DNA of 64,000 nt. Origin: Delftia sp. PS-11 (GTDB lineage: Bacteria > Pseudomonadota > Gammaproteobacteria > Burkholderiales > Burkholderiaceae_C). The stretch is taken from positions 91,887 through 155,886 of the forward strand of contig NZ_JACSYA010000011.1 in the NCBI RefSeq assembly GCF_029870285.1, in the 5' to 3' direction. A program made the translations under genes and the position numbers. Shown here one piece after another: positions 1 through 64,000 of this stretch; the first letter of the stretch is position 1; each line of letters opens with the position of its first letter. Under the pieces are notes generated by a model, which searched no databases, was not told where the DNA came from, and saw nothing but the letters and a program-made list of their open reading frames with translations.

Positions 1-758
<758 letters not shown>

Positions 759-817
759 AAGCACGGGTTCGGCAAACATTGCAGCAATCATCGCTTCAGG
801 CAAACCAGGAGACACCG

Positions 818-2014
818 ATGGCACAGGCATACATCGTTGCCGCCACGCGCACGGCAGGCGGCAGGCGCGGGGGAAAGCTTGCAGGCTGGCATCCGGCCGA
901 TCTGGCGGCGCAGGTGCTCGATGAGCTGGTCCGGCGCGGGCGTGCCGATCCAGGCCAGATCGAGGATGTGATCATGGGCTGTGTCAGCCAGGTGGGGCAG
1001 CAGGCGTCCAACGTGGCACGCAACGCGGTGCTGGCTTCGGGCCTGCCCGAGTCCGTGCCGGGCACCACGGTGGACCGCCAGTGCGGCTCGTCCCAGCAGG
1101 CGCTGCACTTCGCAGCCCAGGCCGTGATGTCGGGCGCGATGGATCTGGTGATTGCCGCAGGCGTGGAGAGCATGTCGCGCGTACCCATGGGCACCCCCAA
1201 CGCCCTGCCCGCCCAGGCTGGCCTGGGCGTGTCCATGAGTCCTTCCATGCAGCGGCGCTATCCCGGGGTGGAGTTCAGCCAGTTCACGGGCGCAGAGATG
1301 ATGGCGGAAAAATACGGTCTGTCCAGGGAACAGCTCGACGCCTATGCGCTGCAAAGCCATGAGCGCGCCGCGCAGGCCGTGCGCGAGGGGCGCTTTGACC
1401 GCGAGATCCTGGCCGTGCAGGCGTGTGGCGCAGAAGGCGGCAGCGAGGGCGGCAGCGAGGGCGGCAGCCTGCCCCATTCGGTGGACGAAGGCATACGCTG
1501 GAATGCCACGCTCGAAGGCATTGCCGGCGTCAGGCCCATCCGCGAAGGCGGCCGCGTGACCGCCGCCACGGCCAGCCAGATCTGCGATGGCGCCAGCGGC
1601 GTCATGGTGGCCAGCGAACGCGGCCTCAAGGCGCTGGGCGTGCAGCCGCTGGCGCGCATTCACCACATGGGCCTGCTGGCGCATGACCCGGTGATCATGC
1701 TGGAGGCGCCGATTCCCGCCACCCAGGCCGCACTGCGCAAGGCAGGCATGCGCATCAGCGACATGGACCTGTTCGAAGTCAACGAGGCCTTCGCTCCCGT
1801 GCCCCTGGCCTGGCTGCAGGCCACAGGCGCCGATCCGGCGCGGCTCAACGTCCACGGCGGCGCCATCGCGCTGGGCCACCCTCTGGGCGCCTCGGGCACG
1901 CGGCTCATGGCCACGCTGGTCCATGCCCTGCATGCGCGGGGCGGCCGCTTCGGCCTGCAGACCATGTGCGAAGGCGGTGGCATGGCCAACGTCACCATTG
2001 TCGAGCGGCTGTAA
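818..2014 (+). CDS. Acetyl-CoA acyltransferase (thiolase)
   Basis: Thiolase of 398 residues that cleaves 3-ketoacyl-CoA to acyl-CoA plus acetyl- or propionyl-CoA, the last step of beta-oxidation. The nucleophile is Cys89 in DRQCGSSQQAL; the C-terminal half carries NEAFA, GGAIALGHPLGASG with the catalytic His, and CEGGGMAN with the second catalytic Cys. The ATG at 818 is chosen over an in-frame upstream start because AGGAGAC lies just before it. An odd EGGS tetrapeptide is repeated three times around residues 206-217 as a 12-base tandem repeat. It follows the SDR gene closely, so the two probably act consecutively. Confidence 0.92.
   Translation: MAQAYIVAATRTAGGRRGGKLAGWHPADLAAQVLDELVRRGRADPGQIEDVIMGCVSQVGQQASNVARNAVLASGLPESVPGTTVDRQCGSSQQALHFAAQAVMSGAMDLVIAAGVESMSRVPMGTPNALPAQAGLGVSMSPSMQRRYPGVEFSQFTGAEMMAEKYGLSREQLDAYALQSHERAAQAVREGRFDREILAVQACGAEGGSEGGSEGGSLPHSVDEGIRWNATLEGIAGVRPIREGGRVTAATASQICDGASGVMVASERGLKALGVQPLARIHHMGLLAHDPVIMLEAPIPATQAALRKAGMRISDMDLFEVNEAFAPVPLAWLQATGADPARLNVHGGAIALGHPLGASGTRLMATLVHALHARGGRFGLQTMCEGGGMANVTIVERL
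1433..1468 (+). repeat. 12-bp tandem repeat (x3) inside the thiolase gene
   Basis: Three in-frame copies of a 12-base unit (GAR GGC GGC AGC) encode EGGSEGGSEGGS in the thiolase. The first copy differs from the others only in the third base of the Glu codon. The insertion falls in a poorly conserved surface loop, so it probably does no harm; copy number may vary between strains through slippage. Confidence 0.9.
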
Positions 2015-2063
2015 CAGGCCTTTTGGGCATACGCACTGCCACACCACTGCAGGAGGGTCGGAC

Positions 2064-2874
2064 ATGGTCCAGCATGCCAGCCACCAGTCACAGCCGCTGC
2101 TGCGCATCGAGGGGATTACCCTGCGCTTTGGCGGCATCGTCGCGCTCGACGGCGTGAGCTTCGATGTCCAGGCGGGCCAGATCTGCGGACTCATCGGGCC
2201 CAATGGCGCAGGCAAGAGCAGTCTGTTCAACTGCCTGTCACGGCTTTATGCGTGGCAGGCGGGCCAGATCACCTTCGGCGGCCAGCCACTGTCTGCGCTG
2301 ACGCGCCACCGCGTGGCCTGCCTGGGCCTGGGCCGCACCTTCCAGAATCTGGCTCTGTTTCCCAGCATGACCGTGGCCGACAACGTGCGCCTGGGCACGC
2401 ACAGCCATGTGCATGGCGGCTTCGTGCGAGACGCCCTGCGCCTGCCAGGCGTACGCCGGCGCGAACGGCAGGCCGACGCCGAAGCGGGCGCGCTGATGGA
2501 ACTGCTGGACCTGTCCGGCGTGGCAGGGCGCCGTGCAGCCGACCTGCCCTTCGGCACGCAAAAGCGCGTGGAACTGGCGCGTGCCCTGGCGTGCCGGCCG
2601 CGCCTGCTGATGCTCGATGAGCCAGCCTGCGGCCTGAACCATGAAGAACTGGAGGGCCTGGGCACGCTGATTCTGTCGCTGCGCGAGCGGCTGGCGCTGA
2701 CCGTGCTGCTGGTAGAGCACCACATGGGACTGGTCATGCGTGTCAGCGACAAGGTCGTGGCACTGAACTTCGGCCGCAAGATCGCCGAGGGAACACCGCG
2801 CGCCGTACGCAGCCATCCCGAAGTCATACGCGCCTACCTGGGCCCGCAGGCGCAGGAGTGCGAGGAGCCGCAGC

Positions 2875-2891
<17 letters not shown>
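2064..2891 (+). CDS. Branched-chain-type ABC transporter ATP-binding protein (LivG type)
   Basis: First ATPase of a HAAT-family (branched-chain amino acid type) importer, 275 residues, cytoplasmic side of the inner membrane. Walker A GPNGAGKSS, Walker B LLMLDEPACGLN and the H-loop in VEHHMGLV are present; the signature region FGTQKRVELARAL is the degenerate LivG form. The ATG at 2064 follows AGGAGGG at 2051-2057; a longer in-frame extension upstream would overlap the thiolase gene and is rejected. Its 3' end overlaps the next ATPase gene by 17 bases. The surrounding acyl-CoA enzymes suggest the cargo is a carboxylic acid rather than an amino acid. Confidence 0.9.
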
Positions 2892-3609
<718 letters not shown>

Positions 3610-3613
3610 CGCC

Positions 3614-4486
3614 ATGGACGCCTTCATCCACCAGCTGCTGGCGGGCCTGGCCACCGGCGGCATCTATGCCACCATGGCGCTGGCTCTGGTCATGATCCAC
3701 CAGGCCACGCACCACATCAATTTCGCCCAGGGCGAAATGGCCACCTTCTCCACCTTCATCGCCTGGGCGCTGCTGCAGGCGGGGCTGCCCTACGGGTGGG
3801 CATTGCTGGCCACCGTGGCCCTGTCTTTCGCCATGGGTGCGGCCGTGGAGTTCGCCATCATCCGCCCCATGCGCCGGGCTGCCGATCTGGCCCAGGTGGT
3901 GGTCTTCATCGGACTGCTGATCGTCTTCCACAGCCTGGCGGGCTGGCTCTTCGGCTACACCATCAAGGAGTTTCCCAGCCCTTTCCCTGCCGATGCCTGG
4001 CATGGCAGCCGGCTGATGTCGGCGCACGAGACGGGCACCATTTTCGTGACGCTGGCCATCGTGGCGCTGCTGTTCGCCTTCCTGCGGCTCACGCCCCTGG
4101 GGCTGGCCATGCGCGCGGCTGCGCAGAACCCGGCATCCGCGCGCCTGCTGGGTATTTCCGTGGGGCGCATGCTGATGCTGGGCTGGGGCCTGGCCGGAGC
4201 CATCGGCGCCGTGGCCGGGATGATGGTGGCGCCCGTGGTCTTCCTTGACCCGCACATGATGACGGGTGTGCTGCTTTACGCCTTCGCAGGCGCCTTGCTG
4301 GGCGGCATCGACAGCCCGGCCGGCGCCGTGCTCGGGGGCTTCATCGTCGGCGTGCTCGAAAACCTATTGGGCAGCTATGTGGTCGGCACCGAACTCAAGC
4401 TGTCGGTGGCCCTGGTGCTGATCGTGGCGGTGCTCATCGTGCGCCCGTCAGGACTCATGGGCACAAGAATCGTCAAAAGGGTTTGA
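3614..4486 (+). CDS. Branched-chain-type ABC transporter permease (LivH type)
   Basis: Inner-membrane permease of 290 residues with about eight hydrophobic segments and typical LivH features: an early HINFAQGEMA segment and the coupling region AAAQNPASARLLGI. The ATG at 3614 is four bases after the preceding stop codon; a start 12 codons upstream would overlap livF more and has no better ribosome site. It forms the channel with the following LivM-type protein. Confident as a HAAT permease; cargo unknown. Confidence 0.92.
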   Translation: MDAFIHQLLAGLATGGIYATMALALVMIHQATHHINFAQGEMATFSTFIAWALLQAGLPYGWALLATVALSFAMGAAVEFAIIRPMRRAADLAQVVVFIGLLIVFHSLAGWLFGYTIKEFPSPFPADAWHGSRLMSAHETGTIFVTLAIVALLFAFLRLTPLGLAMRAAAQNPASARLLGISVGRMLMLGWGLAGAIGAVAGMMVAPVVFLDPHMMTGVLLYAFAGALLGGIDSPAGAVLGGFIVGVLENLLGSYVVGTELKLSVALVLIVAVLIVRPSGLMGTRIVKRV

Positions 4487-4489
4487 AAA

Positions 4490-5446
4490 ATGAGGCACCC
4501 CCTGAGTTCGGTGCTGGTCCTTATGCTGGCGCTCGGGGCCGGCTCGCTGGCCTTCGTCGCCCAGGGCTACCAGCTGTTCCAGGCCACCATGGTCCTGGCG
4601 TGTGCCGTGGCGCTGGTGGGCCTGAATATACTCACGGGCTACAGCGGGCAGATTTCGCTGGGCCATGGCGCATTCTTTGCCATTGGCGCCTATACGGCAG
4701 CCATCCTCATGGACCGCGCAGGCCTGGCCTACTGGCTGGCCGTGCCGGTGGCAGGCATCACGGGCATGGCAGCGGGCTACCTGTTCGGGCGGCCCGCGCT
4801 CAGGCTCGAAGGGCTGTACCTGGCTCTGGCCACCTTCGCGCTGGGCGTGGCCATGCCGCAGCTGCTCAAATCCCGCCACCTGGAGGCATGGACCGCAGGC
4901 GTGGGCGGGATCGTCCTGTCCAAGCCCGAGGCTCCCTGGGGGCTGCCGCTGGACGCGGACCAATGGCTCTACCTCTACACGCTGGCCGTGGCGGCGCTGC
5001 TGTTCTGGATGGCGCGCAACCTCATCGACAGCGGCAGCGGGCTGGCGCTGCGCGCCATCCGCGACCACGCCATGGCCGCCGAGGCCATGGGCGTGGACAA
5101 CGCACACTGCAAGTCCATGGCTTTCGCCATCTCGGCTGGCTACACGGGCGTGGGCGGCGCGCTGTCGGCCATCGCGGTGCAGTTCGTGTCGCCGGACTCC
5201 TTCACCATGTTCCTGTCCATTTCGCTGCTTGTGGGCGTGGTGGTGGGCGGGGTGGGAACACTGTGGGGAGCGCTGTTTGGCGCGCTGTTCATCATGTTCG
5301 TGCCCAGCCTGGCCGAACAGGTCTCCAAGGCCGCGCCCTGGGCGGTCTACGGCGCCGTGCTCATTGTCTTCATGTTCGCCATGCCGGGCGGCGTGATGGG
5401 CCTGCTGCACAGACTGCGCCAGCGCATGGCCGGGCAGCGGCCATGA
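4490..5446 (+). CDS. Branched-chain-type ABC transporter permease (LivM type)
   Basis: Second permease subunit, 318 residues, beginning three bases after the LivH-type stop codon. It carries LNILTGYSGQISLGHGAFFA, the hallmark of LivM proteins, and the coupling helix AIRDHAMAAEAMGVD. About ten hydrophobic segments are visible. Tight spacing with livH shows they are co-transcribed. The stretch 5447-5582 after it is non-coding and leads into the binding-protein gene. Confidence 0.92.
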   Translation: MRHPLSSVLVLMLALGAGSLAFVAQGYQLFQATMVLACAVALVGLNILTGYSGQISLGHGAFFAIGAYTAAILMDRAGLAYWLAVPVAGITGMAAGYLFGRPALRLEGLYLALATFALGVAMPQLLKSRHLEAWTAGVGGIVLSKPEAPWGLPLDADQWLYLYTLAVAALLFWMARNLIDSGSGLALRAIRDHAMAAEAMGVDNAHCKSMAFAISAGYTGVGGALSAIAVQFVSPDSFTMFLSISLLVGVVVGGVGTLWGALFGALFIMFVPSLAEQVSKAAPWAVYGAVLIVFMFAMPGGVMGLLHRLRQRMAGQRP

Positions 5447-5582
5447 GCAGGTCCGGCCGGATGCTGCGCCCGCACATGCATTCGTCGGAAGCGACGATGG
5501 CCGCGCGCAGGGGGGCCTCCTACCATGGAGACGCCACCCCTGCCAATCCCAGCGGGCCTCGCCCGTGAGCCAGGAGACCTTC

Positions 5583-6779
5583 ATGCGCACTGCATCCGTC
5601 CGCCGCTTCTGGGCTCTGCTCGCAGCCTTGGCGCTGGCATCGCCCACCGCCGTCCAGGCCCGGAAAAAATACGATCCCGGCGCCAGCGACACCGAGATCC
5701 GCATCGGCAACTTCGTGCCCTATTCCGGCCCGGTATCGGCCTATGGCACCATCGGCAAGGCACAGGCGGCCTACTTCGCCAAGCTCAATGCCGAGGGCGG
5801 CATCCATGGCCGCAGGATCACCTACCTGTCGGCGGACGATGCCTACAACCCTGCGCAAAGCGTGGAGCAGACCCGCAAGCTGGTCGAACGCGATGGCGTG
5901 CTGCTGATGTTCGGCACGCTGGGCACGGCACAAAACCAGGCGGTGCAGCGTTACCTGAACCAGCGCAAGGTGCCGCAGCTGTTCGTCTCCAGCGGCGCCA
6001 CGCGCTGGGGCAACCCCGGCAACTTTCCCTGGACCATGGGCTGGCAGCCCACCTACCAGCTCGAAGGCAGCAGCTTCGCCAGGCACATCCTGGCCACGCG
6101 GCCGCAGGCCAAGGTGGCCATCCTCATGCAGAACGACGACTTCGGAAAGGACTACCTCAAAGGCGTGCTCGACGGCCTGGGCGAGCAGGCTCGGCAGCGC
6201 ATCGTCTCGCAGCAGACCTACGAGGTCGGCGACCCCACGGTGGACAGCCAGATGGTGGCGCTCAAGGGCTCGGGAGCCGACACCTTCATCAATATCAGCA
6301 CGCCCAAGTTCGCGGCCCAGGCCATACGCAAGGCTGCCGAAATCGGCTGGAAGCCCGAGCACTATCTGGTCAATGTGTCCATGTCCATCAGTTCGGTGCT
6401 CAAGCCTGCGGGGCTGGACCATGCGCGCGGCGTGATCACGGCCACCTATCTGCGCGAGCCGTCCGACCCGACCCACCAGGGCACGCCCGAGCTGGCCGGC
6501 TACCTGGCCTTCATGCGGCAGTACTACCCGGCGGGCGACCCCGATGACTCGCTCAACGTCATCGGCTACTCGCTGGCACAGACCCTGGAGCAGGTGCTTC
6601 GGCAGGCTGGCGACGATCTGACGCGCGCCAACATCATGAAACAGGCCGCCAGCCTGAAGATGCAACTGCCCATGCTCTATCCCGGCATCGACCTGCAGAC
6701 CGGCGCGGACGACTTCTACCCTGTCGAGAAGATGCAGCTGGTGCGCTTCGACGGCAGCCGCTATGTGCCCGTGCAGTAG
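5583..6779 (+). CDS. Periplasmic ABC-transporter substrate-binding protein (Peripla_BP_6)
   Basis: Binding protein of 398 residues for the adjacent importer. It begins with a clear Sec signal peptide (MRTASVRRFW, then a Leu/Ala-rich core, cleavage likely after VQA near residue 26). The mature part starts with the family-typical TEIRIGNFVPYSGP pattern and keeps the FGTLGT and NDDFGKDYL segments of leucine/amide-binding-like proteins. The ATG at 5583 follows AGGAGACCT; an in-frame GTG at 5565 is less well placed. Its location between permeases and a CoA ligase suggests it captures the carboxylate that the ligase then activates. Confidence 0.9.
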   Translation: MRTASVRRFWALLAALALASPTAVQARKKYDPGASDTEIRIGNFVPYSGPVSAYGTIGKAQAAYFAKLNAEGGIHGRRITYLSADDAYNPAQSVEQTRKLVERDGVLLMFGTLGTAQNQAVQRYLNQRKVPQLFVSSGATRWGNPGNFPWTMGWQPTYQLEGSSFARHILATRPQAKVAILMQNDDFGKDYLKGVLDGLGEQARQRIVSQQTYEVGDPTVDSQMVALKGSGADTFINISTPKFAAQAIRKAAEIGWKPEHYLVNVSMSISSVLKPAGLDHARGVITATYLREPSDPTHQGTPELAGYLAFMRQYYPAGDPDDSLNVIGYSLAQTLEQVLRQAGDDLTRANIMKQAASLKMQLPMLYPGIDLQTGADDFYPVEKMQLVRFDGSRYVPVQ

Positions 6780-6821
6780 CAGGACGCATCCACGACATAC
6801 CGAACAAGGAGACATGCCCCC

Positions 6822-8468
6822 ATGCCCGCCATGCAAGGACTGATGCAGGACCGCCCGCTCATGATCTCGTCGCTGATCGAGCATGCGGCGCGCTTTCATC
6901 CGCACACCAAAATCGTCTCGCGTCTGCCTGAGGGCGGCATGCACCGCACCGACTGGGCAGGCATGCACCGCGCTGCATGCCAGGTGGCCAACGCGCTGCA
7001 GTCGCTGGGCGTGCAGCCAGGCGAGCGCGTGGGCACGCTGGCCTGGAACAGCTGGCGCCACCTGGCGCTGTACTTCGGCGTCTCGGGCAGCGGCGCAGTG
7101 CTGCACACCATCAACCCGCGCCTGTTTGCCGAACAGATCACCTACATCGCCAACCATGCCGAGGACAGGGTGCTGTTCTTCGACATCACCTTTGCGCCCC
7201 TGGTGGCGCAGCTCGCCCCCCACCTGAAGACCGTGGCCACCTATGTCTTCATGGGCGCGCGTGCGCACATGCCGGCTCTGGAGCTGCCCGGTCTGCTGTG
7301 CTGGGACGAGCTGGTGGACAGCCAGAGCGAGTGCTTCGACTGGCCCGAGTTCGACGAGCGCACGGCCTCTTCGCTGTGCTACACCTCGGGCACCACGGGC
7401 AACCCCAAGGGCGTGCTGTACTCGCACCGCTCCACCGTGCTGCATTCGCTGATGGAGCTGGCGCCCGACACCTTCGGCGTGAACTCGCACGAGACCATCA
7501 TGCTCATCGTGCCCATGTTCCATGCCAATGCCTGGGGCACGCCCTATGCGGCGGCCATGGTGGGCGCAAGCCTGGTGCTGCCGGGCCCCCACCTGGACGG
7601 CCAGAGCGTCTATGAGCTCATGCGCGACGAGAAGGTGAGCTTCTCGCAGGGCGTGCCCACAGTGTGGCTGATGCTGTTCCAGTACCTGGACGCCCACCCC
7701 GAAATCGATCCGCGCGCACTGGGCATCAAGCGCATCGGCATTGGCGGCGCAGCGGTGCCGCGCGCCATGCTGGAGCGCTTCGAGAACCAGTTCGGCGCCC
7801 AGGTCGTGCAGGGCTGGGGCATGACCGAGACCAGTCCCATCGGCGTGATCAGCAGGCTGCTGCCCAAGCATGAGGCCCTGGCACCGGATGCGCTCATCCA
7901 GGTCAAGCTCAAGCAGGGGCGCGGCGTCTGGGGCGTGGACCTCAAGATCGAGGACGACGATGGCAGGCCCCTGCCCTGGGATGGCAGGACCTGGGGCCAC
8001 CTGCGCGTGCGCGGCCCCTGGATCGCCAGCGGCTACTTCAAGGGCGAGGGAGGCTCGCCCGTGGACGAGCAAGGCTTCTTCGCCACCGGCGACGTGGCCA
8101 CCATTGACCCTGACGGCTTCCTGCAGCTGGTGGACCGCGCCAAGGATGTGATCAAGTCAGGTGGCGAATGGATCTCCTCCATCGATGTGGAAAACGCCGC
8201 CATGAGCCACCCGGCCGTGGCAGAGGCTGCCATCATCGGCGTCGCCCACCCCAAGTGGCAGGAACGCCCGCTGCTGCTGGTCGTGCCGCGTCCGGGCCAG
8301 AGCGTGACACGCGAATCCATGCGGGAGTTTCTGTCCACGCGCATCGCCAGGTGGTGGCTGCCCGACGATGTGCTGCAAGTGGCCGAGCTGCCGCACACGG
8401 CCACCGGCAAGCTGCTGAAAACCCGGCTGCGCCAGCAGTACAGAAACTATCCGCTGCCCACCGCCTGA
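6822..8468 (+). CDS. Fatty-acid/carboxylate-CoA ligase (AMP-forming)
   Basis: ANL-superfamily acyl-CoA synthetase of 548 residues that activates a carboxylate with ATP and CoA. The P-loop [12 protein letters not shown], the GWGMTE adenine-site motif, the FFATGDVA hinge Asp and the C-terminal catalytic Lys in TATGKLLKT are intact. The overall form resembles medium/long-chain ligases (AlkK type). AAGGAGAC precedes the chosen ATG, and an out-of-frame ATG lies between them. It should act directly after import through the upstream ABC system. Confidence 0.92.
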
Positions 8469-8487
8469 ACACCCCAAGGAGACCTCC

Positions 8488-9612
8488 ATGGCAGGACCGC
8501 TTGAAGGCGTGCGCATCGTCGAGTTTGCCGGCCTGGGCCCGGGGCCGTTTTGCGCCATGCTGCTGGCCGACCTGGGCGCCGATGTGCTGCGCATCGCGCG
8601 GCCCGGCACGCCAGTGGATGCGCGCGATGTCACCACGCGCAGCCGCCGCCAGATCGGGATCGACCTGCGCAGCGCAGCGGGGCAGGCCTCGGCGCTGGCC
8701 CTGATCGCACGTGCCGACCTGCTGATCGAGGGCTTTCGCCCGGGCGTGATGGAGCGCCTGGGCCTGGGGCCCGAGCCCTGCCTGCAGCGCAACCCGCGCC
8801 TGATCTACGGACGCATGACGGGCTGGGGCCAGCACGGGCCGCTGGCCCATGCGGCAGGGCACGACATCAACTACATCGCGCTGTCGGGCGCGCTGCATGC
8901 CATTGGCCGGGCGGGCGAGGCGCCCGTGCCGCCGCTCAACTACGTGGGCGACTTCGGCGGCGGCGGCATGCTGCTGGCTGTGGGCCTGCTGGCCGCGCTG
9001 CACGAGGCCGGACGCAGCGGCCAAGGCCAGGTCATCGATGCCGCCATGACCGACGGCGCAGCCCTGCTGTCGGCCTTCATGTACGGCTTCAAGGCCCAGG
9101 GACGCTGGAGCAGCCGGCGCGGCGAGAACATGCTCGACGGCGGAGCGCACTTCTATGACACCTATGCCTGCGCCGATGGCAAATACATCGCCATCGGCGC
9201 CATCGAGCCGCAGTTCTATGCCGAGCTGTGCCGGCGCTGCGGCATCCAGGACCCGCTGTTCGAGGGCCAGATGGATGCCGCGCGCTGGCCCCTGCTCAAG
9301 CTGCGCCTGGCCGACATCTTGCGCACGCGCACCCGCCAGCAGTGGTGTGAGCAGCTCGAAGGCAGCGACGCCTGCTTCGCCCCCGTGCTCGACTGGGACG
9401 AAGCGCCGCAGCACGCCCACAACCGCGCCCGGGCCACCTTCACCGAAGCCGGTGGCGTGATCCAGCCCGCGCCCGCGCCGCGCTTTTCGCGCAGCGCCCC
9501 CGATGCGCCGCAGCCGCCGCGCGCCGCCAGCCTCGACGAAGCGCTGGCCGCATGGGATACACCGGCCGCCGCCCACCCAGCCCACAAGGGAAAGCCATGC
9601 CCCTGCCAATGA
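8488..9612 (+). CDS. Alpha-methylacyl-CoA racemase (CaiB/BaiF family III)
   Basis: Family III CoA-transferase-fold enzyme of 374 residues. It looks like an alpha-methylacyl-CoA racemase rather than a transferase: it keeps the catalytic pair seen in bacterial Mcr enzymes, a His in [14 protein letters not shown] and an Asp in [12 protein letters not shown], plus the racemase-like RHENMLDG-type segment (here [13 protein letters not shown]). Such enzymes epimerise 2-methylacyl-CoA so that dehydrogenases specific for the (S) form can act. AAGGAGACC lies just before the ATG. Its presence is the main clue that the operon's substrate has a 2-methyl branch. Confidence 0.88.
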
Positions 9613-10745
9613 CGCGCTCCTGGAGCACCCCCGAACTGGAAAGCCTGCGGGCCACAGCCGTACGCTTCATCGAAACCGAGATGCAGCCACAAGACGAAGC
9701 GGCACGCCTGCGCGGCCATGTCGGCCATGCCCTCTGGCGCCGGGCGGGTGAGCTGGGCCTGCTGTGCACCGACATCCCCGAGGCCTACGGGGCAGGCGGC
9801 GGCGACTTCCGCCACGAAGCCGTGATCCACGAGGAAATGGCGCGCCGGGGCCTGACGGGCATGGGCAACTCCGTGCACTCCATCGTGGCCCACTACCTGC
9901 TCAACCACGGCACCGAAGCGCAAAAACGCCGCTATCTGCCGGCCATGGCACGCGGCGAACTGGTGGGCGCCATCGCCATGACCGAGCCCGGCGCGGGCTC
10001 GGACCTGCAGGGCATTCGCACGCGCGCCGAGCGCCAGGACGGCCGCTACCGCATCACCGGCAGCAAGACCTTCGTCACCAACGGACTGCTGGCCGGCCTG
10101 GTGCTCGTGGTCTGCAAGACCGACCCCACCCAGGGTGCGCGCGGCACCTCCATTGTCATCGTCGAGACCCGGGACTGCCCTGGCTTCAGCGTGGGCCGCA
10201 TGCTGGACAAAATGGGCATGAAGGCACAGGACACCTCGGAGCTGTTCTTCGACGGTGTGGACGTGCCGCAGGATGCGCTGCTGGGCGGGCGTGAAGGCCA
10301 GGGCTTTTACCAGCTCATGGCTGACCTGCCCTACGAGCGGCTGATCATCGGCCTGACGGCCCTGGCCTGCATGGAGGGCGCCTATGAGGCCACGCTGGCC
10401 TATGTGCGCGAGCGCCGCGCCTTCGGACAGGCCATCGCCGACATGCAAAACACCCGCTTCAAGCTGGCCGAAGTGGCCACCACCATCACGGTGGGGCGCG
10501 CCTTCATCGACCGCTGCGTGGAGCAGCTCGTGGCCGGCACGCTGGACACGGCCACGGCCTCCATGGCCAAGCTGTGGTGCTCCGAAGCCCAGGGCCGCGT
10601 ACTCGACGAGCTGCTGCAGCTGCATGGCGGCTACGGCTTCATGAACGAATACATGGTCACACGCATGTACGCCGACGCACGCGTGCAGCGCATCTACGGC
10701 GGCACCAGCGAAATCATGAAGGAAGTGATCTCGCGCGCGCTGTAG
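9597..10745 (+). CDS. Acyl-CoA dehydrogenase, IVD/LCAD-type catalytic base
   Basis: FAD-dependent acyl-CoA dehydrogenase of 382 residues catalysing the first oxidation of beta-oxidation. The FAD/substrate motif [12 protein letters not shown] and the C-terminal [11 protein letters not shown] segment are clear. The catalytic-base position used by medium- and short-chain enzymes (IYEGTSQ) reads IYGGTSE here with Gly368, whereas a Glu is present at residue 247 in PYERLIIG, the site used by isovaleryl-CoA and long-chain enzymes. The ATG at 9597 overlaps the end of the racemase gene by 16 bases and follows AAGGGAAAG. The arrangement supports a branched or bulky substrate. Confidence 0.92.
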
Positions 10746-10863
10746 GGCCTGTGAACACCCTTGTATCTCGCGGGACAGACAGGCGCGCCCCGGCACCTGC
10801 AAGATCCGGCCATGGGCGGCCCGTCGCGCCGCCTGGACACAAGGCATCAAAGGAGACCAACCC

Positions 10864-11727
10864 ATGAGTGAACCGCGTGTGCGCATCAGCGCCGGCCAAG
10901 GCGTGGCCGAAGTGGCCCTGAACCGCCCCGGCAAGATGAATGCGCTCGATCCAGCGATGTTCGACGCCCTGCTCGATGCCCTGGAGCAGCTGCAGGCCCA
11001 GCCCGGCCTGCGCGCCGTGGTGCTGCATGGCGAAGGCCGGGCCTTTTGCGCGGGCCTGGACATGGACAGCATGGCAGGCATCGCGCAGGGCCATCAAACG
11101 GCGGACATGACCGATCTGGCAGCGCGCACGCATGGCATGGCCAACCGCTTCCAGCAGATCTGCTGGGGCTGGCGCGCGCTGGCTGTTCCCGTCATCGCCG
11201 CCGTGCACGGCGTGGCCTACGGCGGCGGCCTGCAACTGGCCATGGGGGCTGACATGCGCCTGATCACGCCGGACGCCAGAATGTCAATCATGGAAATCAA
11301 GTGGGGGCTGGTGCCGGACATGGCTGGCTGCGCGCTGCTGGCGCCGCTGGTGCGCGGCGACCATCTGCGCGAGCTGGTCTATACGGGCCGCATTGTCGAA
11401 GGCACCGAGGCTGTGGACCTGGGCTTGGCCACGCGCATCTGCACAGACCCCTTGCAGGAGGCCCGCGCCCTGGCGCGCCAGATCGCAGGCAGCAGCCCCG
11501 ATGCCATCCGCGCCGCCAAACGGCTCATGCACCTGACGGAAACCGCAAGCCCGGCGGACATCCTGCTGGCCGAGGCCCGCGAACAGCAGGCCCTGCTGGG
11601 CAGCCCCAACCAGGCCGAGGCCGTGCGCGCAGGCCTGGGCAAGCGCCTGCCCGTGTTCATCGACAGCGGCTGTGCACAGGGTGAAAACGCTGCGCAAAGC
11701 CTTCCAATCACCCGTGCAAACCCTTGA
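10864..11727 (+). CDS. Enoyl-CoA hydratase/isomerase family protein (crotonase fold)
   Basis: Crotonase-fold protein of 287 residues. The CoA-binding/oxyanion segments AFCAGLDMDS and YGGGLQLAMGADMRL are intact. Of the two catalytic glutamates of classical enoyl-CoA hydratase, the first position is Gln124 (GGGLQLA) and the second is Glu144 (MEIKWG); an Asp at 152 (LVPDMAG) matches a residue used by dienoyl-CoA isomerases. It may therefore be an isomerase or a variant hydratase. AAGGAGACC precedes the ATG. The 118-base gap after the dehydrogenase gene shows no terminator, so it probably belongs to the same transcript. Confidence 0.85.
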   Translation: MSEPRVRISAGQGVAEVALNRPGKMNALDPAMFDALLDALEQLQAQPGLRAVVLHGEGRAFCAGLDMDSMAGIAQGHQTADMTDLAARTHGMANRFQQICWGWRALAVPVIAAVHGVAYGGGLQLAMGADMRLITPDARMSIMEIKWGLVPDMAGCALLAPLVRGDHLRELVYTGRIVEGTEAVDLGLATRICTDPLQEARALARQIAGSSPDAIRAAKRLMHLTETASPADILLAEAREQQALLGSPNQAEAVRAGLGKRLPVFIDSGCAQGENAAQSLPITRANP

Positions 11728-11915
11728 TTCATGCCGGAGTGACACACCGCTGAAATTTTAGGCATTCCGTCGAAAGCCTTTGCTGGCGCGGTTCAGGCAA
11801 GTTACACCTGGACTTTTCCACAACTCCGTCCACACGGGCCGGGGATAAAAACCCCGCCCTGTTCCCGCCTGCAAAGCAGGCATACTCGCACGGATTTGCT
11901 GACCACTTTTGACCC

Positions 11916-12572
11916 ATGGCCCGTTTGCGCGCTCCCAGCAAGGAAGACAGGCAGAAGCTGCCCCCCTTTGCCACACTGTCCGACCAGGCCATTCATATCC
12001 CTGCCAGCGATGCGCAGTTCGAAGAGGCGCGCGCCGCGCTGCGTGCGGCACGCGTGCTGGGCTTCGACACGGAAAGCAAGCCGCTGTTCGAGGCTGCGCA
12101 GACCGACACCGGCCCCCATCTGGTACAGCTGGCAACCTGCAGCGATGCCTGGCTTTTGCAGCTGCACCACCCCCAGGCGCTGGAGCTGGCCGCTGAGATA
12201 CTGGGCAATCCGGCCATCCGCAAGGCAGGCTTCGGCCTGGACAATGACCTGCGCGCACTGCCCGCGCGCCTGGGCGTGGAGCTGCACCACGTCGTGGACC
12301 TGGACCGGACCTTCAAGCGCCACGGATACGGCAATTCGGTAGGCGTGCGCGCAGCGGCGGCCCTGGTGCTGGGCCGCAACTTCCACAAATCCAAGCGCAT
12401 CTCCACCTCGAACTGGGCCGCCCTGCAGCTCAGCCAGGCGCAGTGCCGCTATGCGGCCAACGATGCCCATGCGGCCGCCATGATCGATGCCGCCCTGTCC
12501 GCCTGGGAGCAGCGCCAGCCCCCCATCGCCGAGCGCCAGCGCAGGCCGCGCACCGCTGCCGCCACGCCATAA
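11916..12572 (+). CDS. 3'-5' exonuclease, DEDDy type (RNase D-like)
   Basis: Stand-alone DnaQ-like 3'-5' exonuclease domain of 218 residues without the HRDC domain of RNase D. The catalytic set is visible: FDTES (Asp and Glu), GLDNDLRAL (Asp) and YAANDAHAA (Tyr and Asp of the DEDDy signature). It probably trims RNA or DNA 3' ends; the actual substrate cannot be told. It is separated from the catabolic operon by 188 bases and ends 25 bases before a convergent gene. Confidence 0.85.
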   Translation: MARLRAPSKEDRQKLPPFATLSDQAIHIPASDAQFEEARAALRAARVLGFDTESKPLFEAAQTDTGPHLVQLATCSDAWLLQLHHPQALELAAEILGNPAIRKAGFGLDNDLRALPARLGVELHHVVDLDRTFKRHGYGNSVGVRAAAALVLGRNFHKSKRISTSNWAALQLSQAQCRYAANDAHAAAMIDAALSAWEQRQPPIAERQRRPRTAAATP

Positions 12573-12597
12573 AGCGCCAGGGCGACAGACGCCCGGC

Positions 12598-13740
12598 CTA
12601 TGGCATGCACACCTGATTGCGACCGCTTTGCTTGGCACGGTACAGCAGCGCATCGGCCTGGGTCAGCGCTCTGGGCAGATCGGCAGGGGAAGTGGGCAGG
12701 GCGACACCAAAACTGGCCGTGATGCTGCCTCCAATGGCATCGATGTGCATGGCAGACAGTTGCTGACACATGCCCTGGGCCACCGATTGCGCATGCTCGC
12801 TGGCAGTATGCGGCAGCAGCAGCACGAACTCCTCGCCACCGAAGCGCGCGGCCAGCCCCCCTTCGCGGGCCTGCTCGGCCAGCAAGCGGGCCACCCGGCA
12901 CAGCACCTCGTCACCGACAGCATGCCCCCAGTTGTCATTGACCTGCTTGAAATGGTCGATGTCGCAGGTCAGCAGCATCCATGGTCCCTGGCGGACGTCG
13001 CCCAGGCAGTGTTGCGCAGCCTCGAAAAAGGCACGGCGGTTGAGCAGTTGCGTCAGCGGATCGCGGTTGCGTTCCTCGCGCAGCGCGGCCATGGCATCGC
13101 GCACCACGCTGGCCACCAGCATGGCCGTGAACCACAGAGCAAACAGCAGGGAACCTGCCAGCGTGGCCAGCCAATAGCCCGACAGGGTCAACTCCATCGT
13201 CTTCGACAACGGCGCCACAGCAAGCAGCAGTGCAGGCCGGACCATGGTGTAGCAGGCAAATGCAGCATAGGACCAGCAGACAATGCGTCCCAGCCTGTCA
13301 CCCGCCGGGATGCGCATCAGCATGGCGGGCACCGGCAGCACCTGCAACAGGCCCAGACCTACATTGATCAGGTGCACACGCGCCCACAAGTCTTCGTGAA
13401 TGAAGGCGTAGTAGTACAGCAGGGCCAAGGTGCATGACGCGATGGCCAGCGCCGCCAGCGGATGGGCACTGACGCTGTAACGCATGCCCATGCCACGCGC
13501 CAGCGACCAGGCGCCTGCCAGATAGATAACGCCGGTGACAAGACACCAGCGCGTCAGATCGCCTGCAGGCATGACGCTCTGCCAGGCCAGACCGAATGCC
13601 GACAGGACATAGCCAGCCACCAGCCACAGCAGATAACGCTTGTGCCGCTGAACCAGCCAGCATGCGAACAGCACACCGCCAAGCACCAGCACATTCAACA
13701 GCACGCTCAACACCAGAAACTTGTCGGAAAACAGCAGCAT
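12598..13740 (-). CDS. Membrane-bound diguanylate cyclase (GGDEF)
   Basis: Protein of 380 residues with about six hydrophobic helices in the first 200 residues and a C-terminal GGDEF domain that makes cyclic di-GMP from two GTP. The active-site motif is RFGGEEFVLL (GGEEF form, expected active); the domain also shows DPLTQLLNRR and CDIDHFKQVND. No RxxD inhibitory site is obvious upstream of the motif. ATG at 13740 is chosen; a TTG seven codons upstream is possible and neither has a good ribosome site. The N-terminal membrane part is not a sensor family I recognise. Confidence 0.88.
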   Translation of the reverse strand: MLLFSDKFLVLSVLLNVLVLGGVLFACWLVQRHKRYLLWLVAGYVLSAFGLAWQSVMPAGDLTRWCLVTGVIYLAGAWSLARGMGMRYSVSAHPLAALAIASCTLALLYYYAFIHEDLWARVHLINVGLGLLQVLPVPAMLMRIPAGDRLGRIVCWSYAAFACYTMVRPALLLAVAPLSKTMELTLSGYWLATLAGSLLFALWFTAMLVASVVRDAMAALREERNRDPLTQLLNRRAFFEAAQHCLGDVRQGPWMLLTCDIDHFKQVNDNWGHAVGDEVLCRVARLLAEQAREGGLAARFGGEEFVLLLPHTASEHAQSVAQGMCQQLSAMHIDAIGGSITASFGVALPTSPADLPRALTQADALLYRAKQSGRNQVCMP

Positions 13741-13930
13741 GTGGGACAGGAGACGAAGCAAACCGCCGTCGACATTGACACAGAGCGTTACAGTTTATCC
13801 ACACTGTCTCATCTGTGAACCTGAGTATTCGTGTGCACGCATATGTTCGTAACCAACGCATTGTTGGCTGCACTGCTCCGGCACGCCACAATGCCCCATT
13901 CTCAAGCCCCTCACAGAAAGGCAGCTCTCC

Positions 13931-15214
13931 ATGCGCATTGAAACCCTGGCCGTCCATGCCGGCTACTCGCCCGACCCCACGACCAAGGCCGTGGCCGTGC
14001 CCATCTACCAGACCGTGGCCTACGCGTTCGACAGCGCGCAGCATGGCGCCGATCTGTTCGACCTCAAGGTGGCCGGCAACATCTACACGCGCATCATGAA
14101 CCCCACCACCGACGTGCTGGAAAAGCGCGTCGCGGCGCTGGAAGGCGGCATTGCCGCCGTGGCCGTGGCCTCGGGCATGGCAGCCATCACCTACGCCATC
14201 CAGGCCATTGCCGAGGCCGGCGACAACATCGTCTCGGCCAGCACGCTCTATGGCGGCACCTACAACCTGTTTGCCCACACCTTCCCGCAGCAGGGCATCA
14301 CAGTGCGCTTTGCCGACCCGCGCGACCCGGCCAGCTTCGCCAGCCTGATCGATGACAGGACCAAGGCCATCTTCATCGAATCCATCGGCAACCCGCTGGG
14401 CAATGTCACCGACATCCGCGCGCTGGCCGATGTGGCACACGCGCACGGCGTGCCGCTGATCGTGGACAACACCGTGCCCAGCCCCTACCTGCTGCGCCCT
14501 ATCGAGCATGGCGCCGACATCGTCGTGCACTCGCTGACCAAATACCTGGGCGGCCATGGCAACAGCGTGGGCGGCGCCGTCGTGGACAGCGGCAAGTTCC
14601 CCTGGGCCGAGCACAAGGCGCGCTTCAGGCGCCTGAACGAGCCCGACGTCAGCTACCACGGCGTGGTCTACACCGAGGCCCTGGGCCCGGCCGCCTACAT
14701 CGGCCGCGTGCGCGTGGTGCCGCTGCGCAACACGGGCGCGGCCCTTTCGCCGCACAACGCCTTCCTGATCCTGCAGGGCATCGAGACGCTGGCACTGCGC
14801 ATGGACCGCATCTGCGAGAACACGCAAAAGATTGCCGAAACACTGCAGCAGCACCCCAAGGTCGAGTGGGTGCGCTATGCGGGCCTGGCCGACCATCCCG
14901 ACCATGCCATCGTGCAAAAGCAGCTCGGCGGCCGCGCCTCCGGCATTCTGTCGTTCAGCCTCAAGGCAAGCGACGGCGATGCACGCGCAGCCGGTGCGCG
15001 CTTGCTGGATGCGCTGCAGCTGTTCACGCGCCTTGTGAACATCGGCGATGCCAAGTCGCTGGCCACGCACCCGGCCTCGACCACGCACCGCCAGCTCGAT
15101 GCCGCCGAACTGGCCAAGGCCGGCGTGACCGAGGGCATGGTCCGCCTGTCCGTGGGCATCGAGCACATCAGCGACCTGCTGGCCGACCTGGAACAGGCGC
15201 TGGACAAGGTCTGA
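13931..15214 (+). CDS. metY: O-acetylhomoserine sulfhydrylase (aminocarboxypropyltransferase)
   Basis: PLP enzyme of 427 residues, Cys/Met-metabolism family, that makes homocysteine from O-acetylhomoserine and sulfide in methionine synthesis. It has the long MetY form (about 430 residues instead of 380-400 for MetB/MetC), the PLP lysine in [11 protein letters not shown] and the GNP motif in [19 protein letters not shown] lies before the ATG. The 190-base region upstream shows no riboswitch I recognise. Divergent from the diguanylate cyclase gene. Confidence 0.92.
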
Positions 15215-15217
15215 CGC

Positions 15218-15253
15218 AAAAAAATCCGGTACACCACATCTGCGGTGTACCGG
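15218..15253 (-). terminator. Rho-independent terminator of the ompW-like gene
   Basis: A perfect 10-bp inverted repeat CCGGTACACC / GGTGTACCGG (15226-15235 and 15244-15253) is followed, on the minus strand, by a run of seven T after one A. It ends transcripts of the OmpW-like gene and may also slow reading from metY on the other strand. Confidence 0.85.
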
Positions 15254-15325
15254 ACCAAGTACCCATCCTTGCCTCACTACGCGCTGCCGGATGAAGCAGC
15301 GCGTGCCTCGCTCATGATCCGAAGA

Positions 15326-15940
15326 TCAGAAGCGATAGCCCAGTCCCACGCCGACCAGCACGGGGTTCACCTTGAAGGTGCCCACCTTGGTGCCGGCAGC
15401 GCTCACGTCGGTTTCGATGAAGACCTTCTTCACGTCGAAATTCAGCGACCAGTTCTTGTCCAGCGCGTAGTCGAAGCCGACCTGCAGCGCGCCGCCAAAG
15501 CTGTTCTTCTTGATCGAGGGGTTCAGCGCGGCCTGCACGGCCGGGTTGAAGTTCACGCTCGAAAAGCGGGTGTAGTTGATGCCGGCGCCCACATAGGGCT
15601 TGAAAGCGCCGAAATTGGTGAAGTGGTATTGCGCCAGCAGCGTGGGCGGCAGGTGCTTGAGGGTGCCGATCTGACCCAGGCCGTTGGCGCGCAGATCATG
15701 CTTTTGCGGGTAGGTCAGCACCAGCTCGGCTGCGAAGTTGGGCGTGAAGAAGTAGGACACGTCAACTTCGGGCATCCACTTGTTGTTGATCGACAGGCCC
15801 AGGCCCGTGCTGTCCTTGTTGGCGCTGTCCAGGTTCACGGCACGCACGCGCACCATCCAGGGACCTTCGGCCTGCTGCGCGAAAGCGGCGCCGGAAGACA
15901 GGGCACAGAGGGCGGCAACGGCCAGCAGAGTTCTTTTCAT
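15326..15940 (-). CDS. OmpW-family outer membrane protein
   Basis: Small beta-barrel porin of 204 residues. The signal peptide MKRTLLAVAALCALSSGAAFA ends with AFA before QQAEGP, and the last residue is Phe (GLGYRF), the C-terminal signature recognised by the BAM assembly machinery. Internal segments such as PEVDVSYFFTPNFAAELVLT and FKPYVGAGINYTRF are typical of OmpW, an eight-stranded barrel with a hydrophobic channel. A longer start ten codons upstream would spoil the signal peptide and is rejected. Ligand unknown. Confidence 0.9.
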   Translation of the reverse strand: MKRTLLAVAALCALSSGAAFAQQAEGPWMVRVRAVNLDSANKDSTGLGLSINNKWMPEVDVSYFFTPNFAAELVLTYPQKHDLRANGLGQIGTLKHLPPTLLAQYHFTNFGAFKPYVGAGINYTRFSSVNFNPAVQAALNPSIKKNSFGGALQVGFDYALDKNWSLNFDVKKVFIETDVSAAGTKVGTFKVNPVLVGVGLGYRF

Positions 15941-16270
15941 GATGGAGTGTCTTGGAGTAGCCCGGGGCAAATCCCGTAGATGTATTGCAACAGGGCCCGG
16001 CCCGGCCGGTCTTGTCCTAGCTCAAACCTGGGTGCGTGCAGGTCCGTGGGCACCCAGACCGTTGGCCGCATGCAACGCCATGGCTCCTTCAGGGCAGCGC
16101 ATTCACCCGCGCCTGCCTGCGCGCGCAGTGCGCTGGAGCGGGGATACGGCATAAGCAAAGACGCAAGCCGTACTTGCGCAGCCGTGCTGCACGCACTAAG
16201 TTGGGGGGCCGGCCCGGCCATCGGCGCCGGCCGTGAAATCCCCCATTCCTACACTGCCTTCACCTTTTCA
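15941..16270. other. Intergenic region between divergent ompW-like and GST genes
   Basis: About 330 bases between two divergent genes, expected to hold both promoters. It is GC-rich with runs of GGCCCGGCCCGGCC and GGCCGGCCCGGCC near its two ends. I see no convincing -35/-10 pair, operator or small gene. Confidence 0.5.
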
Positions 16271-16891
16271 ATGACCATGCTCAAGCTCTACTACGCCCCT
16301 GGCACCTGTGCGCTTGCCACGCGCATCGCACTGATCGAAGCCAATGCGCCCCATGAAGTCGTCACGCTCGACTTCTCCAGTGCCGAGCAGCGCAGCCCCG
16401 ACTACCTGGCCATCAACCCCAAGGGCCGTGTGCCCGCCCTGGTGACCGAGCGCGGCGTGCTGACCGAAACACCGGCCCTGCTGGCCTACGTCGCCAACCG
16501 CTTTCCCGAGGCGCGGCTGGCGCCGCTGGACGACGCCTACGCCTATGCCCGCATGCAGGAGTTCCACGGCTACCTGTCCTCCACGGTCCACGTCGCCCAT
16601 GCCCATGGCCGCCGCGCTGGCCGCTGGGCCGACGACGAGCAGGCCATTGCCGCCATGCAGCGCAAAGTGGCGGCCAACATGGCCGAGTGCTTTGGCGTGA
16701 TCGAGCGCCACTACCTGGGCGACGGCCCCTGGGTGCTGGGCCAGCAGTACTCGGTGGCCGACGGCTACCTGTTCACCATCGCGGGCTGGCTGGAAGGCGA
16801 CGGAGTGGATATGGCAGGCTTTCCCAAGGTTCAGGCGCATTTCCTGAGGATGCAGGAAAGAGCCGCCGTGCGGGGCGCGCTGCAGGGCTGA
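16271..16891 (+). CDS. Glutathione S-transferase family protein
   Basis: Soluble GST of 206 residues with an N-terminal thioredoxin-fold domain (MLKLYYAPGTCALATRIAL) and an all-helical C-terminal domain. The YYAPGTCALA start, with Ser/Cys near residue 13, and the ETPALLAYVA segment (the T/S contact to the glutathione gamma-glutamyl group) are typical of beta-class bacterial GSTs. The ATG at 16271 is used; a second ATG two codons later (MLKLYY) is equally possible. No neighbour indicates a specific substrate. Confidence 0.88.
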   Translation: MTMLKLYYAPGTCALATRIALIEANAPHEVVTLDFSSAEQRSPDYLAINPKGRVPALVTERGVLTETPALLAYVANRFPEARLAPLDDAYAYARMQEFHGYLSSTVHVAHAHGRRAGRWADDEQAIAAMQRKVAANMAECFGVIERHYLGDGPWVLGQQYSVADGYLFTIAGWLEGDGVDMAGFPKVQAHFLRMQERAAVRGALQG

Positions 16892-17321
16892 TGCTCTGAC
16901 ATGCCACTCCTGAGCCCGGCCTCAGGAGGTGGCGCACACGGGCACGGTGCGTTCAGGCGCATGGACCACCGGCCTTGCTGACAAGCAGGCAAGCATCTGC
17001 CCTGCGTTTGCCTTCCCCACAGATCCACCTGCGGCAACCCTCCACAGGGTTGGCCCTAGCTTTTTGTGGTCATTTTTTGTATACGATTTATGCATGTAAT
17101 AAGAAATACAATTTCTGCATCACCTCATGCACAAGGAGCCCACCAGGACCAGACCTCATCCAGCGCTCACCTCCTCCACCTCCAGGCGCAAGCACGATGC
17201 CCGCCAGGGCAGGCCTCTTGCCAGACCGCCATGCAGCACAACAAGAGACAAACGTGGCCTCTCTGCCCCCGAGAAGCCATAGGCGGAATGCAGGCAAAAC
17301 GCATTCCGAAAAAGGCAGTAC
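16892..17321. other. 430-base leader/promoter region of the NCS1 permease gene
   Basis: Non-coding stretch before the permease gene. It holds a palindrome-like TTGTATACGA (17077-17086) in an AT-rich patch at about 17061-17120, which is the likely promoter/operator. A GAAAT-ACA-ATTTC mini-hairpin lies just downstream, near 17102-17116. A CCTGAG/CTCAGG hairpin near 16910 has no T-run and is a weak terminator candidate. No open frame here looks real. Confidence 0.5.
17077..17086. promoter_or_regulatory. TTGTATAC-type operator candidate upstream of the NCS1 permease
   Basis: TTGTATACGA is a near-palindrome with the TTGTATACAA form expected for a GntR-type regulator. It sits in the only AT-rich patch upstream of the permease. 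A perfect TTGTATACAA occurs upstream of the NCS2 nucleobase permease in this window. The regulator is unknown and the assignment is inference. Confidence 0.35.
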
Positions 17322-18854
17322 ATGGAAAACACCGCAGCAACCCCATCGAGCCCCTTGATATTCAACGGCTCCAGCGAGAAAAAAACAGTCCACGCACCAT
17401 TCCCTGCCGGGGTTTCTCCCGCCTTGTACAACCATGACCTGGCCCCCACCAAAAAAGAAGGACGCTCCTGGGGCGCCTACAGTCTTTTCACACTCTGGGC
17501 CAATGATGTTCACAGCCTGGGCAATTACGCATTTGCCATAGGACTTTTCGCACTGGGACTGGGTGGCTGGCAGATTCTTGCGGCCCTGCTGATAGGCTCC
17601 GCATTTCTGTTCTTCCTGCTCAATCTCTCGGGATTCATGGGACCCAAGACAGGGGTTCCTTTCCCTGTGATGAGCCGAATAAGCTTTGGAACACGTGGCG
17701 CGCAAATCCCTGCACTGATCCGTGGCGGAGTGGCTATTGCATGGTTCGGCATTCAGACCTATCTGGCATCCATGGTGCTCGATGTACTGTTGCTTTTGCT
17801 TTTTCCCGGTCTGGAAGCCCTCAATGCCCCATCCGTCCTGGGGCTTCCCATTCTCGGATGGATCAGCTTCAGCACCCTTTGGGTCATCCAGGTCCTGATC
17901 GCCTGCTGGGGCATGGAAAGCATCCGAAAATATGAGGCTTTTGCCGGACCCGTGATCCTGGCGACTTTCGTGGCCCTGGCGGGCTGGGTGCTCTACAGCA
18001 GCGCAGGCAAGATCCAGTGGGCCGCCCCCCAGGCCATCACCGGCACGGCCATGTGGGCGCAGATCCTGGGAGCGGCTTCGCTGTGGGTGGCCATCTATGG
18101 CACTTTCGTGCTGAACTTCTGCGACTTCACCAGGGGGGCAACATCACGCAGCGCCGTGGTCAAGGGCAATTTCTGGGGCATCCCCATCAACATGCTGTTT
18201 TTCGGCCTGATCGTGGTGATCCTGACCGGAGGCCAGCTCTCCATCGATGGCACGCTGATCAAAAGCCCTTCCGATATTGTCCAGAAAATCCCCAATACAC
18301 CGCTTCTGGTGATGGCCAGCCTTTCCCTGCTGATTCTGACCATTGCCGTGAATCTGATGGCGAATTTCGTCGCCCCGGCCTTGGCATTGGCCAACCTGAT
18401 GCCGCGCCACCTGAATTTCCGCCGGGCTGCCCTGGTCAGCGCCATCATCGGTTTTTGCATACTTCCCTGGAATCTTTACAATTCACCCCTGGTGATTGTC
18501 TATTTCCTGGGCGGACTCGGCTGCCTGCTGGGCCCTCTGTTCGGCATCGTCATGGCCGATTACTGGCTGATCCGCAAGCAGCGCGTGAATGTTCCGGCCT
18601 TGTACACACATGACCCTTCAGGGCCTTACCACTATCACAATGGCGTCAATCCCAGGGCTATCAAGGCTTTGATTCCTTCGGCACTGATATCACTGCTTTT
18701 TGCATTTCTTCCCGCACTGCATTCGCTTTCTCAATTTTCATGGTTCATCGCTGCAGGGCTGGGCGCCTTGTCATACTGGATGATTTCTCCGAAGGGATTG
18801 GTCTATGAAGATCAGGATGGCGAATCAATTGCCGTGAATGCGGCCACACACTGA
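17322..18854 (+). CDS. NCS1-family nucleobase/hydantoin/allantoin permease
   Basis: Inner-membrane symporter of 510 residues with about 12 hydrophobic segments. The N-terminal pattern (NHDLAPTKKEGRSWGAYSLF, then WANDVHSLGNYAFAIGL) and FPVMSRISFGTRGAQIPAL are characteristic of NCS1 cation symporters (Mhp1, PucI, allantoin permeases). Codon use is less GC-biased than in neighbouring genes, with several A/T-ending codons, which could mark more recent acquisition. It ends 17 bases before the start of the racemase-like gene, so the pair likely shares a transcript and a substrate class (hydantoins, allantoin or other cyclic ureides). Confidence 0.88.
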   Translation: MENTAATPSSPLIFNGSSEKKTVHAPFPAGVSPALYNHDLAPTKKEGRSWGAYSLFTLWANDVHSLGNYAFAIGLFALGLGGWQILAALLIGSAFLFFLLNLSGFMGPKTGVPFPVMSRISFGTRGAQIPALIRGGVAIAWFGIQTYLASMVLDVLLLLLFPGLEALNAPSVLGLPILGWISFSTLWVIQVLIACWGMESIRKYEAFAGPVILATFVALAGWVLYSSAGKIQWAAPQAITGTAMWAQILGAASLWVAIYGTFVLNFCDFTRGATSRSAVVKGNFWGIPINMLFFGLIVVILTGGQLSIDGTLIKSPSDIVQKIPNTPLLVMASLSLLILTIAVNLMANFVAPALALANLMPRHLNFRRAALVSAIIGFCILPWNLYNSPLVIVYFLGGLGCLLGPLFGIVMADYWLIRKQRVNVPALYTHDPSGPYHYHNGVNPRAIKALIPSALISLLFAFLPALHSLSQFSWFIAAGLGALSYWMISPKGLVYEDQDGESIAVNAATH

Positions 18855-18871
18855 ACCGGAGTTTCTTGTAC

Positions 18872-19591
18872 ATGCGTATTTTGATTGTCAACGTCAACAC
18901 CACCGAGTCGATGACCCAGGCCATCGGCGAGCAGGCACGCAAAGCCGCCGCGCCCGGCACGGAGATCGTCGCCCTGACGCCCCGCTTCGGCGCAGAGTCC
19001 GTCGAAGGCAACTTCGAGAGCTATCTCGCGGCGGTCGGCGTCATGGACGCCGTGATGCGCTACGACCAGCCCTTTGATGCCGTCATCCAGGCCGGCTACG
19101 GCGAGCATGGCCGCGAAGGCTTGCAGGAATTGCTGGAGGTGCCTGTCGTGGACATCACGGAGGCCGCTGCCTCCACGGCCATGTTTCTGGGCCACAAGTA
19201 TTCCGTGGTCACCACGCTGGACCGTGCCGTGCCGCTGATCGAGGACCGGCTCAAGCTGGCCGGGCTGGATGCGCGGTGCGCCTCCGTGCGGGCCAGCGGC
19301 ATGGCCGTGCTGGAGCTGGAAACCCAGCCCGAGCGCGCGGTGCAGGCCATCGTGGAGCAGGCCACGCTGGCGGTGCGCCAGGATCATGCGGAAGTGATCT
19401 GCCTGGGCTGCGGCGGCATGGCCGAACTGGAGGCCAGGATACGCGAGCGCACGGGCGTACCCGTGGTGGATGGCGTGGCCTCGGCCGTGACGATTGCCGA
19501 GTCGCTGGTGCGCCTGGGCCTGAAGACGTCCAAGGTGCGCACCTATGCGCCTCCGCGCACCAAGCGCGTGAGCGGCTTTCCGCTGCCGTAA
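18872..19591 (+). CDS. Asp/Glu/hydantoin racemase family protein, one catalytic Cys replaced
   Basis: Protein of 239 residues in the Asp/Glu/hydantoin racemase superfamily (MRILIVNVNTT start; LGCGGMAELE near the C-terminus). Two cysteines normally act as acid/base pair: the second is present (Cys180 in LGCGGM), but the first position, normally ACFGDPG-like, reads AGYGEHG with Gly75. A one-cysteine arrangement is known from arylmalonate decarboxylase, so a different reaction is possible; it may also be a subfamily whose chemistry I cannot recall. The ATG at 18872 follows CCGGAG. Co-transcribed with the NCS1 permease; no hydantoinase or carbamoylase lies nearby. Confidence 0.8.
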   Translation: MRILIVNVNTTESMTQAIGEQARKAAAPGTEIVALTPRFGAESVEGNFESYLAAVGVMDAVMRYDQPFDAVIQAGYGEHGREGLQELLEVPVVDITEAAASTAMFLGHKYSVVTTLDRAVPLIEDRLKLAGLDARCASVRASGMAVLELETQPERAVQAIVEQATLAVRQDHAEVICLGCGGMAELEARIRERTGVPVVDGVASAVTIAESLVRLGLKTSKVRTYAPPRTKRVSGFPLP

Positions 19592-19607
19592 GCCAGCGCT
19601 GGCCGGG

Positions 19608-20828
19608 CTACTTGCTGGTCTTGAAGCCCTGCCCCGCCGCCCAGGCGGCCACGTCGTCTTTGCGGATGGCCGCTGCCATCAGTTGCGGGAAGGCATCGGG
19701 CGTGCAGGCGAACGAGGGCACGCCCAGGGCCGCGAGCTTGCCGGCCAGTTGCGCGTCGTAGGCCGGAGCACCCTCGTCGCTGAGGGCCAGCAGGGTGATG
19801 AACTGCACGCCGGATTCCACCAGTTCCGAGGCGCGCCGCAGCAGGCCGCTTTCCACGCCGCCTTCGTACAGGTCGGAGATGAGCACGACGATGGTGTTGC
19901 GCGGCTCGCTGATCAGCTCCTGGCAATAGCCCACGGCGCCGTTGATGTCGGTGCCGCCGCCCAGTTGCACGCCAAACAGCACATCCACGGGATCGGACAG
20001 CTTGTCGGTGAGATCGACCACGGCGGTGTCGAAGACCACCAGTTTCGTGCTGACGGCCGGCAAGCTTGCCATGACGGCACCGAAGATGCTGGAGTAGACG
20101 ACCGAGTTGGCCATGGAGCCGCTCTGGTCGATGCACAGGATGACCTCGCGCTGCGGCCTGCGCGCCTTGCGCCCGTAGCCGATCAGGGTCTCCGGCACGA
20201 CGGTGCGGTATTCGGGCTGCCAGTGGCGCAGATTGGCGCGGATGGTGCGGTTCCAGTCGATCTCGGCATGGCGCGGTCGCCGGTTGCGCTGGCTGCGGTC
20301 CAGCGCGCCCGAGACCGCGCTGCGCATGGGCTCTTCGAGCCGGCGCATAAGGTCATCCACGACTTTGCGCACCACGATGCGCGCAGTTTCCTTGGTGTTC
20401 TGCGGTATGACCGAGCCCAGGGAGATCAGGTCGGCGACCAGATGCACGTCAGGCTGCACATGTTCGAGCATCTCGGGCTGCAGCATGAGTTCACGCAGCT
20501 TCAGGCGCTCCATGGCATCGTGCTGCATGACCTGCACGACCTGGCTGGGGAAATACTTGCGGATATCGCCCAGCCAGCGCGCCACCGAGGGCGAGGAGTT
20601 GCCACGGCCGCCGCGCCGCGAAAGGCTGGAGTCGGGCTCGTAGAGCGCAGCCAGGGCCTTGTCCATCTCGGCGATGGAGCCGCCCACGGCGCCGCAGCTG
20701 GCTTCGGCGGGCTGGCCCAGGACCAGGCGCCAGCGCTGCAGGCGCGTGGTGGGCGCGGGCTCGCCGTCAGCGCCTTCGGCGGATGCGGCGTCGGCGGACA
20801 CGGTGTCCGGGGAAGTGTCTTGCAGCAT
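19608..20828 (-). CDS. VWA-domain protein (MoxR-associated)
   Basis: Protein of 406 residues with a von Willebrand A domain in its C-terminal half (about residues 225-395). The metal-binding MIDAS motif is intact: CIDQSGSMANS, GGGTDINGAV and VLISDLYEGG. The N-terminal 220 residues are helical and of CoxE type. Such proteins work with MoxR AAA+ ATPases, using the metal site to hold a client. It is the last gene of a five-gene minus-strand cluster and starts three bases after the DUF5682 stop codon. It converges on the racemase-like gene with only 16 bases between them. Confidence 0.88.
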   Translation of the reverse strand: MLQDTSPDTVSADAASAEGADGEPAPTTRLQRWRLVLGQPAEASCGAVGGSIAEMDKALAALYEPDSSLSRRGGRGNSSPSVARWLGDIRKYFPSQVVQVMQHDAMERLKLRELMLQPEMLEHVQPDVHLVADLISLGSVIPQNTKETARIVVRKVVDDLMRRLEEPMRSAVSGALDRSQRNRRPRHAEIDWNRTIRANLRHWQPEYRTVVPETLIGYGRKARRPQREVILCIDQSGSMANSVVYSSIFGAVMASLPAVSTKLVVFDTAVVDLTDKLSDPVDVLFGVQLGGGTDINGAVGYCQELISEPRNTIVVLISDLYEGGVESGLLRRASELVESGVQFITLLALSDEGAPAYDAQLAGKLAALGVPSFACTPDAFPQLMAAAIRKDDVAAWAAGQGFKTSK

Positions 20829-20831
20829 GGT

Positions 20832-23330
20832 TCAGGCCTCCTGCGGATTCGACAGGCTCTGGGCTGGCAGCTCCAGACCCAGCAGCTCACCCAGCACGGG
20901 CAGGGCCAGCGCGGCGCGCTGCACGTCCCAGGGTTGGGCACCGGGTGTGCCTGCCAGGCGGGCCACGGGCTGGGCGCCCGCAGTCTGGGACTGGCGGGCC
21001 TTCTCACCCAGGCTCTGGCGTTCGTGCGTGGAAAACTCCGAAAAGCTGCGACGCACCAGCGGCAGGATTTGCACGAACTGGGTTTCGCCCAGTTGGGCCA
21101 GCCAGGCATCGACAGCGCCCCAGATGGCCTGGTCGTGCAGCAGCACCAGGGCCTGGCGGTTGAGGAAGCCGTCAAGCCAGGCGGCGGCGTCCAGCGGCGG
21201 CACGCCCAGCGAGAGGTTGCGCGACAGCTGGGTGGACACGCCGGCGGTGTCGAGCAGTTGGGCGTCAAGCAGCAGGCGGCAGGCCATGCCGCGCAGCAGT
21301 GCCGCCGCCGCATCGCCCAGGGCCAGGCTGCGCAAGGCGCCATGCCAGGCCTGCATCGGCTCGGCTGCTTCGCGCAGGCGCAGCGCCTCGTGGGCCTGGA
21401 GCACGGTGGCCTGCATGCTGCGGGCAGCGTCCTCGTCCAGCGACATGCAGGCTACGGGCAGGCCAATGGCCGCGCGCAGGGCCAGGCTGTCGATGACGCT
21501 GGCCAGCGCCTGGGTGTCGGTCTGGCGCACGCTGCCGTAGCGGTAGACGTTGGCCAGCGGCGGCAGCGCCTGCAGCAGCTGGGCGACATCGCCCGTGCTG
21601 GCCGAGCGCTCGGCCAGGTCGTGCATGAGCGCATCGACCAGCTGCGGCAGGTCGGCCAGCAGGGCATCATCCACCGCCTGGGCCATTTTAGGCAGCGGGG
21701 TGTCGGCATCCATGCTTTGCCGCACCTTGGCCGATGCGGCCTGCACCAGGGTGCCGCCGAAGCGGCTGGCCTCGATGATGCGCACGGCCAGCCCGGGCTC
21801 CCACTGCAGTTGCCAGCTTTCGCGGAAGGTGCCTCGGTTGCGCTGCTGGTCGGCGGCAAGGCGCCCCCAGTCGATGCCCAGCAGGCGCAGGCGGTGCAGG
21901 AACTGGCTGCGCTCGCGGTCGATGTCTTTGCGCAGGTCCAGGGCCAGCAGCTTGGCAGCGGCCTCGGGCTTGAGGCGCAGGCTTTTTTGCTGCTGCTCGA
22001 TGTCGCGCTGCAGCGGTACCTGGGGCACGTCTGCGGGCACCGCGCCAATGCGGTCGCCCACGCTGAGTTCGCGCTCGATCAGGGCCAGGGGCGCGCGCTC
22101 GCCCATGCAGATGACGGTGACGATGGCCTCTTCCAGCTCGGGCAGGCCCGGGCTGGCATGGCCGCGCAGGGCGGCAAGGCTCTCGGCCAGACGCGTGGCT
22201 TCGATGATGTGGGCGCTGGAGCAGTCCAGGTCTTTGGAGCGCAGCAGCTGCGCCACGCGCGCCAGCCAGGCCACCGTGCGGCGGCGGATGTCAATGCCGC
22301 CATCCGCCACATGCTGCGAGGATTGCCACAGGTGCTCGTACCAGCCCGGCGAGTCCACGCCGGCGCCGTAGCCGCTGGAGGCACACAGGTTGCGGTAGGT
22401 CCAGGGGGCCCAGGTGGCCTGGACCTTGGCCTTGGGCAGGCCCTTGAGCAGTGCGGTATCGGCCTTGGCGGTGACCTGGGCCTTGAGCGCAGGCACGTGC
22501 CAGGCGCCGCAGACCACGGCGATGCGCTGGTAGCCGGCCTTGACGGCTTCGCGCATGCACTGGCGCATCCAGGCTTCGCGCAGGGCCTCGCGCCGGGCAT
22601 GGCGCTCGCCGCGTGCCTCGTTGGGCAGCTCGGCGCGCACGGCGGCCATGGCCTCGGCGATGCCGTCGAACAGTGCCGAGCCGTCGCCACGCTCCTCGAC
22701 CATGCGGTTCCACCAGCTTTCGCCATCGGCATGGCCGGCCGCATGGGCCAGCAGGTCCAGCGGATCGCTCCAGTCATGCACTGCTGCGGGCTCGGGCGGG
22801 TGCTGCGGCGCGCTGGCATCCATGGCGCCGGGTGCGGCATCGTCGTGGCCAGACGCATCTTCAGACGGGTCTGCAGGCAGCCCGGCTGTGGTGGACTCTT
22901 CGTCGCCGCCCGCGCCGCTGCACGCGCCGCTGCACGCGCCGCTGTCCGCCTCCTGGGCTGCGGCCTCGGCCTTCAGGCGCTCCTGCTCGGCCAGGTCCAG
23001 CGCCATGCGGTGGGTCTGAGGCAGGTCCATGAAGCGCGTGGCCACGCCCTGGCGCGCAGCCCATTGCATGGCTTGCCATTCGGGCGAGAACTCGGCAAAA
23101 GGATAGAAGGCGGCATGCGAGGGACTGTCCTGCACATAGACCAGCATGGCCACGGGCGGGCGCAGGTCGGCATGCCCGAGCATGGGCAGCAGGGCCTCGC
23201 CCTCGGGCGGGCCTTCGACCAGCAGGCAATCGGGCTGCAGCTGCTCCAGCGCGTGGAGCAGGCTGCGTGCGCAGCCGGGGCCGTGGTGGCGTATGCCGAA
23301 GAAGTGGAGCGTGTCGGCGGAAGTAGCCAT
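20832..23330 (-). CDS. DUF5682 family protein, possibly TraB/TIKI-like
   Basis: Large protein of 832 residues with no assigned function that I know. The N-terminus reads FFGIRHHGPGCARSLL then DCLLVEGPPEG (Glu39), and a later segment reads CMREAVKAGYQR followed by VVCGAWHVPAL (His278). The spacing of a Gly-x-x-His element, a Glu after a beta strand and a late Gly-Ala-x-His-Val-Pro motif resembles the TraB/TIKI/ChaN/EreA metal-hydrolase superfamily; this link is my inference. A low-complexity Ala/Glu/Gly/Ser linker lies near residues 125-185. It sits between the MoxR and VWA genes, spaced by 7 and 3 bases. Confidence 0.8.
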   Translation of the reverse strand: MATSADTLHFFGIRHHGPGCARSLLHALEQLQPDCLLVEGPPEGEALLPMLGHADLRPPVAMLVYVQDSPSHAAFYPFAEFSPEWQAMQWAARQGVATRFMDLPQTHRMALDLAEQERLKAEAAAQEADSGACSGACSGAGGDEESTTAGLPADPSEDASGHDDAAPGAMDASAPQHPPEPAAVHDWSDPLDLLAHAAGHADGESWWNRMVEERGDGSALFDGIAEAMAAVRAELPNEARGERHARREALREAWMRQCMREAVKAGYQRIAVVCGAWHVPALKAQVTAKADTALLKGLPKAKVQATWAPWTYRNLCASSGYGAGVDSPGWYEHLWQSSQHVADGGIDIRRRTVAWLARVAQLLRSKDLDCSSAHIIEATRLAESLAALRGHASPGLPELEEAIVTVICMGERAPLALIERELSVGDRIGAVPADVPQVPLQRDIEQQQKSLRLKPEAAAKLLALDLRKDIDRERSQFLHRLRLLGIDWGRLAADQQRNRGTFRESWQLQWEPGLAVRIIEASRFGGTLVQAASAKVRQSMDADTPLPKMAQAVDDALLADLPQLVDALMHDLAERSASTGDVAQLLQALPPLANVYRYGSVRQTDTQALASVIDSLALRAAIGLPVACMSLDEDAARSMQATVLQAHEALRLREAAEPMQAWHGALRSLALGDAAAALLRGMACRLLLDAQLLDTAGVSTQLSRNLSLGVPPLDAAAWLDGFLNRQALVLLHDQAIWGAVDAWLAQLGETQFVQILPLVRRSFSEFSTHERQSLGEKARQSQTAGAQPVARLAGTPGAQPWDVQRAALALPVLGELLGLELPAQSLSNPQEA

Positions 23331-23337
23331 GGGGTGC

Positions 23338-24420
23338 TTACAGTTGCTCGCGGCAGGCGCGGTACAGGTCCTTCCAGTCGCTGCGTTCCTTGACCACGGT
23401 TTCCAGGTATTCCTTCCAGACCACGGTATCCTGCACCGGGTCCTTGATCACGGCGCCCAGCAGGCCCGAGGCCACGTCGCCCGCGCGCAGCACGCCGTCG
23501 CCGAAGTGGCCGGCCAGCGCCATGCCGCTGTTGATGACCGAGATGGCTTCGGCCGTGGACAGGGTGCTGCTGGGCGACTTGACGCGCACGCTCTTGCCGT
23601 CTTCGGTCTGGCCGTTGCGCAGTTCGCGGAAGATCTGCACCACGCGGCGTACTTCCTGCAGCGCGGGCGGCTCGGCAGGCAGCGCCAGGGCGCGGCCCTG
23701 CTCGGCCACGCGCTTGGTGACGATCTGCACCTCCTCGTCCTGGGAGGCGGGCACGGGCAGGACCACGGTGTTGAAGCGGCGCTTGAGCGCGCTGGACAGT
23801 TCGTTGACGCCCTTGTCGCGGTTGTTGGCCGTGGCAATGACCGAGAAGCCCTGCACGGCCTGCACTTCAGTGCCCAGCTCGGGCACGGGCAGTGTCTTTT
23901 CGGACAGCACGGTGATCAGCGTGTCCTGCACGTCGGCGGGAATGCGGGTGAGTTCCTCGATGCGCGCGATCTTGCCCAGCTTCATGGCATGCACCAGGGG
24001 GCTGGGAATGAGTGCCTGCTCGGACGGGCCGTGGGCCAGCAGCTGGGCATAGTTCCAGCCGTAGCGCAGCTGCTCTTCACTGGTGCCGGCCGTGCCCTGC
24101 ACCAGCATGGTGGAGTCGCCGCTGACGGCAGCGGACAGGTGCTCGGAGACCCAGGACTTGGCCGTGCCGGGCACGCCGTACAGCAGCAGCGCACGGTCGG
24201 TGGCCAGCGTGGAGACGGCAATTTCCATGAGGCGGGGGTTGCCGATGTACTTGGGAGTGACCTCAAAGCCGTTGTCGAGCTTGCCGCCCATCAGATACTG
24301 GAGCACGGCCCAGGGCGACAGCTTCCAGTTGGGCGGACGCGGACGGTCGTCCACCTTGCGCAGGGCTTCGAGTTCTTCGGCGAATTGCTGTTCGGCATGC
24401 TGGCGCAGGACTTGGCTCAT
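23338..24420 (-). CDS. MoxR-type AAA+ ATPase
   Basis: AAA+ ATPase of 360 residues. Walker A is GVPGTAKS, sensor 1 is IATANNRDKGVNELS and is followed by the arginine pair of LKRRFN. The Walker B region reads ARIEELTRIPADVQD, with Glu where most MoxR proteins have Asp. MoxR ATPases remodel or load cofactors into clients presented by VWA partners, and a VWA protein is encoded two genes downstream. ATG at 24420 (MSQVLRQHAEQQ) is chosen over a 47-residue upstream extension that has no family resemblance. Gaps are 55 bases to DUF5691 and 7 bases to DUF5682. Confidence 0.9.
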   Translation of the reverse strand: MSQVLRQHAEQQFAEELEALRKVDDRPRPPNWKLSPWAVLQYLMGGKLDNGFEVTPKYIGNPRLMEIAVSTLATDRALLLYGVPGTAKSWVSEHLSAAVSGDSTMLVQGTAGTSEEQLRYGWNYAQLLAHGPSEQALIPSPLVHAMKLGKIARIEELTRIPADVQDTLITVLSEKTLPVPELGTEVQAVQGFSVIATANNRDKGVNELSSALKRRFNTVVLPVPASQDEEVQIVTKRVAEQGRALALPAEPPALQEVRRVVQIFRELRNGQTEDGKSVRVKSPSSTLSTAEAISVINSGMALAGHFGDGVLRAGDVASGLLGAVIKDPVQDTVVWKEYLETVVKERSDWKDLYRACREQL

Positions 24421-24475
24421 GGTGTGGTTCCGGGATGAATGAGGGTGGTATTCGGGAAAAGACTGCGGGTCGGGA

Positions 24476-26176
24476 TCACGCCGCACGCTGTACGGCAAAG
24501 GCCTGGTGCAGCCCCAGGCGCAGGCGGACGATGCGTTCAAGGCCGTCACGCACCCGGTCATCGTCCCAGGGCCGTATGCGGCTGCGATCGAGCATGGCCT
24601 GCTGCTCCGGCGTCAGCGCCGAGGCCGGATCGGCGGGCGTGGCAGGCACATCCGCTGGCGCGGCTTCATCTTGCGTGTCGGCCTGCAGCGCCGGCTGGCG
24701 CCACAGCGCGGCAAACCGCTGCAGCGAGGCGACATCCAGCATGCGGGCGCAGGACAGCAGGGCCTGATCGGCCTGCCAGCTGTGCCAGCTTTGCGTGGCA
24801 TGCCGGCCGCCCAGCGCCTGGTGCAAGGCATCGACAAGACGCTCGGACAGCGCGGGCGACAGATATTCCGTATCGGGCATGGACTGCGCAATGCCGGCGA
24901 TGGTGTCAACGAGCTTGCCCTGGTCGCGCTCGAACCAGGCCTGCCACCGCGCCTCGCGCTCGGCAGGCGGCAGCTTGGCCATGAGCAGTTGAACCAGCGT
25001 GTCGGAACGCATCTCGCGCCCCTGCGCCACCTCGATCCATCCGACATCCAGCTGGTGGTTCAAGGCATGCTGCAGCCCCTGGCGCAGCGACGCCTTCCAG
25101 TCGCTTTGGCGCACCCACTGCATCAGCTGCACCGGGGTCTTGCCCAGCGTCTGCGTCCAAAAGCCCAGCGGCGTGAGCTGCACCACCTGCTGCAGCAGCC
25201 AGGCTTTCTGGCCACCACGGAAATACGGGGAAGGCTGCGACACGACGCCATCGTGCGCCCAGTCTTCGGGGGCCTGCTCAGGCGGCTCGATGCTCCACTG
25301 GCCCTGCTCATCCTGGCGCAGCATGGCACGCATCCAGCCCGCCACGCGCTGGCTGTGCGCGCTGCCGGGCAGGCACGACAGCAGCTGGGCCGCATGTTCG
25401 CGCACCTCCCGGCTGCGGTCGCGCAGCAGTTTTTCGAGCAGGGGCTCATCCTCCAGGCTCAGGCCCACGGCCAGTGTCTGGACCATGAGCAGGCGCTCCT
25501 TGGCGCCCAGGTTCTTGAGGCTGGCTTCGAGGCGCTCGCGCGCCCCGGCGGCATCGGTCTGTCGTTCGCTGCGCAGCAAGGCCACGCGCTGGTCCACGGA
25601 GCCTTCCTGCCAGAGCTGCTCAGGGGATGCGGTTTCCTCGACGCCGCCTGCATAGGACCACTGGGGGTTGAGTGTGCCCAGCCACCGCCCGCGCTCGCCG
25701 AGCACAGGGTCCAGCCATGGCCGCAGCGACGTCGCCTGGCGGCCCTGCTCCAGGGCCAGTGCCAGCAGGTCATGGGGCAGGCGCAGCCCCGATTGGTCCA
25801 GAATGCGCAGCATGGCAGCGCGCAGGCTGAAGGGCCCATCGGCCAGCACTTCGCGCATCAGGGATTTGAGCGCCTCATCCTCAGGCGCAGGGCGCCGCTC
25901 CGCAGGGGCAGGCTGTGGCTCCGCCAATGGCGCCTTCAAGGTGATTTGCGACCCCGGCTGCCATCCCGCACGCTCGAAGACCGCTGCCACAGCGCTGGCG
26001 CGCAGCAGTTGCGCCGCTGCGGATTCAGCGGGCTGGACTATTGCCGCCAGCAGCGCCTGATGGCAGGGATCGGTGCCCATGGCAGCTGCCTGCACCAGTG
26101 CCTGCGGCACAGGCAGGCGGTCCGCACCGACCATGGCCGACTGCTGCAGCGCAGCCCAGATTTGTGCATTGCTCAT
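24476..26176 (-). CDS. DUF5691 family protein (HEAT-like repeats)
   Basis: Protein of 566 residues of unknown function that I place in DUF5691 from its position beside SWIM, MoxR and DUF5682 genes and from its sequence style. It is rich in Leu/Gln/Trp helices; the segment LRDRSREVREHAAQLLSCLP looks like a HEAT repeat, so the protein may be a solenoid scaffold. There are no catalytic motifs or membrane segments that I can see. Its ATG overlaps the SWIM gene stop codon by ATGA, implying coupled translation. Confidence 0.75.
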   Translation of the reverse strand: MSNAQIWAALQQSAMVGADRLPVPQALVQAAAMGTDPCHQALLAAIVQPAESAAAQLLRASAVAAVFERAGWQPGSQITLKAPLAEPQPAPAERRPAPEDEALKSLMREVLADGPFSLRAAMLRILDQSGLRLPHDLLALALEQGRQATSLRPWLDPVLGERGRWLGTLNPQWSYAGGVEETASPEQLWQEGSVDQRVALLRSERQTDAAGARERLEASLKNLGAKERLLMVQTLAVGLSLEDEPLLEKLLRDRSREVREHAAQLLSCLPGSAHSQRVAGWMRAMLRQDEQGQWSIEPPEQAPEDWAHDGVVSQPSPYFRGGQKAWLLQQVVQLTPLGFWTQTLGKTPVQLMQWVRQSDWKASLRQGLQHALNHQLDVGWIEVAQGREMRSDTLVQLLMAKLPPAEREARWQAWFERDQGKLVDTIAGIAQSMPDTEYLSPALSERLVDALHQALGGRHATQSWHSWQADQALLSCARMLDVASLQRFAALWRQPALQADTQDEAAPADVPATPADPASALTPEQQAMLDRSRIRPWDDDRVRDGLERIVRLRLGLHQAFAVQRAA

Positions 26177-27594
26177 ACGATCTCACCCCGGTTGTGCCAG
26201 ATGCAGTGCTGAACCTGCGTGTCCTGGCCCGTCTGCCAAGCGCTCAGCAGGCGCCAGCGGCCCAGGCCCGCCACAGGCTCCCATTCGCCAAACAGCTGCA
26301 GCGGCCCGCCTCCGGCGAGTGCCATCAGCTGCCAGGCATCGGCATCGTCGATCACGGCGGGAACCGGCTGGGCCGCCGCCTCGGCGCCCGGCCATGCCAC
26401 CAGCCAGCGGCCTTCGGCGAAAACCAGCCGCGCCCCCGCCTGCCACAGCGGCTGAACGGACTGCAGCGGATTGCCCGCGATGCGCTGGCCCAGCTGCGAC
26501 AGCGTGTCGCCCATGGTCTGCACAGTCAATGGCTGGCCCTGCTGCGGCTCCAGCGCAGCGCCGTTGCCCTGGACCGCGACGGCGCGCAAGGGCGCCTTGC
26601 CAGGGTAGAAGTGCAATGCGCAGCGGTAGCGCGCCCCTGCCACCCAGGCCGACTCGAAACCGCGCCCGCCCTGCGCATAGTCCAGCACCAGCGCCATGCG
26701 CCCGGAGCCCAGGCCCTGCAGCCAGACACGGCGCTCCATGAGCCGGCCTTCGCGCTCGATGGTGCGCAGGCCGGCCACCAGCCATTCATCGTCCACCTGC
26801 TGGCCCCTGGCCTGGACTTCGGCCTTGTCCATGGGCCAGCCCAGGGCGGCCATCACATCGGCGCGCACCTCGGGGCTCAGCTGGTCACGCCGCCGCACGG
26901 CGTCCACGATCAGTTGCCAGTGTCCCAGCTGTACCAGCAGGTCGCGCGGCCAGCCTTCGTGGCTGTCCACCAGTTCCCAGCACTCCCTGACGCGGGCAGC
27001 CATGCCCGTGGCCTGCGCATCCACCATGCGCGCAGACATGGTGCGCCAGCGCTGCTGCGCCTGCGGATTGCCGGCCTGGCTGGCCAGGCCGCTGCGCACC
27101 ATATCCTGCATCCACAGCGACAGTTCCTGCAGTCCGGCCTCGATCTTGTCCCAGCGCTTGTCCTCGCGCCTGGCCTGCTGCCGGGCTGCGGCTTCGGCAT
27201 CGGCCGGTGACGCGGCAACGGCAGCTGCGGCGGCGGCCTTGGCTTCCTTCTTCTCGGCCTTTTCCTGGCGGCTGTCCAGCCAGGACTGCACCCAGGCCGG
27301 CGGATCGCCCCCCTCGGGCACCTGGCCGCCAGCGCGCATCAGCATCAGCGCCAGGCCGTGCTTGCAGGGAAATTTGCGGCTGGGGCAGGAGCATTTGAAC
27401 GACGGTCCCGACAGATCGACCTGGGTCTGGTAGGGCTTGCTGCCACTGCCCTGGCATTCGCCCCAGACCGCAGCGTCATTGCATCCCGTAAGCGGCCATT
27501 TGGATGGGGACAGCAGCCCCTTGGCAGCCTTGCTCGATGCGGCGTCCGGCGACAGCGCCAGCACTTCGCTTTCTGTTCCTAGTACACGCGACAC
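26173..27594 (-). CDS. SWIM zinc-finger protein
   Basis: Protein of 473 residues, first gene of the five-gene cluster. It has a SWIM zinc finger with Cys68, Cys70, Cys77 and His79 in FKCSCPSRKFPCKHG (CxC-x6-CxH), a fold that binds nucleic acid or protein. An Ala/Lys/Glu-rich stretch lies just after it (about residues 115-150). The GTG start at 27594 is preferred over an upstream ATG at 27642 because GGAGAGGGAG precedes it at good spacing. It could be the recognition or regulatory part of the system; that role is inferred. Confidence 0.82.
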   Translation of the reverse strand: MSRVLGTESEVLALSPDAASSKAAKGLLSPSKWPLTGCNDAAVWGECQGSGSKPYQTQVDLSGPSFKCSCPSRKFPCKHGLALMLMRAGGQVPEGGDPPAWVQSWLDSRQEKAEKKEAKAAAAAAVAASPADAEAAARQQARREDKRWDKIEAGLQELSLWMQDMVRSGLASQAGNPQAQQRWRTMSARMVDAQATGMAARVRECWELVDSHEGWPRDLLVQLGHWQLIVDAVRRRDQLSPEVRADVMAALGWPMDKAEVQARGQQVDDEWLVAGLRTIEREGRLMERRVWLQGLGSGRMALVLDYAQGGRGFESAWVAGARYRCALHFYPGKAPLRAVAVQGNGAALEPQQGQPLTVQTMGDTLSQLGQRIAGNPLQSVQPLWQAGARLVFAEGRWLVAWPGAEAAAQPVPAVIDDADAWQLMALAGGGPLQLFGEWEPVAGLGRWRLLSAWQTGQDTQVQHCIWHNRGEIV

Positions 27595-27625
27595 CGAAGC
27601 TCCCTCTCCAAGTGTTGGTATTCGC

Positions 27626-27661
27626 CTGGCGCCATGAAGCAACGAACAGTGACGGCGCCAG
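27626..27661. repeat. Inverted repeat upstream of the SWIM-MoxR cluster
   Basis: CTGGCGCC and GGCGCCAG (8 bp, perfect) are separated by 20 bases within the 5' leader of the SWIM gene. It could form an RNA stem in the leader or be a bound operator. Confidence 0.6.
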
Positions 27662-27672
27662 ACAGGTCCGAA

Positions 27673-27691
27673 AGCCTATCAGCAATAGGCT
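27673..27691. repeat. Inverted repeat AGCCTAT-N5-ATAGGCT upstream of the SWIM gene
   Basis: A perfect 7-bp inverted repeat with a 5-base loop (CAGCA), 79-97 bases upstream of the SWIM gene start. It is of the size of a repressor operator. The factor is unknown. Confidence 0.6.
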
Positions 27692-27965
27692 CTGGCAATT
27701 TGAAACAAATTACAACAACGCTGTAACGAAATGAATATGCCCGATGGTTTTTGGCTTTTCGCCATATCCCAAAGTACATCACGCATTTCACAGCATCAGA
27801 AAAATCAAGCACATCTCATTGAATATTTCTGGAATACGTCATTTTCCTTGCAGCACATCGTCAATCCATCGCAGCGAGTGCCCATTGACATGGCATGGCC
27901 TGCTCAACAGGCACACCTGTACCACTGTGCCGCGCATGCCTGGATGTGCAGATAACGCAAATATA

Positions 27966-27981
27966 CTGTATATTTTCACAG
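27966..27981. promoter_or_regulatory. LexA (SOS) box before the radical SAM gene
   Basis: CTGTATATTTTCACAG matches CTGT-N8-ACAG exactly, with an AT-rich core, the proteobacterial LexA operator form. It overlaps the -10-like TATACT (27962-27967) and TATATT (27969-27974) and ends two bases before the ATG at 27984, so bound LexA would block transcription start. It makes the radical SAM/DUF4130 pair a probable SOS operon. Confidence 0.75.
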
Positions 27982-27983
27982 TT

Positions 27984-29303
27984 ATGGAGTTGAACCGCAA
28001 ACTTTTCATCCTGGCCGATGCGGCCAAGTACGATGCCAGCTGCGCCTCCAGCGGGTCCACGCCCCGCAACTCACTGGACGGCCAGGGCATGGGATCGGTC
28101 ACGGGCATGGGCATCTGCCACAGTTACGCGCCTGACGGGCGCTGCATCTCGCTGCTCAAGATCCTGCTGACGAATTTCTGCCTCTTCGACTGCCTCTACT
28201 GCATCAACCGCAAGAGCTCGAACGTGCAGCGCGCACGCTTCACGGTGGACGAGGTGGTGCGCCTGACGCTGGATTTCTACCGGCGCAACTGCATCGAGGG
28301 GCTGTTCCTGTCCAGCGGCATCATCCGCTCCAGCGACTACACCATGGAGCAGTTGATCGAGGTGGCGCGGCGCCTGCGCGAAGAGCACGATTTCCGCGGC
28401 TATATCCACCTCAAGACCATCCCCGATGCCGCCCCCGAGTTGCTGGCCATGGCTGGGCGCTACGCCGACCGGCTCAGCATCAATGTGGAGCTGCCCACCG
28501 AACAGGGCCTGTCGCGCCTGGCACCGGAAAAGAACGGGCAGCGCATACGGCTGGCCATGCACCGCGTGGACGAGCATGTGCAGGCCTGGCGCGCTGCCGT
28601 GCGCGGGCAGCGCCAGGCGCAGTCTCTGCCGGGGGCCCATGCGCGCCGGGCGCAGGTGCCTCGTTTCGCGCCGGGCGGGCAGAGCACCCAGATGATCGTG
28701 GGCGCGGACGCGGCCACGGATGCCGACATCCTCGCATCCAGCCATACGCTGTATGCAGGCTATGGCCTGCGGCGCGTCTACTACTCGGCGTTCAGCCCCA
28801 TCCCTGATGCATCACGCGACCTGCCGGCGCAGGCGCCGCCGCTGATGCGCGAGCACCGGCTCTACCAGGCCGATTGGCTGATGCGCTTTTACGGCTATGA
28901 AGCGCGCGAGATCGCTGCAGCCGGCAGGCACGGCATGCTGGACCTGGAGATCGACCCCAAGCTGGCCTGGGCGCTGGCCCACCGCGCGCAATTTCCGGTG
29001 GACCTCAATCGCGCGCCGCGCAGCCTGCTGCTGCGCGTGCCCGGCCTGGGCACGCAGACGGTGGACCGGCTGCTGGCAGCGCGGCGCGTGCGGCGGCTGC
29101 GCCTGGATGATTTGCTGGGACTGCGCGCACCTGTGCACAAGGCTCTGCCCTTTGTGCAGGTGGACGGCTACCGGCACGCACAGGGTGAACTCGATTCGGC
29201 AGCGCTGCGCGCCCGGCTGATAGCGCAGTCGCAACGCAGCCAGGCGCAGGTCCGCCACAGCGGCCTGCAGGTGCGCAGCGCCACCCAGGCCAGCCTGTTT
29301 TAG
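27984..29303 (+). CDS. Putative DNA modification/repair radical SAM protein with helix-hairpin-helix
   Basis: Radical SAM enzyme of 439 residues, of the type found beside uracil-DNA-glycosylase-like proteins. The N-terminus LFILADAAKYDASCASSG is characteristic; the 4Fe-4S site is NFCLFDCLYC (C-x3-C-x2-C). The C-terminal third (from about residue 335) has a helix-hairpin-helix of DNA-binding type, NRAPRSLLLRVPGLG followed by TVDRLLAARR. The ATG at 27984 gives the family-typical start and no Shine-Dalgarno sequence precedes it. A LexA box covers its promoter, and DUF4130 follows after 20 bases. The reaction is unknown. Confidence 0.88.
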   Translation: MELNRKLFILADAAKYDASCASSGSTPRNSLDGQGMGSVTGMGICHSYAPDGRCISLLKILLTNFCLFDCLYCINRKSSNVQRARFTVDEVVRLTLDFYRRNCIEGLFLSSGIIRSSDYTMEQLIEVARRLREEHDFRGYIHLKTIPDAAPELLAMAGRYADRLSINVELPTEQGLSRLAPEKNGQRIRLAMHRVDEHVQAWRAAVRGQRQAQSLPGAHARRAQVPRFAPGGQSTQMIVGADAATDADILASSHTLYAGYGLRRVYYSAFSPIPDASRDLPAQAPPLMREHRLYQADWLMRFYGYEAREIAAAGRHGMLDLEIDPKLAWALAHRAQFPVDLNRAPRSLLLRVPGLGTQTVDRLLAARRVRRLRLDDLLGLRAPVHKALPFVQVDGYRHAQGELDSAALRARLIAQSQRSQAQVRHSGLQVRSATQASLF

Positions 29304-29323
29304 CGATCCCGCACGGATGGAAC

Positions 29324-30166
29324 ATGCACGACGAAGCACTACTGATCGAACTCGATGGCCCCGACGACTGGCCGGGCTTTCGCGGAGCCTGCCGCTCCCT
29401 GCTGGCCCATGGCGCCGACCCTGGCGCCGTGCGCTGGCGCTGGCCTGACGCGCAGGGCGCAGTGCAGCGCGGCGAGGGAGTGGATCTGTTTTGCGGCCCG
29501 CAGGAGCAGGCACTGCCTGCTGCGGTGCTGGCGGATATGGCCGCCCCCGGCAGCGCAGGACTGGCATTGCCCGAGGCACGGCTGTCCACGCTGCGCCAGG
29601 CCTGCATGAACCGCGCGGCTGGCCGTTTCGAGCTGTGCCACCGCTGGCTGGCGCGCGTGCGCGCGCAGCCCGGCTTGCGCCTGGACCCGCTCGATGAGGA
29701 CTGGCGCAGCATCGAGTCGCTGGCGCGGCCGGTTGCGCGCGAGATCCACAAGATGCACGCGTTTGTGCGCTTTCGCCCTACGCAGAGGCAGGACATGCCC
29801 ACGCTGCACATCGCCTGGTTCGAGCCACAGCACCATATCGTGCGCGCAGCGGCACCGTTTTTCCGCAGCCGGTTCGCCAACATGCATTGGGCCATTCTCA
29901 CACAGGACTGCAGCGCGCACTGGGACGGCCACGCACTGCGCTTCGGGCCCGGCGCCCGCCGCAGCGACGCCCCGCCAGCCGACGCGGGCGAGGCTCTGTG
30001 GCTGACCTACTATGCCAGCACCTTCAATCCGGCACGCCTCAAGGAACAGGCCATGCTGCGTGAAATGCCCCGCCGCTACTGGCGCAATCTGCCGGAGTCC
30101 GTGCTGATCTCCACCCTGGTGCAGCAGGCGCGTGCGCGCACGGGGCGCATGCTGCAGCCACACTGA
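29324..30166 (+). CDS. DUF4130-family DNA metabolism protein
   Basis: Protein of 280 residues of the DUF4130 family, regularly encoded next to the radical SAM protein upstream; elsewhere the same domain is fused to a UdgX-like uracil-DNA glycosylase. The conserved IHKMHAFVRFRP, RFANMHWAILTQD and YYASTFNPARLKEQAM segments and the near-terminal EMPRRYWRNLPES are all present. No glycosylase domain is fused here, so this is the short form. It starts 21 bases after the radical SAM stop codon and presumably shares its SOS control. Function is unknown; a DNA repair or modification role is inferred from partners. Confidence 0.85.
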   Translation: MHDEALLIELDGPDDWPGFRGACRSLLAHGADPGAVRWRWPDAQGAVQRGEGVDLFCGPQEQALPAAVLADMAAPGSAGLALPEARLSTLRQACMNRAAGRFELCHRWLARVRAQPGLRLDPLDEDWRSIESLARPVAREIHKMHAFVRFRPTQRQDMPTLHIAWFEPQHHIVRAAAPFFRSRFANMHWAILTQDCSAHWDGHALRFGPGARRSDAPPADAGEALWLTYYASTFNPARLKEQAMLREMPRRYWRNLPESVLISTLVQQARARTGRMLQPH

Positions 30167-30175
30167 AAGCCGCCC

Positions 30176-30203
30176 AAAAAACAAAGGCCCCGAAGGGCCT
30201 TTG
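30176..30203 (-). terminator. Rho-independent terminator of purL
   Basis: On the minus strand a 9-bp stem (CAAAGGCCC/GGGCCTTTG, loop TTCG, a stable tetraloop) is followed by six T. It lies 19 bases beyond the purL stop codon. It may also halt reading from the DUF4130 gene on the plus strand, although the T-run is poorer in that direction. Confidence 0.88.
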
Positions 30204-30221
30204 CAGCAGGGGCTCAGGGCA

Positions 30222-33200
30222 TCAGCCCAGCCACTTGCGCGCATTGCGCCAGACACGCATCCAGGGGCTGAACTCGGACTTGTCGCCACGGGTCCAGCTC
30301 ATCTGCACGTTGCGGAACACGCGCTCGGGGTGGGGCATCATGGCCGTGAAGCGGCCATCGGCCGTGGTCACTGCCGTCAGGCCGCCAGCGGAGCCGTTCG
30401 GGTTGAACGGGTACTGCTCGGTGGCGCGGCCATGGTTGTCCACATAGCGCATGGAGGCGATGGCCTTGCCCGCGTTGCCACGGAAGCGGAAGTTCGCATA
30501 GCCTTCGCCGTGGGCCACGGCGATCGGCAGGCGGCTGCCGGCCATGCCCTGCAGGAAGATGCTGGGCGACTCCAGCACCTCGACCATGGACAGGCGGGCC
30601 TCGAAGCGGTTGCTCTGGTTCTGCGTGAAGCGCGGCCAGTCCTGGGCACCGGGGATGATGTCGGCCAGCTCGGCGAACATCTGGCAGCCATTGCACACGC
30701 CCAGGCCGAAGGTGTCGCTGCGACCAAAGAACTGCTGGAACTGCGCGGACAGGCGGTCGTTGAAGGTGATGGAGCGCGCCCAGCCGATGCCGGCGCCCAG
30801 CGTGTCGCCGTAGCTGAAGCCGCCGCAGGCCACCACGCCCGCAAAGTCCTGCAGCTGCGCGCGGCCGCTTTGCAGGTCGGTCATGTGCACGTCCACGGCG
30901 TCGAAGCCGGCCTCGGCAAAGGCATAGGCCATCTCGACGTGCGAGTTCACGCCCTGCTCGCGCAGCACGGCCACGCGGGGCTGGGCGCCCAGGTTCAGGA
31001 ACGGCGCAGCCGGGTTCTCGGCCGGGTCGAACGTCAGGTGCAGGTGCATGCCGGGGTCAGTGGGCTCGCCTGCGGCGGCGTGCTCGCTGTCGGCGCAGGC
31101 CGGGTTGTCGCGCTGCTGGGCGATCTTCCAGCTGACGGCATCCCAGACCTGGTGCAGGTCGCTGAGCGAGGCGCCGAAGATGGACTTGGCATCGCGCCAG
31201 ACCTGCAGCTCACCCTTGCCCGCATCGACCGGCGAGGAGGCCGGGCGCGTCTTGCCGATGATGTGGCTGCAGGTGGCCAGGCCGTGCTCGCGCAGGGTCT
31301 GCATGACGGCAGCACGGTCGGCCGTGCGGATCTGCAGCACGGCGCCCAGCTCTTCGTTGAACAGCGCGCGCAGCGTCAGGTCGTCGCGGCGGCCGCTGAC
31401 CTGGGCGGTCCAGTTCTTGCCTTCGCCCGAGTCCATGCGGCTGTCGCTGATGCCATCGCCTTCGGTGACCAGCATGTCCACATTGAGCGCCACGCCCACA
31501 TGGCCGGCGAAGGCCATTTCGGCCACGGTGGCCAGCAGGCCGCCGTCACCCTTGTCGTGGTAGGCCAGGATCTGGCCCTTGGCGCGCAGCGCGTTGACGG
31601 CATCGACCAGGGCGATCAGGTCCTTGGCATCGTCCAGGTCGGGCGTTTCATTGCCGCACTGGCCCAGCACCTGGCCCAGAATGGAGCCGCCCATGCGCAT
31701 CCTGCCACGGCCCAGGTCCACGAAGACCAGGGTGCTGTCATCCTCGCCGGCGTCCAGCTGGGGCGTGAGCGTGCCGCGCACATCGTCGATGGAGGCAAAG
31801 CCCGTGATGATCAGGCTGACGGGCGAAGTCACCTTCTTGACCTGTCCGCCTTCGCTCCACTGGGTGCGCATGGACAGGCTGTCCTTGCCCACGGGAATGG
31901 AGATATCGAGCTGCGGGCACAGCTCCATGCCCACGGCCTTGACGGTGGCATACAGGGCCGCGTCCTCGCCGGGCTCGCCACAGGCGGCCATCCAGTTGGC
32001 CGACATCTTGACCCTGGACAGTTCGATGGGCGCAGCCAGCATGTTGGTGATGGCCTCGGCCACGGCCATGCGGCCCGACGCCGGGGCGTTGATGGCCGCC
32101 AGCGGCGTGCGCTCGCCCATGGCCATGGCTTCACCCTTGAAACCACGGAAGTCGGCCAGCGTGACGGCCACGTCGGCCACGGGCACCTGCCAGGGGCCGA
32201 CCATCTGGTCGCGGTGGGTCAGGCCGCCCACGGCACGGTCGCCGATGGTGATCAGGAAGCGCTTGGAGGCCACGGTGGGGTGGGCCAGCACATCGATCAC
32301 CGCCTTTTCCAGCGGCACGCCGGTCAGGTCGATGGGCGGCAGCTCGCGCTGCACGGTGGCCACATCGCGGTGCATCTTGGGCGGCTTGCCCAAGAGCACG
32401 TCCATGGGCATGTCCACGGGGAACTTCTGGTCGCCCGAGGCCACGGCCGTGTCTTCCAGCACCAGCTGGCGCTCCTCGGTGGCCGTGCCGATCACCGCAA
32501 ACGGGCAGCGCTCGCGCTCGCAGAACGCGGTGAACTCGGCCAGCGATTCGGGCGCGATGGCCAGCACATAGCGCTCCTGGCTTTCGTTGGACCAGATTTC
32601 CTTGGGTGCCAGGCCCGATTCTTCCAGCTTGATGGCGCGCAGGTCGAAGCGCGCGCCACGGCCCGCGTCGTTGGTCAGCTCGGGGAAGGCATTGGACAGG
32701 CCGCCCGCACCCACGTCGTGGATGGCCAGAATGGGGTTCTTGTCGCCCTGGGCCCAGCAGTGGTTGATGACTTCCTGGGCGCGGCGCTCGATCTCGGGGT
32801 TGCCGCGCTGCACGGAGTCGAAGTCCAGCTCGGCCGCGTTGGTGCCGCTGGCCATGGAGCTGGCTGCGCCACCGCCCATACCGATGCGCATGCCGGGGCC
32901 GCCCAGCTGGATCAGCAGCGTGCCGGCCGGAAACTCGATCTTCTTGGTGAGTTCGGAATCGATCACGCCCAGGCCGCCCGCGATCATGATGGGCTTGTGG
33001 TAGCCGCGCGTGATGTCACCCACCTGCTGCTCGTACTCGCGGAAGTAGCCGGTCAGGTTGGGACGGCCGAATTCATTGTTGAAAGCCGCGCCGCCCAGCG
33101 GGCCTTCGGTCATGATCTGCAGCGGGCTGGCGATGTGCTCGGGCTTGCCGATTTCGCTGCCCCAGAGCTTGGAGACCGTGAAGCCGGTCAGGCCGGCCTT

Positions 33201-34244
33201 GGGCTTGGAGCCGCGGCCCGTGGCGCCTTCGTCGCGGATCTCGCCGCCCGCGCCGGTCGAGGCGCCGGGGAAAGGAGAAATGGCCGTGGGGTGGTTGTGC
33301 GTCTCCACCTTCATCAGCACGTGGTTGACCGCCCGCTTCTTCTGGTAGCTGGGCGCCTTGAGTTTGTCCAGCGCCGCCTCGAAGGTGGCGACAAAACGCT
33401 CGACCTCGTGGCCCTCCATGATGGAGGCGTTGTCCGAGTAGGCCACCACCGTGTGCTGGGGCGAGAGCTGGTGCGTGTTGCGGATCATGCCGAACAGGCT
33501 CTTGTCCTGGGCCACGCCGTCGATGGTGAACTGGGCGTTGAAGATCTTGTGGCGGCAGTGCTCGCTGTTGGCCTGCGCGAACATCATCAGCTCCACGTCC
33601 GTGGGGTTGCGCTGCAGGCCGTTGAAGGCGTTGACCAGGTAGTCGATCTCGTCGTCCGCCAGGGCCAGGCCCCATTGGCGGTTGGCGGCTTCCAGCGCCG
33701 CGCGGCCGCCCTGCAGCACATCGACGAACTCCATGGGCGCCGCATTGAGCGTGGAGAACAGGCGCTCGGCCTCGGCGCGCGTGGCAAAGACCGACTCGGT
33801 CATGCGGTCGTGCAGCAGGGCGGCAATCTGAGCGGTCTGCTCGGCAGACAGCTCGGGACCGCTGCCCAGCACATTGCCGAGCAGGCCGCTCTTGAGGCTG
33901 ACGCGGTATTCGGTGATGCGCTCGACACGGAAGACTTCCAGGCCGCAGTTGCGCGCGATATCGGTGGCCTTGGAGGCCCAGGGCGAGATGGTGCCCAGAC
34001 GGGGCGTGACCACCAGGGCGGCGCCGTCGGACGGGCCTTCGTAGGGGTCTCCATAGGTCAAGAGCGCCTGGAGGCGCTCTTGCAGTGCGGGCGTGGGTGC
34101 GGTGTCCGTGGCCACCAGGTGCACGAAGCGCGCGGCGATGCCGGTGATTTTGGGATGGATGGCGACCAGGTCGGTCAGAAGCTGCTGGGCGCGGAACGAG
34201 CTCAGGGCGTTTCCACCCTCAAACTGTGTCAGATGCAAGGTCAC
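30222..34244 (-). CDS. purL: Phosphoribosylformylglycinamidine synthase
   Basis: Large single-chain PurL of 1340 residues that makes FGAM from FGAR, glutamine and ATP in purine synthesis. The order is N-terminal PurS-like region, two AIRS-type ATP domains (for example [20 protein letters not shown]) and a C-terminal class I glutaminase with the nucleophile Cys1184 in GVCNGCQM. The GTG at 34244 (read as [11 protein letters not shown]) fits the family start; 73 further codons upstream have no resemblance to PurL. It is divergent from map and followed by a strong terminator, so it is monocistronic. Confidence 0.95.
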
Positions 34245-34409
34245 GTGGCGGCCTGTTGGATGAGGAGGCTTGTGAAAAGCGCCCTGCGGCCCCGCCCGGC
34301 GAGGGGCAGGCCGCAAGGCGCTGAATCGGTGAGGCCGCCATTTTACCGGGGCTGGCCGTCCCGGTGGCGACAGCCGCCGCTTACCCCTGCGCGTCCGAAG
34401 GCGCAATGG

Positions 34410-34415
34410 GATAAT
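34410..34415 (+). promoter_or_regulatory. -10 element of map, leaderless arrangement
   Basis: TGGGATAAT is an extended -10 element (TG-n-GATAAT) ending seven bases before the map ATG; the start of transcription would fall on or beside that ATG. No Shine-Dalgarno sequence lies between. No good -35 element is visible, as is common with extended -10 promoters. Confidence 0.5.
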
Positions 34416-34422
34416 TGCTGGC

Positions 34423-35238
34423 ATGAGCATCACCATCAAGAGCGCCGAAGACATCGCGGCCATGCGCGTGGCCTGCCGCCTGGCTTCAGAAGTGCTGGAC
34501 TACATCACCCCCCACATCAAGCCCGGCATCACCACCGCCGAGATCGACCGGCTGGGCGCCGAATGCATGGCACAGCAAGGCACGGTCTCTGCCACCATCG
34601 GCTACCAGCCGCCGGGCTACCCGCCCTACCCCGGCCACCTGTGCACCTCGGTCAACCATGTGGTGTGCCACGGCATCCCCAATGACAAGCCCCTCAAGAA
34701 GGGCGACATCGTCAACGTGGACGTGACCGTGATCACCCCGGACGGCTGGTATGGCGACAACAGCCGCATGTTCCTGATCGGCGAATGCTCCATCGCGGCC
34801 AAGCGCCTGTCGGCGCTGACCTTCGATGCCATGTGGCTGGGCATACAGCAGGTCAAACCCGGCGCCACGCTGGGCGACATCGGCCATGCCATCCAGACCT
34901 TCGCCGAGGGCCACGGCCTGTCGGTGGTGCGCGAATTCTGCGGCCATGGCATCGGCAAGAAGTTCCACGAAGAACCCCAGATCCTGCACTACGGCCGCCC
35001 CGGCACGGGCACCGTGCTGGAGGAAGGCATGGTCTTCACCATCGAGCCCATGCTCAACCTGGGCAAGCGCGAGATCAAGGAACTGGGCAAGGACGGCTGG
35101 ACCATCGTGACCAAGGACCACAGCCTCTCGGCACAGTGGGAACACACCCTGGTGGTGACCCGCACCGGCTACGAAGTGATGACCCTGTCGGCCGGCTCGC
35201 CCGCCCTGCCGCCTTTCGTGACCGCCACCTGCTGCTGA
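34423..35238 (+). CDS. map: Methionine aminopeptidase, type I
   Basis: Removes the initiator Met from nascent proteins after deformylation; 271 residues, normal for type I. Metal and catalytic residues are visible: NHVVCHGIP (His), VNVDVTVI and YGDNSRMF (Asp pair), [14 protein letters not shown] (His), FTIEPML and WEHTLVVT (Glu pair). It has no recognisable ribosome site, and a -10-like hexamer seven bases upstream suggests a leaderless message. Peptide deformylase, which acts just before it, is encoded 5 kb away at 39734. Confidence 0.95.
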
Positions 35239-35322
35239 GGCATGTTTCTTGCGTGACGGGCCCGGCACAATCACAGGGCCTGCAGCGAATTCGCGCCGCA
35301 GGCCTTTCAGCCCCTGCAGCGC

Positions 35323-37956
35323 ATGAAACAGACCACTGACACCCACTCTTCCCGCGCCGTACCTGCCGTTCCGGACAGCCTGGAGCAGCTGCGCGCGCAA
35401 TACGCCCAGAGCCGCAGGCACTGGATCAACACCCTGCTGGCCCCCACCATGGGCCGGCGAGGCGTGCACCTGGTGCTGCAGCACCTGAGCGAGCTGGCCG
35501 ATACGCTGCTGTGCGCGCTGTGGCAGCGCGCGGGCATGCCGCCCGACGCCTGCCTGGCGGCCGTGGGCGGCTTCGGGCGCGCCCAGCTGTTCCCCGGCTC
35601 GGACATCGATGTGCTGGTGCTGCTGCCGGCGGCCGGCGCCAGCGACGCGCAGTTGACGGCGCGCATCGAGACCTTCATCGGCAGCTGCTGGGACGCAGGC
35701 CTGGAGATCGGCTCCAGCGTGCGCACGGTGGACGAATGCGCCGAGGAGTCCCGGCGCGACCTGACGGTGCAGACGGCGCTGCTAGAGTCGCGCCGCATCT
35801 GCGGCAGCGCCAGCCTGTTCGACGAATTCCAGCAACGCTATCAGGCGCAGATGAATGCCCGCGCCTTTCTCTCGGGCAAGCTGCTGGAGATGCGCCAGCG
35901 CCACAACAAATACGAGAACACGCCCTATGCGCTGGAGCCCAACTGCAAGGAATCGCCGGGCGGTCTGCGCGACCTGCACACCATGCTCTGGCTGTCGCGC
36001 GCAGCGGGCCTGGGCAGCAGCTGGCAGGCCCTGGCCAGCAAGGGAATGATCACCGATTTCGAGCGCCAGCAACTGGAAGACAACGAAGCCCTGCTGTGCC
36101 TGATCCGCGCGCGGCTGCATGCCGTGGCGGGCCGCCACGAGGACCGCCTGGTGTTCGACCAGCAGACCGCCGTGGCCGAGGCCTTCGGCTACCGCTCGAC
36201 CTCGGCCGAGGGCCGCAAGCTGGCCATGCGCGCCAGCGAAACGCTGATGCGCCACTACTACTGGGCAGCCAAGGCGGTGACCCAGCTGTGCCAGATCCTG
36301 CGGCTGAACATCGAGGAGCACCTGAACCCGCGCCCGACGCCGCGCATCCGGCTCAACGCGCGCTTCTACGAAAAGGCCGGCACCATCGAGGTCGCCAGCG
36401 ACGACCTGTACGAGCGCGAGCCGCACGCCATCCTCGAAACCTTCCTGATGTACGAGACCCATGTGGGCCTGACCGACCTGTCGGCGCGCACGCTGCGCGC
36501 GCTGTACAGCGCCCGGGGCCTCATGGACAGCGACTTCCGGCGCGACCCGGTCAACCGCGCCACCTTCATGAAGATACTGCAGCAGCCCAGCGGCATCACC
36601 CATGCCATGCGGCTGATGAACCAGACCTCGGTGCTGGGGCGCTACCTGTGGCCGTTCCGCCGCATCGTGGGCCAGATGCAGCACGACCTGTTCCATGTCT
36701 ATACCGTGGACCAGCACATCATGATGGTGCTGCGCAATGTGCGGCGTTTTTTCATGGCCGAGCATGCGCACGAGTATCCGTTTTGCTCGCAGCTGGCCAG
36801 CGGCTGGGACAAGCCCTGGCTGCTGTACGTGGCGGCGCTGTTCCATGACATCGGCAAGGGCCGTGGCGGCGACCACTCCATCATCGGCGCCGTCGAGGCC
36901 AAGCGCTTTTGCCGTGCCCATGCCATCGCGCGGCCCGACGCCGAACTGATCGAGTTCCTCGTACGCGAGCACCTGACCATGAGCCAGGTGGCGCAAAAGC
37001 AGGACCTGTCCGACCCCGAAGTGATCCAGGCCTTTGCCCGGCGCGTGGGCAACGAGCGCAACCTGACGGCGCTGTACCTGCTCACCGTGGCCGACATCCG
37101 CGGCACCAGCCCCAAGGTCTGGAGCGCCTGGAAAGGCAAGCTGCTGGAAGACACCTACCGCCTGACGCTGCGCGTGCTCGGCGGGCGGGCGCCCGACGCC
37201 GCCGCCGAGATCGAGGCGCGCAAGCGCGAGGCCCTGGTGCAACTGGCGCTCAGCGCCCCTCCCTTCGACTCGCACAAAAAGCTCTGGGACACGCTGGGCG
37301 TGGATTACTTCATGCGCCATGAAGCCGCCGATATTGCCTGGCATACGCGCCACCTGTCACGCCATGTCGGCACCAGCCGCCCCATCGTGCGTGCGCGCCG
37401 CTCGCTGGCAGGCGAAGGGCTGCAGGTGCTGGTCTACGCACCCGACCAGCCCGACCTGTTCGCACGCATCTGCGGCTACTTCGACCGGGCCGGCTTTTCC
37501 ATCCTCGATGCCCGCGTGCACACGGCCCACAACAGCTATGCGCTGGACACCTTCCAGGTGGTGGCGCCCGCCATGCAGGAGCAATACCGCGAACTCATGC
37601 ACATGGCCGAAAGCGACCTCGTGGCGGCACTGACGCAGGCGGGCCCGCTGCCCGAACCCTCGCACCGGCGCCTGTCGCGGCGCGTCAAGAGCTTTCCCTT
37701 TGCGCCGCGCGTCACCCTGCAGCCCGATGAAAAGGCCCAGCACTGGCTGCTGTCGATCTCGGCCACCGACCGCGCCGGCCTGCTCTACACGGTGGCGCGC
37801 ATCCTGGCGCAGCACCAACTGAGCGTGCAGCTGGCCAAGGTCAGCACCCTGGGCGAGCGCGTGGAAGATAGCTTCCTCATCGCTGGCGCGGAACTGCAGG
37901 ACAACCACAAGCAGCTGCGCATAGAAACCGAGCTGCTGCAGGCACTGGCCGTCTGA
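35323..37956 (+). CDS. glnD: [Protein-PII] uridylyltransferase / uridylyl-removing enzyme
   Basis: Nitrogen-sensing enzyme of 877 residues that uridylylates PII when glutamine is low and removes UMP when it is high. Domains in order: nucleotidyltransferase ([20 protein letters not shown], residues about 83-102), a linker helix region, an HD hydrolase domain ([16 protein letters not shown], near 505) and two ACT domains that bind glutamine (about 700-877). Length and motifs are normal. Its target, a PII protein with Tyr51, is encoded in this window at 57054. It follows map by 84 bases. Confidence 0.95.
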
Positions 37957-37989
37957 CCACGCCAGCCCGGCGCCAGGGCCGGGCTGGCG

Positions 37990-39483
37990 TCAGTGTGCGG
38001 CTGCGGCAGGAGAAGGCACCGTGCCCACCTGCCTGCCGTCGCGGTCATAGAGCTTGCCATCGACCACGCGGTCGCCCTCGGCCAGCGCCGACAGCACGGC
38101 CTCGCTGAGCACACGCTCGGAGCCGGCGCCGAACACCGAGGGCTGCTCGGGATTGCCCTGCTTGAAGTGGTTGAAGACCAGATTCAGCAGCAGCACCGTC
38201 ACCGCCGTCGAGCTGATGCCCGAATGGAACATCGTGGCGAACCAGTTCGGGAAGTGGTGATAGAAGTCGGGCTTGACCATGGGCAGCACGCCCATGCCGA
38301 TCGAAGCGGCCACGATGATCAGATTCATGTTGTTGTGGTAGTCCACCTTGGCCAGCGTACGGATGCCGCTGGCGGCTACCGTGCCGAAGAGCACCAGGCC
38401 CGCGCCGCCCAGCACGGACGGCGGCACGCAGGCCACGATGCGGCCAATGACCGGCAGCAGGCCGAAGGCGATCAGAATCAGGCCGCTGAAGGCGACCACA
38501 TAGCGGCTCTTGATGCCTGTGACCGCAACCAGGCCCACATTCTGGGCAAAGGCGCTTTGCGTGAAGGAGCCGAAGAAGGGGGCGACCGCGCTGGACAGCA
38601 TGTCGGCACGCAGGCCATCGGCCAGGCGGCGCGAATCCACGCGGGTGCCCACGATGTCCCCCACGGCCAGGATGTCGGCCGAGGTCTCCACCAGCGTCAC
38701 CAGAATCACGATGGACATGGAAATGGTGGCTGCCAGGCTGAAGGTCGGCCAGCCGAAGTGCAGCGGCATGGGCAGGGCGAACCAGGCGCCGCTGCCCACC
38801 TCGGAGAAATCGGACTTGCCCACCATGGCGGCCACCGCCGTGCCAATGACAATGGCCAGCAGGATGGACAGGCGCGAAATCATGGCATTGCCCAGCTTGC
38901 TCAGTGCCAGCACCACCACCAGGGACAGGCCCGCCAGGCCGATATTGCCCATGCTGCCATAGTCGGCTGCCTGGCTGTTGCCGCCCATGGCCCAGTGGGC
39001 GGCCACCGGCATCAGCGACAGGCCGATGATGGTGATCACGCAGCCGTTGACCAGCGGCGGGAAAAAGCGCGTGAGCTTGGAGAACACGGGCGTAATCACC
39101 AGACCGAACAGCGAGGCGAAAAGCACAGCCCCCAGCACGCCCTGCATGCCGCCGCCCGTGTGCAGGATGCTGACCATGGTGGCCACGCCAGCAAAGGACA
39201 CGCCCTGCACCAGCGGCAGGCGCGAGCCGAAAAACGGAATGCCCAGCGTCTGCAGCAGTGTCGCCAGCCCGCCCATGAACAGGCAGGCCGTGATCAGCAG
39301 CCCCGTATCCGAGGCCGACATGCCCGCAGCATTGGCCATGACCAGGGGCACGGCCACGATGCCGCCATACATGGTCAGCACATGCTGCAAGCCATACAGG
39401 GCATTGGCCATCAGGCCCAGTTGTTCATCTTCGGGGCGGACATCGGCCCCCTGGGCCGGTGTCTTGGCAGAACTTTTTTCCAT
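37990..39483 (-). CDS. NCS2-family xanthine/uracil-type permease
   Basis: Inner-membrane nucleobase:cation symporter of 497 residues with about 14 hydrophobic segments. It has the diagnostic Gln-His pair in YGLQHVLTMYGG (first helix) and the substrate-binding Glu in VTLVETSADILAVGD (eighth helix). Xanthine, uric acid or uracil are the usual cargoes; the sequence alone does not decide. The ATG at 39483 follows AAGGAGACAG; the 57-codon upstream extension is rejected. About 180 bases of leader separate it from a putative TTGTATACAA operator, and def lies upstream on the same strand. Confidence 0.9.
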   Translation of the reverse strand: MEKSSAKTPAQGADVRPEDEQLGLMANALYGLQHVLTMYGGIVAVPLVMANAAGMSASDTGLLITACLFMGGLATLLQTLGIPFFGSRLPLVQGVSFAGVATMVSILHTGGGMQGVLGAVLFASLFGLVITPVFSKLTRFFPPLVNGCVITIIGLSLMPVAAHWAMGGNSQAADYGSMGNIGLAGLSLVVVLALSKLGNAMISRLSILLAIVIGTAVAAMVGKSDFSEVGSGAWFALPMPLHFGWPTFSLAATISMSIVILVTLVETSADILAVGDIVGTRVDSRRLADGLRADMLSSAVAPFFGSFTQSAFAQNVGLVAVTGIKSRYVVAFSGLILIAFGLLPVIGRIVACVPPSVLGGAGLVLFGTVAASGIRTLAKVDYHNNMNLIIVAASIGMGVLPMVKPDFYHHFPNWFATMFHSGISSTAVTVLLLNLVFNHFKQGNPEQPSVFGAGSERVLSEAVLSALAEGDRVVDGKLYDRDGRQVGTVPSPAAAAH

Positions 39484-39689
39484 CGCTGTCTCCTTGTCCT
39501 CTGGTTCGCAGAACGCAGGACTGGCGCACAGCAGCCGGGCCACGGCTGGCAGGTGGCGCTCCCCTGCGCATTCCGCACCGTGGCGCCCGGTGGCTGATGG
39601 ACAGCTCTTTACGGGCACGCACGCACGACTGCCGCGTTTGGCGGGCCATGCCACTGTACGGCGCTGGCGGGGAAAAATTGTCTACAGAT

Positions 39690-39699
39690 TTGTATACAA
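39690..39699. promoter_or_regulatory. TTGTATACAA palindrome upstream of the NCS2 permease
   Basis: A perfect 10-bp palindrome of GntR-operator form, with a degenerate second copy TTGTCTACAG at 39678-39687, exactly one helical turn plus two bases away. Both lie between def and the permease gene in the only AT-rich patch. A related TTGTATACGA is found before the NCS1 permease at 17077. The regulator is not known. Confidence 0.45.
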
Positions 39700-39733
39700 A
39701 GACCTGACAGGAAATCCGGGAATAGCCCTGGCG

Positions 39734-40273
39734 TCAGTCGTCCTCGGCCGCCTGGATGCCCGGAAACAGCACCTCGGTAAAACCGAACTGGCTGAAGTCG
39801 CGCATGCGCATCGGGTACAGCTTGCCCCAGAGATGGTCGCATTCATGCTGCACCACCCGTGCGTGAAAACCGTCCACGGTGCGGTCGATAGGATCGCCCC
39901 AGACATCGAAGCCTGTATAGCGGATATGGTTCCAGCGCGGCACCATTCCGCGCATGCCCGGCACGGAAAGGCAGCCCTCCCAGTCCAGCTGCTCCTCTTG
40001 ACCTATCGGCGTGATGACCGGGTTGATGAGCACGGTGCGCGGCACCACGGGTGCATCGGGGTAGCGCGGATTGGGCAGGCCCGAGCCGAAGACCACCACC
40101 TGCAGATCCACGCCGATCTGGGGCGCGGCCAGCCCAGCGCCATGGGCCGCATGCATGGTATCGAGCAGATCGCTCAGCAGCAGGTGCAGTTCATCGGTAT
40201 CGAACTCGGTGACAGGCCGGGCGGTGCGCAGCAGGCGCGGATCGCCCATCTTCAAAATGGTGCGGACAGTCAT
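39734..40273 (-). CDS. def: Peptide deformylase
   Basis: Metalloenzyme of 179 residues that removes the formyl group from nascent proteins. The three family motifs are present: [17 protein letters not shown] (metal Cys) and QHECDHLWG (HExDH, two metal His and catalytic Glu). The ATG at 40273 ([15 protein letters not shown]) fits the family start; longer versions add a proline/arginine-rich tail without resemblance. The HLWG and C-terminal parts place it in the type I-like group of betaproteobacteria that often carry a second def gene elsewhere. Confidence 0.93.
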
Positions 40274-40345
40274 GTGAAACCCATGGTGAGGCGGGTCTGC
40301 AAGCATAGCGGCTGCGGGGACAGGGCTGGCTGGCACAATCACGGC

Positions 40346-40828
40346 ATGTCCAGGCCGTCTTCTTCTTCCAGCACCGCCCCCGAGGACCGCGAGGAAGCCG
40401 TGGCGCCGCCGGAACCCTCCAGCACGCTGCCCCCCGAGGAGCCTCCGCCGCTGCGCGCGCTGCCTGCGCGCCCCATCCGCTGGGCGCTGCAGGCGTTTGC
40501 CTGCCTGAGCCTGGCCACGGGCATCGCGGGCATCTTCATCCCCGGCCTGCCCACCACCGTCTTCGTACTCATGGCCGGCTGGGCGGCTGCGCGCAGTTCG
40601 CCGCGCCTGCACAACTGGCTGTGGCGCCACCGGCTGTTCGGCCCCATGCTGCGCAACTGGGCACAGGGCGGCCGCATGAGCCGCCGGGCCAAATGGAGCG
40701 CCACCGCCATGATGGGCCTGTGCTCCGCCATCCTGCTATGGGCGCGCCCTCCCGTCTGGGCCCAGGCGGTCTCGCTGACCTGCATGGGCTGCGTGCTGGT
40801 CTGGCTCTGGTTCAGGCCCGAGCCCTGA
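40346..40828 (+). CDS. DUF454 (YbaN-like) inner-membrane protein
   Basis: Small membrane protein of 160 residues. The first 45 residues are Ser/Pro/Glu-rich and probably disordered. The rest is the DUF454 domain with three to four hydrophobic helices and the signature [23 protein letters not shown], written here in part: IPGLPTTVF, then [13 protein letters not shown]. Function is unknown. The start at 40346 has no ribosome site and lies six bases after CACAAT, a weak -10 match. It is divergent from def. Confidence 0.82.
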
Positions 40829-40898
40829 TCAGGCTTCGGAAAAATCACAAAAATTTCAAAAAATTCCCCAAATCAGCCAGGACCCCATTTTTACGCCA

Positions 40899-40904
40899 TA
40901 TAAT
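40899..40904 (+). promoter_or_regulatory. -10 element of the tRNA-Asn operon
   Basis: A perfect TATAAT lies 11 bases before the first tRNA-Asn. The surrounding stretch (40850-40910) is AT-rich. No good -35 hexamer is seen at 16-18 bases spacing. Confidence 0.65.
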
Positions 40905-40915
40905 CTAGGTCTTCT

Positions 40916-40991
40916 TCCTCAATAGCTCAGTCGGTAGAGCGCCGGACTGTTAATCCGTAGGTCCCTGGTTCGAGCCCAGGTTGAGGAGCCA
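40916..40991 (+). tRNA. tRNA-Asn (GTT), copy 1
   Basis: A 76-base cloverleaf with an encoded CCA end. The acceptor arms TCCTCAA/TTGAGGA pair fully, the D-arm contains AGCTCAGTCGGTAGAGC, the anticodon GTT is at 40949-40951 in loop CTGTTAA and the T-loop is TTCGAGC. It is identical to the next two copies. Confidence 0.97.
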
Positions 40992-41001
40992 AGAATTCAT
41001 C

Positions 41002-41023
41002 GGCCTTGCAATCGCACAAGGCC
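41002..41023 (+). other. Spacer hairpin between tRNA-Asn copies 1 and 2
   Basis: A 7-bp stem GGCCTTG/CAAGGCC closes an 8-base loop CAATCGCA. The next spacer has a different stem with the same loop, so the structure is conserved while the bases change. It is a likely processing signal for the tRNA precursor. It has no T-run and is not a terminator. Confidence 0.6.
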
Positions 41024-41040
41024 TCTGTCAACCGACATAT

Positions 41041-41116
41041 TCCTCAATAGCTCAGTCGGTAGAGCGCCGGACTGTTAATCCGTAGGTCCCTGGTTCGAGC
41101 CCAGGTTGAGGAGCCA
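41041..41116 (+). tRNA. tRNA-Asn (GTT), copy 2
   Basis: Identical in all 76 bases, including CCA, to the copy at 40916, and separated from it by 49 bases. It is part of the same precursor. Confidence 0.97.
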
Positions 41117-41125
41117 AAATTGAAA

Positions 41126-41147
41126 GACCCTGCAATCGCACGGGGTC
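41126..41147 (+). other. Spacer hairpin between tRNA-Asn copies 2 and 3
   Basis: Stem GACCCTG/CGGGGTC (six Watson-Crick pairs and one T-G wobble) closes the loop CAATCGCA, the same loop as in the first spacer. Both spacers also end in CCGACAT shortly before the next tRNA. Confidence 0.6.
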
Positions 41148-41160
41148 ATGTTGCCGACAT

Positions 41161-41236
41161 TCCTCAATAGCTCAGTCGGTAGAGCGCCGGACTGTTAATC
41201 CGTAGGTCCCTGGTTCGAGCCCAGGTTGAGGAGCCA
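41161..41236 (+). tRNA. tRNA-Asn (GTT), copy 3
   Basis: Identical to the two upstream copies, 44 bases after copy 2, and followed within three bases by a strong terminator. It closes the tRNA operon. Confidence 0.97.
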
Positions 41237-41238
41237 GT

Positions 41239-41273
41239 AAAAAGCCTGCATGCACCCGCATGCAGGCTTTTTT
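41239..41273 (+). terminator. Rho-independent terminator of the tRNA-Asn operon
   Basis: A 15-bp perfect stem (AAAAAGCCTGCATGC with its complement) and a 4-base loop ACCC are followed by a T-run. It starts three bases after the third tRNA. The A-tract on the other side makes it bidirectional in principle. Confidence 0.93.
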
Positions 41274-41366
41274 GTTTGCCGCATGGCAGGCTGCATCACT
41301 GCGCAGACGCTGCACTTTGTGCAAGACTGCGCAACCGGCCCCATCAGCCACCCGTTGCCACGCTCC

Positions 41367-42152
41367 ATGCCACACCCTCTTCCATGGCTTGCGCCACAGC
41401 AGGACTTCCCGCCCGTCGAAACAACCTGGGGCGCCACAGACCCCATCCCCGGCCTGCTGGCCGCCGGTGGAACGCTGGACGCCCAGCGCCTTCGCAGCGC
41501 CTACAGCCAGGGCATCTTCCCGTGGTTCAGCGAAGGCCAGCCCACGCTGTGGTGGTCGCCAGACCCGCGCATGGTGCTGCAGACCGCGCATTTCCGCCTG
41601 CACCGTAGCCTGCGCAAGACGCTGCAGCGCTTTTGCGCCACACCCGGCTGCGAAATACGCATCGACAGCGCATTCACCACCGTGATGCGCCACTGCGCCC
41701 AAACGCCACGCCAAGGCCAGGATGGCACCTGGATAGTGCAAAGCATCATCGATGCCTACACACAGCTGCACCTTGACGGTGCAGCCCACAGCGTGGAGAC
41801 CTGGGTGGATGGTCAGCTTGTCGGGGGACTGTACTGCGTGGCGCTGGGGCGGGCCGTGTTTGGCGAATCCATGTTCGCCCATGCCACCGACGCCTCCAAG
41901 ATCGCGCTGGCCGCTCTGGTCGCCCTGTGCAGGGCACAGGGCGCCGTGCAGATCGACTGCCAGCAGGCCACGCCACACCTGGCCTCGATGGGCGCACGGG
42001 AGATGCCCCGCGAACAGTTTCTGCGCACCGTGGCAGAGCAGCGCGCCATGCCGCCGATGCGATGGCGGTTCGAAACCGTATACTGGAACGAACTGCTGCC
42101 GGCCTGCACGCAAGGCCGCAGCACTTCTCCGGCTGCCTCCCGCACACCATGA
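41367..42152 (+). CDS. aat: Leucyl/phenylalanyl-tRNA--protein transferase
   Basis: N-end-rule enzyme of 261 residues that adds Leu or Phe from aminoacyl-tRNA to proteins with N-terminal Lys or Arg, marking them for ClpS/ClpAP. The family-defining segments [38 protein letters not shown] and an ASKIAL helix are intact. The ATG at 41367 ([15 protein letters not shown]) is chosen because residues before it resemble nothing in the family and overlap the tRNA terminator region. It is coupled to bpt by an ATGA overlap. Confidence 0.93.
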
Positions 42153-42898
42153 CGCACCCGAACGACCTGCCGCTGCAAGCCCTGCAGTTCTATGCCACCG
42201 CAGCCTATCCATGCAGCTACCTGGAGGGCAGGCTGGCACGCTCGCAGGTGGCGACGCCCAGCCACCTGATACAGAACAGCGCCTACTCGGAGCTGGTGGC
42301 ACGGGGCTTTCGCCGCAGCGGCATGTTCACCTACCGGCCCTACTGCGATGGCTGCCGCGCCTGCATTCCGCTGCGCATCATCGTGCAGGACTTCAAGCCG
42401 GACCGCAGCCAGCGCCGCGCAGCGGCACGCCACGCGCAGCTGACAGCATCGATCCAGCGCCTGCACTACTCCCACGAGCACTACCAGCTCTACCTGCGCT
42501 ACCAGCAAAGCCGCCACAGCGGGGGCGGCATGGACCATGACAGCGTGGACCAGTACACGCAGTTCCTGCTGCAAAGCCGCGTCAACTCGCGCCTTGTGGA
42601 GTTCCGCGCACCCGCAACCGATGGCGGACCGGGAACACTCAAGATGGTCTCCATCCTCGACGTGCTGGAAGACGGGCTGTCCGCCGTCTATACCTTCTAC
42701 GAACCCGATGACGCTGCCAGCTACGGCACCTTCAATGTGCTGTGGCAGATTGACCAGGCCCGCTCGATGAACCTGCCCCATGTCTATCTGGGCTACTGGA
42801 TCGGCGACAGCCGCAAGATGAGCTACAAGTCACGCTTTCTGCCGCATGAAATCCGGGTGGATGATCACTGGCAGCGCGTGGACACCCCGCCGCGCTGA
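42149..42898 (+). CDS. bpt: Aspartate/glutamate leucyltransferase (Bpt/Ate1-like)
   Basis: Second N-end-rule transferase, 249 residues, which leucylates proteins with N-terminal Asp or Glu. The N-terminal [12 protein letters not shown] and the [12 protein letters not shown] cysteine cluster, and the C-terminal [18 protein letters not shown] segment, are signatures of the Ate1-like family. Its ATG overlaps the aat stop codon (ATGA), so both N-end-rule transferases are translated together. The length is normal. Confidence 0.93.
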
Positions 42899-43030
42899 AT
42901 GATATCGACGGCGCTTTGATGCGCTTATGCATCCAGACACCGTTTTCGCCGCGCACATATGCCGCGCCAGCATGGTGGGAGACGCCGGGCACCGCTAGAA
43001 TGGCCTCATCCCGAAACGCCTCTCCGCATC

Positions 43031-43858
43031 ATGAAAAAAGACGATAACGCGGCCTCCTCCAAGCCCAGCGTCCAGGTCCTGGAACGCATGTTCACGTTGA
43101 TCGACGTGTTGGCCTCACGCGAGGAAGCGGTATCGCTCAAGGAAATCAGCGAACGCACCGGCCTGCACCCATCGACCACGCACCGCATCCTCAACGATCT
43201 GGCCATGGGCCGCTTTGTGGACCGTCCCGAGTCTGGCAGCTACCGCCTGGGCATGCGCTTTCTCGAACTGGGCAACCTGGTCAAGGCACGGCTGAATTTC
43301 CGGGAAGCCGCGCTGGTGCCCATGCGGCAGCTGCACAAGCAGATACAGCAGCCGGTCAGCCTCAGCGTGCGCCAGGGCGACGAAATTGTCTATGTCGAAC
43401 GCGCCTACAGCGAGCGCTCGGGCATGCAGGTGGTGCGCGCCATCGGCGGCCACGCGCCGCTGCACCTGACATCCAACGGCAAGCTGTTCCTGGCCGCCGA
43501 TGATGCCCAGCAGGTGCGCGCCTATGCCACACGCACCGGCCTGCCGGGCAAGACACACTTCAGCATCACCAGGCTGGCCGACCTGGAAAGCGAGCTGGCC
43601 AAGGCGCGCCAGCACGGCATAGCACGCGACAATGAGGAGCTGGAGCTGGGTGTGCGCTGCATGGCCGCAGGCATCTATGACGACCAGGGCAAGCTGGTCG
43701 CGGGCCTGTCGATCTCGGCCCCCGCAGACAGGCTGGACGAGAGCTGGCTGCCCAGGCTGCAGGCCACCGCGCAGGAGATCTCCAGCTCGCTGGGCTTCAA
43801 CGCCACGCGCCCGGCAGCACCGCCTTCCAATCCCTACGCGCGAAGCCCTTCCTCCTGA
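43031..43858 (+). CDS. IclR-family transcriptional regulator
   Basis: Regulator of 275 residues with an N-terminal winged helix-turn-helix (VSLKEISERTGLHPSTTHR, about residues 38-56) and a C-terminal IclR effector domain (HAPLHLTSNGKLFLA). The C-terminal 15 residues are Pro/Ser/Ala-rich. A TAGAAT hexamer at 42996 with about 22 bases of leader is a possible promoter. No catabolic gene is adjacent, so its target is unknown; its own gene is the usual minimum. It ends in a bidirectional terminator. Confidence 0.9.
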   Translation: MKKDDNAASSKPSVQVLERMFTLIDVLASREEAVSLKEISERTGLHPSTTHRILNDLAMGRFVDRPESGSYRLGMRFLELGNLVKARLNFREAALVPMRQLHKQIQQPVSLSVRQGDEIVYVERAYSERSGMQVVRAIGGHAPLHLTSNGKLFLAADDAQQVRAYATRTGLPGKTHFSITRLADLESELAKARQHGIARDNEELELGVRCMAAGIYDDQGKLVAGLSISAPADRLDESWLPRLQATAQEISSSLGFNATRPAAPPSNPYARSPSS

Positions 43859-43862
43859 AATC

Positions 43863-43887
43863 AAAAAGGCGCCCAGGGCGCCTTTTT
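43863..43887. terminator. Bidirectional terminator between iclR-type and PBP7-type genes
   Basis: AAAAAGGCGCC and GGCGCCTTTTT form an 11-bp perfect stem with a 3-base loop CAG. The symmetric A and T tracts let it end the IclR gene on the plus strand and the peptidase gene on the minus strand. Confidence 0.92.
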
Positions 43888-43909
43888 GATTTGCGCATGC
43901 CACGAGCGC

Positions 43910-44998
43910 TCAGCCCTTGGTCCTGCGAGCCAGTGCATCATGCCCCATGGACTCCACCCAGCTGCGCACGCGCTCGGCATCGCCAAGGCGGCTGAACTTG
44001 CCCGCAGAGTCCAGGAACACCATGATGAGCTTGCGGCCAGCCACATGCGCCTGCATCACCAGGCAGCGGCCTGCCTCGGAGATATAGCCGGTCTTTTGCA
44101 CGCCGATGTCCCACGAAGGGCTGTGCACCAGGCGGTTGGTGTTGTTGTATTGCAGCGTGCGCCGCCCCACGGCCACCTCATAGCCGGGCGAGGTCGTGTA
44201 CTCGCGCACCAGCGGGTCGCTGTGCGCCACATTGACCAACACCGCCAGATCGCGTGCGCTGGACTGGTTGCGGCTGGACAGGCCGGTCGGCTCGACATAG
44301 CGGGTATCGGTCATGCCCAGCAGCTTGGCCTTGGCATTCATCTGCTGTACGAAGGCATCCAGGCCACCCGGATAGGTACGGCCCAGCGCATGGGCAGCAC
44401 GGTTCTCGCTGGACATCAGCGCCAGATGCAGCATTTCGGCGCGCGTCAGCGTTGTGCCCACCGCTAGGCGCGAACTGCTACCTTTTTCGGTGTCCACATC
44501 ATCCTGCGTGATGGTGATGGACTCGTCCATGGGCAGACGCGCCTGGGAGATCAGCAGCCCCGTCATGAGCTTGGTCAGCGAGGCGATTGGCAGCACGGCA
44601 TGGTCGTTCTTGCTCAGCAGCACCTCGTGCGTGTCCTGATCCAGAACCAGTGCCACACTGCTCTTGAGATCCAGAGGGTCGGCAACGGCATGCAGGCCCG
44701 CCATCTGACCGAAGGACAGGCGCGGCTCGCTGGTGGCAACGGCCCGCACCGGGCTGGCCACGCTGCGCGCTGCCACGCGGCTGGGCTGGCGCGCGCTCTT
44801 GGCAACGCGCTTGGCCGCAACCGCAGCCGTGGGTCGCTCCTTCACCACTTTTTTGCTGGTGGACGCCGCCACCGGCTTTTTGGCATCTTTCTTGGCTGGT
44901 GCGGCATGGACACCCTGCGAAGCCAGGGTGCAGCTCAGTGCCAGGAGGGAGAACACCTGGGCGAATCGACCCAGGCGGGCGCGGCGGAGGGGGGGCAT
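43910..44998 (-). CDS. D-alanyl-D-alanine endopeptidase (PBP7/PbpG type)
   Basis: Periplasmic low-molecular-weight penicillin-binding protein of 362 residues that cuts peptidoglycan cross-links. The N-terminal signal (RRARLGRFAQVFSLLALSCT, cleavage after VHA) is followed by a Lys/Ala-rich linker of about 70 residues. Catalytic motifs: SLTK (SxxK), SEN (SxN) and KTG in VQKTGYIS. The ATG at 44998 follows TTGGAG at eight bases; a TTG seven codons upstream is rejected. It matches PBP7 better than DacA because there is no C-terminal amphipathic anchor. Confidence 0.9.
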   Translation of the reverse strand: MPPLRRARLGRFAQVFSLLALSCTLASQGVHAAPAKKDAKKPVAASTSKKVVKERPTAAVAAKRVAKSARQPSRVAARSVASPVRAVATSEPRLSFGQMAGLHAVADPLDLKSSVALVLDQDTHEVLLSKNDHAVLPIASLTKLMTGLLISQARLPMDESITITQDDVDTEKGSSSRLAVGTTLTRAEMLHLALMSSENRAAHALGRTYPGGLDAFVQQMNAKAKLLGMTDTRYVEPTGLSSRNQSSARDLAVLVNVAHSDPLVREYTTSPGYEVAVGRRTLQYNNTNRLVHSPSWDIGVQKTGYISEAGRCLVMQAHVAGRKLIMVFLDSAGKFSRLGDAERVRSWVESMGHDALARRTKG

Positions 44999-45116
44999 GG
45001 GGAATGCTCCAAGCGGCAAGAATTGTGACTAGACCTTACATTAATCGAAAAAGTCGCACCGTGACAACAACTTGTGCGACTTTTCGATAATTCGGATGAA
45101 ATTATAAGGCGAGTAC

Positions 45117-46655
45117 TTATCCTTGTGCTGCCACCACCTCTGCATTGCCATGCAATTTGTTGAGGGCACTCAGGTAGGCCTTGGCCGAGGCCACGACGAT
45201 GTCCGGGTCGGCTCCCACGCCATTGACCACGCGGCCACTGCGCTGCAGGCGCACCGTCACCTCGCCCTGGCTTTCAGTGGAGCCGCTGATGGCGTTGACC
45301 GAATACAGCAGCATCTCGGCACCGCTTTGCACCTCGGACTCGATGGCCTTGAACGAGGCGTCGACCGGGCCGTTGCCCTCGGAGTGTGCCTTGATCTCAC
45401 GCCCTTCACGGCTGAAAACCACGCTGGCATGCGGGCGCTCGCCCGTCTCGCTTTGCTGTGCCAGCGAAATGAACTGGAAGGGGTCTGCCTGCTGGTGCGC
45501 GCCCTGCTCGGTCACCAGCGCCAGAATGTCCTCATCGAAGATTTCGCTCTTGCGGTCGGCCAGCTCCTTGAACGCCGCGAAAGCCGTATTGATCGCGGCT
45601 TCGCTGTCAAGTTCCACGCCCAGCTCCTGCAGACGCTGCTTGAAGGCATTGCGGCCGCTGAGCTTGCCCAGCACGATCTTGTTGGCGCTCCAGCCCACAT
45701 CCTCGGCGCGCATGATTTCGTAGGTGTCGCGCGCCTTGAGCACGCCATCCTGGTGGATGCCCGAAGCATGGGCGAAGGCATTGGCCCCCACCACCGCCTT
45801 GTTGGGTTGCACGACGAAGCCCGTGGTCTGGCTGACCATGCGGCTGGCAGCCACGATGTGCTGGGCATCGATGTTGACGTTCAGGCCGAAGTAGTCCTTG
45901 CGCGTCTTGACGGCCATCACCACCTCTTCCAGCGAGCAGTTGCCGGCGCGCTCGCCCAGTCCGTTGATGGTGCATTCGATCTGGCGCGCACCGCCGAGCT
46001 TGACGCCCGCCAGCGAGTTGGCCACCGCCATGCCCAGGTCGTTGTGGCAATGCACGCTCCAGATGGCCTTGTCACTGTTGGGCACGCGCTCGCGCAGGTT
46101 CTTGATGAAGGCGCCGTAGAGCTCGGGAATCGCGTAACCCACCGTGTCGGGCACATTGATCGTGGTCGCGCCTTCGGCGATCACCGTCTCGATCACGCGG
46201 CACAGGAAGTCCGGGTCGCTGCGGTAGCCGTCCTCGGGGCTGAACTCGATGTCGGCAATCAGGTTGCGCGCAAAGCGCACCGACTGGCGCGCCTGCTCCA
46301 GCACCTGCTCGGGCGTCATGCGCAGCTTCTTTTCCATGTGCAGCGCGCTGGTGGCGATGAAGGTGTGGATGCGCGCGCGGTTGGCATCCTTGAGCGCCTC
46401 GGCCGCACGCGCGATGTCGCGGTCGTTGGCACGGGCCAGCGAACAGATGGTGGAGTCCTTGATGGCACGCGCGATGGCCTGCACCGACTCGAAGTCGCCG
46501 TTGGAGCTGGCCGCAAAACCGGCCTCGATCACATCGACCTTCAGGCGCTCGAGCTGGCGGGCGATGCGCAGCTTCTCGTCGCGGGTCATGGAGGCGCCGG
46601 GCGACTGCTCGCCATCGCGCAAGGTGGTGTCGAAAATGATCAACTGGTCGGTCAT
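45117..46655 (-). CDS. leuA: 2-isopropylmalate synthase, bacterial short form
   Basis: First enzyme of leucine synthesis, condensing 2-oxoisovalerate with acetyl-CoA; 512 residues, E. coli-like type. The HMGL signature [12 protein letters not shown] and the metal site [12 protein letters not shown] are present, and the C-terminal 120 residues form the LeuA dimer/leucine-feedback domain. The ATG at 46655 ([16 protein letters not shown]) is chosen over an upstream extension that would run into the terminator at 46706. A second, different leuA lies directly upstream, with a terminator between them, so this copy may need its own promoter or depend on read-through. Confidence 0.92.
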
Positions 46656-46705
46656 GGGGTGTCTCGTCTTTCTTGTGGATACGATACGCCTGCCGGGCAG
46701 GCGAT

Positions 46706-46736
46706 AAAAAAACCGGTGCGCTTGTGGCAGCACCGG
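46706..46736 (-). terminator. Terminator between the two leuA genes
   Basis: On the minus strand CCGGTGC and GCACCGG (7 bp, 10-base loop) are followed by seven T. It lies 16 bases beyond the stop codon of the upstream leuA and 51 bases before the start of the downstream one. It should reduce expression of the second gene from the shared promoter. Confidence 0.8.
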
Positions 46737-46751
46737 CTGCACTGCAGGCCG

Positions 46752-48437
46752 TCAGGCGACAGCCGCTTCTTCGTTCACGGCTGCCTCGGCAGCAGGCACC
46801 CGCCGCAGACCCGACATGATGGCCCGGAACGAGGCGGAAACGATGTTCGCATCGACGCCCACGCCGTAGCAGACATGCGTCTCATCGATGCGCAGTTCCA
46901 CATAGGCGATGGCCTTGGCGCTGGCGCCTTCACCAATCGCATGCTCAGTGTAGTCGAGCACCCGCACGGCGCGGCTGGTATGCGCGCCCAGCGCCTGCAC
47001 GAAGGCATCGATGGGACCTGTGCCTTCGCCATGCACGGTGCGCCGCTCCTGGCCGGCGCCGAGGTCGGCGGACAGGCTCACCACGCCATCCGCTTCGCTC
47101 AGGCGGTATTGCGGCGCCTGCACAGACTGCAGTCCGTATTCGCGCTGGAACAGGCTCCAGAGGTCGGCAGCCGCCAGCTCCTTGCCGCTGGCATCCATTT
47201 CGCGCTGGACCACCTGGCTGAACTCGATCTGCAGGCGGCGCGGCAGTTGCAGGCCATATTCGCTTTCGAGCAGATAGGCAATGCCGCCCTTGCCGGACTG
47301 GCTGTTGACGCGGATCACCGCCTCATAGCTGCGGCCCAGGTCCTTGGGGTCGATGGGCAGGTAAGGCATGTCCCAGATATCGCCCTCCTTGCGGTCGGCG
47401 AAGGCCTTCTTGATCGCGTCCTGGTGCGAGCCGGAAAACGAGGTGTAGACCAGATCGCCCACATAGGGGTGGCGCGGATGCACGGGCAGCTGGTTGCAGT
47501 GCTCGACCGTGCTGCGGATGCCGTCGATGTCAGAGAAGTCCAGACCCGGCGACACACCCTGGATGTACATGTTCAGCGCCACATTGACGATGTCCAGGTT
47601 GCCCGTGCGCTCGCCATTGCCGAACAGGCAGCCTTCCAGGCGGTCCGCGCCAGCCATCAGGGCCAGTTCGGCCGCTGCCGTGCCGGTGCCACGGTCATTG
47701 TGGGGATGGACCGACAGCACGATGGCATCGCGGCGCGCGATGTGGCGGTGCGTCCACTCGACCATGTCGGCAAAGATGTTGGGCGTGGAATGCTCGACCG
47801 TGGTCGGCAGATTGATGATGCACTTGCGCTCGGGCGTGGGCTGCCAGACTTCGGTCACGGCATCGATGACGCGCCTGGAGAACTCCAGCTCCGTGTCCGA
47901 ATACATCTCGGGCGAGTACTGGAAGGTCCATTGCGTCTGGGGGTAGCGCGCGGCGATGTCCTTGAACATGCGGGCATTGGTGGTGGCCAGCTCGACAATC
48001 TCGTCCTCGCTCATGTTCAGCACCACGCGGCGCATCACGGGCGCGGTGGCGTTGTAGAGGTGGACGATGGCGCGGGGCACGCCTTCGAGCGCCTCGAAGG
48101 TGCGGCGGATCAGGTGCTCGCGGGCCTGGGTCAGCACCTGGATGGTGACGTCATCCGGAATACGGTTTTCCTCGATGAGCTTGCGCATGAAGTCGAACTC
48201 GACCTGCGATGCGGAGGGAAAGCCGACCTCGATCTCCTTGAAGCCGATCTTCACCAGCTGCTCGAACATGCGCATCTTGCGCTCGATGTCCATGGGCTCG
48301 ATCAGTGCCTGGTTGCCGTCGCGCAGGTCCACGCTGCACCATACCGGGGGCCTGGTGATCACCGCATCGGGCCAGCGGCGGTCCTGCAGGCGCACCGGAG
48401 CGAACGGACGGTACTTGGTCGAAGGGTTTTGCAACAT
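46752..48437 (-). CDS. leuA: 2-isopropylmalate synthase, long form
   Basis: Second leucine-pathway synthase, 561 residues, of the long actinobacterial/fungal-like type. The N-terminus ([20 protein letters not shown]) and the signature variant [12 protein letters not shown] are diagnostic; the metal-binding [12 protein letters not shown] is intact, and a C-terminal LeuA regulatory domain is present. It is preceded by a leucine-rich leader peptide and an attenuator, so it responds to charged tRNA-Leu. It follows pssA and the ilv genes on the same strand. Two forms side by side suggest different sensitivity to leucine. Confidence 0.92.
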
Positions 48438-48503
48438 GGCTGAAGTGCTTTCTATGGTCTAGGTAAAAACTGAACCCACCTGCTCCAGCGACCCCACAAA
48501 CGC

Positions 48504-48533
48504 AAAAAGGCCCGTCGCTGGTGCAAACGGGCC
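48504..48533 (-). terminator. Attenuator terminator of leuA (long form)
   Basis: On the minus strand GGCCCGT and ACGGGCC (7 bp, 11-base loop) are followed by five T, 67 bases before the leuA start. The 5' arm can instead pair with AACGGGC inside the leader peptide coding region (48570-48576), which would prevent this hairpin from forming. This is the layout of classical amino-acid attenuation. Confidence 0.88.
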
Positions 48534-48558
48534 GTGAAAGTAGGAATGTGCGCGCGCG

Positions 48559-48612
48559 CTACTGCCTCTGCCCGTTGGACATCAGTAGTAGAGCTAGCGA
48601 CAGGTATTGCAT
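48559..48612 (-). CDS. leuL: leu operon leader peptide
   Basis: A 17-residue open frame, MQYLSLALLLMSNGQRQ, directly upstream of an attenuator and leuA. Five of 17 residues are Leu, encoded CTG, CTA, CTA, CTA, CTG; CTA is rare in GC-rich genomes, which would sharpen sensing of tRNA-Leu supply. A ribosome waiting at the Leu run (codons 8-10) leaves AACGGGC (codons 13-15) free to act as antiterminator, while one reaching the TAG would cover it. A TG-C-TAAAGT extended -10 ends seven bases before the ATG, so the leader message may itself be leaderless. Confidence 0.85.
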   Translation of the reverse strand: MQYLSLALLLMSNGQRQ

Positions 48613-48619
48613 GCGGCCC

Positions 48620-48628
48620 ACTTTAGCA
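48620..48628 (-). promoter_or_regulatory. Extended -10 promoter of leuL-leuA
   Basis: TGCTAAAGT on the minus strand is an extended -10 element ending seven bases before the leader peptide ATG. TTCACA lies about 18 bases upstream as a poor -35 match. It lies in the gap after pssA, so leuA has its own regulated start. Confidence 0.5.
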
Positions 48629-48663
48629 CAGGTTCGCGGGCGCTGTGAAGATGCGGCAGTGCA

Positions 48664-49497
48664 TCATTTGTGCAGGCCACGCTCTTCAGGCTCATCGGTC
48701 GAGGTACTGATGACGCTGGTGCGCTGCCCCTTGGCCTTGCGCCAGAGATAGACCCCGTAGCCCGAGAAGCCGTAGAGCATGAACACGCCGAACAGCACGA
48801 TGGGCGGATGGATGTTGATGATGGCAATGCCCAGCGCGATCAGCACAATGGCGGCGAACGGCACGCTTTTCTTGAAATGCACGTCCTTGAAACTGTAGAA
48901 AGGCACATTGGTGACCATGGTCAGGCCGGCGTACAGCGTCAGCAGGAACATGATCCAGGTGATCTGCGGCCAGCTCAGCCAGGCATCCTGGCCGCGCAGC
49001 AGGCCCGCCTCATCGAGCAGCCAGATGAAGCCAGTGACCAGCGCGGCGGCCGCCGGGGACGGCAGCCCCTGGAACCACCGCTTGTCCACCACGCCCGTGT
49101 TGACGTTGAAGCGCGCCAGACGCAGCGCGGCGCAGGCGCAATAGACGAAGGCTGCAATCCAGCCCCAGCGGCCAATGCCCTTGAGCGCCCATTCGTAGGC
49201 GATCAGCGCAGGCGCTGCGCCGAAGGACACCATGTCGGACAAGGAGTCCATCTGCTCGCCAAAGGCGCTTTGCGTATTGGTCATGCGCGCCACGCGGCCA
49301 TCGAGGCTGTCGAGCACCATAGCGCAGAAGACCCCTGCCGCAGCCAGCTCGAAGCGGCCGTTCATGGCCATGACAATGGCGTAGAAGCCACCGAACAGCG
49401 CCGCCAGCGTGAACAGGTTGGGCAGGATGTAGATCCCCTTGCGGCGCTTGCGCACGACCACGCCCCCGGCTTCCATGGACTCATTGTGGTTTTGCAT
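48664..49497 (-). CDS. pssA: CDP-diacylglycerol--serine O-phosphatidyltransferase
   Basis: Inner-membrane enzyme of 277 residues making phosphatidylserine, precursor of phosphatidylethanolamine. The CDP-alcohol phosphotransferase signature is clear: DSLDGRVARM, then FGEQMDSLSD with the conserved Asp residues. Six to eight hydrophobic helices follow an N-terminal basic segment (VVVRKRRKGIYILPN). The ATG at 49497 follows GGAGGT. A phospholipid gene inside the ilv/leu block is a known betaproteobacterial arrangement and has no obvious metabolic link to it. Confidence 0.93.
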   Translation of the reverse strand: MQNHNESMEAGGVVVRKRRKGIYILPNLFTLAALFGGFYAIVMAMNGRFELAAAGVFCAMVLDSLDGRVARMTNTQSAFGEQMDSLSDMVSFGAAPALIAYEWALKGIGRWGWIAAFVYCACAALRLARFNVNTGVVDKRWFQGLPSPAAAALVTGFIWLLDEAGLLRGQDAWLSWPQITWIMFLLTLYAGLTMVTNVPFYSFKDVHFKKSVPFAAIVLIALGIAIINIHPPIVLFGVFMLYGFSGYGVYLWRKAKGQRTSVISTSTDEPEERGLHK

Positions 49498-49510
49498 CAA
49501 CCCGACCTCC

Positions 49511-49580
49511 AGAACAGCGCCTGCAGAAGCAGGCAGCTATTGAAATGATAGTATTCAAGAGGGCGGACAGGCTCCGCCCC
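49511..49580. repeat. Possible dispersed repeat element upstream of pssA
   Basis: The stretch contains CAGCGCCTGCAGAAGCAGGC, then CAGCTATTGAAATGATAG and a GGGCGGA/TCCGCCC hairpin (near 49561-49579). The CAGCTATTGAAATGATAG-like tail next to a GC-rich hairpin is what I recall from small intergenic repeats common in Comamonadaceae genomes. Only one copy is in this window, so the repeat nature is inferred. Confidence 0.35.
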
Positions 49581-49619
49581 AAAGGGGGCAGTGTACCCGC
49601 GCGCCGCCCTTCAACGACA

Positions 49620-49643
49620 AAGGCCACCCTGGCGGGTGGCCTT
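49620..49643 (-). terminator. Probable terminator after ilvC
   Basis: A 10-bp stem (AAGGCCACCC with GGGTGGCCTT) and a 4-base loop lie 56 bases beyond the ilvC stop codon. The following T-run is broken (TTGTCGTTG), so termination may be partial, leaving some read-through into pssA. Confidence 0.55.
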
Positions 49644-49698
49644 GTGTGCGCCCGGACACGGACTGCGGACGCAGCCGTGCGCAGGCAGCAGGTCGATC

Positions 49699-50781
<1,083 letters not shown>

Positions 50782-51273
50782 TCAGACGCGCAGGATGCGC
50801 TCGCCGCGACCGATGCCGCAGGAGCCCGTGCGCACGGTCTCCAGGATCGCCGTGCGGTCCAGGGCCTGCAGGAAGGCATCGTTCTTGGACTGGTCGCCGG
50901 TCAGCTCGACCGTGTAGCTCTTTTCGGTCACATCAATGATGCGGCCGCGGAAGATGTCGGCCATGCGCTTCATCTCCTCGCGCTCCTTGCCCACGGCGCG
51001 CACCTTGACCATCATGAGTTCGCGCTCGGTGTACGAGCCTTCGGTCAGGTCCACGACCTTGACGACCTCAATCAGGCGGTTCAGGTGCTTGGTGATCTGC
51101 TCGATCACGTCATCCGAGCCGTTGGTCTGGATCGTCATGCGCGACAGCGATGCGTCCTCGGTGGGCGCCACGGTCAGCGATTCGATGTTGTAGCCACGGG
51201 CCGAGAACAGGCCCACGACGCGCGACAGTGCTCCCGGCTCGTTTTCGAGCAGCACGGCAATGATGTGTTTCAT
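50782..51273 (-). CDS. ilvH: Acetolactate synthase small (regulatory) subunit
   Basis: Regulatory subunit of 163 residues that gives valine feedback to the catalytic subunit encoded upstream. It starts with the ACT domain (MKHIIAVLLENEPGALSRVVGLFSARG in part; LENEPGALSRV is diagnostic) and has the C-terminal ACT-like half (LMMVKVRAVG, LTGDQSKNDAF). Full length for the IlvH/IlvN family. The 150-base gap to ilvB holds nothing I recognise. Confidence 0.95.
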   Translation of the reverse strand: MKHIIAVLLENEPGALSRVVGLFSARGYNIESLTVAPTEDASLSRMTIQTNGSDDVIEQITKHLNRLIEVVKVVDLTEGSYTERELMMVKVRAVGKEREEMKRMADIFRGRIIDVTEKSYTVELTGDQSKNDAFLQALDRTAILETVRTGSCGIGRGERILRV

Positions 51274-51423
51274 GAGAGAGAGATTCCTCTTTTCGCTGCC
51301 CTCCCCCGGCGCCGGTAAGCGTCGGGCTCGGCAGGCAATAGATTCGTCAAAAGCCAGCCCGCCCGCAGGCGAAGCTGATGAAGAGGCAGGGCATGCGCCC
51401 TGCCATGCCCTGGAGGCGCAGGC

Positions 51424-53220
51424 TCAGAGGTCGTCGGCTCCCAGCAGCATTTCGGTGATCCCGCGGCCAGCCTGCACCATGGGGAACACATTCTCGGTGG
51501 GATCGGTGCGGAAGTCCATGAACACCGTGCGATCCTTGAGCTTGCGTGCCTCGCGCAGCGCCGGCTCCACGTCTTCGGGGCGCTCGATGAGCATGCCCAC
51601 ATGGCCATAGGCCTCGGCCAGCTTCACGAAGTTGGGCAGCGAGTCCATGTAGCTGCTGCTGTAGCGGCCCGAATACTCGATCTCCTGCCACTGGCGCACC
51701 ATGCCCAGGTAGCGGTTGTTCAGCGACACAACCTTCACCGGCGTGTTGTACTGCAGGCAGGTGGCCAGCTCCTGGATGTTCATCTGGATCGAGCCTTCAC
51801 CCGTAATGCAGAACACCTCGGACTCGGGCTTGGCCAGCTTGATGCCCATGGCGTAGGGCAGGCCCACGCCCATGGTGCCCAGGCCGCCCGAGTTGATCCA
51901 GCGGCGCGGCTCGTCGAAACGGTAGTACTGCGCAGCCCACATCTGGTGCTGACCCACGTCGGACGTGATGTAGGCATCCGCATCCCTGGTCATGTTCCAG
52001 AGCGTCTCGACCACGTACTGAGGCTTGATGACCGAGGTGTTGCCACGGTCGTACTTGAGGCAGTCGCGGCTGCGCCAGCCTTCGATGGTCTCCCACCACT
52101 GGCCCAGGGCTGCGGCATCGGGACGGGTGGTGGCTTCGCGGATCATGGCGATCAGCTCGGTCAGCACTTCCTTGACATCGCCCACGATGGGCACATCCAC
52201 CTTGACGCGCTTGGAGATCGACGAGGGATCGATGTCGATATGGATGATCTTGCGCTCCACCGACATGAAGTGCTTGGGGTTGCCGATCACGCGGTCATCG
52301 AAGCGCGCGCCCACGGCCAGCAGCACGTCGCAGTTCTGCATGGCATTGTTGGCTTCGATGGTGCCGTGCATGCCCAGCATGCCCAGGAACTTGCGGTCGC
52401 TGGCAGGATAGGCGCCCAGACCCAGCAGGGTGTGCGTCACCGGATAGCCCAGCATGTCCACCAGGGTGCGCAGTTCGTTGCAGGCGTTGCCCAGCAGCAC
52501 GCCGCCGCCCGTATAGATATAGGGACGCTTGGCGGCCAGCAGCAGTTGCAGCGCCTTGCGGATCTGGCCGGCGTGGCCCTTGCGCACCGGGTTGTAGGAG
52601 CGCATCTCCACCTTTTCGGGGTAGCCGGTGTACAGCGCCTTCTTGAAGGACACATCCTTGGGGATGTCCACCACGACCGGGCCGGGGCGGCCGGTGCGCG
52701 CAATGTGGAAGGCCTTCTTCATCGTATCCGCCAGATCGCGCACGTCCTTGACCAGGAAGTTGTGCTTGACGATGGGGCGGGTGATGCCGACGGTGTCGCA
52801 CTCCTGGAATGCGTCGGTGCCGATGTAGGCCGTCGAGGTCTGGCCGCTGATCACGACCAGGGGAATGGAGTCGGTATAGGCAGTGGCAATGCCGGTGACA
52901 GCGTTGGTCAGGCCGGGACCGGAGGTCACCAGGGCCACGCCGACTTCGCCGGTGGCACGCGCAAAGCCGTCCGCCGCATGCACAGCCGCCTGTTCGTGGC
53001 GCACCAGCACGTGCTGGATGGAGTCCTGCTTGTACAGCGCGTCGTAGATATAGAGCACTGCGCCGCCCGGATAGCCCCACAGCTGCTTGACGCCTTCGGC
53101 CTGCAGGGACTTGACGAGGATCTCGGAACCCATGAGTTCCTGGTGAGCCGACGCCGGAGAAGCCTTGGATTGGGATGCCGCTGCAGCTGCGCTGGAGTAT
53201 TCGGCCTTGGAGATTTCCAT
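51424..53220 (-). CDS. ilvB: Acetolactate synthase large (catalytic) subunit
   Basis: TPP enzyme of 598 residues, biosynthetic type, making acetolactate or acetohydroxybutyrate. The TPP glutamate is in VRHEQAAVHAADG, the FAD-binding middle domain is normal, and the Mg-TPP motif reads TGEGSIQMNIQEL. The N-terminal 25 residues are an Ala/Ser-rich extension. The ATG at 53220 follows AAAGGTTG; an in-frame TTG two codons upstream is rejected. First gene of the ilvB-ilvH-ilvC run. No leader peptide rich in Ile, Val or Leu is seen in its 5' region. Confidence 0.95.
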   Translation of the reverse strand: MEISKAEYSSAAAAASQSKASPASAHQELMGSEILVKSLQAEGVKQLWGYPGGAVLYIYDALYKQDSIQHVLVRHEQAAVHAADGFARATGEVGVALVTSGPGLTNAVTGIATAYTDSIPLVVISGQTSTAYIGTDAFQECDTVGITRPIVKHNFLVKDVRDLADTMKKAFHIARTGRPGPVVVDIPKDVSFKKALYTGYPEKVEMRSYNPVRKGHAGQIRKALQLLLAAKRPYIYTGGGVLLGNACNELRTLVDMLGYPVTHTLLGLGAYPASDRKFLGMLGMHGTIEANNAMQNCDVLLAVGARFDDRVIGNPKHFMSVERKIIHIDIDPSSISKRVKVDVPIVGDVKEVLTELIAMIREATTRPDAAALGQWWETIEGWRSRDCLKYDRGNTSVIKPQYVVETLWNMTRDADAYITSDVGQHQMWAAQYYRFDEPRRWINSGGLGTMGVGLPYAMGIKLAKPESEVFCITGEGSIQMNIQELATCLQYNTPVKVVSLNNRYLGMVRQWQEIEYSGRYSSSYMDSLPNFVKLAEAYGHVGMLIERPEDVEPALREARKLKDRTVFMDFRTDPTENVFPMVQAGRGITEMLLGADDL

Positions 53221-53373
53221 GATCAACCTTTGTGAATTTCTCTAACGAAAAACCTTGGGTGCCCCTTGCCTGGTAGCCCTTGTGAGGCCGGTGCGGGACT
53301 TAGGACCAACAGACATGGGCGAATGAGTGAACGCCGGACCGTGACCCGTTTGCCTTTTTGAATTGCAGCGCAC

Positions 53374-53438
53374 ATTATCGCACTGCAACAAGCTTGTGCG
53401 ACATCCCGCGCAAAAAATTGACAAGCCGATGCGATAAT
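53374..53438. promoter_or_regulatory. Divergent promoter region with 9-bp inverted repeat (ilvB / sigma factor)
   Basis: ATTATCGCA (53374-53382) and TGCGATAAT (53430-53438) form a perfect inverted repeat 47 bases apart. Each copy presents GATAAT in the reading direction of the nearer gene, so each could be the -10 of one divergent promoter: minus strand toward ilvB, plus strand toward the sigma factor gene. A TTGACA at 53418 is badly spaced for either. Confidence 0.45.
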
Positions 53439-53496
53439 CGGGCTCCTGCATCCGTTTGGCCCCTCAACAAGCCCCTCGCCGGGCCTGACGTTCCTC

Positions 53497-54069
53497 TTGG
53501 CTACCGAACAAGAACTATCCGACTTCCTCAAGAGCGTAGAAAAGCGCGCCTTCAAGCGCAGCCTTTTCCACGTCCGGGATGAGGAGGCGGCGCTGGACAT
53601 CGTGCAGGACAGCATGCTCAAGCTGGCACAGCACTACGGCGACAAGCCCGTCGCAGAGCTGCCCATGCTGTTCCAGCGCATCCTGTCCAACAGCACGCTG
53701 GACTGGTTTCGCAGGCAAAAAACCCAGAACGCCGTCTTCACGCGCATGAGCGACCTCGAAGCGTCGGCAGGAGAGGATGCGGAGTTCGACTGGCTGGAGA
53801 CCTACGCGCAGTCCAACCCCGATGGCGAGACCGCCAGCAGTGCCCAGGATCTGACGGAACGGGCACAGATATTGCAAAGTATTGAAAAAGAAATCCAGGA
53901 GCTGCCGCCGCGTCAACGGGAAGCATTCCTGATGCGTTACTGGGAAGAGATGGATGTCGCGGAAACCGCCGCCGCCATGGGGTGTTCGGAAGGGAGTGTA
54001 AAAACACACTGTTTCCGCGCCATCCAGACATTGAGCAAGGCACTGAAGGCCAAAGGAATCGAGCTATGA
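53497..54069 (+). CDS. ECF-type RNA polymerase sigma factor
   Basis: Sigma-70 family protein of 190 residues with only regions 2 and 4. Region 2: FKRSLFHVRDEEAALDIVQD, MLKLAQHY; then DWFRRQK. Region 4: LPPRQREAFLMRYWEEMDVA and a helix-turn-helix with GCSEGSVKTHCFRAI. The start is TTG at 53497, chosen because the protein begins at the usual place for this family; no ATG lies nearby and no ribosome site is obvious. The stop codon overlaps the next gene start (ATGA). A DUF3619 protein with one membrane helix follows and may be its anti-sigma factor. Confidence 0.88.
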   Translation: MATEQELSDFLKSVEKRAFKRSLFHVRDEEAALDIVQDSMLKLAQHYGDKPVAELPMLFQRILSNSTLDWFRRQKTQNAVFTRMSDLEASAGEDAEFDWLETYAQSNPDGETASSAQDLTERAQILQSIEKEIQELPPRQREAFLMRYWEEMDVAETAAAMGCSEGSVKTHCFRAIQTLSKALKAKGIEL

Positions 54070-54518
54070 AGACCGCGCCCACACTCCAGGCAGAAATGGC
54101 AGCAGACCGCATCGCGCGCCAGATCACGGCGCGACTGAGCGACGGGGAGGCGCTGCTGCCCTATGACATTACAGAGCGGCTGCGCGCCTCGCGCGAGCGC
54201 GCACTGTCCGAGCGCCGCCGCGGGCTGCGCGCAGCCCCTGTGCAGGCGGCGCAGGCCAGCCACGCCCAGAATGGAACGCTGACCTTGGGATCGGGCGACG
54301 AAGGCGGCAACTGGTGGCGCGCTCTGATCTCGGCCATCCCGGTGCTGGCGCTGATCGCCGGCCTCGTGGTGTTCAACGCCAGGACCGACCAGGTGGGCCT
54401 GAACGAGGTCACCGAAGTGGACACCGCCCTGCTGACCGACGATCTGCCGCCGGCTGCCTATGCGGACCCGGGCTTCATCCAGTACCTGAAGACTTCGGCA
54501 GCCCCTGTGGAACGCTGA
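54066..54518 (+). CDS. DUF3619 single-pass membrane protein, candidate anti-sigma factor
   Basis: Protein of 150 residues: about 85 cytoplasmic residues with charged helices (ERLRASRERALSERRRG), one hydrophobic helix (ALISAIPVLALIAGLVVF) and about 45 periplasmic residues. DUF3619 has no assigned role that I know. Gene order, translational coupling with an ECF sigma gene and one-helix topology are those of anti-sigma factors, but no zinc-binding HxxxCxxC motif is seen. The function is inference. Confidence 0.75.
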   Translation: MKTAPTLQAEMAADRIARQITARLSDGEALLPYDITERLRASRERALSERRRGLRAAPVQAAQASHAQNGTLTLGSGDEGGNWWRALISAIPVLALIAGLVVFNARTDQVGLNEVTEVDTALLTDDLPPAAYADPGFIQYLKTSAAPVER

Positions 54519-54526
54519 TCGCCTGC

Positions 54527-55366
54527 ATGCCCACTGATTCACGCCAAGCCGCGCTCCAACGCCATGCCGCCGCCATCCTGGCGGCGGTGCTGCTGATGGC
54601 GCTGGCCTGGACGGGCTGGCGCGTCGTGCAGCAGGTACGGCTGGCTCCCAGCACCGTGCCTGCGGCCACCATCGCGGCATCCAGAACCGTGCACGGGGAC
54701 GCTGCCACGCGCCAGCGCGCAACGGCACTCGCATCGGGCCCGCGCTGGGGCGAACTGACGCCCGGCCAGAGCGATGTGCTGGAGCCGCTGGAGGAACGCT
54801 GGTCGCTGATGGACGCACTGCAAAAGCGCCGCTGGATCGCCCTGGCAGAAGGCTATGACAAGCTCAGCGAGAAAGAGCAGGAGAAACTGCGCAGCCGGAT
54901 GCAGGACTGGTCCAGCCTGAGCGCGCAGCAGCGCAGCCAGGCACGCCTGAACTTCGCGCTGTCCAACCGCTTCGCCACCGACAAGCGCGCCCAATGGGAG
55001 GCTTATCAGGCGCTGAGCGACGAAGAAAAGCGCCTGCTGGCGGCACGCGCCGCGCCTAAGCCGGCAGGTGCCGCAACCGCCATCCAGCCCGTGGCGCCAA
55101 AGCGCCTGGCCCGGATTCCGGCGGCAGCGGTAGCACCCAGCACGGTCCCCAACCTGCCCAAGATTCCACCGGCCACCATTCACCACCCGCCGCCGCCTGT
55201 TCCGGCCACTCCCGCCATGGTGGAAACGAGCCCGGTGCGTCCGCCAGCGCTGGTCGAGACGTCGCCCGTCAATACGCCGTCCGCCACAGCCTCCCAGCTG
55301 CCGCCCCTAGACCACCATGAAGGCCCGGAGCAGGCAGGCGAGTCGTCCCCGCACACTGCCCCCTGA
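54527..55366 (+). CDS. DUF3106 domain protein
   Basis: Protein of 279 residues starting with a membrane helix (AAAILAAVLLMALAWTGW, signal-anchor like). The conserved DUF3106 region covers about residues 70-180, with WGELTPGQSDVLEPL, RRRWIALAEGYDKLS-like and WSSLSAQQRSQAR repeats in which Trp and Arg recur. The last 100 residues are Pro/Ala/Thr/Val-rich, with VETSPV repeated. It probably lies in the periplasm. It follows DUF3619 after eight bases, so the set is one operon. Function unknown. Confidence 0.8.
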   Translation: MPTDSRQAALQRHAAAILAAVLLMALAWTGWRVVQQVRLAPSTVPAATIAASRTVHGDAATRQRATALASGPRWGELTPGQSDVLEPLEERWSLMDALQKRRWIALAEGYDKLSEKEQEKLRSRMQDWSSLSAQQRSQARLNFALSNRFATDKRAQWEAYQALSDEEKRLLAARAAPKPAGAATAIQPVAPKRLARIPAAAVAPSTVPNLPKIPPATIHHPPPPVPATPAMVETSPVRPPALVETSPVNTPSATASQLPPLDHHEGPEQAGESSPHTAP

Positions 55367-55378
55367 TACGCGCGCTGC

Positions 55379-55897
55379 ATGACAGTTTCGACCCCGACTC
55401 CCGCCACCGAGCACCCCCGCGCGCCACGGCTGACACGGCGCATGGCCTGCTGGCTCTATGAAGGCATGCTGCTGTTCGGCGTGGTTTTCATCGCAGGCTA
55501 TCTGTTCGGCACCCTGTCCCAGACGCGCAACGCACTGGACAACCGCCACGCGCTGCAGGCTTTCATGTTCGTGGTGCTGGGCATTTACTTCGTCTGGTTC
55601 TGGTCCAAGGGGCAGACGCTGGCCATGAAAACATGGCATATCCGTGTCGTGGATCTCGCCGGCAGGCCGGTGAGCCAGACCCGGGCGCTGGCACGCTATG
55701 CCTTGAGCTGGATCTGGCTGCTGCCGCCGCTGGCGGCCTACGCAGTGGGCGTGCCCGCACTGACCACTCTGCTGCTGATGGCCATGTGGGTGCTGCTCTG
55801 GGCGCTGCTCAGCCACCTGCACCCCAGGCGCCAGTTCTGGCATGACGCCTGGGCAGGCACCCAGCTGATCCACCAGCCCCCACCCGCCAGACGCTGA
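55379..55897 (+). CDS. RDD-family membrane protein
   Basis: Protein of 172 residues with about four hydrophobic helices. The RDD family name residues appear as RRMACWLYEGMLLFG (the Asp is replaced by Glu), and the GQTLAMKTWHIRVVDLAG segment is diagnostic. RDD proteins are small inner-membrane proteins, some linked to ion transport, with unclear roles. It starts 12 bases after the DUF3106 stop codon and is the fourth gene of the sigma-factor operon. Confidence 0.85.
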   Translation: MTVSTPTPATEHPRAPRLTRRMACWLYEGMLLFGVVFIAGYLFGTLSQTRNALDNRHALQAFMFVVLGIYFVWFWSKGQTLAMKTWHIRVVDLAGRPVSQTRALARYALSWIWLLPPLAAYAVGVPALTTLLLMAMWVLLWALLSHLHPRRQFWHDAWAGTQLIHQPPPARR

Positions 55898-55967
55898 CGC
55901 GCGCCAGCAGATGCAGCAGATGCGCAAGCCCTGGCACGCTGTCATGCGGACAGGCACCCACAGGCCC

Positions 55968-55973
55968 TAAACT
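55968..55973 (+). promoter_or_regulatory. -10 element of dgkA, leaderless arrangement
   Basis: TAAACT ends seven bases before the dgkA ATG, with no ribosome site between. The spacing matches that seen at map and the leu leader peptide. Confidence 0.4.
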
Positions 55974-55980
55974 CGGCTGC

Positions 55981-56373
55981 ATGTCTTCCCCCAACCCCGT
56001 CAACCCCCAGAAAAGCCGCACCGGCCTGTCCCGCATCTGGCATGCCGCAGGCTACTCCCTGTCAGGCCTGCGCGCAGGCTGGAACGAGAAAGCCTTCCGC
56101 CAGGAGGCCGTGGCCGCCATCTTCCTTGTGCCCGCCGCCTTCTGGCTCGGCCAGGGCTGGACCGAAACCGCCCTGCTGGCAGGCTCGGTCATGCTGGTGC
56201 TGATCGCAGAGCTGCTCAACAGCGGCATCGAAGCCGTGGTGGACCGCATCGGCCCCGAATGGCATGCACTGTCCAAGCAGGCCAAGGACATGGGCAGTGC
56301 GGCGGTTCTTCTGGCACTGCTGCTGTGCATGGGCATCTGGCTGGCGGCGCTTTACCAACGGTTTTTCGCATGA
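55981..56373 (+). CDS. dgkA: Diacylglycerol kinase (DgkA type)
   Basis: Small inner-membrane kinase of 130 residues that recycles diacylglycerol to phosphatidic acid. It has the family's surface helix (AGYSLSGLRAGWNEKAFRQE) and the second-helix catalytic segment LIAELLNSGIEAVVDRIG with its Glu and Asn, then KDMGSAAVLLALLL. Three membrane helices are visible. Its stop codon overlaps the next gene start by ATGA. Confidence 0.95.
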   Translation: MSSPNPVNPQKSRTGLSRIWHAAGYSLSGLRAGWNEKAFRQEAVAAIFLVPAAFWLGQGWTETALLAGSVMLVLIAELLNSGIEAVVDRIGPEWHALSKQAKDMGSAAVLLALLLCMGIWLAALYQRFFA

Positions 56374-56969
56374 CGACAACACCCCCCGCTTTTTCCCTCT
56401 GCGTCTATTGCGGCTCGCGCCCCGGAGACAATCCCCGCTTCATTGAGGCAGCCCGTGCAGCCGGCCACTGGATCGGCGCGCATGGCGGCCAGCTGGTCTA
56501 TGGCGGCGGACGCAGCGGCCTGATGGGCGAGGTGGCAGAGGCCACGCGCCAGGCCGGCGGCCGCGTGGTGGGCGTCATCCCCCAGGCGCTGGTGGACAAG
56601 GAGCTGGCCAACCATGCCTGCGACGAGTTGCATATCGTGCAGACCATGCATGAGCGCAAGGCCATGATGGCCGAGCGCAGCGACGCCTTCGTGGCCCTGC
56701 CTGGCGGCATAGGCACCTTCGAGGAACTGTTCGAGGTCTGGACCTGGCGCCAGTTGCGCTACCACGACAAGCCCATCGGCCTGCTCAACGTGGATGGCTA
56801 CTACGACAGCATGCTGCAGTTCCTGCAGTCCTGTGTCGGCCATGGCTTCATGGGCGAGTGGCAGATGGGATTGATCGACAGCGGCAGCGAGGTGCCGCCC
56901 CTGCTGCGCTCGCTGGTGGAAAATGCAGGCACAGCGCTGGAGACGTCACCGCTGCGCGCAGTGATCTGA
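56370..56969 (+). CDS. LOG-family nucleotide phosphoribohydrolase
   Basis: TIGR00730-type Rossmann protein of 199 residues, the cytokinin riboside 5'-monophosphate phosphoribohydrolase family (LOG), which releases a base from nucleoside monophosphates. The signature PGGIGTFEELFE and the YGGGRSGLMG nucleotide loop are intact, and the MHERKAMMAERSDAFV segment precedes them. Older databases call it a lysine decarboxylase, which is wrong for this fold. Coupled to dgkA by an ATGA overlap without a known functional link. Confidence 0.9.
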   Translation: MTTTPPAFSLCVYCGSRPGDNPRFIEAARAAGHWIGAHGGQLVYGGGRSGLMGEVAEATRQAGGRVVGVIPQALVDKELANHACDELHIVQTMHERKAMMAERSDAFVALPGGIGTFEELFEVWTWRQLRYHDKPIGLLNVDGYYDSMLQFLQSCVGHGFMGEWQMGLIDSGSEVPPLLRSLVENAGTALETSPLRAVI

Positions 56970-56992
56970 ATACCTGGCACGACAAGGAAAGG

Positions 56993-57011
56993 CGCCCCCT
57001 GGAAGGGGGCG
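56993..57011 (-). terminator. Probable terminator of the PII gene
   Basis: CGCCCCCT and AGGGGGCG form an 8-bp stem with a 3-base loop, 43 bases beyond the PII stop codon. On the minus strand it is followed by CCTTTCCTTG, a broken T-run. It may also serve the convergent LOG-family gene. Confidence 0.5.
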
Positions 57012-57053
57012 AAAACTCCCTGTCACGCCAAGGGCGCTGGCGCGCCCTGGGGC

Positions 57054-57455
<402 letters not shown>

Positions 57456-59096
57456 TCAGGCGCGGAAACGGTTGGTGATCGGATAGCGCCAGTCCTTGCC
57501 AAAGCTGCGGCGGGTTACGCGCGGCCCCACAGGGGCCTGGCGCCGCTTGTACTCGTTGATCTGGATCAGGCGTGTCACACGCTCCACATCGGCGCTGTCA
57601 TAGCCTTCGGCTACGATGGAACTGATGCTTTCGTTATTTTCCATGTATCGGCGCACGATGGCATCGAGCACCTCATAAGGGGGCAGACTATCCTGGTCTT
57701 TCTGGTCAGGACGCAGCTCGGCGCTGGGCGGGCGGGTGATGATGCGCTCGGGAATGGGGTTGAGCCCCGTGCCGAATGGATCATTCTCATTGCGCCAGCG
57801 CGCCAGTGCAAACACCTCGGTCTTTAGCACATCTTTGATGACCGCAAAGCCGCCCGCCATATCCCCGTAGAGCGTGCAGTAGCCGGTGGACATCTCGCTC
57901 TTGTTGCCCGTCGTCAGCACCACCGCGCCGAACTTGTTGGACAGGCCCATCAGCAGGGTACCCCGGATGCGGGCCTGCAGATTCTCTTCGGTCGTGTCCT
58001 CGGCGCGGCCGGCAAAAGCGGTCGCCAGCGCAGCCTTGAAAGCCTCGAACTGCGGCGCGATCGAGATTTCGTCATAGCGCACACCGACGCGCTCGGCCAT
58101 GTCGCGCGCGTCAATCCAGCTGATATCAGCCGTGTAGGGCGAGGGCATCATCACCGTATGCACCTTGTCCGCCCCCAGCGCATCGACCGCGATCGCCAGC
58201 ACCAGCGCCGAATCGATGCCGCCCGACAGACCCAGCAGCGCGCCGGGAAAGCGGTTTTTGCCGACGTAATCGCGCACGGCCAGCACCAGGGCCGACCACA
58301 AAGCGGGCAGATGCGCCTGCAGATCGGCGCATTCGCCGGACAGCGCCACGCCTGCAGGCGATGCCTCGGCATGCACCAGGGCAAGGGTTTCGGCAAAGGC
58401 AGGGGCCCGTGCCGCCACGCAGCCATCGGCCTGCATGGCGAAGGAGCCGCCATCGAAGACGATCTCGTCCTGACCGCCGACCAGGTGGGCATACACCAGG
58501 GGCAGACCCGTTTCGCGGGCACGTTCGGCCAGCACGGCCTCGCGCTCGGCGGGCTTGCCACCATGGAACGGCGAAGCATTGATCACCGCCAGCAGTTGGG
58601 CGCCCGCAGCCGCCGCTGCGCGGGCCGGCTGAGGATACCAGGCGTCCTCGCAGATCAGCAGCCCGACACGCAGGCCCTGGACCTCGATCACGCAAGACTC
58701 GCTTGCTGCTTTGAAATAGCGCTGCTCGTCAAAAACATCATAGTTGGGCAGGCATTGCTTGTCATAGCTGCATTCGAGGCAGCCATCGCGCAGCACACTA
58801 GCCGTGTTGCGCAGCACTCCCGCCTCGCTGCGCGGATGACCAAGCACCAGCGCCAGCCCCGGCCACTGCGCCGTTTCGCGCGCAATCTGCTGCACGGCAG
58901 CATCGCAGGCCTGCACGAAAGCAGGTCGCAGGTACAGATCTTCAGCCGCGTAGCCGCTGAGGGCCAGCTCAGGCGTCAGCAGCAGGCGTGCGCCTTTGGC
59001 ATAAGCTTCACGGGCCGCGTCAATGATCTTCAGGACATTGCCGGGCAGATCACCCACGACAAAGTTGAGCTGGGCAGTGCAAATGGAGAGCGTCAT
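57456..59096 (-). CDS. nadE: Glutamine-dependent NAD+ synthetase
   Basis: Two-domain enzyme of 546 residues for the last step of NAD synthesis. The N-terminal nitrilase-type glutaminase has its Glu-Lys-Cys triad in LTPELALSGY, YDKQCLPNYD and LLICEDAWYP. The C-terminal ATP pyrophosphatase domain has LGLSGGIDSALVLAIA and the TGNKSEMSTGY segment. The ATG at 59096 (MTLSICTAQLNFVVGD) is chosen over a 34-residue extension without resemblance. A nadE-glnB order is common in betaproteobacteria. Divergent from the FemAB-like gene. Confidence 0.94.
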   Translation of the reverse strand: MTLSICTAQLNFVVGDLPGNVLKIIDAAREAYAKGARLLLTPELALSGYAAEDLYLRPAFVQACDAAVQQIARETAQWPGLALVLGHPRSEAGVLRNTASVLRDGCLECSYDKQCLPNYDVFDEQRYFKAASESCVIEVQGLRVGLLICEDAWYPQPARAAAAAGAQLLAVINASPFHGGKPAEREAVLAERARETGLPLVYAHLVGGQDEIVFDGGSFAMQADGCVAARAPAFAETLALVHAEASPAGVALSGECADLQAHLPALWSALVLAVRDYVGKNRFPGALLGLSGGIDSALVLAIAVDALGADKVHTVMMPSPYTADISWIDARDMAERVGVRYDEISIAPQFEAFKAALATAFAGRAEDTTEENLQARIRGTLLMGLSNKFGAVVLTTGNKSEMSTGYCTLYGDMAGGFAVIKDVLKTEVFALARWRNENDPFGTGLNPIPERIITRPPSAELRPDQKDQDSLPPYEVLDAIVRRYMENNESISSIVAEGYDSADVERVTRLIQINEYKRRQAPVGPRVTRRSFGKDWRYPITNRFRA

Positions 59097-59182
59097 GGAA
59101 TCCAATGGAGCCGACAAGGCCAATACAACAACCCACGGGCAGCCTGCCCCGGCATCCGCCGGGCCAATGCGCAAGGGGTGAC

Positions 59183-60457
59183 ATGGCTGAAACTGCAATT
59201 ATCACCCGCGTACTGGACAGCGTGCAGCAGCTGGCCGCCAGCGAATGGAACACATTGCTGGCCCTGCAGCCGGCGCCCACCCCCTTCATGCGCCACGAAT
59301 ACCTGGCGGCGCTGGAGTGCAGCGGCAGCGCCACACCCGCCACAGGCTGGCAATGCAAGGTAGTCACGCTGTGGCAGGATGGCTCCCTGGTGGCTGCCTG
59401 CCCGCTGTACGAGAAAGAACACTCCTACGGCGAATACGTGTTCGACTGGGCCTGGGCCAGTGCCTATGCCAGGCATGGACTGGACTACTATCCCAAGGGA
59501 CTGCTGGCCGTGCCTTTCACGCCCGTGCCCGGCAGCCGGCTGCTGGCACGCACACAGCCCTTGCGCCAGGCTCTGGTACGGGCCGTGCGCGCCTGGGCGC
59601 AGGAGCGGCAGCTGTCTTCGCTGCACCTGCTGTTCAGCGATGCGGCCGATCTGGCGGCCTGCGAGGCAGACGGCTGGCTGCTGCGCAGCACGGTCCAGTT
59701 CCACTGGCGCAATCGTGCCGATGGCGCCGCAGGCTATCGGGATTTCGACGACTTCCTTGCGGCGCTCAACCAGGAAAAGCGCAAGAAAATCCGACAGGAG
59801 CGGCGCAAGGTGCAGCAGGCCGGCGTGCGCTTTCGCGCGCGGCACGGCATGGATATCTCGCCCGCAGACTGGGCATTTTTCTACCGCTGCTACGAGCGCA
59901 CCTATCTGGAGCATGGCAACGCGCCCTATCTGTCTCCCGCATTCTTTGAGGCCATGGCGCAGGAGATGCCACAGGCATGGCTGATGTTCATCGCCGAACG
60001 CGAAGGCCGGCCCATGGCCTGCAGCCTGGTGGCACTGAGCGCCGATGCCGGCCAGGGGTGCGCCTTGCGGGCGCCACGGGGCACGGCCTATGGCCGCTAC
60101 TGGGGCGCGCTGGAGCGCGTGGACTGCCTGCACTTCGAAGCCTGCTACTACCAGCCCATCAAATGGTGCATCGCGCAGGGCATCGCCTGCTTCGAGGGTG
60201 GCGCGCAGGGGGAACACAAGATGGCACGCGCCCTGCTTCCCGTGGAAACCCCCAGCGCCCACTGGATTGCGCACCCGGATTTTGCCGATGCGATCGCACG
60301 ATTTCTGGAGCGCGAGGGCGACGGCATGGCCCGGTATATGCAGGAGCTGCAGGCCCATAGCCCGCTGCGCAAGCCGGCAGACGGGCCTGCGGGCTGCGGA
60401 TCAATCCCGGACGATCACGCAGCAGCTCCTCAAAAAGACTCCCAGTCCCCTTCCTGA
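59183..60457 (+). CDS. FemAB-like acyltransferase (peptidogalycan biosynthesis type, GNAT fold)
   Basis: Protein of 424 residues of the FemAB_like/DUF482 family, a double GNAT fold. Conserved segments: [12 protein letters not shown] near residue 34, [31 protein letters not shown] and the late [15 protein letters not shown]. Family members are predicted to acylate cell-envelope or amino-acyl substrates; the substrate here is unknown. AAGGGG precedes the ATG at 59183. Its last 28 bases overlap the convergent chemoreceptor gene, so the two 3' ends share DNA. Confidence 0.82.
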
Positions 60458-62187
60458 CCGCCCTCCTGAGGCCGTGCCCTGGTGTTGCCGATGGCTGTCT
60501 GGCGGCCAGCGGGCGCAGCCGCCTTTGGCAATTGCCGCGCTGCTGCCGGCTTGCCGGCAGTGCCAGCCTGGGCGATGGTCCGGGACGCTGGCGCTGGCGC
60601 ACGCGCAGCCCTTGCGGGGGCACCAGCAGCCTGCGCGCCATGGGGCAGCCGGAAGACGGCCACGGCAGCCACCAGGTCCTGGGCCTGGCTGCGCAGCGCG
60701 TCGGCAGCTGCGGCACTTTGCTCGACCAGGGCGGCATTTTGCTGCGTGGACTGGTCCATCTTCGCGACGGCTTCGCCCACCTGGCCCACGCCCGTGCTCT
60801 GTTCGCTGCTGGCGGCACTGATCTCGCCCACGATATCGGCCACCTTGCCAATGGCGGCCACCACCTCGGTCATGGTCTCGCCTGCGCGATCCACCAGTTG
60901 CGAGCCCTGTTCGACGCGCTCCATGCTGGCGGTAATCAGGGTCTTGATTTCCTTGGCGGCTTCGGCGCTGCGCTGGGCCAGCGTGCGCACCTCGCCGGCC
61001 ACCACGGCAAAGCCCCGGCCCTGCTCGCCAGCGCGGGCAGCCTCGACGGCGGCATTCAGGGCCAGGATGTTGGTCTGGAAAGCAATGCCATCGATCACGC
61101 CAATGATGTCGCCGATGCGCCGGCTGCTGTCATTGATGCCCTTCATGGTCTCCACGGCGCTGGCCACGACTTCGCCGCCACGGCGCGCGACACTTGACGC
61201 TTCGAGAGCCAGCTGATTGGCCTGGCGGGCGTTGTCGGCATTCTGGCGCACGGTAGAGCCCAACTGCTCCATCGAGGCCGCAGTCTCCTCCAGCGCGCTG
61301 GCCTGCTCGTCGGTGCGGCTGGACAGGTCGGCATTGCCGGAGGCAATCTGCGCACTGGCCGAGGCCACGCCCTCGGCATTCAGGCGCACGCTGTGCACCG
61401 TGCTGACCAGACTGGCCTGCATGCGCTGCAAGGCGCCCAGCAGCAGACCGGTTTCATCGCGCCGGTCCACCTGGATGGTATGGGTCAGATCGCCATTGGC
61501 CACGCGGTCCGCCGCATCGACGGCCTGCTCCAGCGGCGCCTGAATGGAGCGCGACAGCCAAAACCCTGCAAACGCGGCCAGCACAATAGCCCCCAGGGTC
61601 GCGGAGCCGAGCACGGCGAGCGAACGCCCATAGGCTGCCTCTGCATCGCTGCTGGCGCGCTGGGCGGTATCGGCATTGAGCCGGACCAGTTGCTCGAGTG
61701 TGCGTGAGGATTCGTTGTAGAGCTTGAGCGACTCACCGCCGAGCAGCGCCAGAGCCTGTTCCTTCTGGCCCTGGCTGGACAGGTTCAGCATCCGGATGGT
61801 CAGTTGATGGTAGCTGTCGCGCTCCTGGAGAAACACGGCATACAGCCTGCGCTCTTCGTCGGAAGACAGCAAAGGCTCATAGGTCTTTTTGCGCTCGGCC
61901 AATTGCTGCAGCAGCCCATCGAGCTCCTTTTGGGCTGCGGCCTTGTAGCTGGGGTCGTCATTGCTCACATGGCGCACTTCCTGCAGCCGGGTGCGGACCA
62001 GATCGGTACCAATCTGGTTGATCACTTCAACACTGGGCAGGGCGTTGCCAGCGATGGTGTCCAGGCTCATGCGAAGGGAGCGCAGTTGAGTCAGGGCGGC
62101 AGCCACCACCACCAGCAGCAACGCGATCAGCAGGCCAAAAGTGGCCAGCATGCGCGTGGATATCTTGAAATTCTTCACAGTCGTCAT
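60430..62187 (-). CDS. Methyl-accepting chemotaxis protein with CheR-docking pentapeptide
   Basis: Chemoreceptor of 585 residues. Order: cytoplasmic start, first membrane helix ([20 protein letters not shown], near 13-32), a four-helix-bundle-type periplasmic sensor to about 190, a second helix, HAMP, then the signalling domain with the conserved tip ([20 protein letters not shown] in part). The tail is Ala/Pro-rich and ends in DWESF, the xWxxF pentapeptide that tethers CheR and CheB. The ATG at 62187 follows AGAGAGG. Ligand unknown. Closely similar in the signalling domain to the next receptor upstream. Confidence 0.93.
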
Positions 62188-62311
62188 CCTCTCTTTCCCA
62201 TACCGCCATGTATTGCGACACACGGCGCCAGAGCATACCCGGCACCGGGCATGCGCAAGTTATCGGAACAAGGGACGATTTTCTGGAGGATTTCCCGCTT
62301 GCTGTCCGGCG

Positions 62312-63943
62312 CTATGCGCCAGCAGGCCGGGGCGCTGCCAGCGCAGGCACAGGCGTACCAGAGGAGCTGCCTGCCGTGCGGAACACGGCCGCCGACTCGA
62401 CCAGGGCCTGGGCCTGGCGCTGCAGCGACTGGGCGGCAGCGGCGCTTTGCTCGACCAGGGCCGCGTTTTGCTGGGTGCTGCGGTCCATCTCTGCGACCGC
62501 GTCGCCTACCTGTGCAACGCCCGCGCTTTGCTCGCTGCTGGCGGCGCTGATCTCGCCCACGATATCGGCGACCTTGCCGATGGCGGAGACCACCTCGGCC
62601 ATGGTCTCGCCTGCGCGGTCCACCAGCCGCGAGCCTTGCTCCACCCGCTGCTCGCTGGCCTGGATCAAGGCCTTGATTTGCCGGGCCGCATCTGCGCTGC
62701 GCTGGGCCAGCGTGCGCACCTCGCCGGCCACCACCGCAAAGCCCCGGCCCTGCTCGCCCGCACGGGCAGCCTCGACAGCGGCATTCAATGCCAGGATGTT
62801 GGTCTGGAAGGCAATGGAGTCGATCACGCCGGTGATGTCGCCGATGTGTCGGCTGCTTTCGTTGATCTGGCGCATGGTGTCCACCACCTCGGCGACGACC
62901 GCGCCGCCGCGCACGGCGATACCAGAGGCATCCACGGCCAGCTGGCTGGCCTGCCGGGCGCTGTCGGCGTTCTGGCGCACCGTGGCGCCCAGCTGTTCCA
63001 TCGATGCCGAAGTCTGCTGCAGGGCGCTGGCCTGGTTTTCAGTGCGCGCCGACAGATCCGAATTGCCCTGGGCGATTTCGCTGGCTGCCAGGGCCACGCC
63101 CTGGGCATTGCCGCGCACAGCGCTGACCAGCGACGAGAGCTTGCAGCGCATATCCTCCAGCGCATCGAGCAACTGGCCCATCTCGTCGCGCCGGCCACGG
63201 GCGATGGGCGTGTGCAGGCTGCCCGATGCCACCTCCTGGGCCACGCGCACAGCCTGTGCCACCGGCCGGGTCACGGCGCGCGTGATGGCCCAGCCCACAA
63301 GGGCTGCCACTGCCACCACCACGACCAGCGTGCCCAGCACCCAGATGCGCGCCAGATCAAAGCCAGACTGGGTCTGGACACGGGCGGCATCGCCCTCCTC
63401 GCGCAGCATCTTCAGCAGCAGGCCCACACTTTCGGCCAGCTTGCCGAACTGGGCCTCGGACTCTCCCGCGAACATCAGCCCCATCTCATCGGCCATGAAG
63501 GCCTGCGCCTCCGTGGTGGCGTAGTCTCCGGCGCGCGCCCGCTCCAGCAGGCGCGCGTGCATGGACAGGAACTGCTGGCGCAGCGCCTGGTACCCGCCAT
63601 AGGCGTTGCGCAGGGCGTCGCTGCCCAGCAGCGGCTCAAGGCTCTGCTCATGGCCGGCAATGGTCTTGAGGCGATCCTGGACCTGTTTGGCAAACCCCTC
63701 GACCTCGGCCAGGCTGCGCGCCGAGGCGATGCCCGCCTCATGCCTGCGCAAGCGGTTGTACTCGGAACGCATGGCGCCGATATGGAACATGCCCGGCAGG
63801 GACACATCGGCCAGCTGCATCGCATGCCTGTGCATCTGCGACAGTTGCAGCCACGCCACGGCCCCCAGCACAGCAGAGAACACCACCAGGGCCAGAAACC
63901 CCATTCCCAGCTTGGTGGCTATGCGCCAGTCCGCCCATTTCAT
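62312..63943 (-). CDS. Methyl-accepting chemotaxis protein without docking pentapeptide
   Basis: Chemoreceptor of 543 residues: first membrane helix near residues 11-32, a helical periplasmic sensor to about 205, a second helix ([19 protein letters not shown]), HAMP ([20 protein letters not shown]) and a signalling domain with the same tip as its neighbour. It ends APRPAGA with no xWxxF tail, so it probably relies on a partner receptor for efficient adaptation. ATG at 63943 ([16 protein letters not shown]) follows AAGGAG. It is 124 bases upstream of the other receptor gene on the same strand. Confidence 0.93.
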
Positions 63944-64000
63944 CGACGTGCTCCTTGCAGGCCTTCGCAGCGGGGCCTGCCCACAGATACTGTTGGCTTC

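Follow-up and report, generated by a model that had tools for sequence, protein, structure and literature searches.

A five-gene operon in Delftia sp. PS-11

The window, a stretch of 64,000 nucleotides of Delftia sp. PS-11 DNA, carries five closely spaced genes on its minus strand. In order of transcription, these encode a SWIM zinc-finger protein of 473 aa (positions 26173-27594; ORF list and Pfam SWIM, E 6.9e-06), a HEAT-like DUF5691 protein of 566 aa (24476-26176; PF18944, 1.6e-111), a MoxR-type AAA+ ATPase of the AAA_5 family with 360 aa (23338-24420; PF07728, 4e-37), a DUF5682 protein of 832 aa (20832-23330; Pfam DUF5682, 1.8e-259), and a VWA_CoxE protein of 406 aa with an intact MIDAS (19608-20828; PF05762, 1.3e-53). 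All five Pfam matches exceed the curated cut-offs. According to the ORF list, the successive intergenic gaps are -4, 55, 7, and 3 bases, so that both the positions and the families given in the sequence-only reading are borne out.

Two gene starts deserve comment. The SWIM open reading frame extends upstream to a TTG at 27642, while the most likely start is the GTG at 27594. Similarly, the MoxR frame opens at 24561, and its start is most likely position 24420, which agrees with relatives. Past the end of the operon, the opposite strand (17322-19591) carries an NCS1-type permease gene, whose matches stay below the NCBIfam cut-offs, and a gene for a 241-aa protein without an NCBIfam match.

The five genes are a widely conserved unit

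For a survey of the gene neighborhood, GTDB genomes were scanned with a DUF5682 alignment, and families were assigned by iterated HMMs at the best 80 of at least 571 confirmed stretches, a selection in which close kin weigh more. The exact order SWIM-DUF5691-MoxR-DUF5682-VWA was found automatically at 61 of the 80 loci and by inspection at seven more, giving 68/80. Among the latter, the order was masked by over-long ORFs in two cases (L030 and L088), SWIM and DUF5691 shared a single frame in another (L040), and one or two genes were split over two frames, by error or breakage, in the remaining four (L062, L077, L089, and L096). Contig ends truncate a further six loci (L025, L029, L045, L083, L092, and L094), leaving six exceptions: a solitary DUF5682 gene at L055, L064, and L067, the first of which is additionally cut upstream; a set without MoxR (L085); one in which SWIM and DUF5691 went undetected (L090); and a MoxR-DUF5682 pair only (L091).

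Across these 80 loci, the five-gene order spans Pseudomonadota to Cyanobacteria, Chloroflexota, and Planctomycetota, with hosts including Comamonadaceae, Lysobacter, Allochromatium, Superficieibacter, Mailhella, and Leptolyngbya as well as Ktedonobacteria, Planctomycetota, Acidobacteriota, and Verrucomicrobiota. Further hosts, known from a plasmid collection, are Deinococcus, Rhizobium, Hymenobacter, Nonomuraea, and Methylosinus, the last with its VWA gene spread over three frames; a Fusobacterium record shows the whole set except for a detectable DUF5691. A protein recorded for Manis javanica as "Interleukin-4 receptor subunit alpha" also has DUF5691, DUF5682, and AAA_5 matches; it was disregarded, as bacterial contamination of the pangolin assembly is its probable source.

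The same picture emerged when DUF5691 and DUF5682 were surveyed in 199 Pseudomonadota genomes, a sample with less bias. DUF5682 was present in 10 genomes and DUF5691 exceeded its cut-off in five, and all five DUF5691 genes lay 1.2-1.5 kb from a high-scoring DUF5682 gene (>700 bits); none of the seven lower-scoring DUF5682 matches (328-385 bits) had DUF5691 nearby. Within the host genus (37 genomes, five of them <90% complete), DUF5691 and the window-type DUF5682 occur in the same 22 genomes, separated by 1.3-1.7 kb in 21 of these and by 5.7 kb in the other (G023). In one genome of the genus, DUF5682 is broken into two open frames (G003:C8:45113-47525). The five genes are thus a widely conserved, co-occurring unit, as the sequence-only reading had proposed; the survey gave no sign that they rarely occur together. 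A tree of three joined proteins broadly follows the phyla, with 12 phylum changes, where at least 8 are required and shuffling gives 24. One possible transfer concerns Undibacterium, which groups with Ktedonobacteria, on a long branch.

The possibility that these are independent housekeeping genes in a loose neighborhood is hardly credible. It could appeal to the six exceptions among 80 loci, three of them with a solitary DUF5682, but it is at odds with the cross-phylum order, the overlapping or near-abutting genes, the whole-genome co-occurrence, and the gene fusions described below.

Two modules within the unit

Aligning 62 rows per family, we found the five proteins to differ in median pairwise identity, from MoxR as the most conserved (0.77) through VWA (0.66), DUF5682 (0.50), and SWIM (0.42) to DUF5691 as the least conserved (0.30). 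Distance matrices of the same 62 rows correlate at 0.94-0.95 among SWIM, DUF5691, and DUF5682 and at 0.92 between MoxR and VWA, compared to 0.82-0.89 between the two groups. In addition, a Hymenobacter plasmid encodes SWIM and DUF5691 as a single 1009-aa protein, whose two parts are 38% and 29% identical, respectively, to their counterparts in the window, and a Hydrogenophaga MAG shows both as one 1092-aa frame, possibly through a frame error. Given these correlated distances and fusions, SWIM, DUF5691, and DUF5682 seem to form one module, and MoxR and VWA a second.

A MoxR-VWA pair with three further partners

The MoxR-VWA pair recognized in the sequence-only reading stands: an AAA_5 ATPase and a CoxE-type VWA protein share the operon, with ATPase motifs and MIDAS intact. 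In MoxR, the Walker A and B, sensor Asn, and RR positions are invariant in 9/9 aligned sequences, and the VWA residues D234, S236, S238, G290-G292, D294, and D319 are invariant in 26/26. While no solved relative of the VWA alignment was found by profile, the solved sequence relatives of MoxR are headed by midasin (1.6e-25) and include NorQ. In NorQD, cryo-EM shows a VWA finger inserted in the MoxR pore; as described in PMC13036017, the structure favors a mechanism in which the linker of the partner is twisted, and the complex functions in iron insertion. The set in the window shares with NorQD, CoxDE, and CbbQO the combination of a MoxR-type ATPase and a VWA partner but differs from them by three further constant partners and by the lack, among the clusters listed, of a recurrent client enzyme gene nearby. 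Midasin/Rea1 resembles it in that its own VWA domain docks on its own AAA+ ring (PMC13036017), yet is a single giant chain of ~4,700-4,900 residues rather than a group of separate small genes.

The SWIM protein had been viewed as a recognition component, which is supported by its domain composition. Its motif CxCxnCxH is invariant in 49/49 members, all of which match PF04434 at E ≤ 1, and its C-terminal half (about residues 258-458) resembles tandem OB folds and matches HIN-200 domains. HIN-200 domains are DNA sensors. The proposed HEAT-like nature of DUF5691 is likewise supported, by weak matches to the Pfam models HEAT_2, HEAT, and HEAT_EZ in 17, 16, and 12 of 55 members, respectively. Profile searches with the SWIM and DUF5691 alignments returned no solved relatives.

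DUF5682 combines an N-terminal domain (about residues 1-310), TIKI/TraB-like in its fold match and in the order of its conserved motifs, with a long, helical, HEAT-like C-terminal part, and contains the conserved His-rich motifs GIRHHGPG and CGAWH. From the TIKI/TraB/ChaN superfamily it differs by an extra FSPEW region, by the long helical C-terminal part, and by the lack of a significant profile match: against TraB and ChaN profiles, hhalign gave the N-domain non-significant probabilities of 1.1 and 0.3, compared to 79.9 for TraB versus ChaN, and no solved relative of the alignment was found by profile (best E 0.96). A Pfam ChaN match in one of 55 DUF5682 members (E 0.11) carries no weight, since DUF5691 yielded an equally weak one (1/55, E 0.12). 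We consider a TIKI/TraB-like N-domain possible, with putative metalloprotease or heme-binding activity; the earlier suggestion of a possible hydrolase gains support from this putative fold.

A sister set in Escherichia coli and in the host genome

An addition to the earlier reading is a sister set in E. coli K-12, yehL-yehM-yehP-yehQ, next to DUF4132 genes (with yehI and yehH). Its MoxR and VWA proteins are 38% and 36% identical to those of the window, and its DUF5682 protein, YehM, is 25% identical, plus an N-terminal stretch of 43%. The homologous MoxR, DUF5682, and VWA genes follow each other in the same order, and a SWIM protein is also present. In contrast with the window, the SWIM gene comes last rather than first, the two SWIM proteins are unalignable (E 0.064), and DUF4132 genes are found where the window has DUF5691; neither DUF4132 nor a YehQ-type SWIM protein is part of the window's set. 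The lower-scoring DUF5682 matches above (328-385 bits) are of this E. coli type.

Of 5426 complete E. coli genomes, 5284 have YehM matches, covering at least 80% of the gene in 5166, and YehI (DUF4132) occurs in 5283; the sister set is nearly fixed in the species. The host genome itself contains a second, E. coli-type set on contig 10 (L013, 4642-15959), another addition, with two DUF4132 genes, MoxR, DUF5682, VWA, and a YehQ-like protein, as do four further genomes of the genus (L014-L017). On an E. coli IncF plasmid typed as conjugative (L162), a chromosome-like segment from yehI to mlrA is flanked by IS26 copies and has resistance genes next to it.

Among the best-ranked literature matches listed, we found no function for yehLMPQ and, in line with the earlier statement, none for the five-gene set. 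A lead comes from Deinococcus radiodurans, where DdrO depletion is followed by a rise of both a DUF4132 and a WGR gene, while moeA and moeB do not respond alongside the DUF4132 gene; the same source (PMC8533742) also notes that DUF4132 may have a role linked to molybdopterin. As E. coli yehF likewise encodes a WGR protein, a nucleic-acid or DNA-damage setting is worth testing, although LexA-type sites show no enrichment ahead of the five-gene set.

Genomic context and regulation

Among the 25 clusters listed, none represents a sixth gene that accompanies the set beyond close kin. Of these, ORF clusters outside the five families reach at most nine loci each, and those not confined to close kin sit at scattered positions; the genes on the flanks vary and include many from housekeeping families (25 of 112 families listed). 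Within the host genus, the set is located between purL and a sulfhydrylase gene. This interval measures 11.6-15.0 kb in four carriers examined; among ten non-carriers, five have intervals of 1.3, 4.1, 9.9, 11.8, and 19.7 kb, three exceed 100 kb, and the remaining two have it split over contigs. These lengths indicate a variable site, at which only two non-carriers look empty.

Genes for an Hsp90-like and a TPR protein are found between MoxR and DUF5682 in G023 and in Variovorax sp. OK212, and thus in two genera (L163, 5321-9562; L032, about 5736-9947). The Hsp90-like proteins of the two loci are 88% identical while their DUF5682 proteins are 60% identical, which suggests recent movement of the pair. 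On two records of the plasmid collection, from Pseudomonas and Xanthomonas, a comparable pair (ATP-binding plus TPR or hypothetical protein) occurs with none of the five genes. The pair within the set, seen at two loci only, hints at chaperone work.

Regarding regulation, the regions upstream of 69 SWIM genes were searched with consensus patterns for LexA, sigma-54, sigma-32, and RDRM-type sites, whose numbers did not clearly exceed those in 20 rough shuffles. The one exact LexA-type match (0.4 expected) comes from the window, where it is more likely a site of the divergent neighbor than of the SWIM gene. This palindrome, CTGT-N8-ACAG at 27966-27981, stops 2 bases short of position 27984, the likely start of a radical SAM DNA-repair gene (27984-29303; TIGR03916) that is followed by a TIGR03915 gene. 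In 64 kb, a single exact match is close to what chance would give (0.84 expected); its placement is the notable part.

Is the set a defense system?

The sequence-only reading had likened the set to MoxR/VWA-centered conflict systems, and this analogy was not supported: by Pfam, the five proteins show neither a third component nor an effector of the known ternary systems, PADLOC gave no convincing match, and the sister set is nearly fixed. The ternary systems share with the window a MoxR-vWA core, which is derived from CoxD-CoxE according to Kaur et al. 2020 (PMC7159879), whose main text names neither SWIM nor yeh. As far as VMAP, iSTAND, iSTAND2, and TERNS3 are represented in Pfam, none of them was seen in the five proteins. 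Besides MoxR-VWA, the only Pfam partners are DUF5682, DUF5691, and SWIM, with bpMoxR below cut-off. No effector domain was seen C-terminal to the vWA domain, the VWA_CoxE match ending at residue 381 of 406.

PADLOC returned weak matches to MoxR only for the five proteins (best E 0.0036). For the flanks, 185 near and 231 distant ORFs from 49 loci were picked greedily by length, without a gene caller, and 127 near genes (48 loci) and 136 distant genes (45 loci) were scanned. Among the 25 of 90 PADLOC families listed, none exceeds two of the 127 near genes, and there is no recurrent defense neighbor; the most shared family is PD-T4-6, a kinase. Near genes gave single matches such as PDC-S73 or the RtcR/CARF type, distant genes such as Cas8f, Cas3f, HmaC, or the ZorA type, and the two groups are alike in this respect. 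Of 50,697 phage records, one matched, an unverified 14-kb fecal scaffold named "Bacteriophage sp." (L160; MT835988.1); it carries MoxR-DUF5682-VWA and may be bacterial DNA.

We regard a defense or conflict system, in which SWIM/OB would sense foreign nucleic acid, MoxR-VWA set a threshold, and DUF5682 act as effector, as unlikely. Several observations would suit it: the patchy distribution of the window-type DUF5682 (5/199 Pseudomonadota and 22/37 host-genus genomes), the longer purL-sulfhydrylase interval in the four carriers than in two of the ten non-carriers (1.3 and 4.1 kb), sets carried on plasmids of Rhizobium, Deinococcus, Hymenobacter, and Methylosinus, an Iodobacter plasmid on which a type I restriction system neighbors an E. 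coli-type set, the single near-gene PADLOC matches, and the match of the C-terminal half of SWIM to the DNA-sensing HIN-200 domains. Against these stand the PADLOC results for the proteins and for near versus distant genes, the lone match among phage records, the broadly phylum-following tree, near-fixation in E. coli, the lack of a known effector domain by Pfam, and MoxR sequences 69-98% identical to that of the window, showing no sign of an arms race there. The set is not shown to be a defense system; it is best viewed as a further form of MoxR-VWA machine.

A predicted remodeling machine

With a probability of roughly 0.4, we favor the explanation that the five genes encode one ATP-driven remodeling machine, a MoxR-VWA motor on a SWIM-DUF5691-DUF5682 arm. 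By homology with the family, MoxR would form a hexameric ring with the MIDAS VWA protein docked in its pore, as in NorQD. The co-evolution, fusions, and folds suggest that this motor acts on the second module. There, the SWIM/tandem-OB protein and HEAT-like DUF5691 would recognize a target, probably nucleic acid or nucleoprotein, and ATP turnover might open or load DUF5682, with its TIKI/TraB-like N-domain as the putative catalytic or cofactor-binding part. Such a machine would most likely work inside the cell, where it would help maintain complexes of proteins, or of proteins and nucleic acids, during stress.

Less likely is a chaperone that, like CoxDE or NorQD, inserts a metal or cofactor; MoxR-VWA would then load DUF5682, which with its ChaN-like domain would be the metalloenzyme or carry the cofactor. 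Membership in the VWA_CoxE family and the His-rich motifs of DUF5682 speak for it, as do the solved relative NorQ, with the iron insertion described in PMC13036017, and the sister set's DUF4132 neighbors, given the molybdopterin role contemplated in PMC8533742. The unresponsive D. radiodurans moeA and moeB (PMC8533742) argue against it, and the SWIM and OB-like parts are left unexplained. The nor, cox, and cbb clusters typically contain genes for client metalloenzymes; here, no such gene recurs among the clusters listed. DUF5682 may instead be an internal client of MoxR-VWA. Quite unlikely, by our estimate, is a nucleic-acid-gated, ATP-driven protease, in which SWIM/tandem-OB and DUF5691 would sense exposed DNA or RNA and force from the MoxR-VWA ring would switch on the TIKI-like domain of DUF5682 for protein cleavage. 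If true, this would be a bacterial machine unlike the known AAA+ proteases, its motor pulling a regulator with no threading of substrate.

Taken together, the sequence-only reading stood in part, namely a single unit with a MoxR-VWA pair, a HEAT-like component, a recognition-like component, and a possible hydrolase; its conflict-system analogy was not supported. The fold leads, tandem OB in SWIM and TIKI-like in DUF5682, make these families testable biochemically, and deletions in E. coli K-12, with its sister set, bring the question within direct reach. The remodeling machine favored here would extend the roles of MoxR-VWA motors past metal insertion and Rubisco activation.
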